Source: Pseudomonas versuta
Lineage (GTDB): Bacteria > Pseudomonadota > Gammaproteobacteria > Pseudomonadales > Pseudomonadaceae
DNA length: 64,000 nt
Direction of reading: 5' to 3'
NCBI RefSeq assembly: GCF_001294575.1
Contig: NZ_CP012676.1
Span: 5,085,789 to 5,149,788 of the forward strand
The notes under the pieces are model-generated. The model made no database searches and was not told the DNA's origin. It was given only the letters and a program-made list of their open reading frames with translations. Both the position numbers and the translations under genes were made by a program. This document shows positions 1-64,000 of the stretch, piece after piece. How positions within the stretch are numbered: position 1 is the first letter of the stretch; every line of letters starts with the position of its first letter.

Positions 1-75
1 AAAATCATTGAAATGCGCGCGGTGGGCGAAGACTGGCGAGTCACAGCCATACCTGTGCCATCAGCGAGCGTATAA
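1..75 (+). CDS. ribD: RibD C-terminal end (partial, 5' end outside window)
   Basis: The first 24 codons followed by TAA read in frame from base 1 and include the segment MRAVGEDWRVTA, which resembles the C-terminal strand of the RibD reductase domain (diaminohydroxyphosphoribosylaminopyrimidine deaminase / 5-amino-6-ribosylamino uracil reductase). It ends 46 nt before riboflavin synthase, the usual ribD-ribE order in pseudomonads. Only the tail is visible, so the identification rests on this short match plus context. Confidence 0.65.
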   Translation, partial: KIIEMRAVGEDWRVTAIPVPSASV

Positions 76-121
76 TTCTCAGCCTCCGTTTTACGCAGGT
101 TCTGTTCTCAAGGGGAACGCC

Positions 122-784
122 ATGTTTACCGGCATCATTGAATCCATCGGCAGCATCCGCGCACTGACCCCCAAAGGCGGCGATGTGCGGGTTTATGTAG
201 ACACCGGCAAGCTCGACCTGAGCGACGTCAAACTCGGCGACAGCATTGCGATCAATGGCGTGTGCCTGACCGCTGTGGAGCTGCCGGGCAACGGTTTTAT
301 GGCTGACGTCAGCCGTGAGACCCTCGACTGCACCGCGTTCAATGACTTGAAAAGCGGTAGCCGGGTCAACCTGGAAAAGGCCCTGACCCCGACCACGCGT
401 CTGGGTGGCCATCTGGTGAGCGGTCACGTTGATGGTGTCGGTGAAGTGATCTCGCGGGAAGAGAACGCCCGCGCCATCGAGTTCCGCATCCGCGCTCCCA
501 AAGAACTGGCCAAGTACATTGCCCACAAAGGCTCGATCACTGTCGACGGCACCAGCCTGACCGTGAACTCGGTCAATGGCGCCGAATTCTCGCTGACCAT
601 CATTCCCCATACCCTGAGCGAAACCATCATGGACGACTACCGTCCAGGTCGCCGGGTGAACCTCGAAGTGGACCTGCTGGCACGCTACCTTGAGCGTCTG
701 CTGCTGGGCGATAAAGCCGCCGAGCCAACTTCGGGCGGCATCAGCGAAAGTTTTCTGGCCGCCAACGGCTACCTCAAATCCTGA
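122..784 (+). CDS. ribE: Riboflavin synthase, alpha chain
   Basis: This 220-residue protein makes riboflavin by dismutating two 6,7-dimethyl-8-ribityllumazine molecules. It starts with the family hallmark MFTGIIE and holds two similar lumazine-binding halves, about residues 1-97 and 98-200; GHLVSGHVDG marks the start of the second half. I chose the ATG at 122 although the frame is open further upstream, because homologues begin MFTG and an AGGGGAA ribosome site lies just before it. The gene follows the ribD end and precedes the ribBA-type gene by 16 nt, which suggests one riboflavin operon. Confidence 0.95.
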   Translation: MFTGIIESIGSIRALTPKGGDVRVYVDTGKLDLSDVKLGDSIAINGVCLTAVELPGNGFMADVSRETLDCTAFNDLKSGSRVNLEKALTPTTRLGGHLVSGHVDGVGEVISREENARAIEFRIRAPKELAKYIAHKGSITVDGTSLTVNSVNGAEFSLTIIPHTLSETIMDDYRPGRRVNLEVDLLARYLERLLLGDKAAEPTSGGISESFLAANGYLKS

Positions 785-800
785 ATTAAGGGGGTGCCGC

Positions 801-1892
801 GTGGCGCTCAACAGCATCGAAGAACTGGTTGAAGACATCCGCCAAGGCAAGATGGTCATCCTGATGGATGACGAAGACCGCGAGAACGAAGGCGACCTGA
901 TCATGGCCGCCGAGTGCTGCAAGGCCGAGCACATCAACTTCATGGCGCGCTTTGCCCGTGGCCTGATCTGCATGCCGATGAGCCGCGAGCGCTGCGAACT
1001 GCTCAAGCTGCCATTGATGGCGCCGCGCAACGGTTCCGGCTTCGGCACCAAGTTCACGGTCTCGATCGAAGCCGCCACCGGTGTGACCACCGGCATCTCG
1101 GCAGCTGACCGCGCCCGTACCGTGCAGGCAGCAGCGGCCAAGGATGCCAGGGCGGAAGACATCGTCAGCCCGGGGCACATCTTCCCGTTGATGGCGCAAG
1201 CGGGCGGTACCCTGGCCCGCGCCGGCCACACCGAAGCAGCCTGCGACCTGGCGCGCATGGCCGGGTTCGAGCCGAGCGGCGTGATCTGTGAAGTAATGAA
1301 CGACGACGGCACCATGGCCCGCCGCCCGGAGCTTGAAACCTTCGCCGCCGAACACGGCATCAAGATCGGCACAATTGCCGACCTGATTCACTACCGCATG
1401 ATCCACGAACGTACCGTTCAGCGGATTGCCGAACAGCCACTGGACAGCGAACTGGGCCAATTCAACCTGGTGACCTATCGTGATTCAGTCGAAGGCGATG
1501 TGCACATGGCACTGACCCTGGGCAAGATTTGCGCCGAAGAACCGACGCTGGTGCGTGTGCATAACATGGACCCGCTGCGTGACTTGCTGATGGTCCGCCA
1601 GCCCGGCCGCTGGAGCCTGCGCGCCGCCATGACTGCGGTGGCAGAGGCTGGCAGCGGGGTGGTGCTGTTACTGGGTCACCCCCTCGACGGTGATGTATTG
1701 CTGGCCCATATTCGCGAAACCGCTGACCAGGTGCCGGCGAAAAAACCGACCACTTACAGCATCGTGGGTGCCGGTTCGCAGATCCTGCGTGACCTGGGCG
1801 TGCGCAAAATGCGCTTGATGAGTTCACCAATGAAGTTCAATGCCATATCCGGTTTCGATCTGGAAGTTGTAGAATACGTGCCCTCCGAATAA
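801..1892 (+). CDS. ribBA: 3,4-dihydroxy-2-butanone 4-phosphate synthase with degenerate GTP cyclohydrolase II domain
   Basis: The N-terminal half (about residues 1-200) is a DHBP synthase, which turns ribulose 5-phosphate into the four-carbon unit of lumazine; the acidic motif DDEDRENEGD lies at residues 23-32. The C-terminal half aligns in length with GTP cyclohydrolase II but lacks the zinc-binding cysteine cluster that the separate RibA at 4137 keeps (CLTGD...QRCDCG). It is therefore probably inactive as a cyclohydrolase. The start is GTG at 801, preceded by AAGGGGG. The product is 363 residues. RibB alone would also be a fair gene name. Confidence 0.92.
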   Translation: MALNSIEELVEDIRQGKMVILMDDEDRENEGDLIMAAECCKAEHINFMARFARGLICMPMSRERCELLKLPLMAPRNGSGFGTKFTVSIEAATGVTTGISAADRARTVQAAAAKDARAEDIVSPGHIFPLMAQAGGTLARAGHTEAACDLARMAGFEPSGVICEVMNDDGTMARRPELETFAAEHGIKIGTIADLIHYRMIHERTVQRIAEQPLDSELGQFNLVTYRDSVEGDVHMALTLGKICAEEPTLVRVHNMDPLRDLLMVRQPGRWSLRAAMTAVAEAGSGVVLLLGHPLDGDVLLAHIRETADQVPAKKPTTYSIVGAGSQILRDLGVRKMRLMSSPMKFNAISGFDLEVVEYVPSE

Positions 1893-1936
1893 AGACCGGT
1901 CGTGTCCTGTCCGAATTCGTGGCCCAATATCCTTAA

Positions 1937-1958
1937 AGAACGCACGCGAGTGCGTTCT
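1937..1958 (+). terminator. Intercistronic hairpin between ribBA and ribH
   Basis: A perfect 9-bp inverted repeat with a GCGA tetraloop lies in the 91-nt gap. It is followed by GGCTCTTT rather than a full U-tract, so it could be a weak terminator, an attenuator or an mRNA processing and stability element. It would separate expression of the upstream rib genes from ribH-nusB. Confidence 0.5.
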
Positions 1959-1983
1959 GGCTCTTTAATACGAGACATACCGA

Positions 1984-2460
1984 ATGACCCTGAAGACCAT
2001 CGAAGGTACCTTCATCGCCCCCAAAGGTCGCTACGCTCTGGTAGTTGGCCGCTTCAACAGCTTCGTCGTCGAAAGCCTGGTGAGTGGTGCCGTTGATGCC
2101 CTGGTTCGCCACGGTGTGAACGAAAGCGACATCACCATCGTCCGTGCTCCTGGCGCGTTCGAAATCCCGCTGGTTGCGCAAAAGGTTGCCCAGCGCAACG
2201 AATTCGCCGCCATCATCGCTCTGGGCGCCGTGATTCGTGGCGGTACCCCGCACTTCGAATACGTTGCCGGCGAGTGCACCAAGGGCTTGTCCCAGGTGTC
2301 CATGCAGTTCGGCGTACCGGTTGCATTCGGTGTGTTGACGGTCGATTCCATCGAGCAGGCCATTGAGCGTTCCGGCACCAAAGCCGGTAACAAAGGCGCT
2401 GAAGCTGCCTTGTCCGCCCTTGAAATGGTCAGCCTGTTGGCACAGTTGGAGGCCAAGTGA
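1984..2460 (+). CDS. ribH: 6,7-dimethyl-8-ribityllumazine synthase
   Basis: This 158-residue protein condenses 5-amino-6-ribitylaminouracil with DHBP to give lumazine, the substrate of riboflavin synthase. Family features are [18 protein letters not shown] near the N terminus, the [14 protein letters not shown] loop, and the [14 protein letters not shown] phosphate and substrate site. The length is normal for subunits of this cage- or pentamer-forming family. Its stop codon overlaps the GTG start of nusB, so the two genes are translationally coupled. Confidence 0.96.
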
Positions 2461-2957
2461 TTTCCGACGAAAGCGATCGTTTCAACCCGCGCGACCCGAA
2501 ACCTGCGGACGCTGGCAAGCCATCCAAGAGCGCCAAGCGCCGTGAGGCGCGTCAACTCGCGACTCAGGCGCTGTATCAGCGGCACATGGCCAAGCAATCG
2601 TTGAACGAAATCGAAGCGCAGTTCCGCGTCGATAACGACTTCTCCGACGTTGATGCCGCTTACTTCCGGGAAATCCTGCACGGTGTTCCGGCGAACCTGG
2701 TTGAAATCGATGCTGTTCTGGCGCCTTGCCTGGACATCACCATCGAAGAACTCGACCCGGTTGAACTGTGCGTTCTGCGCCTGTCCACCTGGGAGCTGAT
2801 GAAGCGTGTCGACGTGCCTTACCGCGTTGTGATCAACGAAGGCATCGAGCTGGCGAAAGTGTTTGGTTCTACCGACGGCCACAAGTTCGTCAACGGTGTA
2901 CTCGACAAACTGGCGCCGCGCCTGCGTGAAGCTGAAGTCAAGGCTTACAAGCGCTAA
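2457..2957 (+). CDS. nusB: Transcription antitermination factor NusB
   Basis: NusB pairs with S10 (NusE) and binds boxA RNA during rRNA antitermination. This 166-residue protein has a basic, charged extension of about 25 residues, then the family helices [17 protein letters not shown] and the C-terminal [29 protein letters not shown]. The GTG start overlaps the ribH stop as GTGA. The ribH-nusB-thiL order is typical of gammaproteobacteria. Confidence 0.95.
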
Positions 2958-2972
2958 CCAGCGCTGTCGGCC

Positions 2973-3935
2973 ATGGGCGAGTTCGAGCTGATCCGTAACT
3001 TCTTCGCTGCCGCGCCTTGTGCGCAGGTCGGCGAGGGTGTTGCTCTGGGCATCGGCGACGACTGCGCCCTGCTGGATGTTCCTTTCGGGGAACAACTGGC
3101 GATTTCCACCGACACCCTGGTAGCCGGGGTGCACTTCGCAGATCCTTGCGACCCTTTCTTGCTCGGTCAGCGTTCGCTGGCAGTGGCGGCCAGCGATTTG
3201 GCGGCCATGGGCGCAACTCCCCTCGCGTTTACCCTTGCCCTGACCTTACCTGCGGTTGAAGCCGACTGGTTAGAAGCGTTCGCCCGTGGTTTGAACCTGA
3301 TGGCTCAAGGCTGCGGCTTGCGCCTGATCGGTGGTGATACCACCCGCGGTCCGCTGTGCCTGACGCTGACGGTCTTCGGTCGCGTCCCTCGGGGTCAGGC
3401 ATTGACCCGCAGCGCAGCCCGCCCCGGCGACTTGCTGTGCGTTGGCGGCGAGCTGGGCAATGCCGCTGGCGCCTTGCCTCTGGTCCTCGGCCAGCGCAGC
3501 GCCACACCCGCCATCGCCGAGCCGTTGCTGGCGCACTACTGGTCGCCGCAACCGCAATTGGCGCTGGGCCAGGCACTGCGTGGCAAGGCCAGCTCGGCGC
3601 TGGATATCTCGGATGGCCTGCTGGCCGACTGCGGGCATATTGCCCTGGCGTCGAAAGTCCGCTTGCTGATCGAAAACGACCGCATACCGGTTTCGCTCGC
3701 CTTGCAAGAATTCCTGGGTGACGCCGATGCGCAGCAAGCGGCGTTGAGTGGAGGTGACGACTACGTGCTGGCGTTCACCTTGGCGGCTGTTGAATTGCCG
3801 ACCCTGCTGGCAGATGGCTGGCCGATTCATGTGATTGGCCGAGTAGTTGAAGGGCAGGGCGTTGGCTTGCTGGACGTCCATGGCCAGGACATCACCCCGA
3901 CCATTCGCGGCTACCAGCACTTCCGCAGTGAATAA
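2973..3935 (+). CDS. thiL: Thiamine-monophosphate kinase
   Basis: ThiL phosphorylates thiamine monophosphate to the active cofactor thiamine diphosphate. The protein has 320 residues, the usual length, with the starting segment MGEFELIRNFF, the Mg/ATP motif GIGDDCALLD, the central GGDTTRG loop and the C-terminal SGGDDYVLAF motif. It lies 15 nt after nusB in the same direction. The product serves Dxs and the acetoin dehydrogenase E1 encoded elsewhere in the window. Confidence 0.95.
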   Translation: MGEFELIRNFFAAAPCAQVGEGVALGIGDDCALLDVPFGEQLAISTDTLVAGVHFADPCDPFLLGQRSLAVAASDLAAMGATPLAFTLALTLPAVEADWLEAFARGLNLMAQGCGLRLIGGDTTRGPLCLTLTVFGRVPRGQALTRSAARPGDLLCVGGELGNAAGALPLVLGQRSATPAIAEPLLAHYWSPQPQLALGQALRGKASSALDISDGLLADCGHIALASKVRLLIENDRIPVSLALQEFLGDADAQQAALSGGDDYVLAFTLAAVELPTLLADGWPIHVIGRVVEGQGVGLLDVHGQDITPTIRGYQHFRSE

Positions 3936-3952
3936 CAACCTGCCCAGATAAC

Positions 3953-4014
3953 TTGTAGGAGCTGGCTTGCCAGCGATGCACCCAGTTGCCTGAATCGCTG
4001 GCAAGCCAGCTCCT
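3953..4014. repeat. REP doublet (REPIN-like), 'ggcttgccagcgat' type
   Basis: Two inverted copies of a GGAGCTGGCTTGCCAGCGAT-like unit flank a short spacer and would fold into a long hairpin. It lies between thiL and the ribA promoter region and may also end the thiL transcript. Confidence 0.85.
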
Positions 4015-4136
4015 GGAAGAACTATCAAACTTTTAGATCTTTATCTCCGATAATTCAGCCTAAGCGTCTATAGGAACGTCCTGTTACAATGTCGCCTCTG
4101 CGAATTTCCAGTACTCAAACTGATCAGGAGCACACG

Positions 4137-4754
4137 GTGCCCGTCGTTTTCGTTGCCGCTTGCAAGCTTCCCACCCCCTTTGCCGAATTCACCATGCATG
4201 GCTTTCTCGAGAAAGCCACGGGTCGTGAACACGTTGTGCTCAGTTTGGGCGACGTGGCGGACGGCGCTCCGGTTTTAGGCCGGGTGCACTCTGAATGCCT
4301 GACTGGCGATGCCTTGTTCAGCCAGCGCTGCGACTGTGGTTCGCAACTCGAAGCCGCCATGCAGGCCATCGCCCGCGAAGGCCGTGGCGTGTTGCTGTAC
4401 CTGCGCCAGGAAGGCCGTGGTATTGGCTTGCTGAACAAGGTTCGTGCTTACGAACTGCAAGATGGTGGCGCCGATACGGTTGAGGCCAATGAGCGCCTGG
4501 GCTTTGCGGCCGATCAGCGTGATTACGGGATCTGCCTGCCAATGCTGGAGCACATGGGCGTCAAGTCGCTGCGTCTGATGACCAACAACCCGCGCAAGGT
4601 CAAAGCCTTGACCGACATGGGTATCACCGTGGCAGAACGTGTGCCGCTGCACACCGGGCATAACCCGCACAACAAGCTGTACCTGGCGACCAAAGCCAAC
4701 AAGCTCGGGCACATGATGGGCAGCCAGCATCAAAACGAGGCCGACCCGGCGTGA
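4137..4754 (+). CDS. ribA: GTP cyclohydrolase II
   Basis: RibA opens GTP to the first pyrimidine intermediate of riboflavin synthesis. Zinc ligands are visible in [18 protein letters not shown], and the catalytic stretch [13 protein letters not shown] is intact. The start is the GTG at 4137: CAGGAG lies 6 nt upstream and the protein then begins [18 protein letters not shown] at 205 residues, the normal size. An upstream ATG at 4089 would add 16 residues unlike the family. This complete enzyme explains how the ribBA-type gene could lose its own cyclohydrolase activity. Confidence 0.95.
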
Positions 4755-5170
4755 CCCGTGGTCAGATCCGTCGCCGCATGAGCTTCAGCTGGTGGCAGCA
4801 ACTGGTACTGACCCTGCTGCCGCTGGTATTGGCCAACTGGTTGTTTGGCAAGTCCGAACCCTTGCTGCCCGGGCTGACGATGCCGTTTTTCATTGCCGGT
4901 GTCGCCTCGATGTTTGTCACGCTGCGCTTTTTCGGGCCGTATAAGCATGGCCTGATCGCACTGCAAAAAGCCCTTGATACTCCGCAGGAACCCGCTGCCT
5001 GGGCCGAGCTTGGCCGTGCCCGCTACCGCGCCTTGCTGGCTGCCGGCCTGCCGGTCTGGATCGCCGCGCTCGCGGTGTTTGTCGGGCTTGAAGGCGTGCC
5101 GTTGCTGCTGCTGTCAGTGTCGACGCTGGTACTGTTTTACCTCTATCGCATTCCGCGCCAGATCGGCTGA
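4751..5170 (+). CDS. Small inner-membrane protein of unknown function
   Basis: This 139-residue hydrophobic protein has about four likely membrane segments: near residues 18-35, 40-60, 95-112 and 113-132. It starts with GTG overlapping the ribA stop (GTGA); an ATG nine codons later at 4778 is possible. Its stop overlaps the start of the btuF-like gene. I recognise no catalytic motif. Tight coupling to ribA and btuF suggests one operon but does not give a function. Confidence 0.75.
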
Positions 5171-5961
5171 TGCGCGCCTGGCTGGCGGTGTTGCTGCTGG
5201 CCGTCGGTATCCCGGCCGGGGCTGCCACACGGGTGGTCAGCCTGTCACCGTCCTTGTCCGAAATGGTTGTAGAGCTGGGTGCCACCGATCTGCTGGTGGG
5301 GCGCCTGGAGGCCGGGGAACCTTTGCCACAGCTGCGCAATGTGCCCTCTGTGGGTCGTTACGGCCAGCTGGACATGGAGCGCCTGCTCAGCCTGCAACCC
5401 GACCTGCTGTTGCTCTGGCCGGGTAGCGTTGCAGCTGCCCAGCGCGAACAGCTGCGTCACCTCAACATCCCTACCTACACTGCAGAGCCTGCCAGCCTCG
5501 AGCAGTTGGCCGATCAGGTCCAGGCCCTGGCCGTGGCGCTGAATCGCCCCGAGCGCGGCCGTGAACTGGCAGCGCAACTGCGACAGCGCCTGGCGGGGCT
5601 GCGTGCTCAATATCGGCGGGAGATACCGCTACGGGTGTTTTACCAGGTGTGGGATCAGCCGTTGTACACCGTCGGCGGCACACAGATCATCAGTGATGCA
5701 CTGGCGGTGTGCGGGGCGAGCAATGTGTTTGCCGACCTCAAACTGCCTGCGCCGCAGGTGAGCGTGGAGTCGGTATTGCAGCGCAATCCGCAAGTAATCA
5801 TTGCCAGCAGCCAGGCACAACTGGACGCCTGGAACGCCTGGCCGCAGATCGATGCGGTCAAGCACGGACGTTTGCTGTTATTGACCGATAAAGGTCTAGA
5901 ACGCCCGAGTGCACAGATGCTTGAAGCAACGGCCCGACTCTGCGAGCAACTGGCTGACTGA
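5170..5961 (+). CDS. btuF: Periplasmic cobalamin-binding protein (BtuF-like)
   Basis: This 263-residue protein starts with a signal peptide of about 18 residues (hydrophobic run, then AGAA) and continues RVVSLSPSLSEMVVELGATDLLVG, the start of the helical-backbone metal-receptor fold used by BtuF. LQPDLLLLWPGS and VGGTQIISDALAVCGA are further family landmarks. It would carry vitamin B12 to an ABC importer. It converges on btuB, the matching outer-membrane receptor, but no btuC or btuD lies in the window. Confidence 0.85.
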   Translation: MRAWLAVLLLAVGIPAGAATRVVSLSPSLSEMVVELGATDLLVGRLEAGEPLPQLRNVPSVGRYGQLDMERLLSLQPDLLLLWPGSVAAAQREQLRHLNIPTYTAEPASLEQLADQVQALAVALNRPERGRELAAQLRQRLAGLRAQYRREIPLRVFYQVWDQPLYTVGGTQIISDALAVCGASNVFADLKLPAPQVSVESVLQRNPQVIIASSQAQLDAWNAWPQIDAVKHGRLLLLTDKGLERPSAQMLEATARLCEQLAD

Positions 5962-5970
5962 CTCTCACCC

Positions 5971-6023
5971 TGTAGGAGCGAGCTTTTAATACGCAGAGCT
6001 CGCGAGCAAGCTCGCTCCTACAG
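5971..6023. repeat. REP doublet between convergent btuF and btuB
   Basis: The right arm GCTCGCGAGCAAGCTCGCTC is intact and the left arm GTAGGAGCGAGCTT is followed by a diverged TTTAATACGCA. It sits between two converging genes and probably acts as a shared transcript end. Confidence 0.8.
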
Positions 6024-6046
6024 GGGGTACGAGGGATATCGGGGTT

Positions 6047-7930
6047 TTAGAGCGTCGGGGTCCAGGTAACAGCCAGTTGCACGCTGCGGCGCTCTTCCCG
6101 GTAACCGTAGTAGCTGCCGTCATAGCTGTAGAGCGCGCGGGTGAAGCTCTTGTCCAGCAGGTTGTCGACTTTCAAATCGAGCCTGACCTCGGAGCTGGCC
6201 TTCCAGTTACCGCGCACGCCCAGCAACCCATAACCGCCAATGGGCTGCTTGTTGTCATCGTCATTAAAGCTGCCACTCACCGCCTGCCAGCTGGCGCCGA
6301 CCCCTACCCGGTCGAACTGGCGATCCAGATCCAGGCTCAGGGTGCGGCGGGCACGTCGGCTCAACGTATGGCCGGTGTCGCGATCACGGGGATCGGTAAT
6401 GGCAACCCCGAGGCTGCTCTGCCAGCCGAACCATTCTTGCTGCAAGGCACTCTCGAATCCGATGATGCGCGCGGCGCCAATGTTCTGCTGAATGAAGTCG
6501 GCATCGGCCACAATCGCATCACGAATGTCGGTTCGATACAGGGAAGTTTCCAGTCGGCTGCTCTCGCTCAACTGGCTGCGCCATTGCACCTCGTAGCTTT
6601 TTGAATGCTCGGGTTTCAGGGCCGGGTTGCCGTATTGCGGGTAGTACAGATCGTTAAACGTCGGCGCCCGGAACCCTTCGCTGTAAGACAGCAGCACATC
6701 GTTAGCAGGGTTGAGCGGTACCGTCAGGCTGGCGCTCCAGGTGTTATTGCTGCCGAACTGCTGGTTGTCGTCGTGACGCAGACCCAGTTCGGTAGAGAAA
6801 TAATCGCCATTGAAGCGGTGCTGGATAAACACGGCGCGATTCCAGCGGCTGCCCTTTTCAAAGACAGTGCTGCTGCGCACGCGATCCTCATAGGCATCGG
6901 CACCGAGGATCAACGTGTTTTGATCATTGAGCGTCAGGTTGTTTTGCCAGTTCAGCGAGTCGCGATAGGTGTTGAAGCTGTAGATGTCAGCGCTGAGCTT
7001 GTCGCGGGTTTTTTCGCGATTTTCGCTGTGGCCCAGTTCCAGGCGCGAATTCCAGCGCTCGGTCAGCTGGGCGTCGATAAAACTGCCCACGCTGCTGATA
7101 TCAAAGTCACTGTAGAGCTGCTGACCACTGACGGTCATGGTGTCCGGGTCCCAGCGTCCAAACGAATTATCGAGCTCGGTTTTGCCGATGTTCTTCATCG
7201 CGGTCAGGCCGACTTCCAGATCATCGCCCAGGGTGTGACTCAGATTCAGACTCAGGGATTTATTGCGGTAAGCATCATGATCGTTGTCGCTGGGGAAGGA
7301 TTCATGGGTGCGATTGATCCCGGCAGTTTGTTCAAGGCTGCCGCTCAGGTTGTAGCGGGTTTGTGCGTCACCACCGGACACGCCGACACTGTTGTCGGTG
7401 CTGCCATAACTGCCAACCGAACTGTGCACCCGCAGCTGAGGGGCCTGGTCTGCGCCGCGGCGGGTGAAAATCTGGATCACCCCGCCAATTGCATCGCTGC
7501 CGTAGATGACCGACCGCGAGCCGCGCAGTACTTCAACACGTTCGATTTGATCGATGTTCAGGTATTGCAGGTTGCTGTCGGCCGAGGTGGCATTGGCCAT
7601 GCGCTGACCATCCACCAGTACCAGGCTTTGTGCCGATTTGGTGCCGCGAATGTAAATCCCCGGCAAGCCACCGCGGCCACCGCTGCGTGCCACCTGCACG
7701 CCTGGAACCCGGCCCAGCAGATCGGTCAGGCTGGTAGGTTGCAGCCGGTCGATGTCGTCACGGGTGAACACTGTGTTGGCGCTGCTGCTGTCAGAGCGCG
7801 CCTCGACCTGGCGGTTGCCGGTGATCAGTGTTTGCCCAAGCTTGAGTGCATCTTCCCGTTCGAGAGTGTCGGCGAGCAAAGGGCAGGCAGGGATGAAGCC
7901 GAGGAGTAAAGCCAGGCGAAGGTGTTTCAT
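6047..7930 (-). CDS. btuB: TonB-dependent vitamin B12 receptor
   Basis: This 627-residue outer-membrane receptor has a signal peptide of about 20 residues ending PLLADT, a plug domain (about residues 45-155: FTRDDIDRLQPTSLTDLLGRVPGVQV, then IEVLRG-like IERVEVLRGSRSVIYGSDAIGGVIQIFT), and a 22-strand-type barrel ending in aromatic-rich strands. The plug order and length fit BtuB. The neighbour btuF encodes the periplasmic partner. Only 89 nt separate it from dxs and a REP doublet fills most of this, so no cobalamin riboswitch of normal size fits directly upstream. Confidence 0.88.
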   Translation of the reverse strand: MKHLRLALLLGFIPACPLLADTLEREDALKLGQTLITGNRQVEARSDSSSANTVFTRDDIDRLQPTSLTDLLGRVPGVQVARSGGRGGLPGIYIRGTKSAQSLVLVDGQRMANATSADSNLQYLNIDQIERVEVLRGSRSVIYGSDAIGGVIQIFTRRGADQAPQLRVHSSVGSYGSTDNSVGVSGGDAQTRYNLSGSLEQTAGINRTHESFPSDNDHDAYRNKSLSLNLSHTLGDDLEVGLTAMKNIGKTELDNSFGRWDPDTMTVSGQQLYSDFDISSVGSFIDAQLTERWNSRLELGHSENREKTRDKLSADIYSFNTYRDSLNWQNNLTLNDQNTLILGADAYEDRVRSSTVFEKGSRWNRAVFIQHRFNGDYFSTELGLRHDDNQQFGSNNTWSASLTVPLNPANDVLLSYSEGFRAPTFNDLYYPQYGNPALKPEHSKSYEVQWRSQLSESSRLETSLYRTDIRDAIVADADFIQQNIGAARIIGFESALQQEWFGWQSSLGVAITDPRDRDTGHTLSRRARRTLSLDLDRQFDRVGVGASWQAVSGSFNDDDNKQPIGGYGLLGVRGNWKASSEVRLDLKVDNLLDKSFTRALYSYDGSYYGYREERRSVQLAVTWTPTL

Positions 7931-7943
7931 GTTTTTCCAAATC

Positions 7944-8005
7944 TGTAGGAGCGAGCTTGCCTCGCGAGCTCGTTGGAAGGCTCGCGAGCAAGCTCGCTCC
8001 TACAG
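7944..8005. repeat. REP doublet between dxs and btuB
   Basis: Inverted copies of TGTAGGAGCGAGCTTGC..CGCGAGC fill most of the 89-nt gap between two genes read in the same direction. It could end the dxs transcript or stabilise an upstream mRNA fragment. Confidence 0.85.
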
Positions 8006-8019
8006 TAAGTCTGATTGGG

Positions 8020-9918
8020 TCAGAGCCCCAGCAGCTGCATGCGCTGGCGCACCGAAGCTTCGATACCCGCCGCATCCAGCCCGCATTCAGCCAGCATCTG
8101 GCTTGGCTTGGCGTGTTCGACATAGACGTCCGGCAAGCCCAGGTGCAGGACCGACCTGAGCACGTTTTCACGGGCCAGGAACTCGCTGACTGCCGCCCCG
8201 GCACCGCCCATGATGGCGTTCTCTTCAATGGTCACCAGCAGCTCATGGCTGTCGGCCATTTCGCGGACCAGTGCTTCATCCATCGGCTTGACGAAGCGCA
8301 TGTCGACCACGGTGGCATCGATTTTTTCTGCCACTTGCAGCGCTTCGGCCAATTGCACGCCAAATACCAGGATCGCCACCTTGCTGCCTTTGCGACGAAT
8401 CACGCCTTTGCCGATTTCCAGCGGCTCGAGGGTTTTTTCGATGGCTGCATTGGGCCCGGTGCCGCGCGGGTAACGCACTGCCGCCGGACCGTTGTACAGA
8501 TGGCCGGTGGTGAGCATTTTGCGCAGTTCGTTTTCATCGCTCGGGGTCATGATCACCATGCCCGGGATGCAACGCAGGTACGACAGGTCAAAGCTGCCGG
8601 CATGGGTCGGGCCGTCTTCGCCAACCAGACCGGCGCGGTCGATGGCGAACAGCACGTCCAGATTTTGCACGGCGACGTCATGCACCAGCTGGTCGTAACC
8701 GCGCTGCAGGAATGTCGAATAGATAGCCACCACAGGCTTGGCGCCTTCGCAGGCCATACCCGCTGCAAAGGTCACGGCGTGTTGTTCTGCAATCGCTACG
8801 TCGAAGTAACGCAGCGGGAAACGTTCACTGAACGCGATCAGATCCGAGCCTTCTTTCATGGCCGGCGTAATGCCGACCAGGCGTTGATCGGCGGCAGCCA
8901 TGTCGCACAGCCACTCGCCAAATACCGCCGAGTACTTTGGCCCGCTCTCAACTTTTGCTACTGCTTTCGGTGCGTCCAGCGGTTCGAGTTTGGTGATGGC
9001 GTGGTAGCCGATCGGGTCAGCCTCTGCCGGTGCAAAGCCCTTGCCCTTTTTGGTGACGATGTGCAGGAACTGCGGCCCCTTGAGGTCGCGCATGTTGCGC
9101 AGCGTGGCGATCAGGGTCGGCAGGTCGTGGCCATCGATAGGGCCAATGTAGTTCCAGCCAAGCTCCTCAAACAGGGTGCCGGGAACCAGCATGCCTTTGG
9201 CATATTCTTCGGTGCGTCGGGCAATTTCCCACGCACCAGGCAAACGCGACAGCACTTTCTTGCTGCCTTCGCGCATGCTGGCGTAGGTGCGGCTGGAGAG
9301 GATTTTGGCCAGGTAGTTGGACAAGCCGCCGACATTGCGCGAGATCGACATGTCGTTGTCATTGAGGATGACCAACATGTTGGCGTTGACTTCAGGCGCG
9401 TGGTTCAGGGCTTCAAAGGCCATGCCGGCGGTCAGCGCGCCGTCACCGATCACGGCGATGGCCTTGCGCTCACTGTTTTGCAGGCGCGCGGCAATGGCCA
9501 TGCCCAAAGCGGCACTGATTGACGTGCTGGAGTGGCCGACGCCAAAGGTGTCGTACTCGCTCTCGGAGCGACGCGGGAAAGCGGCGATCCCGTCTTTCTG
9601 GCGCAAGGTCGCCATTTGCTCGCGACGGCCGGTGAGGATTTTGTGCGGATACGCCTGATGGCCCACGTCCCATACCAGCCGGTCATCCGGGGTGTCGAAG
9701 ACGTAGTGCAGCGCAATCGTCAGTTCAATGACGCCCAGGCCGGCACCAAAATGCCCACCCGTCTGGCCGACGGTATAGAGCAATTCCTGGCGCAATTCAT
9801 CGGCCAGGGTTTCCAGCTCGGCTTCGGCCAGCCGGCGCAGGCCCACAGGCGTGCCCGCTCGGTCGAGCAGGGGCGTAGTCGGGCGCTTGCGGGGGATCTC
9901 TTGAAACGTCGTTGGCAT
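8020..9918 (-). CDS. dxs: 1-deoxy-D-xylulose-5-phosphate synthase
   Basis: Dxs condenses pyruvate and glyceraldehyde 3-phosphate, the first step of the methylerythritol phosphate route to isoprenoids. The 632-residue protein shows the thiamine diphosphate motif [17 protein letters not shown]...NDNDMSIS, the pyrimidine-domain motif [12 protein letters not shown] and the transketolase C-terminal domain. I chose the internal ATG giving [13 protein letters not shown], the usual Pseudomonas start, over an ATG seven codons upstream. It is third in an xseB-ispA-dxs transcription order. Confidence 0.96.
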
Positions 9919-10048
9919 CAGGCGAATCGTTATAGGCATAGAAGATGGGGCAGTTTACCTTAAGGAACGTAAGCTGCCCACGCGCGGTGGAAATCGTTAG
10001 TCAGACCTTGGCATTAGACGCTGTCTGAAAACGCCATATTTTCCAGTT

Positions 10049-10936
10049 TTAGTGACGACGTTCCACGATGTATCGCGCCAGTGCGCGCAGCGGATCGGCT
10101 GTAGTGTCAAAAGATTTCAGCGCATTGAGTGCCTGGTCACGCAACTCCAGCGCATAGTCCTTTGCACCTTGCAGCCCCATCAACGCCGGGTAGGTGGGTT
10201 TGTCCCGTGCAATATCGGCCCCCTGGCGTTTGCCCAGGGTCGCGGTATCGCTCTCAACGTCAAGAATGTCGTCCTGCACCTGAAATGCCAGGCCAATCGC
10301 CCTTGCATAGAGGTTCAACGCCTGCAGATCATCTGCACTGGCATGGCCGCTGGCCAGGGCGCCCAACTCTACGCTGGCTTCGATAAGTGCGCCGGTCTTG
10401 TGCCGGTGCATGAACTCCAGTGCGGTCTGATCAAGTTTGATCCCCACTGAGCCGAGATCAATTGCCTGCCCGCCGACCATGCCCGCGGGGCCTGCAGCAA
10501 GTGCCAGCCCGGCAACCATGCGCAAGCGTGTCTCGGCGTCCAGGGTATTGAGCTGCGGATCCAGCAAAGTGCTGAATGCCAGGCTTTGCAGGCCGTCGCC
10601 GGCCAGAATCGCACAGGCTTCGTCGAACGCTTTATGGGTCGTCGGCTGGCCGCGGCGCAGGTCGTCATCGTCCATCGCGGGCAAGTCATCATGCACCAGC
10701 GAATAGGCGTGGATCAGTTCTACCGCACAGGCCGCGCCATTGGCTTGCTCTGCTGCAGCGCCCAAGGCTTCGCAGGCGGCATAGGCCAGTAGCGGGCGGA
10801 CCCGTTTGCCGCCGTTCATCACGCTGTAGCGCATTGCTTCATAGAGGCGGGCCAGCTCCGGAGCCGGAGCGACAAACAAGCGCTCAAGCGCCGCGTTGAC
10901 GCGGTCCTGGCTGCTGGTCTGGTAGGCATCAATCAT
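10049..10936 (-). CDS. ispA: Farnesyl diphosphate synthase (geranyltranstransferase)
   Basis: IspA joins C5 isoprenoid units to farnesyl diphosphate. The 295-residue protein has the first aspartate-rich motif in [15 protein letters not shown] (about residue 83 onward), the GGKRVRP diphosphate site near residue 43, and the second motif in [13 protein letters not shown]. Its ATG overlaps the xseB stop by four bases. It precedes dxs in the same operon-like run, linking an early and a late isoprenoid step. Confidence 0.95.
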
Positions 10937-11175
10937 TCTGGCTGTTCCGCTTCAAAGGGCTCTTGGGCCAATTCACCATCACGCTCAAGCAGGATTTGTA
11001 CTTTCTGTTCAGCCTGAGCCAGTGCGCCTTGGCAATCACGGGTCAAGCGGATGCCTTGCTCGAAGGCGGTCAACGAATCTTCCAGTGACAGCTCGCCATT
11101 TTCCAGACGCTCGACCAGTGATTGCAGGTCAGCGAGGGACTGTTCGAAATCCAGAGCAACTTTTTTGCGGGCCAT
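10933..11175 (-). CDS. xseB: Exodeoxyribonuclease VII small subunit
   Basis: This 80-residue protein reads [40 protein letters not shown], the two-helix signature of XseB, with an acidic tail. It pairs with XseA, which is not in the window, in a single-strand DNA exonuclease. xseB heads the xseB-ispA-dxs series, a common proteobacterial order. Confidence 0.95.
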
Positions 11176-11321
11176 AGCGGCATTCTCGGTAGGCGTTAAA
11201 ACCGGCTGACACTAGCAGACGGCGGGTTTTGGGGCAAATCCCGGGCAGCTAACAGGGCTTGCCCGGGGCCCCGCAATGGCCGCTTACCGATGGCCCTGGC
11301 CTTGCGCCGTCGCCACGCTGA

Positions 11322-14024
11322 TCAGCCCAGCAAGTCGAGTGTGCGGGCGCGGGCTATAGCCTGAATGCGACTGGTCACATGCAATTTGCTGAACAGGTTT
11401 TTCAGGTGCCACTTTACGGTTTCTGCCGAGATATCCAGGCTGCGGGCGATTTCCTTGTTGGCCTGGCCCTGGGCAATCAGTTGCAGGATCTGTTGTTCGC
11501 GCTCACTCAGGGTTGGCTCGTCGCCGCTCTGTTTATCATCACCGATCGGCTGATCGACGCTTTCGAGCAAGGGGCGCAGGTAGGCGGTTATCGGTGCCCG
11601 TGCGCTTTTCAGTGAGGCCTGGAGCAGGGCCGGCATGGCTGCTCCCGCATCCAGCAGGGTGCGGCGCAGGTTTTGCCGGCAGGCCAGATTGAGCAGCGGT
11701 TGCAGGGTTTTCAGGGCGGCTGCCTGATCATCGGGCCATAACGCGCACGCCAGGGCGGCGCGGCTGCGTGCGGCGCGCAGTAACTGGCCCTGGCATTCGT
11801 CCTGTTGCAGCAAGGTCTGTAACAGGGTTGCGGCCACCCTCCAGTGTTTTTGCGCAGCGGCGATATGGCATTGCGCCTGGGCGTGGGCACGGCGGATGTC
11901 AGGGTGGGAGTGGTCGAGTGCCTGGAACTGCTCCAATAACCCCAACGCCTGGGGCAGTTGCTCGCAGGCCAGGTGAATGCGTATCTCCTCCACCAGCAGC
12001 CAGGCTTGCAGGCGCGGCCAGCGGCGCAGCGTTGCCAGTTGCTGGGCATGCTGCAACAGATAACGGGCCTGGCCCGGTTCCCCCGCCAAAAGCGCTCTGC
12101 GTGACAGACTGGCATACGCGCAAAACAGCGCATCAGGCGGCGCAACGGCATCAATCTGGCTCAGGCGCGGCTCCAGCAGCGTCTGTAGCTGTTGCCATTC
12201 GCCACGCTCATACAGCAACTCTCCCAACAGCGCCGCCAGCGTTGCGCTGCCACTCGACTGAGGTCCGGTGAGCTGCTGGGCCGGTGTCAGCGCCTGAAGA
12301 TAGTACTGTTCGGCACTGTATAAATCGGCTTGGCGCAACTGACTCAAACCCAGCACAAAGGCCCGGTACACACTGACAAAAAGGTTATGCGACGGGGTGG
12401 CGGGGCAGGGCATGTGGCGTTGTACCGCTTGTGCCTGCTGGAATTGACCGCGGGTCATGTAGTCATAGCTGAGGATGTTGCAGATCAGCCCGTCGACCCA
12501 TGTATCGCCACAGGGCACTTGAGCCAGCAGGGGTTCGACACGTTCGATGCTCAGGCTGATATTTTCCGCGAACGCCTCGGTGATGGCGCCGATCACCTGG
12601 TATTTGATGTTCAGCCTTGAGTGGTGCCCCAGGGTCTTGAGCAAGGGCCCCAGGCTATCGAGCAACCCCCGTGAGGCGGCGAAGTGAAAGTGATGGCCCA
12701 GGGCCCAGGCCAGATTGAGTTGCAGGTCGATGCGCTGTTCATCCAGGGCTTTGCCGCAGGTGTCGGGCATCTGCTGCAGCCAGCGCACCAGCGTGTCGAC
12801 ATCCCCTTCTTCGGCCAGTGACTGGGCGCCCTGGTTGGCGCAATCGTTGCGGCTCCCCAGCTTGCCCGCGGCCAGCGCGTGGCGGATAGCCTCGGCCCAG
12901 TACTGATGGCCGGCGAGCCAGTTACTGGCCCGTTCATGCAACTGAGCCACGTCGATGCCGGTCTGCAACAGGCGCTCATTGAGGGTCTCGACAAACAGCG
13001 TGTGGTAACGAAACCACTGGCCCTGGGTATCCAGGGCAAAGATAAACAGGTTGTGCCGTTCAATTTCCTCGAGCATCTGTTGCGCGTCGTCGCGGCCAGT
13101 TACCGCATTGCACAGTGAAGGCGTCAGGCGCCCCAAAATCGAAGTCTTGAGTAAAAACGCCTGTAGCGGCAGCGGTAAGGGCGCCAGCACCACATCGTGC
13201 AGATAGCGTCCTATCTGGCGGTTACCCAGTTGCAAGCGATCCAGATCGCGCAGCGGATCGCTGGGCGCCAGCGCTGCCATCTGGATCCCGGTAATCCAGC
13301 CTTCAGTCAGACTCAGCACGCGCTGAAGGTCGGCCGGGGCAAAACACTGAGTGGTTGCGTGGGCCAGGTAGTCCTGGGTTTCTTCAAGATTGAAACGCAG
13401 CGCATTGGTGTCGATTTCAAGCAGTTGATTGCGTGCCTGCAAACGGCTCACAGGCAGTTGCGCAACGCTGCGACTGCCCACCAGCAAGTGCAGGCAACCG
13501 GGGGCATGAAGCAGCAACTGCTCCAGGTCCGAGGTAATGCCCGGGTGGTGAATCAGGTGCAGGTCATCCAGCACCAGGTACAGGGGCTCAAGCCGGGCCT
13601 GCAAGAGGTTGATCAGCTCACGGATGAATCGGCTGTCGGCCGACGCCATACAGTCAGACAGGGCATCGGCTTCAATTCGCGGTTGCCCGCTGGCCTGGCT
13701 CAGGGCGCTCAGCAGATAACGGCGAAAGGTCAGGGGCGTATCGTCCTGCTCGTCCAGGCTGAGCCAGGCCACCCCATGACCCTGCTCGCGCAAAATCTGC
13801 GACCACTGCCCCAGTAACGTGGTTTTACCAAACCCTGCCGGGCCGCACACCAGCGCCAGGCAGCGCCCCTCCAGCAGGCTTATTTTTTCCAGCAGCCGCG
13901 CTCGCGCCAGCACCGTTCCGACCGAGCGCGGAGGTACCAGCTTGGTGGTTATCAGGGGCAGGCCGTAATTGATGTCAACGCGTTCCGGGCCCGCGGGCAG
14001 TTTGGGAAATCTGGCTTGGGTCAT
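11322..14024 (-). CDS. LuxR-family MalT-like (LAL) transcriptional activator, AcoK-like
   Basis: This 900-residue regulator has a Walker A motif GPAGFGKTT at residues 61-69, a Walker B-like LYLVLDDLHLI, a long helical-repeat middle, and a C-terminal LuxR helix-turn-helix (LSEREQQILQLIAQGQANKEIARSLDISAETVKWHL). This plan is that of MalT and of AcoK, the ATP-binding activator of the Klebsiella acetoin genes. It is divergent from the acetoin dehydrogenase operon with a 200-nt gap, so it is very likely its activator. The inducer is not visible from sequence. Confidence 0.85.
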   Translation of the reverse strand: MTQARFPKLPAGPERVDINYGLPLITTKLVPPRSVGTVLARARLLEKISLLEGRCLALVCGPAGFGKTTLLGQWSQILREQGHGVAWLSLDEQDDTPLTFRRYLLSALSQASGQPRIEADALSDCMASADSRFIRELINLLQARLEPLYLVLDDLHLIHHPGITSDLEQLLLHAPGCLHLLVGSRSVAQLPVSRLQARNQLLEIDTNALRFNLEETQDYLAHATTQCFAPADLQRVLSLTEGWITGIQMAALAPSDPLRDLDRLQLGNRQIGRYLHDVVLAPLPLPLQAFLLKTSILGRLTPSLCNAVTGRDDAQQMLEEIERHNLFIFALDTQGQWFRYHTLFVETLNERLLQTGIDVAQLHERASNWLAGHQYWAEAIRHALAAGKLGSRNDCANQGAQSLAEEGDVDTLVRWLQQMPDTCGKALDEQRIDLQLNLAWALGHHFHFAASRGLLDSLGPLLKTLGHHSRLNIKYQVIGAITEAFAENISLSIERVEPLLAQVPCGDTWVDGLICNILSYDYMTRGQFQQAQAVQRHMPCPATPSHNLFVSVYRAFVLGLSQLRQADLYSAEQYYLQALTPAQQLTGPQSSGSATLAALLGELLYERGEWQQLQTLLEPRLSQIDAVAPPDALFCAYASLSRRALLAGEPGQARYLLQHAQQLATLRRWPRLQAWLLVEEIRIHLACEQLPQALGLLEQFQALDHSHPDIRRAHAQAQCHIAAAQKHWRVAATLLQTLLQQDECQGQLLRAARSRAALACALWPDDQAAALKTLQPLLNLACRQNLRRTLLDAGAAMPALLQASLKSARAPITAYLRPLLESVDQPIGDDKQSGDEPTLSEREQQILQLIAQGQANKEIARSLDISAETVKWHLKNLFSKLHVTSRIQAIARARTLDLLG

Positions 14025-14066
14025 TGTTGTTATGTATCCCTCTAGCGTTTGACTGACGCCGCCTCT

Positions 14067-14113
14067 GGGGGTTGAAGGGTAGCCCCCCCATCGCTCTTAA
14101 GCGCCCCCCCATC
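14067..14113 (+). promoter_or_regulatory. Candidate operator: two direct repeats CCCCCCCATC 21 bp apart
   Basis: CCCCCCCATC occurs at 14083-14092 and again at 14104-14113, a spacing of two helical turns. The first copy also forms an inverted repeat with GGGGG at 14067-14071. Regulators of the MalT type bind directly repeated G-rich boxes, so this is a reasonable binding site for the adjacent LAL regulator. No clear -35/-10 or sigma-54 element was identified in the gap. Confidence 0.4.
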
Positions 14114-14224
14114 CGGGTAGTTATGGCGCGAACTCTAGGCTCATACCGTAAGCGAACGCCATCGTCGTGCGCCTGCGGGGGCTCGATAAATCCAATAAAA
14201 AAGCCAAGACAAGAGGGCGAATCC

Positions 14225-15187
14225 ATGTCGCTTAGCAAGTCAGAACTGCTTAAGGCCTATCGCAAAATGCGCGAAATCCGCGTCTTCGAAGAGCGCCTCC
14301 ACCAGGAAAATACCACCGGTGATATTCCGGGTTTCATTCACCTTTACTGCGGTGAAGAAGCCATCGCCGTGGGCGTTTGCGAAAACCTTGAAGACACCGA
14401 CTACATCGGCTCGACTCACCGCGGGCATGGGCACTGTATCGCCAAGGGCTGTGACATCCACGGGATGATGGCCGAGATTTTTGGCAAGGATTCGGGGCTG
14501 TGCCGTGGCAAGGGCGGTTCGATGCACATCGCCGACCTGAGTAAAGGCATGCTCGGCGCCAACGCCATCGTCGGTGGCGCCCCGCCGCTGGCGATTGGTG
14601 CGGCACTGACCGCCAAAACCCTGGGTAACCGTGGCGTCGCGGTGTCTTTCACCGGTGACGGCGGCTCGAACCAGGGGCTGGTATTCGAGGCGATGAACAT
14701 GGCCGTGGTCCTGCGCTTACCGGTCATTTTCGTCTTCGAGAACAATGGTTTTGGTGAGGCTACCGGTCACGACTATGCCGTCGGCGGGCGTGATATCGCT
14801 CACCGTGCAGCAGGTTTCGGCATGCCTGCGGTCAAGGTTGACGGCACCGATTTTTTTGCCGTGCATGAGGCGGTTGCAGTCGCCGTCGAGCGCGCCCGGG
14901 CCGGTGAAGGGCCGACCGCCATCGAAGCCGTTGCCCATCGCTGGTACGGCCACTTTGAGGGCGACCCGATGCTCTATCGCGCGGACGGTGAAGTCGAACG
15001 CCTGCGCCAGGAAAACGATCCGTTGAAAATCTTCAGTCAGCAGGTTGCCGGTCAAATCTCTGTAGAGGAACTGCAAGCCATCGACGCCCAGGTCCAGGCC
15101 CTGGTGGACGATGCCGTGGCCAAGGCCCGGGCGGCAGATTTCCCTGCGCTAGAGAGCTTGCTGACCGACGTCTACGTGTCTTACTGA
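14225..15187 (+). CDS. acoA: Acetoin dehydrogenase E1 component, alpha subunit
   Basis: This 320-residue thiamine diphosphate enzyme subunit would cleave acetoin with its beta partner, passing an acetyl group to lipoate on E2 and releasing acetaldehyde. The E1 alpha motif GDGGSNQGLVFEAMNMA..FVFENN is intact, and GIPGFIHLY-like DIPGFIHLYCGEEAIAVG and RGKGGSMHIAD are typical of the acetoin branch. ATG 14225 follows AAGAGGGCGA. It heads a five-gene run with short gaps. Pyruvate dehydrogenase E1 alpha is the alternative, but the acetoin reductase in the same run favours acetoin. Confidence 0.88.
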   Translation: MSLSKSELLKAYRKMREIRVFEERLHQENTTGDIPGFIHLYCGEEAIAVGVCENLEDTDYIGSTHRGHGHCIAKGCDIHGMMAEIFGKDSGLCRGKGGSMHIADLSKGMLGANAIVGGAPPLAIGAALTAKTLGNRGVAVSFTGDGGSNQGLVFEAMNMAVVLRLPVIFVFENNGFGEATGHDYAVGGRDIAHRAAGFGMPAVKVDGTDFFAVHEAVAVAVERARAGEGPTAIEAVAHRWYGHFEGDPMLYRADGEVERLRQENDPLKIFSQQVAGQISVEELQAIDAQVQALVDDAVAKARAADFPALESLLTDVYVSY

Positions 15188-15198
15188 GGATTTGAACC

Positions 15199-16218
15199 AT
15201 GGCAATTCGTACTTATCGTGAAGCGGTCAAAGAAGCCCTGGCTCAGGAAATGGCACTCGATGATCGGGTGGTGTTGATTGGCGAAGACGTGTGCGGCGGG
15301 CAGGCCGGTACTGCCGAAGTGGGCAGCAAGGGTGAAGCCTTCGGCGGGGTGCTGGGGGTGACCAAAGGCCTGTGGACCGAATTCGGCTCGGCGCGGGTGA
15401 TCGATACACCGATCACTGAGTCGGCGATTATCGGCATGGCTGCCGGCGCGGCCATGACCGGCCTGCGGCCAGTGGCCGAGTTGATGTTCATGGACTTCTT
15501 CGGCGTCTGCCACGACATGCTCTACAACCAGGCGGCCAAGTTCCGCTACATGTTCGGTGGCAAAGCCAAAGCGCCGATGGTGGTACGGGGCATGATCGGT
15601 GCCGGTTTCTCGGCGGCGGCGCAGCACTCGCAATCGCCGTATCACATTTTCGCCACCACCCCCGGCCTCAAAGTGGTCGTGCCCTCGTGCCCCTACGACG
15701 TTAAAGGCCTGCTGATCCAGGCCATACGCGACGACGACCCGGTGGTGTTCTGCGAGCACAAGGCGCTCTACGACATCAAGGGCGAAGTCCCTGAAGAGCC
15801 GTACACCATTCCTTTTGGCGTCGCCAATTACACCCGCGAAGGTACCGACGTGACCATCATTGCCCTCGCGGCAATGGTCCACAAAGCCAACCAGGTGGCA
15901 GACAAGCTGGCCGCCGAAGGCATCTCGGTCGAAGTGGTCGACCCCCGCACCGTGTCGCCGCTGGATGAAGACGGCATTCTGGAATCGGTGACCTCCACCG
16001 GCCGGGTGGTGATTGTCGATGAGTCGGCAGCACGACTGGGCTTTGCCCACGACCTGGCCGCGCTGATCGCGACCAGAGCGTTCTATCAACTCAAGGCGCC
16101 GATCATCATGGTGACGCCGCCGCACACGCCCGTACCGTTCTCGCCCGTGCTGGAGCAGGCCTGGATTCCCAGTGTGGATCGCATCGAAGCTGCCGTGCGC
16201 AAAGTGATGGAGGGCTGA
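15199..16218 (+). CDS. acoB: Acetoin dehydrogenase E1 component, beta subunit
   Basis: This 339-residue E1 beta begins MAIRTYREAVKEALAQEMALDDRVVLIGEDV and contains the TPP pyrimidine-binding region DTPITESAIIGMAAGAAMTGLRPVAELMFMDF. The C-terminal transketolase-like domain (VSPLDEDGILESV...) is complete. It lies 11 nt after acoA and 2 nt before the E2 gene. Together with acoA it forms the heterotetrameric E1 typical of acetoin and branched-chain systems. Confidence 0.9.
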   Translation: MAIRTYREAVKEALAQEMALDDRVVLIGEDVCGGQAGTAEVGSKGEAFGGVLGVTKGLWTEFGSARVIDTPITESAIIGMAAGAAMTGLRPVAELMFMDFFGVCHDMLYNQAAKFRYMFGGKAKAPMVVRGMIGAGFSAAAQHSQSPYHIFATTPGLKVVVPSCPYDVKGLLIQAIRDDDPVVFCEHKALYDIKGEVPEEPYTIPFGVANYTREGTDVTIIALAAMVHKANQVADKLAAEGISVEVVDPRTVSPLDEDGILESVTSTGRVVIVDESAARLGFAHDLAALIATRAFYQLKAPIIMVTPPHTPVPFSPVLEQAWIPSVDRIEAAVRKVMEG

Positions 16219-16220
16219 AC

Positions 16221-17738
16221 ATGACTGATATCAAAATCATCGAGGTGCCTAAATGGGGGCTGTCGATGGAAGAAGGCACCCTCAACAATTGGCTGATTGA
16301 AGAAGGCGACAGTTTCAGGCTGCATCAGGAAGTCTGCGAAATCGAGACCAGCAAAATTGCCAACGTGCTGGAAGCCCCCTTTGCTGGTGTACTGCGCCGC
16401 AAGGTTGCGGTGGCCGGGCAAACCCTGCCCGTAGGCGGTGTGCTGGGGGTGGTCGCCGATGCCTCGGTCAGCGATGCCGAGATTGATGCGTTTCTGGCGC
16501 TGCGCAGCACCCCGGCCGGCACCGGCGCGCCGCAGCCTGGGGCGGTCGCGGCGACACCGGCGGCTCCCGTTGCACCGGCCGTCGCGGTGAAAGCGGCAGA
16601 GCCTGTCGCGGCGCCGAGAGTGAAATCGGCACAGGGCTGGCAAGTACCTCAGGCGTTAGCCGGGGCCGGCCCTGAATCGGTGTTTGCCACACCCCACGCC
16701 ACACGTCTGGCCAAGGAACTGGGGATAGATTTGAGCCGGGTCAGCGGCTCGGGGCCCGAGGGCCGGGTCAGCGTGGCGGATATTCAACAGGCGGTCCGCG
16801 ACCGCGGCGGCAAGGTCGCGGCCGTTGAGCCTGCGCTCAAGGCCAGCGGTCCCGCCCGCTCTCGCAGTGATGACAGCCAGGTTCAGGCAACGCCGCTGGC
16901 CCGTCGGCTGGCAGCCAGTCTGGGGGTCAACCTGAATGATTGCCGGGTCACCGGCAGCCGCGGCCGGGTCTGCAAAGCCGATGTTCTGGAAGTCAGCGCG
17001 GTGCAGCATCCGCCGGTGGCAGCGCCCGCTGATGCAACACCCGGGCAGGCCGAGGTTGAAGTCTTGCCGATGAGTGGCATGCGCAAGGCGATTGCTGCCC
17101 GCCTGCAGGAATCCAAGCGCACGGCGCCGCACTTTCGGCTTCAGGCCGACCTTGATTTGCAAGCCCTGCTGGCGCTACGCAGCGAGCTGAATGCCAGTAC
17201 TCCGGCGATCAAGCTGTCGGTCAACGACTTGTTGATAAAAGCCTGCGCGCTGGCGCTGGTTAAAGTGCCGGACGTGAATGTGCAATTCGATGAAGCGCGT
17301 CAGGCCGTGCTGCGTTTCAGCGATGCCGATATCTCGGTGGCCGTAGCGTTGCCCGGCGGTTTGATCACCCCCATCGTGCGCCAGGCCAACCGTAAAAGCC
17401 TGCGGCAAATATCCGAAGAAATGCTGGGTCTGGTGACCCGGGCCAAGGCCGGTACGCTCAAGCCGCAGGAGTTTCAGGGCGGCACGTTCAGTATTTCCAA
17501 TCTGGGCATGCTCGGGGTCAGCCAGTTCGACGCCATCATCAACCCGCCCCAGGGCGCAATTCTGGCTATCGGTGCCGGCGAGCAGCGGGCAGTGGCGCAC
17601 AACGGAGAAGTCGCGGTGCGCACACTCATGACCGTCACCCTCTCCTGCGACCACCGGGTGATTGATGGTGCGCAGGGGGCGGCGTTCCTCGCCGAACTCA
17701 AGCGCTTGGTACAGACCCCAAGCCTGATGATGCTCTAG
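16221..17738 (+). CDS. acoC: Dihydrolipoamide acetyltransferase (E2) of acetoin dehydrogenase, with two E3-binding domains
   Basis: This 505-residue E2 has one lipoyl domain (ETSKIAN, lipoyl lysine 45), an Ala/Pro linker, then two consecutive peripheral-subunit-binding domains: about residues 154-191 (ATPHATRLAKELGIDLSRVSG) and 221-257 (ATPLARRLAASLGVNLNDCRVTG). A second linker leads to the acyltransferase core, with the HxxxDG-type active site in DHRVIDG near residue 477. Two binding domains are unusual, since most E2 proteins carry one. This is the catalytic-core E2 type, not the short lipoyl-hydrolase AcoC known from P. putida. Confidence 0.9.
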   Translation: MTDIKIIEVPKWGLSMEEGTLNNWLIEEGDSFRLHQEVCEIETSKIANVLEAPFAGVLRRKVAVAGQTLPVGGVLGVVADASVSDAEIDAFLALRSTPAGTGAPQPGAVAATPAAPVAPAVAVKAAEPVAAPRVKSAQGWQVPQALAGAGPESVFATPHATRLAKELGIDLSRVSGSGPEGRVSVADIQQAVRDRGGKVAAVEPALKASGPARSRSDDSQVQATPLARRLAASLGVNLNDCRVTGSRGRVCKADVLEVSAVQHPPVAAPADATPGQAEVEVLPMSGMRKAIAARLQESKRTAPHFRLQADLDLQALLALRSELNASTPAIKLSVNDLLIKACALALVKVPDVNVQFDEARQAVLRFSDADISVAVALPGGLITPIVRQANRKSLRQISEEMLGLVTRAKAGTLKPQEFQGGTFSISNLGMLGVSQFDAIINPPQGAILAIGAGEQRAVAHNGEVAVRTLMTVTLSCDHRVIDGAQGAAFLAELKRLVQTPSLMML

Positions 17739-17746
17739 GAGCGACC

Positions 17747-19144
17747 ATGACTGACAAATTTGATGTGGTGGTCATCGGCGGCGGTCCCGGGGGCTACGTC
17801 GCGGCGATTCGTGCCGCGCAACTGGGCCTGAGTACCGCACTGGTCGAACAGCAACATCTGGGCGGCATTTGCCTGAACTGGGGCTGCATTCCGACCAAGG
17901 CGATGCTCAAGGGGGCTGAAGTCGCGCACACCTTAAAACACCTGCCGACCTTTGGTTTCAGCGCCGAGAACATTCAGTTTGATATTGCGCAACTGGTTGC
18001 CCACAGCCGGGGCGTGTCGCAGCGGCTGACCTCGGGTATCGCTTACCTGTTGAAAAAGAACGGGGTCCGGGTGGTCGATGGCCGCGGCCGCGTTACGGCT
18101 AAAGGCCGGGTCAGCGTGACCACGCAGGCGGGCGATCAGGAACTGCAGGCGAGGCACATCATTCTGGCCACCGGCGCCCGGCCCAGAGCCTTGCCCGGGC
18201 TGGCCGCCGATGGTCATAAAATCTGGAGTTACTTCGACGCGCTGGTGCCCGAGAGTGTTCCGCCGTCGTTGCTGGTGATCGGCTCCGGGGCCATTGGCGT
18301 GGAGTTCGCCAGCCTGTACAGCGACCTGGGCAGCCAGGTGACCCTGGTGGAAGTGGCCAGGCAAATCATGCCGGTCGAGGATCAGGAAGTGGCAAGCCTG
18401 GTTCAGCGCGAGTTCGAACAGCGCGGTATTCGGGTCCTGACTCAGGCCCGGGTCAGCGCGGTGCAGGGGGAGGTCGGCGCCTTGCAGTGCCGGGTTGCGC
18501 TCAGTGATGGCAGCGAGCAGACCTTGCAGGTGTCCCAGGTATTGCTGGCCGCCGGGATCGAACCCAATACCGGTGACATGGGGCTCGAAGCGTTGGGCGT
18601 TGAGTTCGAAAACGGCTTCATCAAGACCGACCCGTGGTGCCGCACCAACGTGGCAGGGCTGTATGCCATTGGCGATGTGGCCGGAGCGCCGTGCCTGGCG
18701 CACAAGGCCAGCCATGAAGGTGTGCTTTGCGTGGAAAAGCTGGCGGGCGTTGACGGGGTTCACCCGCTGGATAAAACCCGCATTCCCGGCTGCACCTATG
18801 CCAGGCCCGAAGTCGCCAGCCTGGGGCTTACCGAAATGGCCGCCAGAGCCGGGGGGCATAACATCGCCGTGGGCCGTTTCGACTATCAGGCCAACGGCAA
18901 GGCGCTGGCCATGGGCGAAGGGAAAGGCTTCGTGAAGACCATATTCGATGCCGACAGTGGCGAATTGCTGGGCGCCCACATGGTGGGGCCGCACGTGACC
19001 GAGCAGATTCAGGGGTTCGGTATTGCCCGGGCACTGGAAGCCACGGATGTGGAATTAAGCCAGGTGATTTTTGCCCACCCGACCCTCAGTGAATCCATGC
19101 ATGAAGCCGTGCTGGCAGCGAGAGACCGTGCCCTGCATCAATAG
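17747..19144 (+). CDS. acoL: Dihydrolipoamide dehydrogenase (E3) of the acetoin complex
   Basis: This 465-residue flavoprotein reoxidises dihydrolipoamide with NAD. It shows the FAD motif VVVIGGGPGGYVAAIRAAQLG, the redox-active disulfide in GGICLNWGCIPTK (C42/C47), a second nucleotide site IGSGAIGVEFASLYSDLG and the C-terminal dimer motif HPTLSESMHEA. It starts 8 nt after acoC. This is probably a dedicated E3, since pseudomonads normally have other lpd genes for the central dehydrogenases. The symbol acoL follows common usage; lpd is the general name. Confidence 0.92.
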   Translation: MTDKFDVVVIGGGPGGYVAAIRAAQLGLSTALVEQQHLGGICLNWGCIPTKAMLKGAEVAHTLKHLPTFGFSAENIQFDIAQLVAHSRGVSQRLTSGIAYLLKKNGVRVVDGRGRVTAKGRVSVTTQAGDQELQARHIILATGARPRALPGLAADGHKIWSYFDALVPESVPPSLLVIGSGAIGVEFASLYSDLGSQVTLVEVARQIMPVEDQEVASLVQREFEQRGIRVLTQARVSAVQGEVGALQCRVALSDGSEQTLQVSQVLLAAGIEPNTGDMGLEALGVEFENGFIKTDPWCRTNVAGLYAIGDVAGAPCLAHKASHEGVLCVEKLAGVDGVHPLDKTRIPGCTYARPEVASLGLTEMAARAGGHNIAVGRFDYQANGKALAMGEGKGFVKTIFDADSGELLGAHMVGPHVTEQIQGFGIARALEATDVELSQVIFAHPTLSESMHEAVLAARDRALHQ

Positions 19145-19212
19145 GCAAGGGTGTGAACCCGCTATGGTAAGGGCGGCAGGATCTGGATCAATTGTTGAAA
19201 GGAAACCAACGA

Positions 19213-19992
19213 ATGAAACTCTCTGGAAAGATTGCACTGGTAACGGGTGGCGCACAGGGCATCGGGCGCGGCATTGCACTGCGCCTGGCCAAGGACGGTG
19301 CCGATATTGCACTGGTTGACCTCAATCCTGAAAAGCTGGCGCAGGTCGCCAAAGAGGTGCAAGCCCTCGGGCGCAAAGCCACCACTTTTGTGGCCGACGT
19401 GGGCGACCGTGAACAAGTATTTGCCGCTGTTGATTACGCCCACAACGAACTGGGCGGGCTGGACATCATGGTCAACAACGCGGGCATCTCCCAGGTCAAG
19501 CCGCTGGCGGATGTCACCCAGGAGGAGGTGGAGCGAATCTACCGGATCAACGTTCAGGGCACCCTGTGGGGGATTCAGGCGGCGGCAGAGAAGTTCAGGG
19601 CGCTCAAGCGCAAGGGCAAAATCATTAATGCCAGCTCCATTGCCGGCCACGAAGGTTATGCGCTGTTGGGGGTTTACTCCTCGACCAAGTTTGCCGTGCG
19701 GGCCCTCACCCAGGCGGCGGCCAAAGAGCTGGCGGTGCACGGCATCACGGTCAACGCCTATTGCCCCGGCGTCGTGGGTACCGATATGTGGGTGGATATC
19801 GACAAGCGCATGGCAGAGCTCACGGGCGCCCCGATTGGTGCGACCTATGACAAGTTTGTCAGTGGTATTGCGCTGGGCCGGGCAGAAACCCCGGACGACG
19901 TGGCCGCTTTTGTGTCGTATCTGGCCAGCCCGGATGCGGACTACATGACCGGCCAGGCGCCGTTGATCGATGGCGGGCTGGTGTTCCGCTAG
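19213..19992 (+). CDS. butA: Acetoin / diacetyl reductase (short-chain dehydrogenase)
   Basis: This 259-residue SDR begins MKLSGKIALVTGGAQGIGRGIA with the NAD(P) glycine motif TGGxxxGxG. Its catalytic set is NNAG, Ser in NASSIAGHEG and YxxxK in YSSTKFAVRAL; PGVVGTDMW and the DGG C-terminal end match acetoin reductases. I placed the start at the ATG after AAAGGAAACC, seven codons into the open frame. It is 68 nt after acoL and likely co-transcribed. It would interconvert acetoin with 2,3-butanediol or diacetyl; stereospecificity cannot be told. Confidence 0.87.
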   Translation: MKLSGKIALVTGGAQGIGRGIALRLAKDGADIALVDLNPEKLAQVAKEVQALGRKATTFVADVGDREQVFAAVDYAHNELGGLDIMVNNAGISQVKPLADVTQEEVERIYRINVQGTLWGIQAAAEKFRALKRKGKIINASSIAGHEGYALLGVYSSTKFAVRALTQAAAKELAVHGITVNAYCPGVVGTDMWVDIDKRMAELTGAPIGATYDKFVSGIALGRAETPDDVAAFVSYLASPDADYMTGQAPLIDGGLVFR

Positions 19993-20015
19993 TCCTGCGA
20001 TCCAGGCAATGCCCC

Positions 20016-20064
20016 TTGTGGGAGCTGCTTTGTCAGCGGATCGCGAGCAAGCTCGCGCCTACAG
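20016..20064. repeat. Chimeric REP doublet
   Basis: The left arm is of the GTGGGAGCTGCTTTGTCAGCGGA type and the right arm TCGCGAGCAAGCTCGCGCCTACAG is of the other family, so the two halves are not each other's complement. A single left-type unit follows at 20107-20130. Confidence 0.75.
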
Positions 20065-20106
20065 GTATTGGGGTTGAGGTTGGGATGGTGTCGGTTGGCA
20101 GAACCC

Positions 20107-20160
20107 TTGTGGGAGCTGGCTTGCCAGCGATGGCATCGCTGCGGTCTGGCTGCCGGGCCG
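20107..20160. repeat. REP unit with imperfect partner
   Basis: TTGTGGGAGCTGGCTTGCCAGCGAT is followed by GGCATCGCTGCGGTCTGGCTGCCGG, a diverged inverted partner. It lies between butA and the broken aldolase gene that faces it. Confidence 0.65.
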
Positions 20161-20206
20161 CAGTGACAGGTTTCGGGTTTTTTGGGGGGGCAGGCATCAA
20201 CCCTGG

Positions 20207-20973
20207 TCAGGCGGTGTAGTCGGCCTGTTGATCGGCGATCAGGGTGAGCGCCGCGTCCCATGCCAGTTGCACTATCCCTTGTGCATCATCCTGCTCAAAC
20301 TGACGCGCCGTGTGCTCACATACGTGTGGCGCCGGCTGTAGCAGTTTGCCGCCTCCGGCCAGGGCCTGGATCTGCGCCTGGCAGGCTCTTTCCAGAAAAT
20401 AGATGTTCTGAAAGGCATCGGCGACGCTGCTGCCGGCGGCCAGTAATCCATGGTTGCGAAGGATCATGGCCGAATGCGTGCCCAGGTCGGCCACCAGCCG
20501 TTCGCGCTCGGCCGTGTCCAGGGCAATCCCTTCGTAGTCGTGATACGCCAGCCGGTTATAAAACTTCAGCGCATGCTGGCTGATGGGCCTCAGGCCATCG
20601 GCCTGTGCCGACACGGCCATGCCGGCGGCGGTGTGGGTATGGATCACGCAATGCAGGTCCGGTCGGGCGGCATGGATGGCCGAGTGGATCACGAACCCGG
20701 CACGATTGACCCGGTGACCCGGTGATCCGGGAACAGGGTATCCACCACTTGGCCTTCGCTGTTGATCTTCACCAGATCACTGGCTGTCATATGCTCAAAG
20801 AGCACGCCATAGCGGTTGATCAGGAAGTGCCCGGCGCCGTCTTCCAGACGCAGGGAAATATGGGTGTCGATCAAGTCGGTCATACGAAAATGGGCAATCA
20901 GGCGGTACAGCGCCGCCAGTTCACAGCGCGCAGCCCATTCCATTGCATCGGCGTCCAGGGGTAAATCGTGCAT
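20207..20973 (-). pseudogene. Class II aldolase/adducin family protein, frameshifted by an 8-bp tandem duplication
   Basis: Two abutting frames make one class II aldolase/adducin protein. The N-terminal part (from ATG at 20973) contains MEWAARCELAALYRLIAHFRMTDLIDTHISLRLED. The C-terminal part contains HSAIHAARPDLHCVIHTHTAAGMAVSA, with the metal-binding HTH, and LRNHGLLA. The break lies at 20708-20723, where GACCCGGT is directly repeated. Removing one copy restores PDHRVNRAGFVIHS and a single frame of about 252 residues. The family includes sugar-phosphate aldolases and decarboxylases; the substrate here is unknown. It could be inactive, phase-variable or a sequencing error. Confidence 0.8.
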
Positions 20974-21100
20974 GGCTTTGATCCGCAAAAGAGTAAGGTC
21001 TGACGTGTCGTCGTCGGGTATTTTTACGAGATAACGCCGCGACCTTACAATTCGCCATTTCTTATAGTGATTATTCGTCAGCCCAATTAAAGGTATTGCC

Positions 21101-22099
21101 GTGACCGCTTCCAACCACCCTTGCGGCGTAACGCCTGCTGGCCGTCGGCCCTTGAGCGAGCGGGTGGACTGGAACCTGTTGCGCACCTTCCAGATGATCG
21201 CCCAGGAAATGAGCATCAGCCGTGCTGCAGTGCGGCTTCATTTGTCCCAGCCGGCAGTGACCCAGGCGTTGAAACGCCTGGAGGAGCAAATCGGCGTGGC
21301 GCTGATCGAGCGCAACGGCCCGCGCTTTCAATTGACCCGCGCGGGTGTCGAAACCCTGAAAATCGCGGGTGAGGTGCACGGCCATTTTGGTCAGCTGCAA
21401 GCCGCAGTCGAGGCCGCCAGCGACCAGGTCATCGGTCCGGTCCGGCTGCTGTCGGTGAGCGGCATTGAGTGCCCGGCCTATGACCGTTTTCTGGCTGCAC
21501 TGCATCGCGATTACCCCGGCATCACCCTTGAGATCGAGGTGCGCTCCAGCGAAGCGATTCTCAGTGCCCTGAGCCATAAAACCGCCACTTTCGGCCTGGC
21601 GGTCAACCGCAGTACTTACCCGTGGTTGCACCAGCAATGCCTGACGACCGAACGCTACCGCTTTTATTGCAGCGACCAGCACCCGCTGTTCGGGCGCAGC
21701 GACCTGACCCTGAGCGATCTGCGCCTGGAACCCTTGATCGTCATCACCGGAGACTTGCTGGGTGGCAACCTGTCGCCACTCGCAGAGTTCCGTGACCGAC
21801 ATTCATTGTCGGGAGACATCGTCGCCTCCACGGCCGATATTCAGGAGGCGTTGCGTCTGGTGCTGGCCGGTTTTGGCATTGGCTGCCTGCCCGACCATGT
21901 CTGCCTGGATAGCCGGGTGGCCGCGCGCCTTTGGCCGCTGCCGCCCGAGGAGGAGGTCTGCGCGATGGATATCAACCTGCTCTGGCATGCAGGCCAGCGC
22001 CTGAGCCAGGCCGAAGCCGTTTTTTTACAGCGGTTGCGCAATGCACCCGGTGTAGTCGCTGACGAGCAGCACGAGGCTGCGATCGGGCAACGCCCGTAA
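21101..22099 (+). CDS. LysR-family transcriptional regulator
   Basis: This 332-residue protein has an N-terminal LysR helix-turn-helix (DWNLLRTFQMIAQEMSISRAAVRLHLSQPAVTQALKRLEEQIGVALIER, about residues 22-72) and a periplasmic-binding-like effector domain. The GTG start at 21101 gives a 20-residue lead before the HTH; a later start is possible. It is divergent from the aldolase pseudogene, the usual arrangement for a LysR protein and its target, so it may have controlled that gene. The effector is unknown. Confidence 0.87.
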   Translation: MTASNHPCGVTPAGRRPLSERVDWNLLRTFQMIAQEMSISRAAVRLHLSQPAVTQALKRLEEQIGVALIERNGPRFQLTRAGVETLKIAGEVHGHFGQLQAAVEAASDQVIGPVRLLSVSGIECPAYDRFLAALHRDYPGITLEIEVRSSEAILSALSHKTATFGLAVNRSTYPWLHQQCLTTERYRFYCSDQHPLFGRSDLTLSDLRLEPLIVITGDLLGGNLSPLAEFRDRHSLSGDIVASTADIQEALRLVLAGFGIGCLPDHVCLDSRVAARLWPLPPEEEVCAMDINLLWHAGQRLSQAEAVFLQRLRNAPGVVADEQHEAAIGQRP

Positions 22100-22154
22100 A
22101 ACCTCACATCCCGTAGCAGGGGATACACCGGGATGGTTACTTGGGTGTCTTTAA

Positions 22155-22188
22155 CGGCTCGCAGCCTCGCGCTGCTCGGCAGCGACTA
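22155..22188. repeat. REP unit of the 'ctcgcagcc...ggcagcgacta' type
   Basis: GGCTCGCAGCCTCGCGCTGCTCGGCAGCGACTA is a short palindromic unit of the same family as the doublet at 40362-40448. It lies between the LysR gene and the copA promoter. Confidence 0.65.
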
Positions 22189-22223
22189 GGGTATTCAATA
22201 TTCATCGCGCAGGGTCCAAGGCC

Positions 22224-22254
22224 TTGACCTTGCCATACTGGGAAGCTTCAGGAT
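22224..22254 (+). promoter_or_regulatory. CueR-type promoter of copA
   Basis: The -35 box TTGACC and a -10-like CAGGAT are separated by 19 bp, the over-long spacer typical of MerR-family promoters. The spacer holds the dyad CTTGCCATACTGGGAAG. The same arrangement is found before copZ at 25330, and cueR lies between the two targets. The copper response is inferred from these matches. Confidence 0.75.
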
Positions 22255-22280
22255 CGACTCAATTTCAAGGAGAATTGCCA

Positions 22281-24797
22281 ATGGCTAGCGTTTCGCTTCA
22301 ACCAGAGTCCAAAACATCCGGCGCTGTGGGGGCGCGTCTGAGTCTGCCGGTTGAAGGCATGACGTGCGCCTCGTGCGTCGGTCGGGTCGAACGTGCGCTC
22401 AAGGCGATACCGGGCGTGCAGTTGGCCGCGGTCAATCTGGCCACCGAGCGCGCCGATGTGACCTTCAGCGCTGCGGCCGATCCGCAGGCGGTGGTCGATG
22501 CCATCGAGCGCGCGGGCTACTCGGTGCGTGAAGAAACCACCGAGCTGGCAATCGAAGGCATGACCTGTGCCTCGTGTGTGGGCCGGGTCGAGAAGGCGCT
22601 GGCGAAGGTGCCCGGCGTGCGTCAGGCCAGTGTCAATCTGGCCACCGAGCGCGCGCAGGTGGTTCATCTAGCCGGGGCTGTCTGCGCTGCCGACCTTGAA
22701 GCCGCCGTCGAGCGGGCGGGGTACACGGCCCGCCGTGTGTCCGCCGATACCCCGGATGCGGGTGAGCAGGACGACCAGCGGCGCGAGGGCGAGGCGCGGG
22801 GGCTGCAGCGCTCCTTGCTGATTGCCGCCATCCTCAGCTTGCCGGTGTTCATTCTGGAGATGGGCTCGCACCTGATCCCCGCCATGCATCATTGGGTGAT
22901 GACAGTCATCGGTCAGCAGACCAACTGGTACATCCAGTTCGTGCTGGCCACACTGGTGCTGTTCGGACCGGGGCTGCGTTTTTTCCGCAAGGGTGTTCCG
23001 GCACTGCTGCGTGGTGCTCCGGACATGAATTCGCTGGTGGCAGTCGGGACCTCGGCGGCTTACGGTTATTCGCTTGTCGCGACCTTTGCGCCTCAAGTGC
23101 TGCCCCAAGGCACCGCCAACGTATATTTCGAAGCGTCCGCGGTCATCGTCACCCTTATTTTGCTTGGCCGCTCGCTGGAGGCCCGAGCCAAGGGCCGAAC
23201 CTCACAGGCGATCAAACGTCTGGTCGGGCTGCAAGCCAAAACCGCGCGGGTAGAGCGCAACGGTAAAACCCTTGAACTGCCCCTCGATCAAGTGACAACC
23301 GGGGACGTGGTGCTGGTGCGTCCGGGCGAGAAAATTGCCCTCGACGGCGAGATTGTCGACGGTGCCTCCTATGTCGACGAGAGCATGATCAGCGGGGAAC
23401 CGGTGCCGGTGCATAAAACTGTTGGCGCTGAAGTGATTGGCGGCACGATCAACAAGACCGGGGCATTCAGTTTTCGCGTGACCCGGATCGGGGCCAACAC
23501 GGTGCTGGCGCAGATCATCCGCCTGGTCGAACAGGCCCAGGGCTCCAAGCTGCCGATCCAGGCGCTGGTGGACAAGGTCACCATGTGGTTCGTCCCGGCC
23601 GTGATGGCGGCGGCCACGTTGACCTTTCTGATCTGGCTGATCTTCGGGCCCACGCCAGCGCTGACCTTTGCTCTGGTCAATGCGGTGGCGGTACTCATCA
23701 TTGCCTGCCCGTGTGCGATGGGGCTGGCCACGCCCACCTCGATCATGGTCGGTACGGGGCGAGCGGCCGAGCTGGGGGTGCTGTTTCGTAAAGGCGAGGC
23801 CTTGCAGGCGCTGCGTGACGTGAGCGTGATCGCCCTCGACAAGACCGGCACCCTGACCAAGGGCCGCCCGGAACTGACCGATCTGGTACCTGGCGAAGGT
23901 TTTGATTACGACGAAGTGCTGGGGTTGGTGGCGGCGGTCGAAACCCGCTCCGAGCACCCGATCGGCGAAGCCATCGTCAGCGCGGCACAACAGCGTGGCC
24001 TGGTGATTGATGCGATCGACCACTTCGAGGCGACGCCGGGTTTCGGCGTGACGGCCAAGGTCTCGGGGCGAACTGTGTCGGTGGGTGCCGACCGTTTCAT
24101 GACACAGCTGGGGCTGGATGTGTCGAGCTTTGTCGCGACGGCACAGCGTCTGGGCGAGCAGGGCAAGAGCCCACTGTATGCCGCTATTGACGGCCGTCTG
24201 GCGGCGGTGATCGCAGTCGCTGACCCGATCAGGGAAACCACCCTCGAGGCGATCAAGGCGCTGCACGCACTTGGCCTCAGGGTGGCGATGATCACCGGTG
24301 ACAATGCGGCCACGGCCAATGCCATCGCCCGCCAGTTGGGGATTGATGAGGTGGCCGCCGAGGTCCTGCCCGACGGCAAAGTCGCGGCGCTAAAGAAATT
24401 CCGGGTCAATGGTGCGCGGGTGGCGTTTGTCGGCGACGGCATCAACGACGCCCCGGCCCTGGCCGAAGCGGACGTGGGGCTGGCCATCGGTACAGGTACC
24501 GATGTGGCCATCGAGGCGGCAGACGTGGTGCTGATGTCAGGAGACCTGCGAGGCGTACCGAATGCCATCGCGTTGAGTCAGGCGACGATCCGCAACATCA
24601 AGCAGAACCTGTTCTGGGCATTTGCGTACAACGCAGTGTTGATCCCGGTCGCGGCGGGAGCGTTATACCCGGTGAACGGCACACTGCTGTCGCCGATCTT
24701 CGCGGCGGCCGCGATGGCGCTTTCCAGCATTTTCGTGCTGGCCAACGCGCTCCGGCTCAAGGGCTTCAAGGCGCCGATGGCGGTGAGTGGCGTGTAA
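22281..24797 (+). CDS. copA: Copper-exporting P1B-type ATPase
   Basis: This 838-residue pump exports Cu(I) from the cytoplasm. It has two N-terminal metal-binding domains, each with GMTCASC (cysteines 29/32 and 96/99), eight predicted membrane helices with the transport motif CPC at 476-478, the phosphorylated aspartate in DKTGTLTKG (D520), and the HP motif [11 protein letters not shown] used the ATG preceded by AAGGAGAATTGCCA; the frame is open upstream into the promoter. cueR follows at once and copZ slightly later, so this is a copper-tolerance unit. Confidence 0.96.
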
Positions 24798-24840
24798 ACG
24801 GGGCAGTTTTTCGCGGCCAGGATCCAGGGAGAGGAACATG

Positions 24841-25329
24841 ATGAATATCGGTCAGGCGGCCAGTTTTTCCGGGGTTTCGGCGAAGATGATCCGTTACTAC
24901 GAACAGACTGGCTTGATCCCCAAAGCCCTTCGAACCGAGGCCGGCTACCGGCTTTACAGCCCCCAGGACGCCAATGCCCTGGGCTTTATCCGGCGCGCCC
25001 GCGACCTGGGGTTCTCTGTTGAACAGATCTCGGAGTTACTGGAGTTGTGGCGCGACCGTGATCGCGTCAGCGCTGTGGTCAAGGCCATGGCGCTGACCCA
25101 TGTTGCGGGCCTGAAAGCGAAAGTCGCCGAACTGCAGGCGATGGTGCAAACCCTCGAAAGTCTGGCCAGTCACTGTCGCGGCAATGACCGCCCGGACTGC
25201 CCGATCATAGCCGGGCTGGCCGAGCTCAATGCTTTGGCCGCAGCGCCGCAAGCCCCGCGCCGGACACCGCGGTTCGGGGCTTGCGGCACTGCGGCCTCAG
25301 CCCACCAGCGGCAGTTCGCTGAAAAGTGA
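24841..25329 (+). CDS. cueR: Copper-responsive MerR-family regulator CueR
   Basis: This 162-residue regulator starts MNIGQAASFSGVSAKMIRYYEQTGLI, the MerR winged helix-turn-helix. It has a long dimer helix, then the metal loop CRGNDRPDC, in which two cysteines seven residues apart match the Cu(I) site of CueR. Two ATGs are adjacent; the second gives better spacing from AGGGAGAGG. The C-terminal tail of about 30 residues after the metal loop is longer than in E. coli. It sits between its two likely targets. Confidence 0.92.
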   Translation: MNIGQAASFSGVSAKMIRYYEQTGLIPKALRTEAGYRLYSPQDANALGFIRRARDLGFSVEQISELLELWRDRDRVSAVVKAMALTHVAGLKAKVAELQAMVQTLESLASHCRGNDRPDCPIIAGLAELNALAAAPQAPRRTPRFGACGTAASAHQRQFAEK

Positions 25330-25360
25330 TTGACCTTGCCACGCTGGCAAACTTCAACGT
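25330..25360 (+). promoter_or_regulatory. CueR-type promoter of copZ
   Basis: TTGACC and CAACGT are separated by 19 bp containing the dyad CTTGCCACGCTGGCAAACTT. It closely matches the copA promoter, including TTGACCTTGCCA and the following CTGG. It overlaps the last bases of the cueR frame's downstream edge. Confidence 0.72.
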
Positions 25361-25392
25361 AGCGGTTCACCTTAAATAATCAGGAGATCCCT

Positions 25393-25587
25393 ATGCATCG
25401 TTTTCATATCCCCAACATGACCTGTGGCGGCTGCGCCCGATCCGTCACCAAAGCGCTACTGGCCGTCGACCCGCAAGCGCGCATCGAAACCGACCCGGCG
25501 GCCCGTGAAGCCAGAGTTGAAAGCCAGCTGGACGAGGGCCTGTTCCACGCGGCGCTCAGCGAAGCCGGATACCCGGACAAACACTAA
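25393..25587 (+). CDS. copZ: Copper chaperone (heavy-metal-associated domain protein)
   Basis: This single-domain, 64-residue HMA protein carries the metal site in IPNMTCGGCARSV, with cysteines near positions 11 and 14. It would carry Cu(I) in the cytoplasm and hand it to CopA. The start follows AATCAGGAGATCCCT. It has its own CueR-type promoter just upstream. Confidence 0.92.
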   Translation: MHRFHIPNMTCGGCARSVTKALLAVDPQARIETDPAAREARVESQLDEGLFHAALSEAGYPDKH

Positions 25588-26002
25588 TCCGCAGTACAGC
25601 TGGGCTTGCCTCGTGATGCAGACGACGCGGTGTTTGAGACCGGTTGCGGCGTTGATAGCGCGAGGCAGGTTTATTGAGTTTATGGCGGGTTTAAGGGGGT
25701 GTAGGTACCTGTAAAATTGTTATGTTCAGTGCATGTTCGGTAGGTATTGCACGTGCCAGGGAATATCAGAGTTTTCCTGTTTTTATTCGTGGGGATACAA
25801 CTTATTTTTATGCGTCGCACGGGTTGCATGTGTGAGTCGTACTGTTTAAGTACTTAATATTTTCGAGCGTTTGGCGTTGGCGTGGTTCTTTAAAGGGGTT
25901 GTAAAACTGTTGTTCTGGTGTCGTACCCACCTCAGGCGGGCACGACAGCTGATCTTTACGCCGAGGCCAAGTACGCTGCGTTCGCCATCAAGGACCCGCT
26001 CC
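25588..26002. other. AT-rich intergenic stretch without a recognised gene
   Basis: The 415 bases after copZ become clearly richer in A and T than the flanking genes, especially from about 25690. A diverged inverted repeat (TTGCCTCG near 25605 and CGAGGCAGG near 25662) may be an old REP unit. TTTAAGTACTTAAT at about 25845 is a short palindrome. No protein match was seen. The base shift continues into the next gene. Confidence 0.6.
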
Positions 26003-26569
26003 ATGAATATAAAGCTCCAAGCCTGCCGTCTGCTGGCAAAACTGCCGCTCATTCATTCTGCACGCTGGCCGTTCGGCAAAATAGAAGTACTCCTTGCCTA
26101 TGATTTTCGTCGTTCGAATAAGGCGGAGTACGAATATTTAACAACCTATTATCCTGACTATTGTTCTTTGTATGGGGATGGAACCCCGGATTATTTTAAA
26201 AACAACTTTCATTATTTCGCCAGTGTCAGGGCAAATGATCGTCTGGATATTATTTCCCATGCCAATGAACATGGAATCGGGCGCGAAAGGACAGCGCAAG
26301 ACCTGGCGCAGGAGCTTCGTAGATACAGTTTGCGCGAAGTTGGGGTGATAAAGTTTCAGGGGTGTGATCTTGGCAAGGGAGCATGGCTGGAACTGGCCCG
26401 AGATGCATTTTTGCAGGCCGGTATCAGCTTTGCTTATATGGCCGCCCCTCTTGGACGCATACAGTGGGTTCCCCCTTTTAAATATGTTGATGTTGAGCAT
26501 GGCGGCGAACGCTATCGGGTGATCAAAGGCAATATTGAACGTAGCTTCCCCGGCACTCGTTATACCTGA
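26003..26569 (+). CDS. Orphan protein with C80-peptidase-like His/Cys pattern
   Basis: This 188-residue protein has no signal peptide. RLDIISHANEHGIG (H86) is followed by TAQDLAQELRRY and then GVIKFQGCDLGKG (C121). This order and spacing recall the cysteine protease domain of MARTX toxins (peptidase family C80: xxGH, LAxxL helix, xxGCxL). I infer a clan CD-like fold; identity is low and activity unproven. AAGGA lies 8 nt before the ATG; a TTG at 25871 would add 44 residues. Low GC and lack of partners suggest acquisition by transfer. Confidence 0.6.
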   Translation: MNIKLQACRLLAKLPLIHSARWPFGKIEVLLAYDFRRSNKAEYEYLTTYYPDYCSLYGDGTPDYFKNNFHYFASVRANDRLDIISHANEHGIGRERTAQDLAQELRRYSLREVGVIKFQGCDLGKGAWLELARDAFLQAGISFAYMAAPLGRIQWVPPFKYVDVEHGGERYRVIKGNIERSFPGTRYT

Positions 26570-26598
26570 GACCCACTTAGGGGAGGCTGGCGGTAACC

Positions 26599-26690
26599 TT
26601 GTGGGAGCTGGCTTGCCAGCGATGGCAGCACAGGGGGCTGCCTGAAAGATCGCAGCGCTTGTGGCTCGCGAGCAAGCTCGCTCCTACAGG
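26599..26690. repeat. Chimeric REP doublet
   Basis: The left arm TTGTGGGAGCTGGCTTGCCAGCGAT and the right arm GGCTCGCGAGCAAGCTCGCTCCTACAG come from two different REP families and are separated by about 45 nt. The element lies between two convergent genes. Confidence 0.75.
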
Positions 26691-26712
26691 GGTTGGGTTT
26701 GACCCGCCTGCT

Positions 26713-27063
26713 TCAGTGGGTGGTTACCCCGTCCAGTGACTTGTCGACATAGGCTTTGGCCAGTTCCAGCAAATAGGCGATCGACAACACCCGATCCCGT
26801 GCCGCTCCGTCCAGGCCATTGCCTGCCTCACTTGCCGTGGCACCCGCGCAGCGCAACAGCTCTGACGCTTGGGCCAATGCTGCTTCCAGGTTGACGCCGT
26901 CGGGGATGGAATACAGGGCCGTGACCACGGGGCGATCAGGCTTGGGGTCGGGGAAGTAGTAATTGAGGGCGCGATCGGCGGCGGCACGGTCCAGCAACTG
27001 TTGATCGCTTGGCGCAGTATCTTGCAGGGTGAAAGAAGGCGGGTCGGGGACAATCTTCTTCAT
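26713..27063 (-). CDS. DUF6124-family protein of unknown function
   Basis: This 116-residue protein begins MKKIVPDPPSF and contains AAADRALNYYFPDP and a C-terminal helix-rich part ending LELAKAYVDKSLDG. This pattern matches the small DUF6124/DUF3077-type proteins that occur in many copies in Pseudomonas genomes; I place it by recall, not by a search. GGAG lies 8 nt before the ATG. The gene is preceded by a long structured leader with an intrinsic terminator, so it may be controlled by attenuation. Function unknown. Confidence 0.7.
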   Translation of the reverse strand: MKKIVPDPPSFTLQDTAPSDQQLLDRAAADRALNYYFPDPKPDRPVVTALYSIPDGVNLEAALAQASELLRCAGATASEAGNGLDGAARDRVLSIAYLLELAKAYVDKSLDGVTTH

Positions 27064-27300
27064 GGCTCAACTCCAGATACATCGACAGGAGCTGCCACTT
27101 GTCGCGACTAAACGAGTGGGTGGCAGCCGTACGCAGGTTAGTCGACCGGTGCATCTGGAAACCGGTGCGCCCGAGGGCGCCCTGCGCACGGCCACCATAA
27201 AGCGGAGGCCGAAAAAAAGCGCCTCGCTAAAGGTGGCGCTGATGCGCCAGATGACAAACCGGGCGACTAAACCCGATCGCTGATTTGCAGCGATGGACCC
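27064..27300 (-). ncRNA. Structured, switch-like 5' leader of the DUF6124 gene
   Basis: Read on the minus strand, a CATAGT -10-like element near 27312 precedes GGGTTTAGTCGCC (27262-27274). A stem AGCGCC/GGCGCT (27218-27240) followed by seven Ts at 27212-27218 forms an intrinsic terminator. Further on lie a GCGCC-CGAG-GGCGC hairpin (27167-27180), an ACCGGT stem (27145-27166), and a segment at 27119-27126 that can pair with either 27191-27196 or 27092-27098. CGACTAAAC occurs twice and its near complement GTTAGTCG once. Functional role is inferred. Confidence 0.5.
27212..27240 (-). terminator. Leader terminator (attenuator) before the DUF6124 gene
   Basis: On the minus strand a 6-bp stem AGCGCC...GGCGCT is followed directly by TTTTTT. 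It lies about 150 nt before the start codon and inside the leader, so it would stop transcription before the gene unless bypassed. Confidence 0.55.
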
Positions 27301-27413
27301 AGACTATGCCCCGATTTGAGCAGGCGCAAGCGAGCGGGATTTTCTCGGAAATTTCGTACGAATGAAAGTAAAGAGTCTTACAAAATGCCTAATTCTGCAG
27401 GCTTGTAGAGCGC

Positions 27414-27602
27414 TTGTGGCTGCAGTCCACGGATTTGTTGCAATGCAGTGTTGATTGGAGTAGCCGTGAAAGTGTCAGGGCCAGTTTGCGAATCTTGGTA
27501 CGGCGAATATTGCGCAAGTATAAATATCCCCCTGATCAAGCAGAGGATGCCGCACAGATGATTCTTAACCTGGCTGAGATGCTGTGTGAGGCTTGGCTGT
27601 AG
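27414..27602 (+). pseudogene. Relic of type I restriction subunit HsdR (C-terminal DUF3387 end)
   Basis: The 62-codon frame contains VDWSSRESVRASLRILVRRILRKYKYPPDQAEDAAQMIL, which resembles the extreme C terminus of HsdR (consensus like DWT.RESVRA.LR.LVKRILRKYGYPPD). No helicase or nuclease part and no hsdM or hsdS gene is present. The GTG at 27414 precedes the similar region by 12 codons, so an independent short protein is possible. Such stand-alone tails recur in Pseudomonas as far as I recall. Confidence 0.65.
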
Positions 27603-27620
27603 TGGGCTTTGCGACAGGCA

Positions 27621-27648
27621 TTAAAAAGCCGGCTTGTGGCCGGCTTCT
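27621..27648 (-). terminator. Intrinsic terminator hairpin
   Basis: A perfect 8-bp inverted repeat AAGCCGGC/GCCGGCTT with a TTGTG loop is flanked by AAAAA at 27623-27627, which is a U-tract for minus-strand transcripts. It may be a backup for ppa or end leftward read-through before the HsdR relic. Confidence 0.55.
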
Positions 27649-27855
27649 CGGGGGCGGGTTTGGCTTATTTTTGGTAAGCCGTACTCGCCTTCAATTTAGA
27701 CATCCAGGCCCTGATAGTCAGGGTTGGGGCGTGGCGGCTTATTGCTGCCTTGCCTGCGGTCCGGCCTGCTCGATGCGGGGCGCGGTGCTTATGTGGCGCG
27801 AATCATACGGGGATTCAATGTCGTTTCCCAGCGAAAACAGCTCAATCTTCGGACA

Positions 27856-27884
27856 TAAAAAAACCTCGGCGAACCGAGGCTTTT
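27856..27884 (-). terminator. ppa terminator
   Basis: CCTCGG-CGAA-CCGAGG forms a stem with a tetraloop. On the minus strand it is followed by seven Us, 40 nt after the ppa stop. The other side carries CTTTT, so it may also work weakly for plus-strand transcripts. Confidence 0.8.
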
Positions 27885-27923
27885 GTGTGATTCAAGCCTG
27901 CCTTAAGACAGGACCGGCATCAC

Positions 27924-28451
27924 TTAGCCTTTGTAGGCGGCTACCGATTTCATGATCTCGGTGCGGGCGGCTTCTGCATCGCCCCAACCTTCGATCTTCA
28001 CCCATTTGCCTTTTTCGAGATCTTTGTAGTTCTCGAAAAAGTGCTGGATTTGCTGAATCAGCAGAGGTGGCAGGTCGGTGTACTCTTTCACGTCAACGTA
28101 CAGCTGGGACAGCTTGTCGTGAGGGACTGCAACGACTTTGGCATCGCCACCGCCGTCGTCGGTCATGTGCAGGATGCCAACCGGGCGGGCACGGATTACC
28201 GAACCTGGTGCTACCGGGTAAGGGGTAACAACCAGCACGTCGAGGGGGTCACCGTCGTCAGCCAGGGTGTTCGGGATGAAGCCGTAGTTGGCCGGGTAGA
28301 ACATCGGGGTGGCCATGAAGCGGTCAACGAACAGGCAGTCGCTGTCTTTGTCGATTTCATATTTGATCGGCGCGTGGTTCGCCGGAATCTCGATGGCGAC
28401 GTAGATGTCATTCGGCAGGTCTTTGCCAGCCGGAATCTTGCTGTAGCTCAT
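27924..28451 (-). CDS. ppa: Inorganic pyrophosphatase
   Basis: This 175-residue cytoplasmic family I enzyme hydrolyses pyrophosphate. It starts [23 protein letters not shown] and has the metal-binding signature DGDPLDVLV, plus YPANYGFIP and the KWVKIEGW stretch. The chosen start matches the family; the frame extends 27 codons further without support. It ends at a clear intrinsic terminator. Confidence 0.97.
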
Positions 28452-28564
28452 TGGGCGGTGCCCCCGTGTATAGGCCAGTTTACTTGGCCGGTTTGGCCAA
28501 AAAGTGGCGGCGATTATAGGCGTATTCCGCATACGCCGTCACGTCTGGCCGGTTTAGTGGTGCC

Positions 28565-29386
28565 TCACGCCCGGTTCACTGGCTCTCGGTACTCGGGGTG
28601 ACCGCTCTGTAACGTTTGCAGCCGGGTCAGCGGGTCCTGCCGGTAGAACAGGCTGAGCTGCTGGTACACCTTGGGATAGGCGTGGGTCAGCAGGTCGGGG
28701 GCGCTGAAGAAGTACTCGCTGGTGACCGCGAAGAACTCTGCCGGGTTTTCGGCCGCATACGGGTCAATGGGGGCGTGGTCGGGGGCGTGGTGGTCGAGGT
28801 AGTGATTGAGGTGGTCGTAGGCGTGTTGCATGGCTTGTGTCCATTCGCTCACGTGCATGCTGCTGTGCAGGGGCGGCATGCCATTGGCGGCACCATTGAG
28901 CATGTCGAGCTTGTGCGCCAGTTCGTGAATCACCAGGTTGTAGCCTTCCCACCTGCCGCTGGCCAGTACGCCGGGCCAGGCCAGTACCACGGGGCCATGT
29001 TCCCAGGCCTCGCCGCTGTGGGTGCCTTGCCATTCGTGCTCGACGCCACTGGAGTCGCGGTGACGCTGGGGGCTGATGAAGTCATCGGGGTACAGCACGA
29101 TTTCGTGGAAACCCTGATACCAGTCCAGTTCGCCCAGGTTGAGCAGCGGCAGTTGTGCCTGGGCGGCCAGTAACAGGCGGCCTTCATCGGTGAGTTCAAC
29201 CCCGGGCATGGGGGTCAGGTGTTTGTCTTGCAGAAACAACACGCTGTGTTCGCGCAGCCATTTGTCCTGCGCGTCGTCCAGCCCGTCGAGAATACTCAGG
29301 TGCTGGCGCACGTCGTGCCACACGTGCGCCGCCACCGGGTGTTGCGCCAGAATTCGCTGGCGCCGCCATTCACTCAGAGACCACAT
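28565..29386 (-). CDS. mtfA: Zinc-dependent peptidase, MtfA family
   Basis: This 273-residue cytoplasmic protein has the zinc peptidase motif HELAHKLDMLNG and the downstream EFFAVTSEYFF with the third ligand, both typical of MtfA (M90 family). In E. coli MtfA binds the repressor Mlc and affects glucose phosphotransferase expression; whether this applies in Pseudomonas is uncertain. It follows the dedA-type gene by 15 nt on the same strand. Confidence 0.88.
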   Translation of the reverse strand: MWSLSEWRRQRILAQHPVAAHVWHDVRQHLSILDGLDDAQDKWLREHSVLFLQDKHLTPMPGVELTDEGRLLLAAQAQLPLLNLGELDWYQGFHEIVLYPDDFISPQRHRDSSGVEHEWQGTHSGEAWEHGPVVLAWPGVLASGRWEGYNLVIHELAHKLDMLNGAANGMPPLHSSMHVSEWTQAMQHAYDHLNHYLDHHAPDHAPIDPYAAENPAEFFAVTSEYFFSAPDLLTHAYPKVYQQLSLFYRQDPLTRLQTLQSGHPEYREPVNRA

Positions 29387-29401
29387 GGGGGCGGGTCCCG
29401 G

Positions 29402-30049
29402 TCAGGCTTTGGAAGGGCTGCGGCCCATGCGGCTGCGGATTACACCAATGATCATCGGTATCAGAGACAGCAGGATAATGCCGACTACCAGCAAGGACAG
29501 ATTGGACTTGATGAAGGGCACGTTGCCGAAGAAGTAGCCCAGTGTCACCAGGCCGCCGACCCAGAGGATGGTGCCGAAAACGCTGAACATCAGGAAGCGC
29601 GGGTAGAACATGTGCGCCACGCCGGCAACGAAGGGGGCAAAGGTGCGAAAGATTGGCAGGAACCGCGCCATGGTCACGGTTTTGCCGCCATGACGTTCGT
29701 AGAAATCGTGGGTTTTTTCCAGGTAATCGCGGCGGAAGATTTTCGAGTCCGGGTTACTGAACAATCGCTCGCCGGCCGTCCGTCCTATGACGTAGTTGGT
29801 GCTGTCGCCCAGGATTGCCGCCACCATCAGCAGGCCTGCCAGCAGCACCGGGTCCATGCCGCCGCCTGCAGCGACCGCGCCGGCAATAAAGAGCAACGAA
29901 TCACCCGGCAGGAACGGCATGACCACCAGACCGGTTTCACAGAAGATCACCAAAAACAGGATGGCGTAGATCCACACTCCGTAATCTCTTACCAGCATGT
30001 CCAGGTACACATCGAGGTGCAGGATAATGTCGATCGGGTTGAAATCCAT
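29402..30049 (-). CDS. DedA-family membrane protein
   Basis: This protein of about 215 residues has five to six hydrophobic segments and the DedA landmarks [33 protein letters not shown] and a basic [21 protein letters not shown]. DedA proteins are thought to act as lipid carrier flippases or in membrane homeostasis. I chose the ATG three codons inside a GTG because AGGTG lies at better spacing. It leads the dedA-mtfA pair. Confidence 0.9.
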
Positions 30050-30235
30050 GTAAAGCACCTGTGTTGATGACCCGGCTCTGCAGGTCCGTGCGGGAAAGGG
30101 AAAGGTATTTAACTACAACGGATGTAGTTTTTTCGTACATTTCTTAAAAAAGCGGATTATACGGATTGAGGCAAGTCTTGTTGGTGGAGTTTGTAGCGAG
30201 GCGTGTATTGAGTCGCAGCGGCTGGCTAATCAACC

Positions 30236-30292
30236 GTAGGAGCGAGCTTGCCTCGCGAAGCACACAGCTCGCGAGCAAGCCCGCTCCTACAG
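30236..30292. repeat. REP doublet after eutC
   Basis: GTAGGAGCGAGCTTGCCTCGCGA and GCTCGCGAGCAAGCCCGCTCCTAC form a long hairpin 17 nt beyond the eutC stop, likely helping to end or protect the ethanolamine transcript. Confidence 0.85.
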
Positions 30293-30308
30293 AGTCACGG
30301 CCCCGTGT

Positions 30309-31118
30309 TTATTCACCCTTGAGTAGGAAATTTTCGCTGGGAGCCTCTGATTCAATGGTTTGTACCTGTGCTTCGTCTTTCAGGTTCACACCCGACAATT
30401 GCCGACGACAGGCTTCGCGCATCAAGTAGGCCAGCCGATGAGCGGCCATGCCGTAGCTCAACCCTTCGAGCCGCACGTTAGAGATGCAGTTGCGATACGC
30501 GTCGGTCAGACCAATCTTTGGCGCGTAGGTGAAATACAGGCCCAGGCTGTCAGGAGAACTGAGGCCGGGGCGTTCACCGATCAGCATGACCACCATTTTT
30601 GCACCCAGCAGCTCGCCGATTTCATCGGCGACCGCTACCCGTCCTTGTTCCACCAGAATCACCGGTGACAGGCTCCAGCCTTCAGTGGCCGTTTGCTCCT
30701 GCATGCGGGCCAGAAAGGGCAGGGTGTGACGATGAACCGCCAGCGCCGACAGCCCGTCGGCCACCACGATGGCGACATCGATACCGCCAGGATGAGCCAG
30801 GGCGTAGTCGCGCAATTGTTGCGCCGAGTCATCGTTAAGCTTGCGCCCCAGATCCGGCCGTTGCAGATAGCTGTGGCGATCAATGGCGGCGCTGTGCAGC
30901 AGCAGCGTTTGCTGTCCGCGCTCGGCAAGCTGGCTGCTTAAACCTGCGTGATCAAACGGCAAATGCACCGCATCCCGGGCTTGGGCGTGGGCAAACTGAA
31001 AATCCAGCTGGGCCCCGGTGGGCATGCTGGTGCCGGTACGTCCCAGGGCAATGCGCGCCGGGGTCAGGCGGCGCAGTTCCAGCCAGGGGTTGAGGTTGTC
31101 TGTGGGGGTAGTGGCCAT
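30309..31118 (-). CDS. eutC: Ethanolamine ammonia-lyase, small (light) subunit
   Basis: EutC combines with EutB in the adenosylcobalamin-dependent enzyme that turns ethanolamine into acetaldehyde and ammonia. The 269-residue protein contains [11 protein letters not shown], the [19 protein letters not shown] region and [21 protein letters not shown], all typical. The ATG chosen follows GGGAGGACGC and lies 2 nt after the EutB stop. Need for B12 fits with the uptake genes earlier in the window. Confidence 0.95.
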
Positions 31119-31120
31119 GC

Positions 31121-32521
31121 TCAGCGTCCTCCCAGATGAGCCAGTGCCTGGCGAAATGCCGGCGGCAGTTGATGCCCGAACTCGATCCGGCCATCGGTCT
31201 GGGTAAATATCCCGATCTTGCTCAACCACTGCTCAAACTCGGGGGCCGGTTTGAGGCCCAGGGTTTTTCGCGCATACAGCGCGTCATGGAACGAGGTGGT
31301 CTGATAGTTGAGCATGATGTCGTCCGAGCCCGGAATGCCCATGATGAAGTTGATCCCGGCCACACCCAGCAGGGTCAGCAGGTTGTCCATGTCGTCCTGA
31401 TCGGCTTCGGCGTGGTTGGTGTAGCAGATGTCGCATCCCATCGGCACGCCGAGCAGCTTGCCGCAGAAGTGGTCCTCAAGCCCGGCACGGATGATCTGCT
31501 TGCCGTTGTACAGGTACTCGGGGCCGATAAAACCGACCACGGTGTTGACCAGAAACGGCTTGAAATGCCGCGCCACTGCATAGGCGCGGGTTTCGCAGGT
31601 TTGCTGGTCGACGCCGAAATGCGCGTTGGCCGACAGCGCGCTGCCCTGGCCCGTTTCGAAATACATCAGGTTGTTGCCCAGGGTCCCGCGGTTGAGGCTC
31701 AAGCCTGCGTCATACCCTTCCTGCAATACATTCAGATTGATCCCGAAGCTGGCGTTGGCGGCTTCAGTACCGGCAATCGACTGGAACACCAGATCCAGCG
31801 GTACGCCACGGTTGATCGCTTCAATCGAAGTGGTGACATGGGTCAGCACGCAGGACTGGGTCGGGATCTCATAACGCTGGATGATGGCGTCGAGCATGTT
31901 CAGCAGGTCGCAGATGGATGCGATGCTGTCGGTGGCCGGGTTGATACCGATCATGGCATCGCCGTTGCCGTACAGCAGGCCGTCGAGAATGCTGGCGGCA
32001 ATCCCGGCCGGATCGTCGGTGGGGTGGTTGGGTTGCAGGCGGGTCGACAGTCGCCCGCGCAGGCCCATGGTGCCGCGAAAACGGGTGACCACGCGGATCT
32101 TCTGCGCCACCAGAATCAGGTCCTGCACGCGCATGATTTTCGACACCGCAGCGGCCATTTCCGGGGTCAGGCCCGGCGCCAGGGCGCGCAGGCTCTGCTC
32201 GTCGGCAGCGTCGCTGAGCAGCCAGTCACGAAAACCGCCCACTGTCAGATGGCTGACTGCAGCAAAGGCGAGCGGGTCATGGGTGTCGATAATCAGCCGG
32301 GTGACTTCATCGGACTCGTAGGGAATCAGCGCTTCCTGCAGGAACCAGGCGAGCGGGACGTCAGCCAGCGCCATTTGCGCAGCGACCCGTTCACCATCGT
32401 TCTGTGCGGCGACACCAGCCAGAAAATCCCCGGAACGCGCCGGGCTGGCTTTGGCCATGAGGTCTTTGAGGTTGTCAAAACGGTAAGTCTGGGTGCCTAC
32501 CGCGTGAGAAAAAGTTGCCAT
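31121..32521 (-). CDS. eutB: Ethanolamine ammonia-lyase, large (heavy) subunit
   Basis: The 466-residue catalytic subunit matches EutB across its length: [44 protein letters not shown] and [22 protein letters not shown] are landmark active-site regions. A strong AAGGAG precedes the ATG. It is third in the run from aldehyde dehydrogenase through permease to eutC. No microcompartment shell genes are present, so acetaldehyde is handled in the open cytoplasm, as in other pseudomonads. Confidence 0.97.
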
Positions 32522-32573
32522 TCAGGGTGCTCCTTAACGCCAGACGCAGTGCGTCTGGCGGGTTTCTCAGCGA

Positions 32574-34022
32574 CTAGTGCAAGGCTTGCTCGGCTTTTTG
32601 AATCGCCGCGAATTCCTCTTCAGGCGTACCGGCCACCAAGTGGTGCCGACTGTAAAAAGCGAAGTACGCAATTAATACGCCATAGATCACGGCAGCGCCA
32701 ATCACCACGCGCGGGTCGACCAGGAAGCCGGCCACGACCGCGACGCAAGCGAGCACCAAAGCGATGCCTGAAGTGAAGATTCCGCCCGGAGTGCGGTACG
32801 GACGCTCCATTTTGGGGCGACGAATACGCAGGGTGATGTGCGCGGCCATCATCAACACGTAGGAAATGGTCGCGCCAAACACGGCCACCAGAATCAGCAA
32901 GTCCCCTTGCCCGGTCAGCGACAGGCCGAAACCGATGATGCCGGGGATGATCAGCGCCAGTACCGGTGCTTTGCTTTTGTTGGTTTCTGACAGTTTGCGC
33001 GGCAAATACCCTGCACGGGACAGGGCGAAGATCTGACGCGAGTAGGCGTAAATGATCGAAAAGAAACTGGCGATCAAGCCGGCCAGGCCGACCAGGTTAA
33101 CGAACCCGCCCATCCAGGTTGAGCCGCCATAGGCCTTGCTCAGTGCTTCAACCAGCGGGTTGCCCGAGGCCATTAAATGGTGTGCGCCCGCGGCACCAGG
33201 GCCGATGACCAGAATCAGCAGGGCAAAGGTGACGAGTACCAGCATGGCGCCGATCAGGCCGCGAGGCAGGTCGCGCTTGGGGTTTTTGGTTTCTTCGGCG
33301 GCCAGCGGTACGCCTTCGACGGCGAGGAAGAACCAGATCGCGTAAGGGATTGCGGCCCACACGCCAACGTAGCCGAATGGTAGGAAGGCGCTGGCGCCTT
33401 TGGCTTCTGTGACCGGGATATCCAGCAGGTTGGCGACGCTGAAGTGCGGCACCATAGAAACCAGAAACACGCCCAGGGCAATCGCGGCCACGGCGGTGAT
33501 GACGAACATCAGTTTGAGGGCTTCACCCACGCCGAAAATGTGAATGCCGATAAAGATGATGTAGAACGCCAGATAGATCATCCAGCCACCAATCCCGAAC
33601 AGTGATTGGCAATAAGCACCGATAAATACGGCAATCGCGGCCGGTGCTATGGCGTATTCAATCAGGATCGCGGTGCCGGTCAGGAACCCGCCCCACGGGC
33701 CGAAGGCGCTTCGGGCAAAGCCATAGCCACCACCGGCTGTAGGAATCATCGACGACAGTTCGGCCAGCGAAAAGCACATGCACAGGTACATGGTGGCCAT
33801 CAGCAAGGTGGCGATAAACATCCCGCCCCAGCCGCCCTGGGCCAGGCCAAAGTTCCAGCCGGCGTAGTCGCCGGAGATGACGTAAGCCACACCCAGGCCC
33901 ACCAGCAGGACCCAGCCGGCAGCGCCTTTTTTCAGTTCGCGTTGTTGAAAGTATTCGGAGCCGACTTTTTCAAAGTCGACGGAGGAAGCTGACGCCGAAG
34001 CGCCAATGGGTTCGCTAGGCAT
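32574..34022 (-). CDS. eat: Ethanolamine permease (APC superfamily)
   Basis: This 482-residue transporter has about twelve hydrophobic helices. It opens with FQQRELKKGAAGWVLLVGLGVAYVISGDYAGWNFGLAQGGWGG, the family substrate-binding first helix, and shows AIPYAIWFFLAVEGVPLAAEETKNPKRDLPRG. Both resemble the Eat permeases that take up ethanolamine. It lies directly before eutB. An amino-acid permease is the alternative, but context favours ethanolamine. Confidence 0.92.
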   Translation of the reverse strand: MPSEPIGASASASSVDFEKVGSEYFQQRELKKGAAGWVLLVGLGVAYVISGDYAGWNFGLAQGGWGGMFIATLLMATMYLCMCFSLAELSSMIPTAGGGYGFARSAFGPWGGFLTGTAILIEYAIAPAAIAVFIGAYCQSLFGIGGWMIYLAFYIIFIGIHIFGVGEALKLMFVITAVAAIALGVFLVSMVPHFSVANLLDIPVTEAKGASAFLPFGYVGVWAAIPYAIWFFLAVEGVPLAAEETKNPKRDLPRGLIGAMLVLVTFALLILVIGPGAAGAHHLMASGNPLVEALSKAYGGSTWMGGFVNLVGLAGLIASFFSIIYAYSRQIFALSRAGYLPRKLSETNKSKAPVLALIIPGIIGFGLSLTGQGDLLILVAVFGATISYVLMMAAHITLRIRRPKMERPYRTPGGIFTSGIALVLACVAVVAGFLVDPRVVIGAAVIYGVLIAYFAFYSRHHLVAGTPEEEFAAIQKAEQALH

Positions 34023-34113
34023 GTGAGTGCACCTGTTCTTTTATAGTTTGGAAAATATGACAGGGAGCAAAGCAAGAGCTGGGCCATGAGGGCCGGTTTA
34101 GAGCGGTCTGATC

Positions 34114-34172
34114 TGCAGGAGCGAGCTTGCTCGCGAGCTCTTGACGGCTCGCGAGCAAGCTCGCTCCTACAG
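34114..34172. repeat. REP doublet between the aldehyde dehydrogenase and eat genes
   Basis: Nearly perfect inverted units GGAGCGAGCTTGCTCGCGAGC and GCTCGCGAGCAAGCTCGCTC with a short TCTTGACG spacer. It is inside the presumed ethanolamine operon, so it may set unequal mRNA levels for the dehydrogenase and the downstream genes. Confidence 0.9.
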
Positions 34173-34182
34173 GGGCAGGGGG

Positions 34183-35703
34183 TTAGAAGAAGCCCAGCGG
34201 GTTGATGTCGTAGCTCACCAGCAGGTTTTTAGTCTGCTGATAGTGGTCGAGCATCATTTTGTGGGTTTCACGGCCAACACCGGACTTTTTGTAGCCACCG
34301 AACGCGGCATGGGCCGGGTACAGGTGGTAGCAGTTGGTCCAGACGCGACCGGCCTTGATGGCGCGGCCCATGCGGTAGGCGCGGTTGATGTCGCGGGTCC
34401 ACAAACCGGCACCCAGGCCGAACTCGGTGTCGTTGGCAATCGCCAGTGCTTCGGCTTCGTCCTTGAAGGTGGTGATGCTGACCACCGGGCCAAAGATTTC
34501 TTCCTGGAACACGCGCATTTTGTTGGTGCCCTTGAGCAGCGTCGGCTGGATGTAATAGCCGGTTGCCAGGTCGCCTTCGAGCTTGGCCACCTGGCCGCCG
34601 GTCAGCAGTTCGGCGCCTTCTGCCTTGGCGATTTCAAGGTAAGACAGGATCTTGTCGAATTGCTGCTCGGAGGCCTGGGCGCCGACCATGGTGTCGGTGT
34701 CCAGCGGGTCGCCACGTTTGATCGACTCGACCTTCTTCATCACCACTTTCATGAAGTCGTCATAGATCGACTCCTGAATCAGCGCGCGGGAAGGGCAGGT
34801 GCACACCTCACCCTGGTTGAAGAATGCCAGCACCAGGCCTTCGGCCGCCTTTTCAATAAAGGCCGGTTCAGCCTGCATGATGTCGGCGAAGAAGATGTTT
34901 GGCGATTTGCCACCCAGTTCAACGGTGGAAGGAATGATGTTCTCGGCGGCACATTTCATGATGTGCGAGCCCACGGGTGTCGAACCGGTGAAAGCGATTT
35001 TGGCGATGCGCTTGCTGGTGGCCAGGGCTTCGCCTGCTTCCTTGCCGAAACCTTGCACCACGTTCAGTACGCCGGGCGGCAGCAGGTCACCGATCAACTC
35101 CATGAATACGGTGATGCTCAGCGGGGTTTGCTCGGCGGGTTTGAGCACGATGCAGTTACCGGCAGCCAGGGCCGGTGCGAGTTTCCAGGCGGCCATCAGC
35201 AGCGGGAAGTTCCACGGAATGATCTGCCCGACCACGCCCAGCGGTTCGTGGATGTGATAGGCCACGGTGTTGCCGTCGATTTCTGCCGCGCTGCCTTCTT
35301 GCGCGCGGATGCAACCGGCGTAGTAACGGAAATGGTCAGCTGCCAGCGGAACGTCGGCGTTCAGGGTTTCGCGCACTGCTTTGCCGTTGTCCCAGGTTTC
35401 GGTCACGGCCAGCAGTTCGAGGTTTTGTTCGATGCGATCGGCAATTTTGAGCAGCACCAGCGAGCGGGCCTGCACCGAGGTCGCGCCCCAGGCGTCAGCA
35501 GCGGCATGGGCGGCATCCAGGGCTTTTTCGATATCTTCTGCAGTCGAGCGCGGGAATTCGGCGATGGGCTTGCCGTTCACTGGCGAGGTATTGGTGAAGT
35601 ACTGGCCTTTGACGGGCGCCACGAATTCGCCGCCAATGTAGTTGCCGTAGCGGCTCTTGAACGAGACGACAGAGCCTTCAGTACCGGGTTGTGCGTAACG
35701 CAT
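34183..35703 (-). CDS. exaC: NAD-dependent aldehyde dehydrogenase (acetaldehyde), ExaC-like
   Basis: This 506-residue ALDH oxidises aldehydes to acids; here acetaldehyde from ethanolamine is the likely substrate. Visible are the NAD region [42 protein letters not shown], the catalytic glutamate in [10 protein letters not shown], and the catalytic cysteine in [22 protein letters not shown] precedes the ATG. It is the first gene downstream of a sigma-54 promoter and matches the order at the P. aeruginosa ethanolamine locus. Confidence 0.93.
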
Positions 35704-35767
35704 GGGGAGTGTCTCCTGGCTTTATTGTGCTTATGGGAGGACGCGCTGTGGCGTTGCCCTAAGTCAG

Positions 35768-35783
35768 AGCAAGGGCCGGGCCA
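35768..35783 (-). promoter_or_regulatory. Sigma-54 promoter of the exaC-eat-eutBC genes
   Basis: On the minus strand the sequence reads TGGCCCGGCCCTTGCT, which fits the -24/-12 consensus TGGCACG-N4-TTGCW with one mismatch and exact spacing. It lies 65 nt before the exaC start codon. The adjacent divergent gene encodes a sigma-54 activator. Confidence 0.75.
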
Positions 35784-35846
35784 TATTGTCTGGATAGCTC
35801 TGGGACGGGGATTTCATGCTGATTAAGGGTATGGCGCCGGCAGGGG

Positions 35847-35878
35847 GTGTCACAGGGTCGATACAGTTGCAGTGACAC
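35847..35878. promoter_or_regulatory. Candidate activator-binding dyad upstream of the sigma-54 promoter
   Basis: A perfect 7-bp inverted repeat GTGTCAC/GTGACAC with 18 nt between arms lies about 70-100 bp upstream of the promoter, a typical place for an enhancer site of the EatR/AcoR class. The binding is inferred from position only. Confidence 0.45.
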
Positions 35879-36050
35879 TTTGTACCAAAACCGGAACAGT
35901 TGATGACCGGAGAGTCAGTTGGCGATTGCAAAGGCTCGCGGGCAAGCAGATGCTGGGCGCTCGGTCTGAACCTGGATCCATGTTGGCGAAGAGGCTAAAT
36001 GTGCCCCTGCCGGACATGAGACCGCCGATACAGCGCGGAGAATAATAACA

Positions 36051-37937
36051 ATGCACAGTAATGATTTGAGCCGGCACGCCCGGCAAGTTCTGGATGTGAC
36101 CCAGGGTCGCCCTCAGGGGTGTGACCCTTCTATCGTTCGCTCCTGGCAACGCTGCCTGGAGGACTACCACCTCGATCCTGCACAGACCATTGCCCCGACA
36201 GTACTGGAACACGGCCGCATTCTTGAAGGGCGCGAGCGTTTGCAGCAGGTGCTGCAAATTGCCGGGCACGAAATGAACAGCTTGCATCAGCAGCTCTCGG
36301 GGGCCGGGCACGCGGTCCTGCTGACCGATGCCCGCGGGGTCATCCTCAACTGTGTAACGGCGGCGACCGAACGCAAAGTGTTTGAGCGGGCCGGGCTGTG
36401 GCTGGGGGCTGACTGGAGCGAGGCCCGCGAGGGCACCAACGGGATTGGCACCTGTGTGGTAGAGCGCCAGGCTTTGACCATTCATCAGGACGAACATTTT
36501 CGTGGCCGTCACACCGGGCTGACCTGTTCGGCCAGCCCGGTATTTGACCCGCAGGGCGAGCTGCTGGCGGTGCTGGACGTTTCTTCGGCGCGGCATGAAG
36601 TCTCGCGCCAGAGCCAGTTTCACACCATGGCGCTGGTCAATCTCTCAGCGCGGATTATCGAAAACAGCTATTTTCTGCGGCACTTCGAACACCAGTGGCT
36701 GCTGCGTTTTCACCTGCAGGCCGAGTCGGTGGGGCTGTTCAGTGAAGGCATGCTGGCATTCGACGGCGACGGAGTTATCTGTGCCGTGAATCAAAGCGCC
36801 TTGAATTTGCTGGGCCACGTGCGAGGCGGATTGCTCGGGCAGACCGTCGACAGCGTATTCGATTGCCCGCGCGATGAACTGTTCGCCCGTGCCAGCACCC
36901 TGGCCAGCACCAGTTGGCCGCTGCGTACCCACGATGGTCGCCGGCTGTTTGCAGCGGTGCGTGGTCTGCCGCGCAGCGTGCCGTGCGCGGTCAAGCCGCA
37001 GGTCGAGCCCGTGGCGGCGCGCTTGAGCGGAATTTGCTTGGGGGATGAGGCCCTGCAGACCGATTTTCGTCGCGCGCTGCGGGTGTTCGAGCGTGATGTG
37101 CCGTTATTGATCAATGGCGAAACCGGCTCGGGTAAAGAGGCCTTTGCCAAGGCTGTGCATCAGGCCAGCTTGCGTCATGGCAAACCGTTCGTCGCACTCA
37201 ATTGCGCATCTATCCCTGAAAGCCTGATCGAGAGTGAGCTGTTTGGCTATCGCGGTGGCAGCTTTACCGGGGCGCGCAAAGAGGGGATGCAGGGCAAGCT
37301 GCAGCAGGCTGATGGCGGCACCCTGTTTCTGGACGAGATTGGCGATATGCCGCTGGTGCTGCAAACCCGGCTGTTGCGGGTGCTCGAAGATCGCCTGGTG
37401 GTGCCGATCGGTGGCGAGCCGGTGGCGGTCAATGTGCGCATCATCAGTGCTACGCATCGCAACTTGCAGGAGCGGGTGGCTGACGGCAGTTTTCGCGAAG
37501 ACCTGTATTACCGCCTCAATGGTCTTGAAATCGGTTTGCCGGCGTTGCGCGATCGCAGTGATAAGTCGCAACTGCTCGATTTTTTGCTGGCCGAAGAGGC
37601 GCCACAGCAAGGGTTGCTCATCAGCCCTGCGGCACGTCAGGCGCTACTGGAGTTTCCGTGGCCGGGCAACGTGCGCCAGCTGCGTAACGTGCTGCGTACC
37701 CTGGCGGCATTGTGTGAAGAGCAGGTGATCGAATTTGATGATCTGCCGGTTGTCATTCGCCAGGCGCCAGGCAAAGCCCCGGTCCCCTGCGGGCAGCCAT
37801 TGGAAAACGCAGAAAAACTGGCGCTGCTCGAGGTGCTGGAAATGCACCGTTGGCACATGACCCACGCGGCCGTGCAGTTGGGTGTTAGCCGCAATACGCT
37901 GTATAGAAAGCTGCGCAAGCACGGGATAGAGCGATAG
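36051..37937 (+). CDS. eatR: Sigma-54-dependent activator of ethanolamine catabolism (EatR/AcoR family)
   Basis: This 628-residue activator has an N-terminal GAF-type sensor region (about 70-200: TDARGVILNC, NGIGTCVVERQALTIHQDEHF), an AAA+ domain with Walker A GETGSGKE at 356-363, the sigma-54 contact loop as GSFTGA (403-408, Ser in place of the usual Ala), and a Fis-type helix-turn-helix at the C terminus (VSRNTLYRKLRKHG). It is divergent from exaC-eat-eutBC, as is EatR in P. aeruginosa. AcoR, the acetoin activator of other Pseudomonas, is the closest alternative, but the acetoin genes lie 16 kb away with their own regulator. Confidence 0.85.
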   Translation: MHSNDLSRHARQVLDVTQGRPQGCDPSIVRSWQRCLEDYHLDPAQTIAPTVLEHGRILEGRERLQQVLQIAGHEMNSLHQQLSGAGHAVLLTDARGVILNCVTAATERKVFERAGLWLGADWSEAREGTNGIGTCVVERQALTIHQDEHFRGRHTGLTCSASPVFDPQGELLAVLDVSSARHEVSRQSQFHTMALVNLSARIIENSYFLRHFEHQWLLRFHLQAESVGLFSEGMLAFDGDGVICAVNQSALNLLGHVRGGLLGQTVDSVFDCPRDELFARASTLASTSWPLRTHDGRRLFAAVRGLPRSVPCAVKPQVEPVAARLSGICLGDEALQTDFRRALRVFERDVPLLINGETGSGKEAFAKAVHQASLRHGKPFVALNCASIPESLIESELFGYRGGSFTGARKEGMQGKLQQADGGTLFLDEIGDMPLVLQTRLLRVLEDRLVVPIGGEPVAVNVRIISATHRNLQERVADGSFREDLYYRLNGLEIGLPALRDRSDKSQLLDFLLAEEAPQQGLLISPAARQALLEFPWPGNVRQLRNVLRTLAALCEEQVIEFDDLPVVIRQAPGKAPVPCGQPLENAEKLALLEVLEMHRWHMTHAAVQLGVSRNTLYRKLRKHGIER

Positions 37938-38001
37938 CTTTTTGGGCGGGAGCGGGGGGCTGGCAATCAAGGTCGCGCGGTTTGATTTGAAACTGTGCCG
38001 A

Positions 38002-38031
38002 TGCCATCGCCGGCAAGCTGCTGGCTCCCAC
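38002..38031. repeat. Diverged single REP unit
   Basis: GCCATCGCCGGCAAGCTGCTGGCTCCCAC resembles one half of the GGAGCTGGCTTGCCAGCGAT doublets, with several changes. It lies between eatR and mpl. Confidence 0.5.
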
Positions 38032-38109
38032 GCAAAATGCCCCCTGAATCATCAGGTGCGAAAAACAACCCCCTGCGATACCCTTCGCCGATGATTTACG
38101 AGGTCGACT

Positions 38110-39459
38110 ATGCACATTCATATTCTTGGTATTTGCGGCACTTTCATGGGTTCGCTGGCTGTTCTGGCCAAAGAACTGGGCCATCACGTTACCGGTTCCG
38201 ATGCTAACGTCTATCCGCCAATGAGCACCCAGCTGCAAGCTCAAGGCATTGAATTGACCCAGGGCTATGACCCGGCCCAGCTCGACCCGGCCCCCGATGT
38301 GGTGGTGATCGGTAACGCGCTGTCGCGTGGCAACCCGGCCGTTGAATATGTGCTTAACAAAGGCCTGCCTTATGTATCGGGCCCGCAATGGCTGGCCGAC
38401 CACGTGTTGCAAGGCCGCTGGGTACTGGCTGTGGCCGGCACCCATGGCAAAACCACCACCAGCAGCATGCTGGCCTGGGTCCTGGAACACGCGGGCATGG
38501 CGCCGGGCTTCCTGATCGGTGGGGTGCCGCAAAACTTTGCGGTGTCGGCGCGTCTGGGTGGTACGCCGTTCTTTGTGGTTGAGGCCGATGAGTACGACAG
38601 CGCCTTTTTCGACAAGCGTTCAAAATTTGTGCACTACCGTCCGCGCACCGCGATCCTGAACAATCTCGAGTTCGATCACGCTGACATCTTCCCGGATTTG
38701 CCGGCCATTGAGCGTCAGTTCCACCACCTGGTGCGCACCATTCCCAGTGAAGGACTGGTGATTCACCCCACCACCGAGCCTGCCTTGCAGCGCGTGATCG
38801 AGATGGGCTGCTGGACGCCGGTACAAACCACAGGCGTTGATGGCCAATGGCAAGCCAGGCTGCTCAGCGAAGACGGTTCGCGCTTTGAAGTGCTGTTTGA
38901 AGGCCTCGTTCAAGGCATCGTCGACTGGGACATGACCGGTCAGCACAATGTGGCCAATGCCCTGGCAACCCTGGCGGCTGCACGCCATGTGGGTGTAGTG
39001 CCAAGCCTGGCGATTGATGGCCTGAGCGCGTTTAAAAGCGTGAAACGGCGGATGGAAAAAGTCGCTGAAGTTCACGGTATTACCATCTACGACGACTTTG
39101 CCCACCACCCGACGGCGATTGCCACCACCCTTGATGGCCTGCGCAAGCACATCGGTGATGCTCCGCTGATTGCGGTCATCGAGCCGCGCTCCAACTCCAT
39201 GAAGCTGGGCGCGCATCGTGATGGTTTGCCGCAGAGTGTGGTGCAGGCCGATCACGTGGTCTGGTATGCACCGGCCAACCTGGGCTGGGACCTGGCGGCG
39301 ACCGTGGCTTGCAGCCCGGTGCCGACGCTGGTGTGCGACTCGCTGGAGGCAATCATTGCCGAGGTCAAGCGTCATGCCAAACCCGGTACCCATGTGGTGA
39401 TCATGAGTAACGGCGGCTTTGGCGGCCTGCATGGCAAATTGGCGGATGCACTGCAATGA
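38110..39459 (+). CDS. mpl: UDP-N-acetylmuramate:L-alanyl-gamma-D-glutamyl-meso-diaminopimelate ligase
   Basis: Mpl joins recycled murein tripeptide to UDP-MurNAc, saving cell-wall peptide. The 449-residue protein has the Mur ligase N-terminal Rossmann start [30 protein letters not shown], the ATP motif [17 protein letters not shown], and [22 protein letters not shown], typical of Mpl. ubiX overlaps its stop by 4 bases (ATGA). Confidence 0.96.
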
Positions 39460-40085
39460 GTGGCCCGGAACGCATCACTCTGGCGGTAACCGGCGCCTCT
39501 GGCATGCAATACGCTCTGCGCCTGCTCGATTGCCTGGTGCGGGAAGACCGTGAGGTGCATTTCCTGATTTCCAAGGCCGCACAATTGGTGATGGCCACTG
39601 AAACCGATGTCAGCCTGCCGCCCAAGCCACAGGCCATGCAGACCTTTCTGACTGAGTACACAGGAGCTGCCGCCGGGCAGATTCGGGTCTACGGCAAGGA
39701 AGACTGGATGTCACCGGTGGCCTCGGGCTCCGGTGCCCCTGCCGCCATGGTGGTGGTGCCCTGTTCTACGGGGACGCTGTCGGCCATTGCCACCGGCGCC
39801 TGTAACAACCTGGTCGAGCGGGCTGCGGATGTCACGCTGAAGGAGCGTCGCCAACTGATTCTGGTGCCGCGTGAAGCGCCGTACTCCAGCATCCATCTGG
39901 AGAACATGCTCAAGTTGTCGAACATGGGCGCGGTGATACTGCCCGCATCCCCTGGTTTCTACCATCAGCCGCAAACCATTGATGACCTGGTGGACTTTGT
40001 GGTGGCACGCATTCTCAACCTGCTCAATATCCCGCAAGACATGCTGCCACGCTGGGGTGAACACCATGTGGGCGGCGATGAGTAA
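39456..40085 (+). CDS. ubiX: Flavin prenyltransferase UbiX
   Basis: UbiX makes prenylated FMN, the cofactor of UbiD-type decarboxylases in ubiquinone synthesis. This 209-residue protein shows [17 protein letters not shown], the central [40 protein letters not shown] and [28 protein letters not shown], all diagnostic. It is coupled to mpl by overlap, an arrangement common in pseudomonads but with no known functional link. Confidence 0.96.
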
Positions 40086-40365
40086 AACCCTGCTGGTGAT
40101 GCTTGCGGCTATGCATGTATGTGGTTGCGCCAGTGTTCGCACGCTGGACGCGGCCAAGCCGGGTGCGCCGATTGTTTATTCCGGCACGCGACTGGACATG
40201 TATGCGTTAGAGGGCGGGTGTTGTGCGATGGACCGCTTTGGTGCCGATGCCCCGCGCTACCCGGGGCTAGACCTGCCAGCCAGCGCATTGCTCGATACGC
40301 TGTTGTTGCCGTTGTCGGTGTTGACCGTGCTGGGTGTGGGGTATCAGGCCAGCGGAGGTTTGTAG
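40078..40365 (+). CDS. YceK/YidQ-type (DUF1375) small lipoprotein
   Basis: This 95-residue protein begins [17 protein letters not shown], a signal peptide with a lipobox-like end (lipid cysteine at or near 17), and ends in [24 protein letters not shown], the LDLP...DTLLLP signature of YceK/YidQ lipoproteins. Its ATG overlaps the last codons of ubiX. Its stop codon lies inside a REP element. Function unknown. Confidence 0.8.
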
Positions 40366-40448
40366 TCGCTGCCGATGGCTGCGAGCTCTGTGCTTAGAAG
40401 GACTACACCCCGGTTTTATAAAGCTCGCAGCCTTCGGCAGCGACTACA
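40362..40448. repeat. REP doublet of the 'tagtcgctgccga.ggctgcgagc' type
   Basis: GTAGTCGCTGCCGATGGCTGCGAGC and GCTCGCAGCCTTCGGCAGCGACTAC are inverted copies 37 nt apart, a third REP family. The element begins at the stop codon of the YceK-type gene and ends 9 nt from the stop of the convergent oxidoreductase gene. Confidence 0.85.
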
Positions 40449-40456
40449 GGGCGGGA

Positions 40457-41098
40457 TTATTTACCCAGCTTTCTCAGCTCGTCTGACTCGACCACCCGTA
40501 CGCCATTCTGTTCTTCCAGCGCCAGGCGCCATAGGGCGCGAGCCAGCTGGCAGGCCTCGATACCGTGGTATTTACCCGGGATCAGTCTGGACAGTGGAGC
40601 CGCCAGTTGTTCGGTCAGGCGTGGCTCGGTGCGCTCGCCGATCAGCAGCGACGGGCGGGCAATGGTCAGTTGCGGCCAGTCCTGGGCGCGCAAGGATTGT
40701 TCCATCTCGCCTTTGACCCGGTTATAGAACACCGAGGATTTAGGGTCGGCCCCTATCGCACTCAGAACGATCAGGTGCCGTGCACCCATTTCCCGTGCGC
40801 GTTTGGCAAAGGCCACGACCATGTCATGGTCGACGGCCCGGAAGGCTTCTTGCGAGCCCGCCAGCTTGATCGTGGTTCCCAGGCAGCAAAACGCGATATC
40901 GACCCGGCCTTTCAACTCGGGCAGGAATACAGACGGGTCGCCCACCGGGTTTTCCAGGTGCGGATGTTTTGCCAGCGGCCGGCGTGAAGGCGCAAGTACC
41001 CTTGTGATGGTGGGCTCGTTAAGCAGTCGGTCGAGCAAGTGCTCGCCGGTAAGACCGGTAGCTCCTGCAAGCAGGATGTGCTGAGGCGTCAAGTACAT
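40457..41098 (-). CDS. NAD(P)-binding oxidoreductase, atypical SDR
   Basis: This 213-residue protein begins with the Rossmann motif [20 protein letters not shown] and contains [51 protein letters not shown] and a C-terminal [14 protein letters not shown]. It matches the NmrA/HIM1-like, sugar-epimerase-related group of small SDRs. The YNRVK may serve as YxxxK. Substrate unknown. Confidence 0.85.
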
Positions 41099-41151
41099 GC
41101 GTGGTTCTCCCTTGATACATCCAGCTTAGTCTTAGTTGGCTTGCTTGCAGT

Positions 41152-42843
41152 TCAATCAGGTGAATGCAAAGCCTGTTTTGCCTGTTGCTGGCGCAAGCGT
41201 TGCCAGTGCGCCAGAACCCCCTTTGGCGCCCATATCTGCGGTTCGGAGGGTTCGTAGCCGTCAGTCTGCTCGCGCTCGGCGATATAACCCTTGGCCAGCT
41301 TGAAAGCTTTTTGCAGATCGTCGGTCTGATTCAGCGCCTGAGCGAACAGGGCGTTGCCGAAGTAAGTGAAGTCGGCTTCTTCCGAACAGCCAAAAGACAC
41401 GCGATCTGCCCGGGACGCGGTCATGATCAGGGTCTTTTCATCTTTGAGTGCCGGAATGAATCCGCCCGAGTAACAGGATGAAATTACGATGATCTTGTCC
41501 CGGTTTTTCAGCGGTGCCAGAGCTGCTGCCAGTTCGTCGGCAGGCATGTCTGCCAGTTCCAGGCGCGGTTGATCCAGTACCAGTTCGTGCTCCTGGGTAC
41601 CGTGGCTGGTGAGGTAAATAAATATCAGGTCTTCGGGGCCGCTACGCTCGGCCAGTGTTTTGGCTGCGCGGTACAGGTTCTCGCGGGTGGCCATTGGCCG
41701 GTCCAGCAAATGGTCGCGGTGGTTGATCAGGTTGATCCGGCCGTGGCTGCCAAAGCGGGTGGCGAGCATCTTGTTAACGTATTCGGCTTCGCGCATGAAG
41801 ACGCTTTGCTTGCCGTCGCCCGCCAGCACCAGGCTATACAGCTCAACGTCTGCAGTTGAGGGTGGAACGGCATCCAGCGCTTCATTGAGCAGTTTGCCTT
41901 GATTAAGCAGGCCCAGTTCCAGCGGGTCAGGCAACACGGCGCCATTGGCGTCGCGCACTTGCTGGCCATTAAGCCAGTAGCCGCTCTGGACGGTGCCATC
42001 GCTCATGGTCAGGGTGCCGGGGCCCTGATAGGTGTCTGCGGCAAATTCGCCTACATAGGTGCTACCGTCGGCCATGGTCAGGTGGCCAGGACCATTGAAC
42101 CGCCACTCATTGAACATGCCGCGATAGTGGGAGCCATCAATGCCGATCAGCTCGCCTTTGCCGGTCAGGGCGCCATCCTTGAACTCGCCGATCCAGACGT
42201 CACCGTCAGCGTTTTCATAGCGGCCTTTGCCGTTCAGTTGGTTGTGTTTGAATGCGCCCTCGTACTGGTCGCCGTCGGCGCTGTTGAAAACGCCGTTGCC
42301 TTCCAGCTCGCCATTGACGAACTGGCCGCTGAATTCATTACCGCTGGCATCGCTGCGCTTGCCTTCGCCGTTGGGTTTGCCGTGGGCAAACTGGCCTTGG
42401 TACTGGCTGCCGTCCTCAAGCTCAAGATGCCCTACGCCAGAGAACTGGTCGTCCTTGAACTCGCCGCGGTAGCTCATGCCGCCTTCTTTGAGCGTGCCTT
42501 CACCTTCGCGCCGGCCTTGCTTGAAACCACCGATGTAAGTGCTGTCGTGGGTAATCAGGCTGCCTTGGCCGCTATACAGACCCTGTTCGAACCCCCCGCG
42601 ATAGACGTCGCCATTGCTGGCATGCCACTCGCCCTGGCCGTGCCACAGGCCATTTTTGAACTCGCCGGCGTACCAACTGCCGTTCGGGTAGTCGATGCGG
42701 CCCTGCCCCTGCAACAGTCCGTTGACCACTTCGCCCCGATAGCGGCCGCCATCGGGCAGGCGTGCGTCAGGGGGCATCAGCGATTCGCCGTCTCCGCAGG
42801 CCGTCAGCAGCAGGGTCAAAGCAAGGGGGGCAAATGGGCGCAT
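41152..42843 (-). CDS. MORN-repeat lipoprotein with C13-type (legumain-like) cysteine peptidase domain
   Basis: The 563-residue product has a lipobox LLLTAC near residue 16 and then about eleven 23-residue MORN repeats (pattern YxGEFxxGxxxGxGxxxxxxGxx, about residues 33-285). The peptidase domain follows, with H414 in YLTSHGTQEHE and C457 in SSCYSGGF, the His/Cys dyad of peptidase family C13. It is probably anchored in the envelope facing the periplasm. A frame extension of 50 codons upstream of the chosen ATG has no signal peptide. Target and function unknown. Confidence 0.85.
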   Translation of the reverse strand: MRPFAPLALTLLLTACGDGESLMPPDARLPDGGRYRGEVVNGLLQGQGRIDYPNGSWYAGEFKNGLWHGQGEWHASNGDVYRGGFEQGLYSGQGSLITHDSTYIGGFKQGRREGEGTLKEGGMSYRGEFKDDQFSGVGHLELEDGSQYQGQFAHGKPNGEGKRSDASGNEFSGQFVNGELEGNGVFNSADGDQYEGAFKHNQLNGKGRYENADGDVWIGEFKDGALTGKGELIGIDGSHYRGMFNEWRFNGPGHLTMADGSTYVGEFAADTYQGPGTLTMSDGTVQSGYWLNGQQVRDANGAVLPDPLELGLLNQGKLLNEALDAVPPSTADVELYSLVLAGDGKQSVFMREAEYVNKMLATRFGSHGRINLINHRDHLLDRPMATRENLYRAAKTLAERSGPEDLIFIYLTSHGTQEHELVLDQPRLELADMPADELAAALAPLKNRDKIIVISSCYSGGFIPALKDEKTLIMTASRADRVSFGCSEEADFTYFGNALFAQALNQTDDLQKAFKLAKGYIAEREQTDGYEPSEPQIWAPKGVLAHWQRLRQQQAKQALHSPD

Positions 42844-42978
42844 AGCGGGATCCGGATAGTTAGGCTTGCGAGTATGCCGTAGCAATGGGAGCCGCTCTAT
42901 AGGGCTGCATGAAACATCCTGGTTATTGCGTGGCGAGCCGCCGTGGTTTGGCAATGCCGGCTTGGTAGGCGACGTGCT

Positions 42979-42984
42979 TATAAT
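42979..42984 (+). promoter_or_regulatory. -10 element before the LrgA/CidA-type gene
   Basis: A perfect TATAAT lies 32 nt before the start codon. No good -35 at 17 bp is present, so the promoter assignment is weak. Confidence 0.35.
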
Positions 42985-43016
42985 GCGGCGCAAAAAATAT
43001 TCGCTGGAGAGGTGAA

Positions 43017-43379
43017 ATGTTGTTACGCGGCTTGACTTGGCTGGTGCTGTTTCAATTGCTCGGCACAGCTCTTAATCACTTGTACGTCCCCGTATTGCCC
43101 GGCCCCATCATTGGACTGTTGCTGCTATTGGTCTTTTTGATGTTGCGCGGTCAGGTCGGTGAACCCTTGAGCCAGGCTGCCAGCGGATTGTTGCGCTACC
43201 TGCCGCTGCTGCTCGTCCCCCCGGCTGTCGGGGTGATGGTGTATGCCGCCGATATCGCGGCTGACTTTTGGGCCATTGCCGGCGCCCTGGTGTTGTCATT
43301 GCTGATCTCGATGGCGTTTGTCGGCGTACTGATGCAGCGCTTGCTCAAAGGGCACAGTCACCCCCAGGAGCGGCCATGA
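43017..43379 (+). CDS. CidA/LrgA-family membrane protein
   Basis: This 120-residue protein has four hydrophobic helices and the motif LNHLYVPVLPGPIIGLLLLLVFL, the LrgA/CidA signature (PGxxxG). These holin-like proteins work with LrgB partners and have been linked to autolysis control and to pyruvate or glycolate handling. AGAGG precedes the ATG. The stop overlaps the LrgB-type start (ATGA). Confidence 0.9.
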   Translation: MLLRGLTWLVLFQLLGTALNHLYVPVLPGPIIGLLLLLVFLMLRGQVGEPLSQAASGLLRYLPLLLVPPAVGVMVYAADIAADFWAIAGALVLSLLISMAFVGVLMQRLLKGHSHPQERP

Positions 43380-44092
43380 ACCTTGAGTGGCAAGGCGCCT
43401 GGGAGTCGGTTATCCATCACCCGCTGTTTGGCATCGGCATTACCCTGGGCGCTTATCAATTGGTGCTCGCGGCCTATGAAAAGACCCGCTGGATTTTCCT
43501 GCAGCCGGTGTTGGCGTCGATGTTGCTGGTGATCGGAGTCCTGGTCAGTTGCGGTCTGAGCTACGTCGAGTACCGCAAAAGCACGGAAATCCTCAGCATT
43601 CTGCTGGGCCCGGCCACTGTGGCGCTGGCGGTGCCGCTGTATTTGAATCTGCGCAGAATTCGCCAGCTGTTCTGGCCCATTTTTACTACGCTGGTGATTG
43701 GCGGCGTCCTGGCGACCGGGCTGGTGGTGTTGCTGGGCTGGTGGTTTGGCGCCGGGCACATGATGCTGATGACGCTGGCGCCGAAATCGGTCACCTCGCC
43801 GATTGCCATGCTGGTGGCAGAGCAAATTGGCGGTGTCGCGCCCCTGGCCGCGGTGTTTGTGCTGATTACCGGGGTGATCGGCGCGATTGTTGGCCCCGGT
43901 TTGTTGCGGCTGCTGGGGGTACATAGCCCTGAGGCCCGGGGTATGGCGCTGGGCATGACGGCCCACGCGGTGGGCACCTCGGTAGCCCTGCAGGAAGGTG
44001 AGGAGTGCGGCGCTTTTGCAGCATTGGCCATGAGTTTAATGGGTGTAGGCACGGCGGTTTTCTTGCCGTTGGCTGTAACCCTGGTTGTCTAA
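43376..44092 (+). CDS. LrgB/CidB-family membrane protein
   Basis: This 238-residue protein has several helices and the diagnostic LAPKSVTSPIAMLVAEQIGGVAPLAAVFVLITGVIGAIVGPGLLRLLGVHSPEARGMALGMTAHAVGTS. It is coupled to the CidA/LrgA-type gene by a 4-base overlap, so the two form a functional pair. Whether this is the Lrg or the Cid branch cannot be told. Confidence 0.92.
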   Translation: MNLEWQGAWESVIHHPLFGIGITLGAYQLVLAAYEKTRWIFLQPVLASMLLVIGVLVSCGLSYVEYRKSTEILSILLGPATVALAVPLYLNLRRIRQLFWPIFTTLVIGGVLATGLVVLLGWWFGAGHMMLMTLAPKSVTSPIAMLVAEQIGGVAPLAAVFVLITGVIGAIVGPGLLRLLGVHSPEARGMALGMTAHAVGTSVALQEGEECGAFAALAMSLMGVGTAVFLPLAVTLVV

Positions 44093-44102
44093 GGAAAAAT
44101 AT

Positions 44103-44705
44103 ATGAGCTTGCCGCTGTTTCCATTGAACACAGTGCTGTTTCCGGGCTGCGTACTGGACTTGCAGATTTTCGAAGCGCGCTATCTGGACATGATTGCCCG
44201 ATGCATGAAGCAAGGCACGGGGTTCGGCGTGGTGTGCATCCTGGAAGGCGACGAGGTGGGAGATGCGCCGCAAGATTTCGCCCGGATCGGCTGTGAAGCG
44301 CTGATTCGCGATTTCCAGCAGCAGGACAACGGTCTGCTGGGGATTCGGGTTGAGGGCGGGCGGCGGTTTGAGGTGTTGAGTACTGAACTGCAGGGCAATC
44401 AGCTGTTACTGGCGCAAGTCGAGTGGCTGGACGAACTCCCCGAGCAGCCGCTGGAAGAGGAAGACCAGGATTTGCTGGCATTGCTCAAAGCCCTGGCGGA
44501 ACACCCGATGGTGGCCGCTTTGAACATGAGCACCGACGTGCCGGGGCAGCAGTCACTGGCTAACCAGTTGGCGTACCTGTTGCCCTTCGCGCAAGAGGAC
44601 AAGATCGAGTTGCTGCAGGTCGATGACCCGCAGCAGCGTCTGGACGGGATTCAAGTGCTGCTCGACGAGATGCAGAGCGAAGCACTGGGCGAAACCCTGA
44701 TGTAA
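44103..44705 (+). CDS. LON-substrate-binding-domain protein
   Basis: This 200-residue protein consists of a Lon N-terminal domain (LPLFPLNTVLFPGCVLDLQIFEARYLDMIARCMKQGTGFGVVCI) and a helical tail, without ATPase or protease parts. It is the stand-alone form found in many proteobacteria. AAGGAAAAAT precedes the ATG. It sits 10 nt after the LrgB-type gene. Function unknown, perhaps substrate selection or an adaptor role. Confidence 0.9.
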   Translation: MSLPLFPLNTVLFPGCVLDLQIFEARYLDMIARCMKQGTGFGVVCILEGDEVGDAPQDFARIGCEALIRDFQQQDNGLLGIRVEGGRRFEVLSTELQGNQLLLAQVEWLDELPEQPLEEEDQDLLALLKALAEHPMVAALNMSTDVPGQQSLANQLAYLLPFAQEDKIELLQVDDPQQRLDGIQVLLDEMQSEALGETLM

Positions 44706-44718
44706 GCGCCGGACTGCA

Positions 44719-46035
44719 TCAATAGGTGTAACGCAGCAGCTCGCGGGACAAGTCGTGCAGCATGAAAAAACCATAGAGTGCGATGACGGCAGGCAAGATC
44801 AGCCACCAGATTTTTTGTGGGATCGGCTGCAGTGGCATGTAGCGCTGGCTCAGCGCCAGGGCAAAGGCGTTGACCATGATGGCGAGCAGGGCGCCGGCCA
44901 TGATGTCGGTTGGCCAATGGGCCCCCAGATACACCCGCGACAACGCCACGCAGATCGCCAGCAAGCAGCCCAGCAACACCCAGGTAATGCGCATGCGCTG
45001 CGGTTGATCGCGCCCGGCCAGAATCGCCAGCGCGATAAAAAACGCAAATGAGCCGGAGCTATGGCCGCTGGGCATGCTGTAGCTGGTCAGCGGGTCGATC
45101 AATACTTCGGGGCGCATGCGGGCGAAGAAGTGTTTGGTGGCGGTGTTGGCTAGCGCAGTAAACAGCGTCACCCCGCCGAAAAAGATCATCGCGCGCCATT
45201 GTCGGGTGACCAGCAGTAGCCCGCAGAGCAGCGCTGCAGCCACAAACTGGGTGCGGAAGTTGCCTATTTGCGTGACCACCACGGCGCCGATATCCATTGC
45301 ACTGCTGCGGTGCTCTTGGAGCAACGCGCTGATGCCGCGGTCAAACGCGCTCATGTACGGATAGCCCGCAAAGACGGCGATCAGCAGCACCAGGCCCAGG
45401 GCGCCGATCAATAGCGTGGCCCTGGGTTGGCGCCGGATACTGGCATTGATGCTCAGCCCCAGCAACGCGGCCAGGCCTGCGGCGACGATGGCTGCCTGTG
45501 GCCAGAAACCTTCAGGCAGCGGCAGGCGGATCGCGGCACCTGTTGCCCAGCCCGGCAGCAGATAAACCAGCGACCAGCCGGCCCCTGCCAGCAGGCTGAC
45601 GATAAGAAAGCGCGGGACTTGCATGTCGCACATGCCTGCCACCATGGGCAGCATCGGACGCAACGGGCCGATAAAACGTCCGACGAGCAAGCTGGCAATG
45701 CCGTAGCGTTGAAAATAGCCTTCTGCCCTGTTGATCCATTCAGGGTGATTGCGCAACAAGGGCAGGCGGCGGATGTTTTGGTGGAAGCGTTTGCCAAGGA
45801 TGTAGGACAGCACGTCCCCCGTCAGACCGCCGAGAAGGCCCATCAATAAGGTTTCGCCCAGTGACAGGGCGCCATTGCCCGCGAGGATGGCAATGGCGAA
45901 CAGCAATATGGTTCCCGGGATGACAAAACCGATAATCGCCAGGCATTCCAGAAGTGTCACCAGAAACACTGCAAGGCCCAGCCATTGCGGGTTGGCCGTT
46001 AACCAGCCGGTCATGCTATCGAGCCATGGGCCCAT
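44719..46035 (-). CDS. DedA-PAP2 fusion membrane phosphatase
   Basis: The 438-residue protein joins an N-terminal DedA domain (about 1-200: VIPGTILLFAIAILAG, GDVLSYILG, GRFIGPLRPMLPMVAGM) to a C-terminal PAP2 phosphatase with all three motifs: KHFFARMRP, PSGHSSGSF and SRVYLGAHWPTD. Such a fusion suggests that a lipid is moved across the membrane and dephosphorylated by one protein. AAGGAAG precedes the ATG. Confidence 0.9.
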   Translation of the reverse strand: MGPWLDSMTGWLTANPQWLGLAVFLVTLLECLAIIGFVIPGTILLFAIAILAGNGALSLGETLLMGLLGGLTGDVLSYILGKRFHQNIRRLPLLRNHPEWINRAEGYFQRYGIASLLVGRFIGPLRPMLPMVAGMCDMQVPRFLIVSLLAGAGWSLVYLLPGWATGAAIRLPLPEGFWPQAAIVAAGLAALLGLSINASIRRQPRATLLIGALGLVLLIAVFAGYPYMSAFDRGISALLQEHRSSAMDIGAVVVTQIGNFRTQFVAAALLCGLLLVTRQWRAMIFFGGVTLFTALANTATKHFFARMRPEVLIDPLTSYSMPSGHSSGSFAFFIALAILAGRDQPQRMRITWVLLGCLLAICVALSRVYLGAHWPTDIMAGALLAIMVNAFALALSQRYMPLQPIPQKIWWLILPAVIALYGFFMLHDLSRELLRYTY

Positions 46036-46113
46036 GCTTAAACTTCCTTTTTAATCGTTGTTTTAATCGTCAGCGCAAGCGAGCTCTGCGTTGCTGCGTT
46101 GAAAAGCGCGCTC

Positions 46114-46791
46114 TTACAGAAGGGGCGGGTTTTCCCGGGAGATATAGTCGCGCCCCTCAACCTGACCGCGACGCAGCGGGTTACGGGTGCAATAAGCGGC
46201 GTAATCGGCGTCGACAAACCGGTACATCAAGTGCTCGTCCCGGCCATGGGGTATGCCCAGGCGGGTGGTTTGAATGATCCTTGACGGCACTTGTGAGACG
46301 TCATCGACCCGTAAACGTTCGGGGTCGAAACATTTTGCGTCCCAATCCGGCACTTTCAGGCCCAGGGCTTTGCACAGCAGGGTTTGCCCCGCACAGAGTT
46401 TCTGGTCCGGGCGTGGCCGGCCCTGGGCATCAGGGTTGTTGAGGCGCATCCGGGCCAGGCTGGCCGGTCCGGACAATGCGTCTTGCCACGGGTAGGCCGA
46501 CTTGATCAGTACCGCATTGCCGGGCCCGTGAGCGCTGAAGTTAAGCGAGTCTGCGCCGCGTGCGTAGTACATATAGATATGACCGCCATCGAGAAACAAC
46601 GCCTTGCGCTTTTCGGTATAGCCCAGGGACGCGTGGCTGCCCTTCTCTGCGCAGTAATAGGCTTCGGTTTCGATGATCCGGGCGCTGAGCCACAAGCCGT
46701 CGACCCGATGACGAATGACTTTCCCCAACAATTCGCGAGCAAGGAGCAGGGCGTCGCGATTGAAAAAAGCATCGGGCAGCGTGATTGGCAT
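46114..46791 (-). CDS. mpg: 3-methyladenine DNA glycosylase (AAG/MPG type)
   Basis: This 225-residue base-excision enzyme removes alkylated purines. Landmarks are RIIETEAYYCAEKGSHASLGYTEKRKALFLDGGHIYMYYARGADSLNFSAHGPGNAVLIKSAYP, including the catalytic Glu in IIETEAY, and the closing RGQVEGRDY region. No partners nearby. A mildly REP-like GCGAGCTCTGCG stretch lies between it and the DedA-PAP2 gene. Confidence 0.92.
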   Translation of the reverse strand: MPITLPDAFFNRDALLLARELLGKVIRHRVDGLWLSARIIETEAYYCAEKGSHASLGYTEKRKALFLDGGHIYMYYARGADSLNFSAHGPGNAVLIKSAYPWQDALSGPASLARMRLNNPDAQGRPRPDQKLCAGQTLLCKALGLKVPDWDAKCFDPERLRVDDVSQVPSRIIQTTRLGIPHGRDEHLMYRFVDADYAAYCTRNPLRRGQVEGRDYISRENPPLL

Positions 46792-46903
46792 CTTCGGGAG
46801 GGTCAGTGGATGGCTAAAAAGTCGCCAATCATAGCAAGGGATGCTTAATCAGGGCTGAACACAGTGTATTTACGGTCGATTTCGACCATCCGCCTGCCAC
46901 CGC

Positions 46904-46932
46904 TGTGCGTGAGGCGGCGCGACAGCTATAAT
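46904..46932 (+). promoter_or_regulatory. Candidate promoter of proA
   Basis: TATAAT at 46927-46932 is perfect. The matching -35 position carries only a weak TGTGCG. It lies 36 nt before the proA start. Confidence 0.45.
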
Positions 46933-46967
46933 CGGCCGCTTTCCTCCCTGCCAAGACCCTTGAGACC

Positions 46968-48239
46968 ATGACTGAGTCCGTTCTTGACTACATGACCCGC
47001 CTGGGTCGCGCTGCTCGCGAAGCCTCCCGCGTGATCGGCCGCGCCAGCACGGCGCAGAAAAACCGTGCCCTGCACGGTGCTGCCGGCGCTCTGGATGCCG
47101 CCCGTTCGGAGCTTGTTGCTGCCAACGAACTGGACCTGGCCGCCGGCCGGGCCAATGGTCTTGAGCCCGCGATGCTGGAGCGCCTGGCGCTGACCCCTGC
47201 CCGTATCGACAGCATGATTGTCGGTTTGCGTCAGGTGGCAAGCTTGCCGGACCCCGTCGGTGCCATTCGTGACATGAGTTATCGCCCCTCCGGTATTCAG
47301 GTGGGCAAGATGCGCGTGCCACTTGGCGTAGTAGGAATCATCTATGAGTCGCGTCCGAACGTGACCATTGATGCGGCCAGTCTGTGCCTCAAGTCGGGCA
47401 ATGCGACCATCCTTCGTGGTGGCTCCGAAGCCATTCACTCCAACCGGGCGATAGCCGTCTGCATTCAGCGAGGTCTGGCCGAAGCCGGGCTGCCGCCGGC
47501 AGTGGTGCAAGTGGTTGAGGTGACCGATCGGGCCGCGGTCGGTGCGCTGATCACCATGCCCGAGTATGTGGACGTGATCGTGCCCCGTGGTGGTAAAGGC
47601 CTGATCGAACGCGTCAGTCGTGATGCCAAGGTGCCGGTTATCAAGCACCTGGACGGCATTTGCCATGTCTATGTCAGCGCTCAGGCTGATCTGGACAAGG
47701 CCCGACGCATCGCGTTCAACGCCAAAACCTACCGTTATGGTATTTGCGGGGCGATGGAAACCTTGCTGGTGGATCAGGCCGTCGCGGCGCAGTTTTTGCC
47801 GGCAATGGCCGAGCAATTTATTGCCAAGGGTGTCGAACTGCGCGGCTGCGAACGTACCCGGGCGCTGATCGACGTGCTACCGGCGACAGAAGAAGACTGG
47901 AATACCGAGTATCTGGACGCGATTCTGTCGATCCGGATAGTCGACGGGCTGGATCAGGCGATTGAGCACATCAATCACTACGGCTCCCATCACACCGACT
48001 CGATCGTGACCGAACATCAGGGCGATGCCCGGCGTTTTATGGCCGAAGTCGACTCCAGTTCGGTGATGCTCAACACCCCAACCTGCTTCGCCGATGGATT
48101 TGAGTACGGATTGGGTGCGGAGATTGGCATTTCTACTGATAAGCTGCACGCCCGCGGCCCGGTGGGTCTCGAAGGTCTGACCTGCGAGAAGTACATTGTG
48201 GTCGGTGACGGTCAGCTGCGCGGCCAGGAGCCGGTCTGA
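46968..48239 (+). CDS. proA: Gamma-glutamyl phosphate reductase
   Basis: ProA makes glutamate semialdehyde for proline synthesis. The 423-residue protein contains [51 protein letters not shown], and the catalytic cysteine region [13 protein letters not shown]. Length and motifs are normal. It is followed by nadD, rsfS and rlmH as in other pseudomonads; proB lies elsewhere. Confidence 0.97.
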
Positions 48240-48264
48240 CTTGGTTGACCTCAGTCCGCTAGTG

Positions 48265-48930
48265 ATGGCGCCGGTCATCGACGTGTTACCCCTGCGCATT
48301 GGCGTGCTGGGGGGCACCTTCGATCCGGTGCACATCGGGCATTTGCGCGGAGGCCTGGAAGTGGCCGAGCTGATGCAACTCGACGAGTTGCGTCTGACTC
48401 CCAACGCCAGGCCGCCACATCGCGATACCCCCCAGGTGTCGGCGCTCGACCGTTTGGCGATGGTTGAGTGCGCTGTCGCCGGAGTGGCTACGCTGGTAGT
48501 GGATTCCCGGGAGCTGCAACGGGACACGCCGTCCTACACCATTGATACCCTGGAATTGATGCGGGCCGACCTTGCCGCAGATGACCAGTTGTTTTTACTG
48601 CTGGGCTGGGACGCTTTTTGCGGCCTGCCCACATGGCATCGCTGGGAGGATTTACTCCTGCATTGCCATATCCTGGTGCTACAGCGCCCGGATGCCGACA
48701 GCGAACCGCCGGATGCCTTGCGCAACCTGCTGGCAGCGCGCTCGGTAAGCGACCCGCTGGCCCTGAAGGGGCCCGGCGGACAGATTGCATTCGTCTGGCA
48801 GACGCCGCTCGCGGTATCCGCCACCCAGATCCGTCAACTGCTGGCCAGCGGTAAGTCGGTACGTTATCTGGTGCCCGACGCGGTCCTGGCCTACATCGAT
48901 GCGCACGGACTTTACCGTGCGTCGAACTGA
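48265..48930 (+). CDS. nadD: Nicotinate-nucleotide adenylyltransferase
   Basis: NadD adenylates nicotinate mononucleotide in NAD synthesis. The nucleotidyltransferase motif is in [18 protein letters not shown], the second motif in SATQIRQLL, and [22 protein letters not shown] is family-typical. The start is uncertain: ATG 48265, GTG 48262 and TTG 48241 are all possible and none has a strong ribosome site. The ATG gives 221 residues. Confidence 0.93.
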
Positions 48931-49001
48931 AAAGGCGCGTTTCAAGGCACGATTCAACGTGTATTGAAACGCCCGAACACATGAGCAAAACGAGTTTTTA
49001 T

Positions 49002-49496
49002 ATGACGAACAACGACGTAAACAAAGTAAAGCGCAAAGGCACAGCCAAAAGCGCACCGCTGCCGGTCAAGGTTTTCGCCGGTGAGCCGCTTAAAGGCGAA
49101 GAGCTGGTCAAGGTAGCCGTAGCTGCCCTGGAAGACGTCAAGGGTCAGGACATCCAGATCATCGACGTGCGTGACAAGCACAGCATCACCGACTTCATGA
49201 TCATCGCTACCGGTACTTCGAACCGTCAGATCGGCGCGATGCTGGACAAGATTCGCGAAGCCGTCAAAGCACTGGGCGTCAAGCCGCTGGGCGAAGAAGG
49301 CAAGGGCGACAGCGACTGGGTCCTGCTGGACATGGACGACGTGATCGTTCACATGATGACTGCCAGTGCACGCCAGTTCTATGACCTGGAACGCCTGTGG
49401 TCCGGTGCAGAACAGAGCCGCGCCCTGAACGCTGCTCACCACAGCCCGGAAAACACCCACGAGCACTTCATCAAGCTCAACAAAGACCAGGAATAA
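49002..49496 (+). CDS. rsfS: Ribosomal silencing factor RsfS
   Basis: RsfS binds ribosomal protein uL14 and keeps subunits apart when nutrients are low. The core contains KGQDIQIIDVRDKHSITDFMIIATGTSNRQIGAMLDKI and DSDWVLLDMDDVIVHMMTASARQFYDLERLW. A basic lead of about 20 residues and a variable tail extend it to 164 residues. An ATG seven codons upstream at 48981 is also possible. It precedes rlmH by 9 nt, a conserved pairing. Confidence 0.94.
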   Translation: MTNNDVNKVKRKGTAKSAPLPVKVFAGEPLKGEELVKVAVAALEDVKGQDIQIIDVRDKHSITDFMIIATGTSNRQIGAMLDKIREAVKALGVKPLGEEGKGDSDWVLLDMDDVIVHMMTASARQFYDLERLWSGAEQSRALNAAHHSPENTHEHFIKLNKDQE

Positions 49497-49505
49497 GGGT
49501 TCGTT

Positions 49506-49973
49506 GTGCGCTTGCGTCTGATCGCTGTCGGTTCGCGTATGCCCAAGTGGGTGGAAGAGGGTTGGCATGAATATGCCAAGCGTCTGCCATCCGAGCTGGC
49601 GCTTGAACTGGTAGAAATACCGCTCAATACCCGTGGCAAGAATGCCGACGTGGCTCGTTTCATCCGTCAGGAGGGCGAGGCCATGCTGGCCAAAGTCGGC
49701 CCGGGGGAGCGAATCGTCACTCTCGAGGTCCACGGCAAGCCCTGGAGTACCGAGCAGCTGGCGGTTGAGCTCGACCGCTGGCGCCTGGACTCGCGTACGG
49801 TGAACTTCATGGTCGGTGGCCCTGAGGGGCTGGCGCCGGAAGTCTGCGCGCGCGCCGATCAGCGCTGGTCGTTGTCGCCGTTGACGTTGCCGCACCCGTT
49901 GGTACGCATTCTGATTGGTGAGCAGTTGTATCGCGCCTGGACTGTGTTGTCCGGGCACCCTTATCACAAATAG
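49506..49973 (+). CDS. rlmH: 23S rRNA pseudouridine-1915 N3-methyltransferase
   Basis: RlmH, a SPOUT methyltransferase, modifies helix 69 of 23S rRNA. The 155-residue protein has [20 protein letters not shown], the SAM-binding [13 protein letters not shown] and the knotted C terminus [33 protein letters not shown]. The start is GTG, and the full family length supports it. It lies 12 nt before mrdA. Confidence 0.96.
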
Positions 49974-49985
49974 TCAGCGTCCCGA

Positions 49986-51878
49986 ATGTCCCAGCCGATA
50001 CGCCTCAAAGATCACGAGAAAGACGCCCGCCTTGTGCGTGGACGAGTCGTGGTCGGCGCAATTGTGGTGGTGGTACTGATCTGTGTCCTGCTCGCGCGTC
50101 TGTATTTTTTGCAGGTGGTGCAGTACGAGTACCACTCGACCCTGTCGGAAAACAACCGGGTGCATGTGCAGCCGATCCCACCGACCCGCGGCCTGATTTT
50201 TGACCGCAATGGTGTGGTGATCGCGGACAACCGCCCCAGCTTCAGCCTGACCATGACCCGCGAGCGTTCGGGCGATTCGCAGCAGGTCCTGGACGTTATC
50301 GTCGAAGTCCTGCAGCTCACGCCTGAAGATCGCGCGTTGTTTGAAAAGCGCATGAAGCAGGGGCGCCGGCCGTTTGAGCCGGTGCCGATTCTGTTTGAGC
50401 TGAACGAAGAGCAGATCGCCCGGATTGCCGTGAATCAGTTCCGTCTGCCCGGGGTCGAGGTGGTTGCCCAGCTGGTGCGTCATTACCCGCAGGGCGCGCA
50501 CTTTGCGCACTCGGTGGGGTATATGGGGCGGATCAACGAGAAAGAGCTTAAAAGCCTCGATCCGGTCAATTACAGCGGCACCCATCACATTGGTAAAACG
50601 GGCATCGAACGCTTCTACGAAGCCGAGTTGCACGGTCAGGTGGGTTACGAAGAAGTTGAAACCAACGCCAGGGGCCGGGTGTTGCGGGTGTTGAAACGCA
50701 CCGATCCGATTCCAGGCAAAGACATCGTGCTCAGCCTCGATATCAAGCTGCAAGAGGCGGCCGAAGAAGCCCTGGCCGGCCGGCGCGGGGCTGTAGTTGC
50801 ACTTAACCCGATGACCGGTGAAGTACTGGCCATGGTCAGTCAGCCAAGCTTCGACCCCAACCTGTTTGTCACCGGCATCAGCTTCAAGGCGTATGCCGAG
50901 TTGCGCGATTCGATTGACCGTCCTTTGTTCAACCGCATTTTGCGCGGGCTGTATCCCCCGGGCTCGACCATCAAGCCTGCTGTGGCGATTGCCGGTCTGG
51001 ACAGTGGCGTGATCAGTGCGTCGACGCGGGTCTATGATCCCGGCTATTACCAGTTGCCCAATTACGATCACAAGTACCGTAACTGGAACCGTACCGGTGA
51101 TGGCTATGTCGACCTGGACACCGCGATCATGCGTTCCAACGACACCTATTTCTACGATCTGGCCCACAAGCTGGGTATCGATCGTTTGTCTTCCTACATG
51201 AACCAGTTCGGTATCGGCCAGAAAGTCTCCCTCGACATGTTCGAAGAGTCGGCCGGGCTGATGCCGTCCCGCGAGTGGAAGCGCGCTACCCGGCGTCAGG
51301 CCTGGTTCCCGGGCGAGACGCTGATTCTGGGGATTGGTCAGGGCTATATGCAGTCCACGCCGCTGCAACTGGCGCAGGCGACTGCGCTGATTGCCAGCAA
51401 GGGCAAGTGGATTCGCCCGCACCTGGCCAAAACCATTGAAGGCGTGGCGCCGGTCGACCCCAACCCGATGCCCGATATCGTTCTTCGCGACCCGTCCAGC
51501 TGGGCCAAGGTCAACCACGGCATGCAACAAGTGGTGCATGGTGCCCGCGGCACGGCCAGAGTGGCAGGCGTTGGCGCGCAATACCTGATTGCCGGCAAGA
51601 GTGGTACGGCGCAGGTGGTGGCAATCAAGCAGGGCGAGAAATACGACCGCTCCAAGGTTCAGGAGCGCCACCGTGACCACGCCTTGTTCGTCGGTTTTGC
51701 CCCGGCCAACAACCCGCAAATTACCGTCTCGGTCATGATTGAAAACGGCGAGGCAGGCAGTCGGGTCGCGTCCCCGGTGGTGCGCAAGGTGATGGATGCC
51801 TGGCTGCTGGATGCTGACGGCAAGCTCAAACCCGAATACGCCAGCCCTATAAAGGCAGAGGTTACGGCCAATGATTAG
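49986..51878 (+). CDS. mrdA: Penicillin-binding protein 2
   Basis: PBP2 is the transpeptidase of the rod-elongation machine. The 630-residue protein has a short cytoplasmic tail, one membrane anchor (about residues 20-42), a dimerisation domain and the transpeptidase domain with PPGSTIKPA (active Ser 327), SND in MRSNDTYFY and KSGTAQV. rodA overlaps its end by 8 bases. RodA supplies glycan polymerisation to it. Confidence 0.97.
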   Translation: MSQPIRLKDHEKDARLVRGRVVVGAIVVVVLICVLLARLYFLQVVQYEYHSTLSENNRVHVQPIPPTRGLIFDRNGVVIADNRPSFSLTMTRERSGDSQQVLDVIVEVLQLTPEDRALFEKRMKQGRRPFEPVPILFELNEEQIARIAVNQFRLPGVEVVAQLVRHYPQGAHFAHSVGYMGRINEKELKSLDPVNYSGTHHIGKTGIERFYEAELHGQVGYEEVETNARGRVLRVLKRTDPIPGKDIVLSLDIKLQEAAEEALAGRRGAVVALNPMTGEVLAMVSQPSFDPNLFVTGISFKAYAELRDSIDRPLFNRILRGLYPPGSTIKPAVAIAGLDSGVISASTRVYDPGYYQLPNYDHKYRNWNRTGDGYVDLDTAIMRSNDTYFYDLAHKLGIDRLSSYMNQFGIGQKVSLDMFEESAGLMPSREWKRATRRQAWFPGETLILGIGQGYMQSTPLQLAQATALIASKGKWIRPHLAKTIEGVAPVDPNPMPDIVLRDPSSWAKVNHGMQQVVHGARGTARVAGVGAQYLIAGKSGTAQVVAIKQGEKYDRSKVQERHRDHALFVGFAPANNPQITVSVMIENGEAGSRVASPVVRKVMDAWLLDADGKLKPEYASPIKAEVTAND

Positions 51879-53016
51879 TAATTTTGACCGCATCCTCTCC
51901 AGTGAGGACGTGATGCGTCGACGTGCCACGCTGCTTCAGCGTTTGCACCTCGACGGTCCGCTGCTGATTTTGCTCCTGACCCTGGCTGCGGGCAGCTTGT
52001 TCGTACTGTATTCGGCCAGCGGCAAGAGCTGGGACCTGCTGAGCAAGCAGGCCACATCCTTTGGCATCGGCCTGGTATCGATGTTTATCATCGCCCAGCT
52101 GGAGCCGCGCTTTATGGCGCGCTGGGTGCCGGTCGGCTACCTGATCGGAGTGATGCTGCTGGTGGTGGTGGATGTCATGGGGCACAACGCCATGGGCGCA
52201 ACGCGCTGGATCAACATCCCCGGGGTCATTCGTTTCCAGCCCTCGGAATTCATGAAGATCCTGATGCCGGCGACCATCGCCTGGTATTTGTCCAAACGCA
52301 CGTTGCCGCCACAACTCAAACACGTGGCGGTCAGTTTGCTGCTGATCGGGATTCCCTTTGGTCTGATCGTGCGTCAGCCCGACCTCGGCACTGCGCTGCT
52401 GGTCCTGGCTGGCGGTGCGTTCGTACTGTTTATGGGGGGCTTGCGCTGGCGCTGGATTATCAGCGTGTTGGCGGCGGCGGTGCCGGTGGCAATTGCCATG
52501 TGGTTCTTCATCATGCACGACTACCAGAAGCAGCGGATCCTGACCTTCCTCGACCCCGAAAGCGATCCTCTGGGCACCGGCTGGAACATTATTCAGTCCA
52601 AGGCTGCCATCGGTTCGGGCGGAGTATTTGGCAAGGGCTGGCTGCTGGGTACGCAATCGCATCTGGACTTTCTGCCCGAGAGCCACACCGACTTCATCAT
52701 CGCGGTCATGGGTGAGGAGTTCGGTCTGGTGGGCATCTGTGCGCTGTTGCTGATTTACCTGCTGTTGATCGGTCGTGGCCTGGTGATTACCGCCCAGGCG
52801 CAGACGCTGTTCGGAAAATTGCTGGCCGGCAGCCTCACCATGACGTTTTTTGTTTATGTTTTCGTCAACATCGGTATGGTCAGTGGCCTGTTGCCGGTAG
52901 TGGGCGTGCCATTGCCGTTCATTAGTTACGGCGGAACTTCGCTCGTGACGCTGCTTTCAGCGTTTGGGGTTTTGATGTCGATCCACACGCATCGCAAATG
53001 GATCGCACAAGTTTGA
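51871..53016 (+). CDS. rodA: Rod-shape peptidoglycan glycosyltransferase RodA
   Basis: This 381-residue SEDS protein has about ten membrane helices. Landmarks are GATRWINIPGVIRFQPSEFMKI, the DLGTALLVLAGGAFVLFMGGL region, LPESHTDFIIAVMGEEFGLVG with the functional aspartate, and the ending PFISYGGTSLVTLLSAFGVLMSI. It works with PBP2 just upstream. The next gene begins 18 nt downstream. Confidence 0.97.
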   Translation: MISNFDRILSSEDVMRRRATLLQRLHLDGPLLILLLTLAAGSLFVLYSASGKSWDLLSKQATSFGIGLVSMFIIAQLEPRFMARWVPVGYLIGVMLLVVVDVMGHNAMGATRWINIPGVIRFQPSEFMKILMPATIAWYLSKRTLPPQLKHVAVSLLLIGIPFGLIVRQPDLGTALLVLAGGAFVLFMGGLRWRWIISVLAAAVPVAIAMWFFIMHDYQKQRILTFLDPESDPLGTGWNIIQSKAAIGSGGVFGKGWLLGTQSHLDFLPESHTDFIIAVMGEEFGLVGICALLLIYLLLIGRGLVITAQAQTLFGKLLAGSLTMTFFVYVFVNIGMVSGLLPVVGVPLPFISYGGTSLVTLLSAFGVLMSIHTHRKWIAQV

Positions 53017-53033
53017 TTAAGGTGAAGAATTTA

Positions 53034-54044
53034 ATGCAAGTAATGCGTGGCCGGGCCGCTCGATACGCGTCGTGGATGGGCCTGCTGGGTCTGTTCGGGG
53101 CAGCGCAGGGCGCGGTGGCCGGCGACTATGAAGGCTCGCCCCAGGTAGCTGAGTTTGTCGGTGAAATGACCCGTGACTACGGGTTTGCCGGCGAACAGCT
53201 GATGGCAGTGTTCCGTGATGCCGAGCGCAAGCAAAGCATCCTCGACGCCATCTCGCGTCCGGCCGAGCGGGTCAAACAGTGGAAGGAATACCGTCCGATC
53301 TTTATCTCCGATGCCCGGGTGGCCCGCGGTGTGGATTTCTGGCGCGAACACGAAGCCGTACTGGCCCGTGCCGAGCAGGAATACGGGGTTCCGGCCCAGG
53401 TGATAGTGTCGATTATCGGTGTCGAAACCTTCTATGGCCGCAATACCGGTAACTACCGGGTGATTGATGCGCTGTCGACCCTGGGCTTTGACTATCCGCC
53501 GCGTGCCGAGTTTTTCCGCAAGGAGCTGCGAGAGTTCCTGCTGCTGACCCGCGAAGAGCAAGTCGACCCGCTGACGCTTAAAGGCTCTTATGCCGGGGCG
53601 ATGGGGTTGCCGCAGTTCATGCCGAGCAGCTTTCGCGCCTATGCGGTGGACTTCGACGGTGATGGCCACATAAATATCTGGAGCAACCCGGACGATGCCA
53701 TCGGCAGTGTTGCCAGTTACTTCAAGCGTCACGGCTGGGTGGCCGGTGAGCCGGTCGTGGTGCGTGCTGACGTACAGGGCGGCCGGGCGGATGAAGGCTT
53801 GACCCAGGGCATTGAACCGGTCAAAACGGTCGGGGAGTTGCGAGCGCTGGGCTGGTCGAGTCATGATGCGCTGCCGGACGACATGCCGGTCACGGCGTTC
53901 CGTCTTGACGGCGCCAACGGCCCTGAATACTGGATGGGCCTGAAGAATTTTTATGCGATCACGCGTTATAACCGCAGCGTGATGTACGCCATGGCAGTGC
54001 ACCAACTGTCCGACTTGCTGGTTCAAGCACGGGGCAACAAGTAA
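53034..54044 (+). CDS. mltB: Lytic murein transglycosylase B
   Basis: MltB cuts glycan strands to 1,6-anhydro ends. The 336-residue protein has a signal peptide of about 29 residues, catalytic E131 in SIIGVETFYGRNTGNYRV, and AGAMGLPQFMPSSFRAYAVDFDGDGHINIWSNPDDAIGSVA. No lipobox is visible, so it may be soluble or membrane-anchored by the signal. The chosen ATG follows AAGGTGAAG; one 12 codons upstream overlaps rodA. A second MltB-type gene is at 59436. Confidence 0.93.
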   Translation: MQVMRGRAARYASWMGLLGLFGAAQGAVAGDYEGSPQVAEFVGEMTRDYGFAGEQLMAVFRDAERKQSILDAISRPAERVKQWKEYRPIFISDARVARGVDFWREHEAVLARAEQEYGVPAQVIVSIIGVETFYGRNTGNYRVIDALSTLGFDYPPRAEFFRKELREFLLLTREEQVDPLTLKGSYAGAMGLPQFMPSSFRAYAVDFDGDGHINIWSNPDDAIGSVASYFKRHGWVAGEPVVVRADVQGGRADEGLTQGIEPVKTVGELRALGWSSHDALPDDMPVTAFRLDGANGPEYWMGLKNFYAITRYNRSVMYAMAVHQLSDLLVQARGNK

Positions 54045-55033
54045 TGCCGTTTCTAGCAATCCGCACACCTCTGAAACTTGCAGCCTGCGCCGCTATCGCG
54101 CTGCTGGTGGTGAGCTGCACCAGCAGTCGCCCGAGCAGCCCGCAAAAGTCGGCGGCCATTGCCTCCAAGCCGGGGCTGGACATCAACCGTGCCCACAAGG
54201 ACGGTGCGCCGTGGTGGGATGTCGATGTCTCGCGCATCCCCGACGCGACGCCAACCCTGCACTCCGGCCCTTACAAGGCCAACCCTTACACGGTGCTGGG
54301 CAAGACCTACTTCCCGATGCAAGAGTCCAAAACCTACGTGGCTTCGGGCACTGCGTCCTGGTATGGCACCAAGTTTCATGGTCAGAACACCGCCAATGGC
54401 GAGGTATATGACCTGTACGGCATGAGTGCCGCGCACAAGACCCTGCCGTTGCCCAGCTACGTCAAGGTAACCAATCTGGATAACGGCAAGGCAGTGGTTT
54501 TGCGGGTTAACGACCGTGGCCCGTTCTATTCGGACCGCATCATCGACCTGTCTTACGCTGCGGCCAAGAAGCTGGGCTACGCCGAGACCGGTACCGCCCG
54601 GGTCAAGGTTGAAGGTATTGACCCGCAGGCCTGGTGGGCTCAACGCGGGCGTCCAGCGCCCCTGATGCTCAACGAGCCTAAAATGGCGCAGAATGCGCCC
54701 GGCCCGACTGTTTCGACCGGCAAGGTTGAACAATGGACGCCGCCTGCCCAGCAGCATGCTTCGGATGTGGTGCCGGTGCCGACCATGGCGAAGGGGCAGG
54801 GCACGTATTTGCAGGTCGGCGCTTTTGCCAATCCGGATGCCGCCGAGTTGCTTCGCTCCAAACTCAGTGGCATGGTCAGCGCTCCCGTGTTTATCAGCTC
54901 GGTTGTGCGCAATCAGCAAACCTTGCACCGCGTGCGCATGGGGCCGATCGCCTCGGTAAATGAAGTGCAGCAGACACAAAACAGTGTGCGTCTGGCCAAT
55001 CTGGGTCAGCCGAGCGTTGTGACCGATCAGTAA
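54044..55033 (+). CDS. rlpA: Septal ring lytic transglycosylase RlpA
   Basis: RlpA acts on stem-free (denuded) glycan strands at the division site in Pseudomonas. The 329-residue lipoprotein has a lipobox LLVVSC (lipid Cys near 25), a double-psi barrel domain (ASGTASWYGTKFHGQNTANGEVYD...LRVNDRGPFYSDRIIDLSYAAAKKLGY, about 97-195) and a C-terminal SPOR domain (TYLQVGAFANPDAAELLRSKL, about 250-325). Its start overlaps the mltB stop by one base. Confidence 0.96.
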   Translation: MPFLAIRTPLKLAACAAIALLVVSCTSSRPSSPQKSAAIASKPGLDINRAHKDGAPWWDVDVSRIPDATPTLHSGPYKANPYTVLGKTYFPMQESKTYVASGTASWYGTKFHGQNTANGEVYDLYGMSAAHKTLPLPSYVKVTNLDNGKAVVLRVNDRGPFYSDRIIDLSYAAAKKLGYAETGTARVKVEGIDPQAWWAQRGRPAPLMLNEPKMAQNAPGPTVSTGKVEQWTPPAQQHASDVVPVPTMAKGQGTYLQVGAFANPDAAELLRSKLSGMVSAPVFISSVVRNQQTLHRVRMGPIASVNEVQQTQNSVRLANLGQPSVVTDQ

Positions 55034-55047
55034 CACCGATCAAAGCG

Positions 55048-55156
55048 TTGCGCCTCCAGGCTTGGGGGCGCAAACGCAGTTGCAGGGTCCAAGAATAAAA
55101 GCCCTTCGAGGGGCAGGCTTGCAACTGAATACGCGACAGCCAGTCAAACGGCTGTC
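55048..55156 (+). promoter_or_regulatory. Three-hairpin leader upstream of dacA
   Basis: In the rlpA-dacA gap three separate dyads occur in a row: TTGCGCC/GGCGCAA (55048-55073), CAGTTGCA/TGCAACTG (55077-55127, with an inner GCCC/GGGC stem) and GACAGCC/GGCTGTC (55135-55156). None has a clear U-tract. They could be a terminator-like barrier or a structured 5' leader for dacA. Confidence 0.5.
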
Positions 55157-55208
55157 ACAACAGTTTTGCCCGCGAGGGTAAGTTTTCATTAACAATTTCG
55201 AGAGACGG

Positions 55209-56366
55209 ATGAACATCACCACCTTTGCCAAACGCCTGTGCCTGCTAGTTCCGCTGATCATCACCCCGGCTGCCTGGGCAGTCGAGATGATGCCGTCGCC
55301 ACCGCAACTGGCTGCCAAGTCTTATGTCCTGATGGATGCCAGCAGCGGTAACGTGCTGGTTGAGAACAACGGCGACCAGCGTCTGCCACCGGCCAGCCTG
55401 ACCAAGCTGATGACCGCTTACATCGCGACCCTGGAAATCCGCCGTGGTCAGATCGGCGAGAACGACCCGGTGACGGTCAGCGAGAACGCCTGGCGCACCG
55501 GCGGTTCGCGGATGTTCATCAAGGTAGGTACCCAGGTCTCGGTCAGCGACCTGCTGCACGGGATCATCATCCAGTCGGGTAACGATGCCAGCGTAGCTCT
55601 GTCCGAGCACATCGCCGGCAGCGAAGATGCGTTCGCCGACATGATGAACAAGACCGCTGGCGAGTTGGGCATGTCCAACAGCCACTTCATGAACCCGACC
55701 GGCCTGCCGAACCCGGATCACTACTCGTCTGCTCACGACATGTCGTTGCTGGCGCGCGCGATCATCCATGAAGACCCGACTCACTACGCGATCTATTCGC
55801 AGAAAGAGTTCTTCTGGAACGGCATCAAACAGCCTAACCGCAACTTGTTGCTGTGGCGTGACAAGACCGTTGACGGTCTGAAAACCGGTCACACCGACGA
55901 AGCGGGCTACTGCATGGTGTCTTCGGCCGTGCGTGATGGCATGCGCCTGATTGCTGTGGTGTTCGGCACCAACAGTGAAGCGGCACGTGCTGCCGAGACT
56001 CAGAAGCTGCTGACCTACGGTTTCCGTTTCTTCGAAACCCAGACCTTCTACCAGAAGGGTGTTGAACTGGCCCAGGCTCCTGTCTGGAAAGGCACCACCA
56101 ACCAGGTAAAAGCCGGTCTGGCTGAAGATTTGACCCTGACCCTGCCTAAAGGCCAATTGAAAAAGCTGGCTGCAAGCATGACCATGAATCCTCAACTGAT
56201 GGCGCCTATCGCCAAAGGCGACGTGATCGGCAAGGTTGAAGTCAAACTGGACGACAAGGTTGTGCACAGCGCTGACCTGATTGCACTTGAGCCGGTCGAG
56301 GAAGGTGGTATTTTCCGACGCGTTTGGGACAGCATCCGTCTATTCTTCTACGGCTTGTTCAACTGA
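55209..56366 (+). CDS. dacA: D-alanyl-D-alanine carboxypeptidase (PBP5/6 family)
   Basis: This 385-residue enzyme trims the terminal D-Ala from peptidoglycan side chains. It has a signal peptide of about 24 residues (to PAAWA), the S63-x-x-K66 motif in ASLTKLM, SGN at 123-125, KTG at 225-227, a second beta domain and a C-terminal amphipathic helix (RRVWDSIRLFFYGLFN) that would anchor it to the inner membrane. Rich in preferred codons, suggesting good expression. Confidence 0.96.
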   Translation: MNITTFAKRLCLLVPLIITPAAWAVEMMPSPPQLAAKSYVLMDASSGNVLVENNGDQRLPPASLTKLMTAYIATLEIRRGQIGENDPVTVSENAWRTGGSRMFIKVGTQVSVSDLLHGIIIQSGNDASVALSEHIAGSEDAFADMMNKTAGELGMSNSHFMNPTGLPNPDHYSSAHDMSLLARAIIHEDPTHYAIYSQKEFFWNGIKQPNRNLLLWRDKTVDGLKTGHTDEAGYCMVSSAVRDGMRLIAVVFGTNSEAARAAETQKLLTYGFRFFETQTFYQKGVELAQAPVWKGTTNQVKAGLAEDLTLTLPKGQLKKLAASMTMNPQLMAPIAKGDVIGKVEVKLDDKVVHSADLIALEPVEEGGIFRRVWDSIRLFFYGLFN

Positions 56367-56444
56367 TTGCACTCACCTGTGTGACCCCGCGCTCACCCTG
56401 CGCGGGGCACGTATGTAGTTCTGGGCTTACGAGGCCGATACGCC

Positions 56445-56720
56445 ATGACCGATACCGAAGTAAAGGCGCCAAAGATCGAATTTCCGAACGTTGATTATCC
56501 GGTTAAGGTGATCAGCGACACGGGTGTGGGCAATAAAGACAAGATCATCGACATCGTGAAAAAGCACGCGACGGTAAACGATGATCGTGTTGACGAGCGC
56601 CAGAGCACCAATGGCAAGTACACCACGATCCAGTTGCACATCGTTGCCACTGACCAGGACCAGCTGTACAACATCAACAGCGAACTGCGAGCCACCGGCT
56701 TCGTGCACATGGTGCTTTGA
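56445..56720 (+). CDS. ybeD: YbeD-type DUF493 protein
   Basis: This 91-residue protein contains [32 protein letters not shown] and [32 protein letters not shown], the ACT-like DUF493 fold. It is conserved between dacA and lipB in many gammaproteobacteria, but its role is unclear. Its stop overlaps the lipB ATG (TGATG). Confidence 0.93.
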
Positions 56721-57367
56721 TGTCTCAGGTGCTGGGTATTCGCGAGCTGGGTGAGGCTGACTATGAGTCCACCTGGCTGGCGATGAAGCACTTTACCGAC
56801 GGTCGCGACAAGCACACGCAAGACGAAGTCTGGCTGGTGCAGCATCCGCCGGTATTTACCCAGGGGCAGGCCGGCAAGGCCGAACATTTGCTGTTGCCGG
56901 GTGATATCCCGGTGGTCAAGTCGGATCGCGGCGGCCAGGTCACCTACCACGGTCCCGGCCAGCTGGTTGCTTACCTGATGCTCGACGTGCGTCGCCTAGG
57001 TTTTGGTGTGCGTGAGCTGGTTACCCGGATGGAGCAGTGTCTTATCGACCTGCTCGCCAGCTACGGCGTAACCGCTGTCGCCCGGCCTGACGCACCCGGG
57101 GTATATGTTGAGGGGGCGAAAATCGCCTCTCTGGGCCTGCGGATTCGCAATGGCTGCTCTTTCCACGGTCTGGCACTAAATGTGGACATGGACCTGGAAC
57201 CGTTTCGACGGATTAACCCCTGTGGCTATGCGGGGCTGGCGATGACCCAGTTGCGTGACCATGCAGGGCCGATTGAATTTGCCGAGGTAGGTGCCCGGCT
57301 GCGTTCGCAGCTCGTCAAACACCTCGACTATGCTGAGCAGACGACCCTAACGGGCGGAATCGATTGA
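56720..57367 (+). CDS. lipB: Octanoyl-[acyl-carrier-protein]:protein N-octanoyltransferase
   Basis: LipB moves octanoate from ACP to lipoyl domains. The 215-residue protein has [24 protein letters not shown], the catalytic lysine in [24 protein letters not shown] and the active cysteine in [15 protein letters not shown]. Its ATG overlaps the ybeD stop. It feeds lipA directly downstream. Confidence 0.96.
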
Positions 57368-57368
57368 T

Positions 57369-58409
57369 ATGACTACTGCGCAAGACGCTGTTCAAACCCT
57401 GATCCCTACGCTGGATATCTCAGAACGTGTGGCCCGTGCGAACGAGGCCCGTTCCAAGGTCGAGACCGGCGTTAAATTGCGCGGTGCCGAGAAGGTTGCG
57501 CGTATCCCGGTAAAAATCATTCCGACTACCGAACTGCCGAAGAAGCCGGACTGGATTCGCGTGCGTATTCCGGTCTCGCCCGAGGTGGACCGCATCAAGG
57601 CGCTGCTGCGCAAGCACAAGCTGCACAGCGTGTGCGAAGAGGCGTCCTGCCCGAACCTGGGCGAATGCTTCTCGGGTGGTACTGCGACCTTCATGATCAT
57701 GGGTGACATCTGCACCCGTCGCTGCCCGTTCTGCGACGTCGGTCATGGCCGGCCCAAGCCACTGGACGTCAACGAGCCGCAAAGCCTGGCAATTGCCATC
57801 GCTGACCTGGGATTGAAGTACGTGGTCATCACCTCGGTAGACCGTGATGACCTGCGTGATGGCGGTGCCCAGCACTTTGCCGATTGCATCCGTGAAATCC
57901 GCAAGCTGTCGCCTAACGTACTGCTCGAAACGTTGGTGCCCGATTACCGTGGCCGTATGGATGTGGCACTGGAAATCACTGCCGCCGAGCCGCCTGACGT
58001 GTTCAACCACAACCTCGAAACCGTCCCGCGCCTGTACAAGGCTGCGCGTCCGGGTTCGGACTATCAGTGGTCGCTGACGTTGCTGCAACGCTTCAAGCAA
58101 ATGATGCCGCACATCCCGACCAAGTCCGGCCTGATGCTGGGTCTGGGCGAGACGGACGAAGAAGTCATTGAAGTGATGAAGCGCATGCGCGAACACGACA
58201 TCGACATGCTGACCCTGGGCCAGTACCTGCAACCGTCGCGCAGCCACTTGCCGGTGCAGCGTTTCGTGCACCCGGACGTTTTCGCCTGGTTTGCCGAAGA
58301 AGGCTACAAAATGGGCTTCAAAAACGTAGCGTCGGGTCCGCTTGTTCGTTCTTCGTACCATGCCGACGAGCAAGCCAAGCTGGTCAAGACCATGCTGGTA
58401 GGTGCTTGA
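57369..58409 (+). CDS. lipA: Lipoyl synthase
   Basis: LipA, a radical-SAM enzyme, inserts two sulfurs into octanoyl groups. Both iron-sulfur clusters are marked: the auxiliary cluster in [12 protein letters not shown] and the radical-SAM cluster in CTRRCPFC. The 346-residue length includes an N-terminal lead of about 45 residues typical of Pseudomonas. The gene starts one base after the lipB stop. Its product is needed by the acetoin E2 in this window. Confidence 0.97.
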
Positions 58410-58413
58410 TAGC

Positions 58414-59358
58414 ATGAACAGGCGGCTCACCGCGCAGGTGTCTTACAAGGCCCACAGCGCGGTACCCGCGCTCCCTACTGGCGGGGTGATCGCCCTGATC
58501 GCCCCGGCTGGTCCCGCTGAACTGGATCTCAAACGCGCCAGCGAATGGATGGCCACCCGCGGCTATGAGCTGCGCGTGTTTCCGGGCGTGTGGGAAAAGG
58601 ACGGCTATCTTGCAGGTTCAGACGCAGTTCGCTTGCGTGATTTGCATGACGCATTTGCGGACGACAGCATTGATGCGATTTTCTGCTTGCGCGGAGGTTA
58701 TGGTAGCCCGCGCTTGCTTGACGGTATCGATTTTGAGCTCCTGCGTCGCCATCCCAAGCCTTTTGCAGGGTACAGCGACATCACGGCGCTGCATCTGGCG
58801 ATCACCCGTTACGCAGGCTTTGTGACCTTTCACGGGGCAATGCTTAACGCGGACTTGCTGGGTAACAAACAGCAACCGACCGAATCCTCCCTGTTGCGCA
58901 TGCTCAGCGGGCAACAACCCTCTGTGCTTGAGCATCCGGCAGCATTTCCTCTGACCACCCTGGCTCCTGGCTGCGCCAGTGGCCGTCTGCTGGGCGGTAA
59001 CCTGTCGATGATCTGCGCCACCATCGGCACTGCGTTTGAACTGGATGACGAAGGCATCATCCTGTTTATCGAAGACGTCAATGAGCCGCTATACCGGGTC
59101 GATCGCCTGCTAACGCACTTGCGTCTGGCGGGTAAATTGAATCGGCTGCGGGGTGTTCTGGTGGGGGATTTTGCCGGGGTTGAAACGGTGGGCCTGCAGC
59201 GGTTGCTCAAGCAGGAACTGGGGCCTCTGGGCATACCGGTACTGGCTGGCTGGCGTAGCGGGCATTGCGATCCGAACCTGACGTTGCCGTTGGGTGCCGT
59301 GGTCAGGCTGGATGCGGATAAACAGCAGTTGGTGCTGGAACAGCACGTCGTAATTTAA
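58414..59358 (+). CDS. ldcA: LD-carboxypeptidase (S66 family murein tetrapeptide peptidase)
   Basis: This 314-residue protein removes the terminal D-Ala from murein tetrapeptides during recycling. The nucleophile is S121 in GYSDITALH, and the later acid/base residues lie in FIEDVNEPLYRVDR and SGHCDPNLTLP. The N-terminal segment VIALIAPAGPAELDLKRA is typical. No signal peptide, so cytoplasmic. ATG 58414 is preferred to a GTG four codons earlier that overlaps lipA. Confidence 0.92.
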   Translation: MNRRLTAQVSYKAHSAVPALPTGGVIALIAPAGPAELDLKRASEWMATRGYELRVFPGVWEKDGYLAGSDAVRLRDLHDAFADDSIDAIFCLRGGYGSPRLLDGIDFELLRRHPKPFAGYSDITALHLAITRYAGFVTFHGAMLNADLLGNKQQPTESSLLRMLSGQQPSVLEHPAAFPLTTLAPGCASGRLLGGNLSMICATIGTAFELDDEGIILFIEDVNEPLYRVDRLLTHLRLAGKLNRLRGVLVGDFAGVETVGLQRLLKQELGPLGIPVLAGWRSGHCDPNLTLPLGAVVRLDADKQQLVLEQHVVI

Positions 59359-59367
59359 CCCTCACCC

Positions 59368-59428
59368 TGTAGGAGCGAGCTTGCTCGCGAGCTGTTCAAG
59401 GGCTCGCGAGCAAGCTCGCGCCTACAGG
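59368..59428. repeat. REP doublet between convergent ldcA and transglycosylase genes
   Basis: CTGTAGGAGCGAGCTTGCTCGCGAGC and GCTCGCGAGCAAGCTCGCGCCTACAG form a near-perfect inverted pair in the 77-nt gap and may serve as a two-way transcript end. Confidence 0.88.
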
Positions 59429-59435
59429 GTTTGGC

Positions 59436-60749
59436 TTACTGGTTACGCAAACTCTCAAGCAATTTGTGCGACGGGTAGCCATCTGCCGGCCAGCCCAGGG
59501 CTTGCTGCGCGCTGCGGATAGCTTTGCGGGTGTTGGCGCCAATGATGCCATCGGCATTGCCGGCATCGTAGTTGCGTTGGCTGAGCAGGGTTTGCAGTTC
59601 GATACGCTCGGAACGGCTCAACGGTCGGTCATCTTTTGGCCACTCGCCCAAAATAACCCCGCCACCGTTGAAGCGCTCGGACAGCAGGCCCACGGCCAGT
59701 GCATAGGACGATGAGTTGTTGTAGCGCAGAATGGCGCGGAAGTTATCCAGCACCAAGAAGGCCGGGCCACGGTAGCCGGCGGGCACCAACAGGGTAGCGC
59801 TCAACTCTTCAGAGCCAGCAGGCAAGCTGGCGCTGCCGGGCAGTGAAACTCCCAGCTTCTGCCATTCGCTGACGCTTTTTCTTACAGCGCCATCAGCCAG
59901 AGCGTAGTCAAAGCCGGCGGGCAGTCGGACCTCAAAGCCCCATGGCTGGCCTTGCTTCCAGCCGGAGCTCTGCAGGTAGTGCGCAGTCGATGCCAGGGCA
60001 TCAGCCGAACTGTTCCAGATATCCCGGCGGCCATCGCCATCAAAGTCCACGGCGTGGGTTTCGTAGGTGGTGGGGATGAATTGGGTCTGGCCCATTGCGC
60101 CAGCCCAGGAACCGAGCATTTTGTCGGGGGATATATCGCCTTCCTGAATGATTTTCAGCGCGGCAATCAACTGGCTTTGCGCAAATTCTGGGCGGCGTCC
60201 TTCGTAGGCCAGGGTGGCCAGCGAGCGAATCACGGACTTGTTGCCCTGGAACGTGCCGAAGTTGCTTTCCATGCCCCATACCGAAACCAGGGCTTGGCGA
60301 TCGACACCATAAAGTTGCTCGATCTGGCTTAGCAGTTCGGCGTTTTGCTCCAGCAGACGCTGGCCATTACGTACGCGCAATGGTGATAGCGCCCCGTCGA
60401 GGTATTCCCACACCGGGCGGCTGAATTCGGGCTGGCTGCGATCGGCCTTGATCACGCTCATATCGGGGGTGATACCGCTGAAGGCGTTATCGAACACCTC
60501 GGGGCGGATCCCGGCCTTGAGCGCCTGCGTGCGGAAGTTGGCTTGCCACTCGCTGAAACTCTGAGCGGGCGCAATGACGGGCATATCGGCAATTGGCGCG
60601 CTGGTGGTCGCCACTGGAGCAGCGGGCGTTTCAGGCAGGGGCTGGGCATCGGCTGCGGTCGGTTTTTCTGCGCAGGCGACTAGAAGAATGACGCTGGAAA
60701 CAGCGATCAGTTGGCGCATCGGCCAACCACGTTTATGACTTAAGGGCAT
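59436..60749 (-). CDS. MltB-family lytic transglycosylase lipoprotein with peptidoglycan-binding domain
   Basis: This 437-residue protein has a lipobox LLVAC (lipid Cys 26), an Ala/Pro-rich linker, an MltB-type catalytic domain with E161 in VWGMESNFGTFQGN and AGAMGQTQFIPTTYETHAVDFDGDGRRDIW, and a C-terminal PG-binding_1 domain (ERIELQTLLSQRNYDAGNADGIIGANTRKAIRSAQQ). A start ten codons later (60719) is equally possible. It is a paralogue of the mltB at 53034 with a different architecture. Confidence 0.92.
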   Translation of the reverse strand: MPLSHKRGWPMRQLIAVSSVILLVACAEKPTAADAQPLPETPAAPVATTSAPIADMPVIAPAQSFSEWQANFRTQALKAGIRPEVFDNAFSGITPDMSVIKADRSQPEFSRPVWEYLDGALSPLRVRNGQRLLEQNAELLSQIEQLYGVDRQALVSVWGMESNFGTFQGNKSVIRSLATLAYEGRRPEFAQSQLIAALKIIQEGDISPDKMLGSWAGAMGQTQFIPTTYETHAVDFDGDGRRDIWNSSADALASTAHYLQSSGWKQGQPWGFEVRLPAGFDYALADGAVRKSVSEWQKLGVSLPGSASLPAGSEELSATLLVPAGYRGPAFLVLDNFRAILRYNNSSSYALAVGLLSERFNGGGVILGEWPKDDRPLSRSERIELQTLLSQRNYDAGNADGIIGANTRKAIRSAQQALGWPADGYPSHKLLESLRNQ

Positions 60750-60799
60750 GCGCAGGTCCAGGTAATGCAAATCAGATGCAGACCTTATCATCCTCGCTC

Positions 60800-60949
60800 T
60801 CAGGCAGCCAGAAAGTAAAAAGCCTCCCGGTCTCTCGACTGGAAGGCTTCGCGGCGGTAGCTGCCCTTGCCTTTGGCGGGGCGTTCCTGGCGGCTGCGGA
60901 ACAAGGGTTGGGCGACGATGGATTTGGCCTTGTTGGGGCGCTTGCTCAT
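60800..60949 (-). CDS. arfA: Alternative ribosome-rescue factor A
   Basis: ArfA recruits RF2 to ribosomes stalled on broken mRNA when tmRNA is overloaded. The 49-codon frame reads MSKRPNKAKSIVAQPLFRSRQ..KGKGSYRREAF, with the ArfA signature PLFRxR and KGKGSY. An intrinsic terminator lies inside the last 17 codons, so most transcripts should lack the stop codon. This is the known nonstop-mRNA control that makes ArfA a sensor for tmRNA failure. Confidence 0.85.
   Translation of the reverse strand: MSKRPNKAKSIVAQPLFRSRQERPAKGKGSYRREAFQSRDREAFYFLAA
60816..60849 (-). terminator. Intrinsic terminator within arfA
   Basis: On the minus strand AAGCCTTCC..GTC-GAGA-GAC..GGGAGGCTT forms a strong stem followed by TTTTT. 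It lies upstream of the arfA stop codon, within the coding frame. Confidence 0.8.
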
Positions 60950-61051
60950 GGCATGTGCTCTCGCTTGGTTTGAACAAGCGCAAATCATCAACCAGATGTT
61001 TCGGATTGTCCAGTACCTGACCGGCACCACCCAAGGCCAGCTCCTGGCGGA

Positions 61052-62089
61052 TTACTCTGCTGGCAGATTCAGACGTTGCCCACACATCAACAGTGTCAGT
61101 CGACTCAAGCTGCTCCAGGCGGACCCGGCGGCCTGGCCCTTGATTTGCGCGTCGATACGCTGTGCATCCATTAGCAGTTGTGCCCAGCGTTGCGCTGAAT
61201 AGCGCTGCAGGGCCTTGCTCATCAGCGGTTTGCGTTTGTCCCAGACTGGCGGCCTGGCCTGGCTGAAGGCTTTGTCCAGCGGTATGCCCTGGCTGTATTG
61301 CAACGCAATGTTGGCCAGCACCCGGAGTTCGCGTGCCAGAGCCCACAGTATGACCGGCGGCTCAACGCCCTCGCCGCGCAGGCCTTCGAGCATGCGCAAA
61401 GCGTGGGCTGCATCGCCATTGAGTACGGCATCGACCAGGCCAAACACATCAAAACGCGCACTGTCAGCCACCGCAGCCTGCACGGTTTCGACGGTGATCT
61501 GGCCTTCTTCAGCCATCAGCTTGAGTTTTTCAACCTCTTGCGCTGCTGCCAGCAGGTTGCCTTCAACCCGTGCAGCAATCAGCTCGACTGCGTCCTGGCT
61601 GGCTGACAAGCCTGCCTGTGACAAGCGCTGGCGAATCCATTGCGGCAACTGGTTGGCGTCCACCGGCCAGATTTGTACGAACTGGGTTTGTGGGCCTTCG
61701 ATCAGCGCTTTGCCCCATTTGGTCTTCTGTGCGCTGCCATCGAGCTTGGGCAGGCTGACCAGTAACAAGGTGTCTTCGGCTGGTCGCGAGCAGTATTCGA
61801 TCAGGGCCGCTGCGCCTTTGTCTCCAGGCTTGCCTGAAGGCAGGCGCAGTTCCAGCAGACGCTTTTCGCAAAACAGCGACATGCTGGCGCCGGCCTGTAA
61901 CAACGAACCCCAGTCGAAACTGGCGTCGGCGCTGAACACCTGGCGTTCATCGAAACCTTGCTGGCGTGCGGCAGTGCGAATGGCGTCGGCCGCTTCCTGG
62001 CACAGCAGCGGGTCATCGCCACTGACGATGTAGACAGGGGCAAGGCTGCCTTGCAGGTGTTTGGCGAGTTGGGCGGGGGCGAGTTTCAT
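61052..62089 (-). CDS. holA: DNA polymerase III subunit delta
   Basis: HolA is the clamp-loader delta subunit that opens the beta clamp. The 345-residue protein starts MKLAPAQLAKHLQGSLAPVYIVSGDDPLLCQEAADAIRTAARQQGF and contains EVEKLKLMAEEGQITVETVQAAVADSARFDVFGLVDAVLNGD, typical of HolA domains I and II. It follows lptE and leuS on the same strand, the usual order. Confidence 0.95.
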   Translation of the reverse strand: MKLAPAQLAKHLQGSLAPVYIVSGDDPLLCQEAADAIRTAARQQGFDERQVFSADASFDWGSLLQAGASMSLFCEKRLLELRLPSGKPGDKGAAALIEYCSRPAEDTLLLVSLPKLDGSAQKTKWGKALIEGPQTQFVQIWPVDANQLPQWIRQRLSQAGLSASQDAVELIAARVEGNLLAAAQEVEKLKLMAEEGQITVETVQAAVADSARFDVFGLVDAVLNGDAAHALRMLEGLRGEGVEPPVILWALARELRVLANIALQYSQGIPLDKAFSQARPPVWDKRKPLMSKALQRYSAQRWAQLLMDAQRIDAQIKGQAAGSAWSSLSRLTLLMCGQRLNLPAE

Positions 62090-62105
62090 AGGGGCTTGAT
62101 AGATA

Positions 62106-62129
62106 ACGGGGCGCCTGAGCGCCCCGTAT
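62106..62129 (-). terminator. Hairpin between lptE and holA
   Basis: CGGGGCGC/GCGCCCCG forms a strong 8-9-bp stem in the 43-nt gap. It is followed on the minus strand by TTATCT, not a U-run, so it is more likely a weak attenuator or mRNA stabiliser than a full terminator. Confidence 0.4.
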
Positions 62130-62132
62130 GCC

Positions 62133-62738
62133 TTACTGGTTTTGCAGTTCGAGTGGCGACTGTTGAGGGGTTTCCTCTTGAGCCTTGCGTGCGGCTTCGA
62201 TGGCGGCTGCTTCGGCCTGGGCCTTCTCGTCAGCTAACTTTTGCAGTTCGGCCAGGCGTTCCGGCGTCAGCTGCTCCAGACGCAGCACCATTTGCTGTAC
62301 GAGGTCGCGACGCATTTCCTTGCGAATGACTGCCGCTTCCTGACCGGAGCCGGTGAGGTTACTGCTGTCTTGCAGGTAAATCTTGTGCACTTCAATTTTG
62401 TTGTTGAGCAATGGCAGGTTGTTCTGACCTTTGATCTCGTATTTGAGTACGTTGGTCAGCTCATATTCAGCCGAATAGCTGGTGCCGGTGTAGCTGGCGG
62501 CTCGCTGGGATTCTTCCTCGCTGGTCAGAATCAGTTTGAGCGGTGCGCTGGTGGAGATTTTAACCCCGCTGTTTTCCAGCGTCTGACGCAGCTCGCGAAC
62601 AGTATCGCCGTAGGCGTTACGCGCGCTGAGATCAAGCTCGGTGATTGTCAGCTGGTTGGTGCCAGTACCGCGCAGCTGGAAGCCGCAGGCACTCAACAGA
62701 ACAGCGAGACCCATCACCAGCAAATTGCGTTTGATCAT
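62133..62738 (-). CDS. lptE: LPS-assembly lipoprotein LptE
   Basis: LptE plugs the LptD barrel that inserts lipopolysaccharide in the outer membrane. The 201-residue protein has a lipobox LLSACGFQLRG (lipid Cys 18), the conserved CGFxLRG start, EYELTNVLKYEIKG and VIRKEMRRDLVQQMVLRLEQL. The C-terminal tail is rich in Ala, Glu and Gln and may form a helix. It lies between leuS and holA as usual. Confidence 0.95.
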   Translation of the reverse strand: MIKRNLLVMGLAVLLSACGFQLRGTGTNQLTITELDLSARNAYGDTVRELRQTLENSGVKISTSAPLKLILTSEEESQRAASYTGTSYSAEYELTNVLKYEIKGQNNLPLLNNKIEVHKIYLQDSSNLTGSGQEAAVIRKEMRRDLVQQMVLRLEQLTPERLAELQKLADEKAQAEAAAIEAARKAQEETPQQSPLELQNQ

Positions 62739-62794
62739 GTGTAGCTCCCCTTGAAACCAGATAGGCCGACTGAGCGGCCCTGAAGGTTTTATTG

Positions 62795-62819
62795 GGCGCC
62801 CGCCCCCGGGGCGGGCGCC
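62795..62819 (-). terminator. GC-rich hairpin between leuS and lptE
   Basis: GGCGCCCGCCCC/GGGGCGGGCGCC is a perfect 12-bp inverted repeat in the 90-nt gap. On the minus strand it is followed by CAATAAAACC, with no U-tract. It may reduce, but probably does not abolish, read-through from leuS to lptE. Confidence 0.45.
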
Positions 62820-62828
62820 TGTTCCAAT

Positions 62829-64000
62829 TTAGCTGGCGACGATGTTGACCAGTTTGCCTGGCACGACGATCACTTTGCGAATCGTCAGGCCATCGGTAAA
62901 GCGCAGCACGTTTTCGTTGATGCGGGCAGCCGCCTCAACCTCTTCACGGTTGGCGCCGGCTGGCATTTCGATATGACCGCGCAATTTGCCATTGACCTGG
63001 ATAACCAGCTGCAGGGTGTCTTGAACCAGTGCGCTTTCGTCCAGTACCGGCCATGGTGCGTCGATGACGGCGCCGGTGTGGCCCAACTGGTTCCACAGCT
63101 CATGGCTGATGTGCGGGGTGATGGGGGCCAGCAGCAGTGCAACTGTTTCAAGGCCTTCCTGAAGCAAGGCGCGATCCTGTTCGGTAGCGTGCGGTGCTTT
63201 TTCGAGCACGTTCATCACGGTCATCACCTGGGCGACGGCGGTGTTGAATTTATGATGCTGGCCGACATCCAGGCTGGCTTGCTTGATGGCCTGGTGGATA
63301 GCGCGACGGATTACTTTTTGCCCGTCGTTCAGGGTTTCGATGTCCAGTACGCCGGGCAGGCCCAAGTCAACGTGGGTGTGAGCCAGGCGCCATACGCGCT
63401 TGAGGAAACGGTGTGAACCTTCAACACCCGAATCCGACCACTCCAGGCTGGCGTCAGGCGGCGATGCAAACATCATGAACAGGCGGCAGGTATCGGCGCC
63501 GTATTGTTCGATCATGGATTGCGGGTCAACGCCGTTGTTCAGCGACTTGGACATCTTCTGCGTGCCGCCGATTTCCACCGGCAGGCCGTCGCTCTTCAGC
63601 GTGGCGCCGATGATTTTGGCCTTGGCGTCACGTTCGATGACAACGTCGTCCGGGTTGAAGAAGTCCTTGCCGCCGTTGTCCAGCTTACGCAAGTAAGTGT
63701 CGGCGACCACCATGCCCTGGGTCAGCAGGTTCTTGAATGGCTCGTTGGAGCTCACCAGGCCTTCGTCGCGCATCAGCTTGTGGAAGAAGCGTGCGTAGAG
63801 GAGGTGCAGGATGGCGTGTTCGATACCGCCAATGTACTGGTCAACCGGTAGCCAGTGGTCAGCCGCCGACTTCTCAACCAAGCCGCCTTCATAGTGTGGC
63901 GAGGCGTAGCGAGCGTAGTACCACGACGACTCGACGAAGGTGTCCATCGTGTCTGTTTCGCGTTTGGCCGGTGCGCCGCATTTAGGGCAGCTGCACTCGT
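62829..64000 (-). CDS. leuS: Leucyl-tRNA synthetase (partial, N-terminal part outside window)
   Basis: About 390 C-terminal residues are present; the frame continues past the window edge. Seen are the cysteine pair CSCPKC in the zinc-type insert, [16 protein letters not shown], the KMSKS loop in [31 protein letters not shown], the anticodon-binding helices and the small C-terminal domain ([13 protein letters not shown]...[14 protein letters not shown]). Charges tRNA-Leu. First gene of the leuS-lptE-holA-arfA direction. Confidence 0.97.

What the first reader, a model, noticed from the sequence alone, without database searches (positions are those of the whole stretch)
27064..27300. Complex switch-like RNA leader in front of a DUF6124 gene
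On the minus strand the leader holds an early intrinsic terminator (stem 27218-27240, then Ts at 27212-27218) and a multi-stem domain beyond it. GGTGGC(AG) at 27119-27126 can pair with GCCACC at 27191-27196 or, in a 7-bp match, with CTGCCAC at 27092-27098 close to the ribosome site; the two pairings exclude each other. CGACTAAAC at 27105 and 27264 can each face GTTAGTCG at 27137, a possible pseudoknot. I know this leader type from other Pseudomonas small-DUF genes by recall only, and parts (GCGCC-CGAG-GGCGC) recall phage P4 C4-type RNA. A leader of this complexity for a small protein of unknown function is a good candidate for an undescribed RNA regulator.
Basis: partly seen in the sequence, partly recalled or inferred. 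Interest (0 to 1): 0.72.

Follow-up and report, generated by a model that had tools for sequence, protein, structure and literature searches.

The report
Phage-type antisense switch guarding DUF6124 gene
In front of a small gene of unknown function, this Pseudomonas chromosome carries a phage-type C4 antisense RNA whose loop is complementary to that gene's own ribosome-binding site, and related genomes hold up to dozens of individually matched copies, so each copy likely shuts off mainly its own gene.

Summary
The leader is real, but its RNA is of a known kind. Window 27116-27202(-) is Rfam C4 antisense RNA (80.9 bits, cut-off 45) and 27256-27307(-) its target element c4-a1b1 (54.5, cut-off 46.7).

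New here: (1) C4 is in 275 of 298 Pseudomonas genomes, up to 42 copies each, and precedes 76 of 79 DUF6124 relatives found by protein. (2) The variable b' loop tracks the Shine-Dalgarno of its own gene (0 of 20,000 permutations). With a' added, the own gene is the best target for 32/42, 23/29 and 20/23 C4s in three genomes. (3) 66 of 200 leaders hold exclusive antiterminator and terminator arms; b1 overlaps the first by exactly 2 nt in 54 of 64. Blocking b1 is predicted to raise terminator probability from 0.41 to 0.91 (60 loci), window 0.18 to 0.99.

Most likely C4 represses its own gene by early termination plus translation block. Expression and protein function are untested.

The parts
26713..27063 (-). 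DUF6124 gene (116 aa), the regulated gene
   Evidence: PF19619 49 bits, cut-off 27; also PF11275 DUF3077 25.7, cut-off 21; median dN/dS 0.22 over 76 pairs at 80% identity or more, from 29 intact of 34 relatives
26708..27394 (-). cassette unit (about 690 bp): promoter, leader, C4, gene; homology to most compared copies ends close to these edges
   Evidence: blastn of the window against 32 named loci and among six P. helleri copies
27324..27329 (-). -35 box TTGCGC (predicted)
   Evidence: TTGCGC (32) and TTGTGC (20) with a 17-bp spacer are the commonest among 150 of 200 loci where the promoter pattern was found; 33 of 150 have no TTG at 16-18 bp
27301..27306 (-). -10 box TAGTCT (predicted); start near 27294 inferred
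   Evidence: commonest -10 hexamer, 38 of 150 loci; the pattern itself asks for T[AC]...T
27256..27307 (-). c4-a1b1 element RF03163
   Evidence: 54.5 bits, cut-off 46.7
27264..27270 (-). a1 (TTAGTCG), target of a'
   Evidence: a'-a1 covariation 0/20000 in both sets
27247..27253 (-). b1 (CATCTGG), target of b'; shares its last 2 nt with the antiterminator 5' arm GGCGC
   Evidence: b'-b1 covariation 0/20000 in both sets; 2-nt overlap in 54 of 64 loci with a clear b1
27234..27249 (-). predicted antiterminator hairpin TGGCGC/GCGCCA
27212..27240 (-). intrinsic terminator, stem AGCGCC/GGCGCT and T run
   Evidence: terminator-like site upstream of C4 in 78 of 200 leaders, 13 of 200 shuffled, 5 of 197 control stretches; three-strand motif in 66 of 200, 0.7 of 200 shuffled (mean of ten), 0 of 197 control
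27116..27202 (-). C4 antisense RNA RF01695
   Evidence: 80.9 bits, full length, cut-off 45
27150..27161 (-). b' loop of C4 (TTTCCAGATGCA)
   Evidence: 11-nt match to the Shine-Dalgarno region
27138..27144 (-). a' junction of C4 (CGACTAA)
   Evidence: matches a1 and a2 exactly
27120..27127 (-). c' 3' strand of C4 (GCTGCCAC), third contact
   Evidence: 8-bp match to c2; covariation weaker, 704/20000 and 26/20000
27105..27111 (-). a2 (TTAGTCG)
   Evidence: a'-a2 covariation 0/20000 in both sets
27091..27098 (-). c2 (GTGGCAGC)
27071..27081 (-). b2 (TGTATCTGGAG), contains the Shine-Dalgarno CTGGAG 7 nt before the ATG
   Evidence: b'-b2 covariation 0/20000

Best explanation
The leader encodes a C4-type antisense RNA, complementary to the Shine-Dalgarno of the DUF6124 gene behind it, which likely represses that gene by blocking its translation and, through the upstream b1 site, is predicted to trigger early termination of its own transcript. 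Shown by sequence: the C4 match, a'/b' complementarity to a1/b1 and a2/b2, their covariation across loci, and the exclusive terminator/antiterminator arms. Inferred steps: a promoter near 27301-27329 makes a leader RNA; read-through yields C4, probably cut out by RNase P as in P1; loop b' and junction a' bind b2 and a2 and hide the Shine-Dalgarno; the same parts bind b1 and a1 on new transcripts, open the antiterminator and let the terminator form, so C4 limits its own supply and the gene's. The cassette is most likely a former phage or satellite immunity module that has been kept and copied on Pseudomonas chromosomes, each copy drifting to its own a'/b' code.
For: C4 and c4-a1b1 above cut-off. 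C4 in 76 of 79 loci found by the DUF6124 protein, the C4 match ending 46-60 nt before the start in nearly all (extremes 13 and 69); two misses begin at a contig edge. Loop b' versus own b2: cognate 8.17 against 5.25 non-cognate, n=106 non-redundant loops, and 8.10 against 5.21, n=64, 0/20000 each; b'-b1, a'-a1, a'-a2 also 0/20000 in both sets. Loop columns 47-53 carry 1.5-1.8 bits of entropy against 0.45-0.47 on average in the long stem, so the match is kept while sequence drifts. Own gene is the best target for 32/42, 23/29, 20/23 (about 1 expected); 3/1722, 2/812, 1/506 non-cognate pairs reach the median cognate score. Three-strand attenuator in 66/200 leaders; predicted terminator probability 0.41 to 0.91 when b1 is blocked (up in 51, down in 2 of 60), control block 0.36 (up in 19, down in 22); window 0.01-0.05 to 0.96-0.97 over five assumed starts. 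The loop rule also holds at 28 C4 loci outside the genus and is visible in P1 and P4. The own genome's second C4 lies beside an AlpA gene and a DUF3077 gene (46 and 76.3 bits), which links module and mobile element. P4 CI RNA is reported to cause termination by pairing with seqA and seqC (passage in PMC4825925).
Against: No RNA data from this organism. The strict three-strand attenuator is found in only 66 of 200 leaders and its prediction does not respond in some of them (for instance L053, 0.00 both ways). P4 shows no predicted switch (0.97 to 0.98) and P1 a weak one (0.67 to 0.997). By b' alone 19 of 42, 13 of 29 and 17 of 23 C4s rank their own target first, so insulation needs a' too. Some DUF6124 hits lack C4: 8 of 34, 2 of 23 and 2 of 8 in three genomes, some of them weak fragments, and two of four in the own genome; five more C4-less genes tested showed no degenerate C4 either. 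c'-c2 covariation is weak.
Confidence: 0.78

Rival explanations
1. The leader works only in cis: C4 within the same transcript folds onto b2 and acts as a switch-like leader, with no separate antisense RNA acting between molecules.
For: C4 and its targets lie on one predicted transcript, and covariation cannot tell cis from trans. Private pairing would also suit a cis device.
Against: b1 and a1 lie upstream of C4 and are made first, so closing the terminator before C4 exists needs C4 from another transcript. P1 C4 is reported to be cut out by RNase P, and A. baumannii C4-like RNAs show far more reads over the C4 part than upstream (section 16 of PMC5320573).
Confidence: 0.12
2. Short terminated RNA as activator: the RNA ending at 27212 is an IsrK-like RNA that soaks up C4 or remodels the mRNA and so turns the gene on.
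For: isrK model 42.9 bits over 27212-27294, E 8.3e-8, though below its cut-off of 50. In Gifsy-1 the short IsrK RNA is reported to activate the read-through mRNA (PMC4825925). a1/b1 mirror a2/b2, so the short RNA can bind C4.
Against: Below the isrK cut-off. It may coexist with the best explanation as its decoy arm rather than replace it.
Confidence: 0.25
3. Defence: the C4 set is a bank of immunity RNAs kept to silence incoming phages or satellites that carry matching targets.
For: C4 is reported as phage immunity RNA in P1/P7 and P4; the own genome has a C4 beside AlpA and DUF3077 genes; leader homology in Pseudomonas phage phiAH14b, which also carries an AlpA gene.
Against: Most copies keep a gene behind them, and the DUF6124 relatives tested are under purifying selection; the protein hits no PADLOC family and no phage or plasmid record at the limits used.
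Confidence: 0.12
4. Inert prophage debris.
For: By eye 6 of 94 C4s in three genomes have no intact small gene behind them, some in tandem fragments.
Against: Two-sided stem changes, covarying targets, median dN/dS 0.22.
Confidence: 0.03

Closest known systems
C4 antisense RNA of phages P1/P7 (Rfam RF01695) with c4-a1b1 (RF03163)
   Same: Family score, junction a', loop b' facing the downstream Shine-Dalgarno, a1/b1 upstream
   Different: Chromosomal; guards DUF6124 instead of icd-ant; up to 42 copies per genome; predicted antiterminator flip stronger than in P1
CI RNA of satellite phage P4
   Same: Same family (74.9 bits), same contacts; reported to act by termination at seqA/seqC (PMC4825925 passage)
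   Different: No predicted antiterminator flip in P4; P4 guards replication genes (reported)
IsrK of Salmonella Gifsy-1
   Same: Leader ending in a terminator; 42.9 bits over 27212-27294
   Different: Below the isrK cut-off of 50; reported IsrK action is activation through orf45
C4-like Group 1 sRNAs of Acinetobacter baumannii (PMC5320573)
   Same: 21 similar C4-like RNAs in one genome, 15 of full length, with a variable target-specificity loop
   Different: No target named in the passages and section I read; here each loop points to the gene directly downstream
pT181-type antisense attenuation (recalled; search listing only)
   Same: Antisense binding favours a terminator over an antiterminator
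   Different: Unrelated RNA; here joined to a translation block

Membership tests
C4 antisense RNA (RF01695) | covariance model score above curated cut-off over full length | tested here: met
   80.9 bits, cut-off 45, positions 1-87
C4 antisense RNA (RF01695) | three-stem fold | tested here: met
   MFE -49.3 kcal/mol gives the Rfam fold; 98.1% of stem cells paired over 78 sequences
C4 antisense RNA (RF01695) | a'/b' complementary to sites round the downstream ribosome-binding site | tested here: met
C4 antisense RNA (RF01695) | processing to about 77 nt by RNase P | not testable with these tools
   GGU motif present at the 5' edge (27194-27196); motif taken from PMC5320573
C4 antisense RNA (RF01695) | controls a phage antirepressor or replication gene | tested here: not met
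   downstream gene is DUF6124; this feature belongs to the P1 and P4 systems, not to the Rfam definition; Bro-N genes do follow some C4s
c4-a1b1 (RF03163) | model score above cut-off | tested here: met
   54.5 bits, cut-off 46.7
isrK (RF01394) | model score above cut-off | tested here: not met
   42.9 bits, cut-off 50
DUF6124 (PF19619) | profile score above cut-off | tested here: met
   49 bits, cut-off 27
Anti-phage defence (PADLOC) | match of the DUF6124 protein to a known model | tested here: not met
   no family at E<=1

The most novel reading that the evidence does not exclude
Pseudomonas has turned a phage immunity RNA into a natural library of mutually insulated antisense switches: dozens of C4 cassettes per chromosome, each with a private a'/b' code that both flips a leader attenuator and covers the Shine-Dalgarno of its own small helical protein, forming an unrecognised genus-wide regulon of domesticated antirepressor-like genes.
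Probability: 0.5. Interest if true: 0.82.

Novelty: new variant of a known kind. Interest (0 to 1): 0.66.

Why it matters
C4 RNA is best known from a few phages, and A. baumannii holds many C4-like RNAs whose targets were not named in what I read. The rule supported here, that the variable loop is antisense to the Shine-Dalgarno of the next gene, gives each C4 a testable target and opens two Pfam families of unknown function (DUF6124, DUF3077) to function tests. If the insulation is real, one genome holds tens of evolved antisense-target pairs usable as non-crosstalking regulators, and the attenuator geometry gives a clear molecular step for antisense-dependent termination.

Tried and rejected
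Undescribed RNA class: rejected by the Rfam match. Pseudoknot between the CGACTAAAC copies and GTTAGTCG: replaced by the a'/a1/a2 reading, which covaries. Function from the DUF6124 fold: AlphaFold gave a confident helix hairpin (helices 59-82 and 86-114, block means 91-93 over residues 61-110) with a looser N-terminus (mean pLDDT 77.4, pTM 0.49); no PDB or viral fold match at E<=0.001; best PDB sequence match E 0.058. Carriage of the protein by phages or plasmids: none in phages at E<=1 or plasmids at E<=0.01, and the DUF3077 example none in phages at E<=0.01, although PHROG 36471 matches it; the cassette DNA matched 2 phage and 4 plasmid records over parts of its length. Common ancestry of the third small-protein family with DUF6124/DUF3077: not supported. 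A GTG mini-ORF overlapping the DUF6124 start, as a possible parallel to P1 icd, was seen by eye and not tested. In one search the printed window figures for GGCGC/GCGCC (antiterminator) are meaningless through an indexing slip; I use only its terminator figures and drawn structures. In one search I first tested the wrong frame for the small gene of the second C4 locus; one search tests the right one.

Full report
WHAT IS THERE. On the minus strand the leader of the DUF6124 gene (26713-27063) carries, in order: a predicted promoter (TTGCGC 27324-27329, 17-bp spacer, TAGTCT 27301-27306), the c4-a1b1 element (27256-27307), an intrinsic terminator (27212-27240), a complete C4 antisense RNA (27116-27202), and targets a2 (27105-27111), c2 (27091-27098) and b2 (27071-27081) before the ATG. 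C4 scores 80.9 bits against a cut-off of 45 and c4-a1b1 54.5 against 46.7; these are the only two Rfam matches above cut-off in 64 kb. isrK reaches 42.9, below its 50.

HOW THE PARTS FIT. In P1 and P4 I found the same layout: the C4 junction (a') faces a site just downstream and one upstream, and the second hairpin loop (b') faces the Shine-Dalgarno and an upstream copy. The A. baumannii paper describes P1 b' as partly covering the ribosome site and a' as binding upstream of it (PMC5320573 section 16). In the window b'-b2 is an 11-nt match (-14.9 kcal/mol), b'-b1 7 nt (-9.5), a'-a1 and a'-a2 7 nt each (-6.8), c'-c2 8 nt (-14.5).

IS IT SELECTED? I compared 124 C4 loci: 94 of 95 from three deeply searched genomes, 2 own, and 28 top-scoring ones elsewhere in the genus. 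Scoring the longest uninterrupted pairing, b' fits its own downstream region better than those of other loci: 8.17 against 5.25 for 106 non-redundant loops, 0 of 20,000 permutations (repeated). A second set of 76 loci, found by the DUF6124 protein and not by RNA, gives 8.10 against 5.21 (64 non-redundant loops), 0 of 20,000. b'-b1, a'-a2 and a'-a1 are each 0 of 20,000 in both sets; c'-c2 is weak (704 and 26 of 20,000). In 78 distinct C4s of 87 nt the stems pair in 98.1% of cells, with two-sided changes at 19 of 27 pairs, against 33-42% and 5-11 pairs when slid; loop columns 47-53 are nearly random (1.5-1.8 bits). So the stems are kept and the loop varies in step with its target.

PRIVATE WIRING. 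Adding a' and b' scores, the gene directly downstream is the best target in its genome for 32 of 42, 23 of 29 and 20 of 23 C4s (about 1 expected), and non-cognate pairs reach the median cognate score in 3 of 1722, 2 of 812 and 1 of 506 cases. By b' alone the own target ranks first for 19, 13 and 17.

SPREAD. C4 is in 275 of 298 Pseudomonas genomes at E<=0.001, 274 above cut-off; that call scored at most 14 candidates a genome. In 40 genomes searched more deeply (82 candidates each), 36 have it, 25 have ten or more, and the maximum is 42 (counts read from its table). Across the class it is in 24 of 369 genomes, own included, with 11 candidates scored. None of the 14 named control genomes rang in these three calls. 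The own genome has two: this one, and one beside an AlpA gene (PF05930, 46 bits) and a DUF3077 gene (76.3 bits, cut-off 21), with a larger primase-like frame that stays below the Pfam cut-offs. So a mobile-element version of the same pair, C4 with a DUF3077 relative, sits in the same genome.

In three genomes 64 of 94 C4s precede a DUF6124 or DUF3077 hit within 450 nt; conversely 26 of 34, 21 of 23 and 6 of 8 DUF6124 hits and 5 of 6, 3 of 5 and 9 of 12 DUF3077 hits have a C4 (hits below the Pfam cut-off included). Of the other 30, by eye, 20 precede a third small protein, four a Bro-N-like protein, and six nothing intact. Six of the third kind were tried in Pfam and none reached a cut-off; three of the four Bro-N-like ones were tried and all three are above the Bro-N cut-off, one also matching PHROG anti-repressors. 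DUF6124 and DUF3077 are related (hhalign 96.8%); the third family is not detectably so. The loop rule also holds at 28 C4 loci outside the genus: 8.53 against 5.22, 0 of 20,000, own target first for 19 of 28.

A CASSETTE. Copies in P. helleri, P. fragi, P. lundensis and relatives share about 690 bp, from about 330 nt before the ATG to just past the stop. None of six neighbouring window ORFs used as queries, including pyrophosphatase, was found in the flanks of the 79 named loci; among ten of them the ORFs around the cassette mostly differ, with some pairs alike (L244/L247, L248/L279). C4 precedes 76 of 79 such loci; two misses begin at a contig edge, and in the third (L272) most of the C4 stretch does not align to the window. 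Median dN/dS is 0.22 over 76 pairs, so the protein is kept.

AN ATTENUATOR. A terminator-like site lies just upstream of C4 in 78 of 200 leaders (13 of 200 shuffled, 5 of 197 control stretches). In 66 of 200 a middle strand can pair with an upstream arm (antiterminator) or with a downstream arm followed by T (terminator); shuffles give 0.7 of 200 and control stretches 0 of 197. In 54 of 64 with a clear b1, b1 shares exactly two bases with the upstream arm. Blocking b1, as bound C4 would, moves mean predicted terminator probability from 0.41 to 0.91 in 60 loci (up in 51, down in 2); a control block gives 0.36 (up in 19, down in 22); the window goes from 0.18 to 0.99. With five assumed starts the window goes from 0.01-0.05 to 0.96-0.97; P1 changes from 0.67 to 0.997 and P4 hardly at all. 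This is thermodynamic prediction, not kinetics. P4 CI RNA is reported to cause termination by pairing with seqA and seqC (PMC4825925 passage), so antisense-dependent termination is known in this family; the two-base geometry and the flip I did not meet in what I read.

MECHANISM. Best reading: C4 represses its own gene at two levels, early termination through a1/b1 and translation block through a2/b2. The short terminated RNA may in turn titrate C4, as IsrK-like RNAs suggest. Not shown: transcription, RNase P cut, action in trans, signal, protein function.

LITERATURE. Searches for DUF6124/DUF3077 (one paper, one passing mention, passage read), C4 antisense RNA with Pseudomonas, c4-a1b1, C4/RF01695 and a combined search (first 10 of 423 listed) listed no paper that by title or opening lines treats these Pseudomonas cassettes. 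The library holds open-licence papers only, so this is not proof of novelty. Read: PMC2864571 (passages), PMC5320573 (passages and section 16), PMC4825925 (abstract and outline, section 12, passages), PMC9630843 (one passage). Weinberg 2010 lists C4 and c4-a1b1 in its table of candidate RNAs.

Noticed in passing
window 27414-27602 (+): 62-codon ORF matching only the end of a type I restriction endonuclease C-terminal domain (PF11867 positions 280-328 of 329, 63.4 bits): a remnant of an hsdR-like gene just upstream of the cassette.
   Followed up: partly
G000:C1:290357-290443 (L001): Second C4 of the genome, beside AlpA (46 bits) and DUF3077 (76.3 bits) genes: a mobile-element version of the same module and a possible source of the chromosomal cassettes.
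   Followed up: partly
proteins P0011, P0033, P0041, P0074, P0104, P0115 (alignment): DUF6124 relatives look mosaic: the same C-terminal stretch recurs behind different N-terminal halves, suggesting exchange among copies.
   Followed up: no
L109 1638-2153 (+): A Bro-N protein (41.2 bits) with a DUF6124-type N-terminus (MIKVTPNPP) behind a C4: the 5' end of the cassette can be joined to another gene.
   Followed up: partly
upstream of the -35 in many cassettes: Shared boxes such as TTCCGAGA (32 of 150 loci), TCGTACGA (26) and TCCTAGGA (12): possible binding sites of a common regulator, though close relatives inflate the counts.
   Followed up: no
window 27600-27800 (-): Intergenic stretch with terminator-like hairpins by eye and no Rfam match above cut-off.
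   Followed up: no
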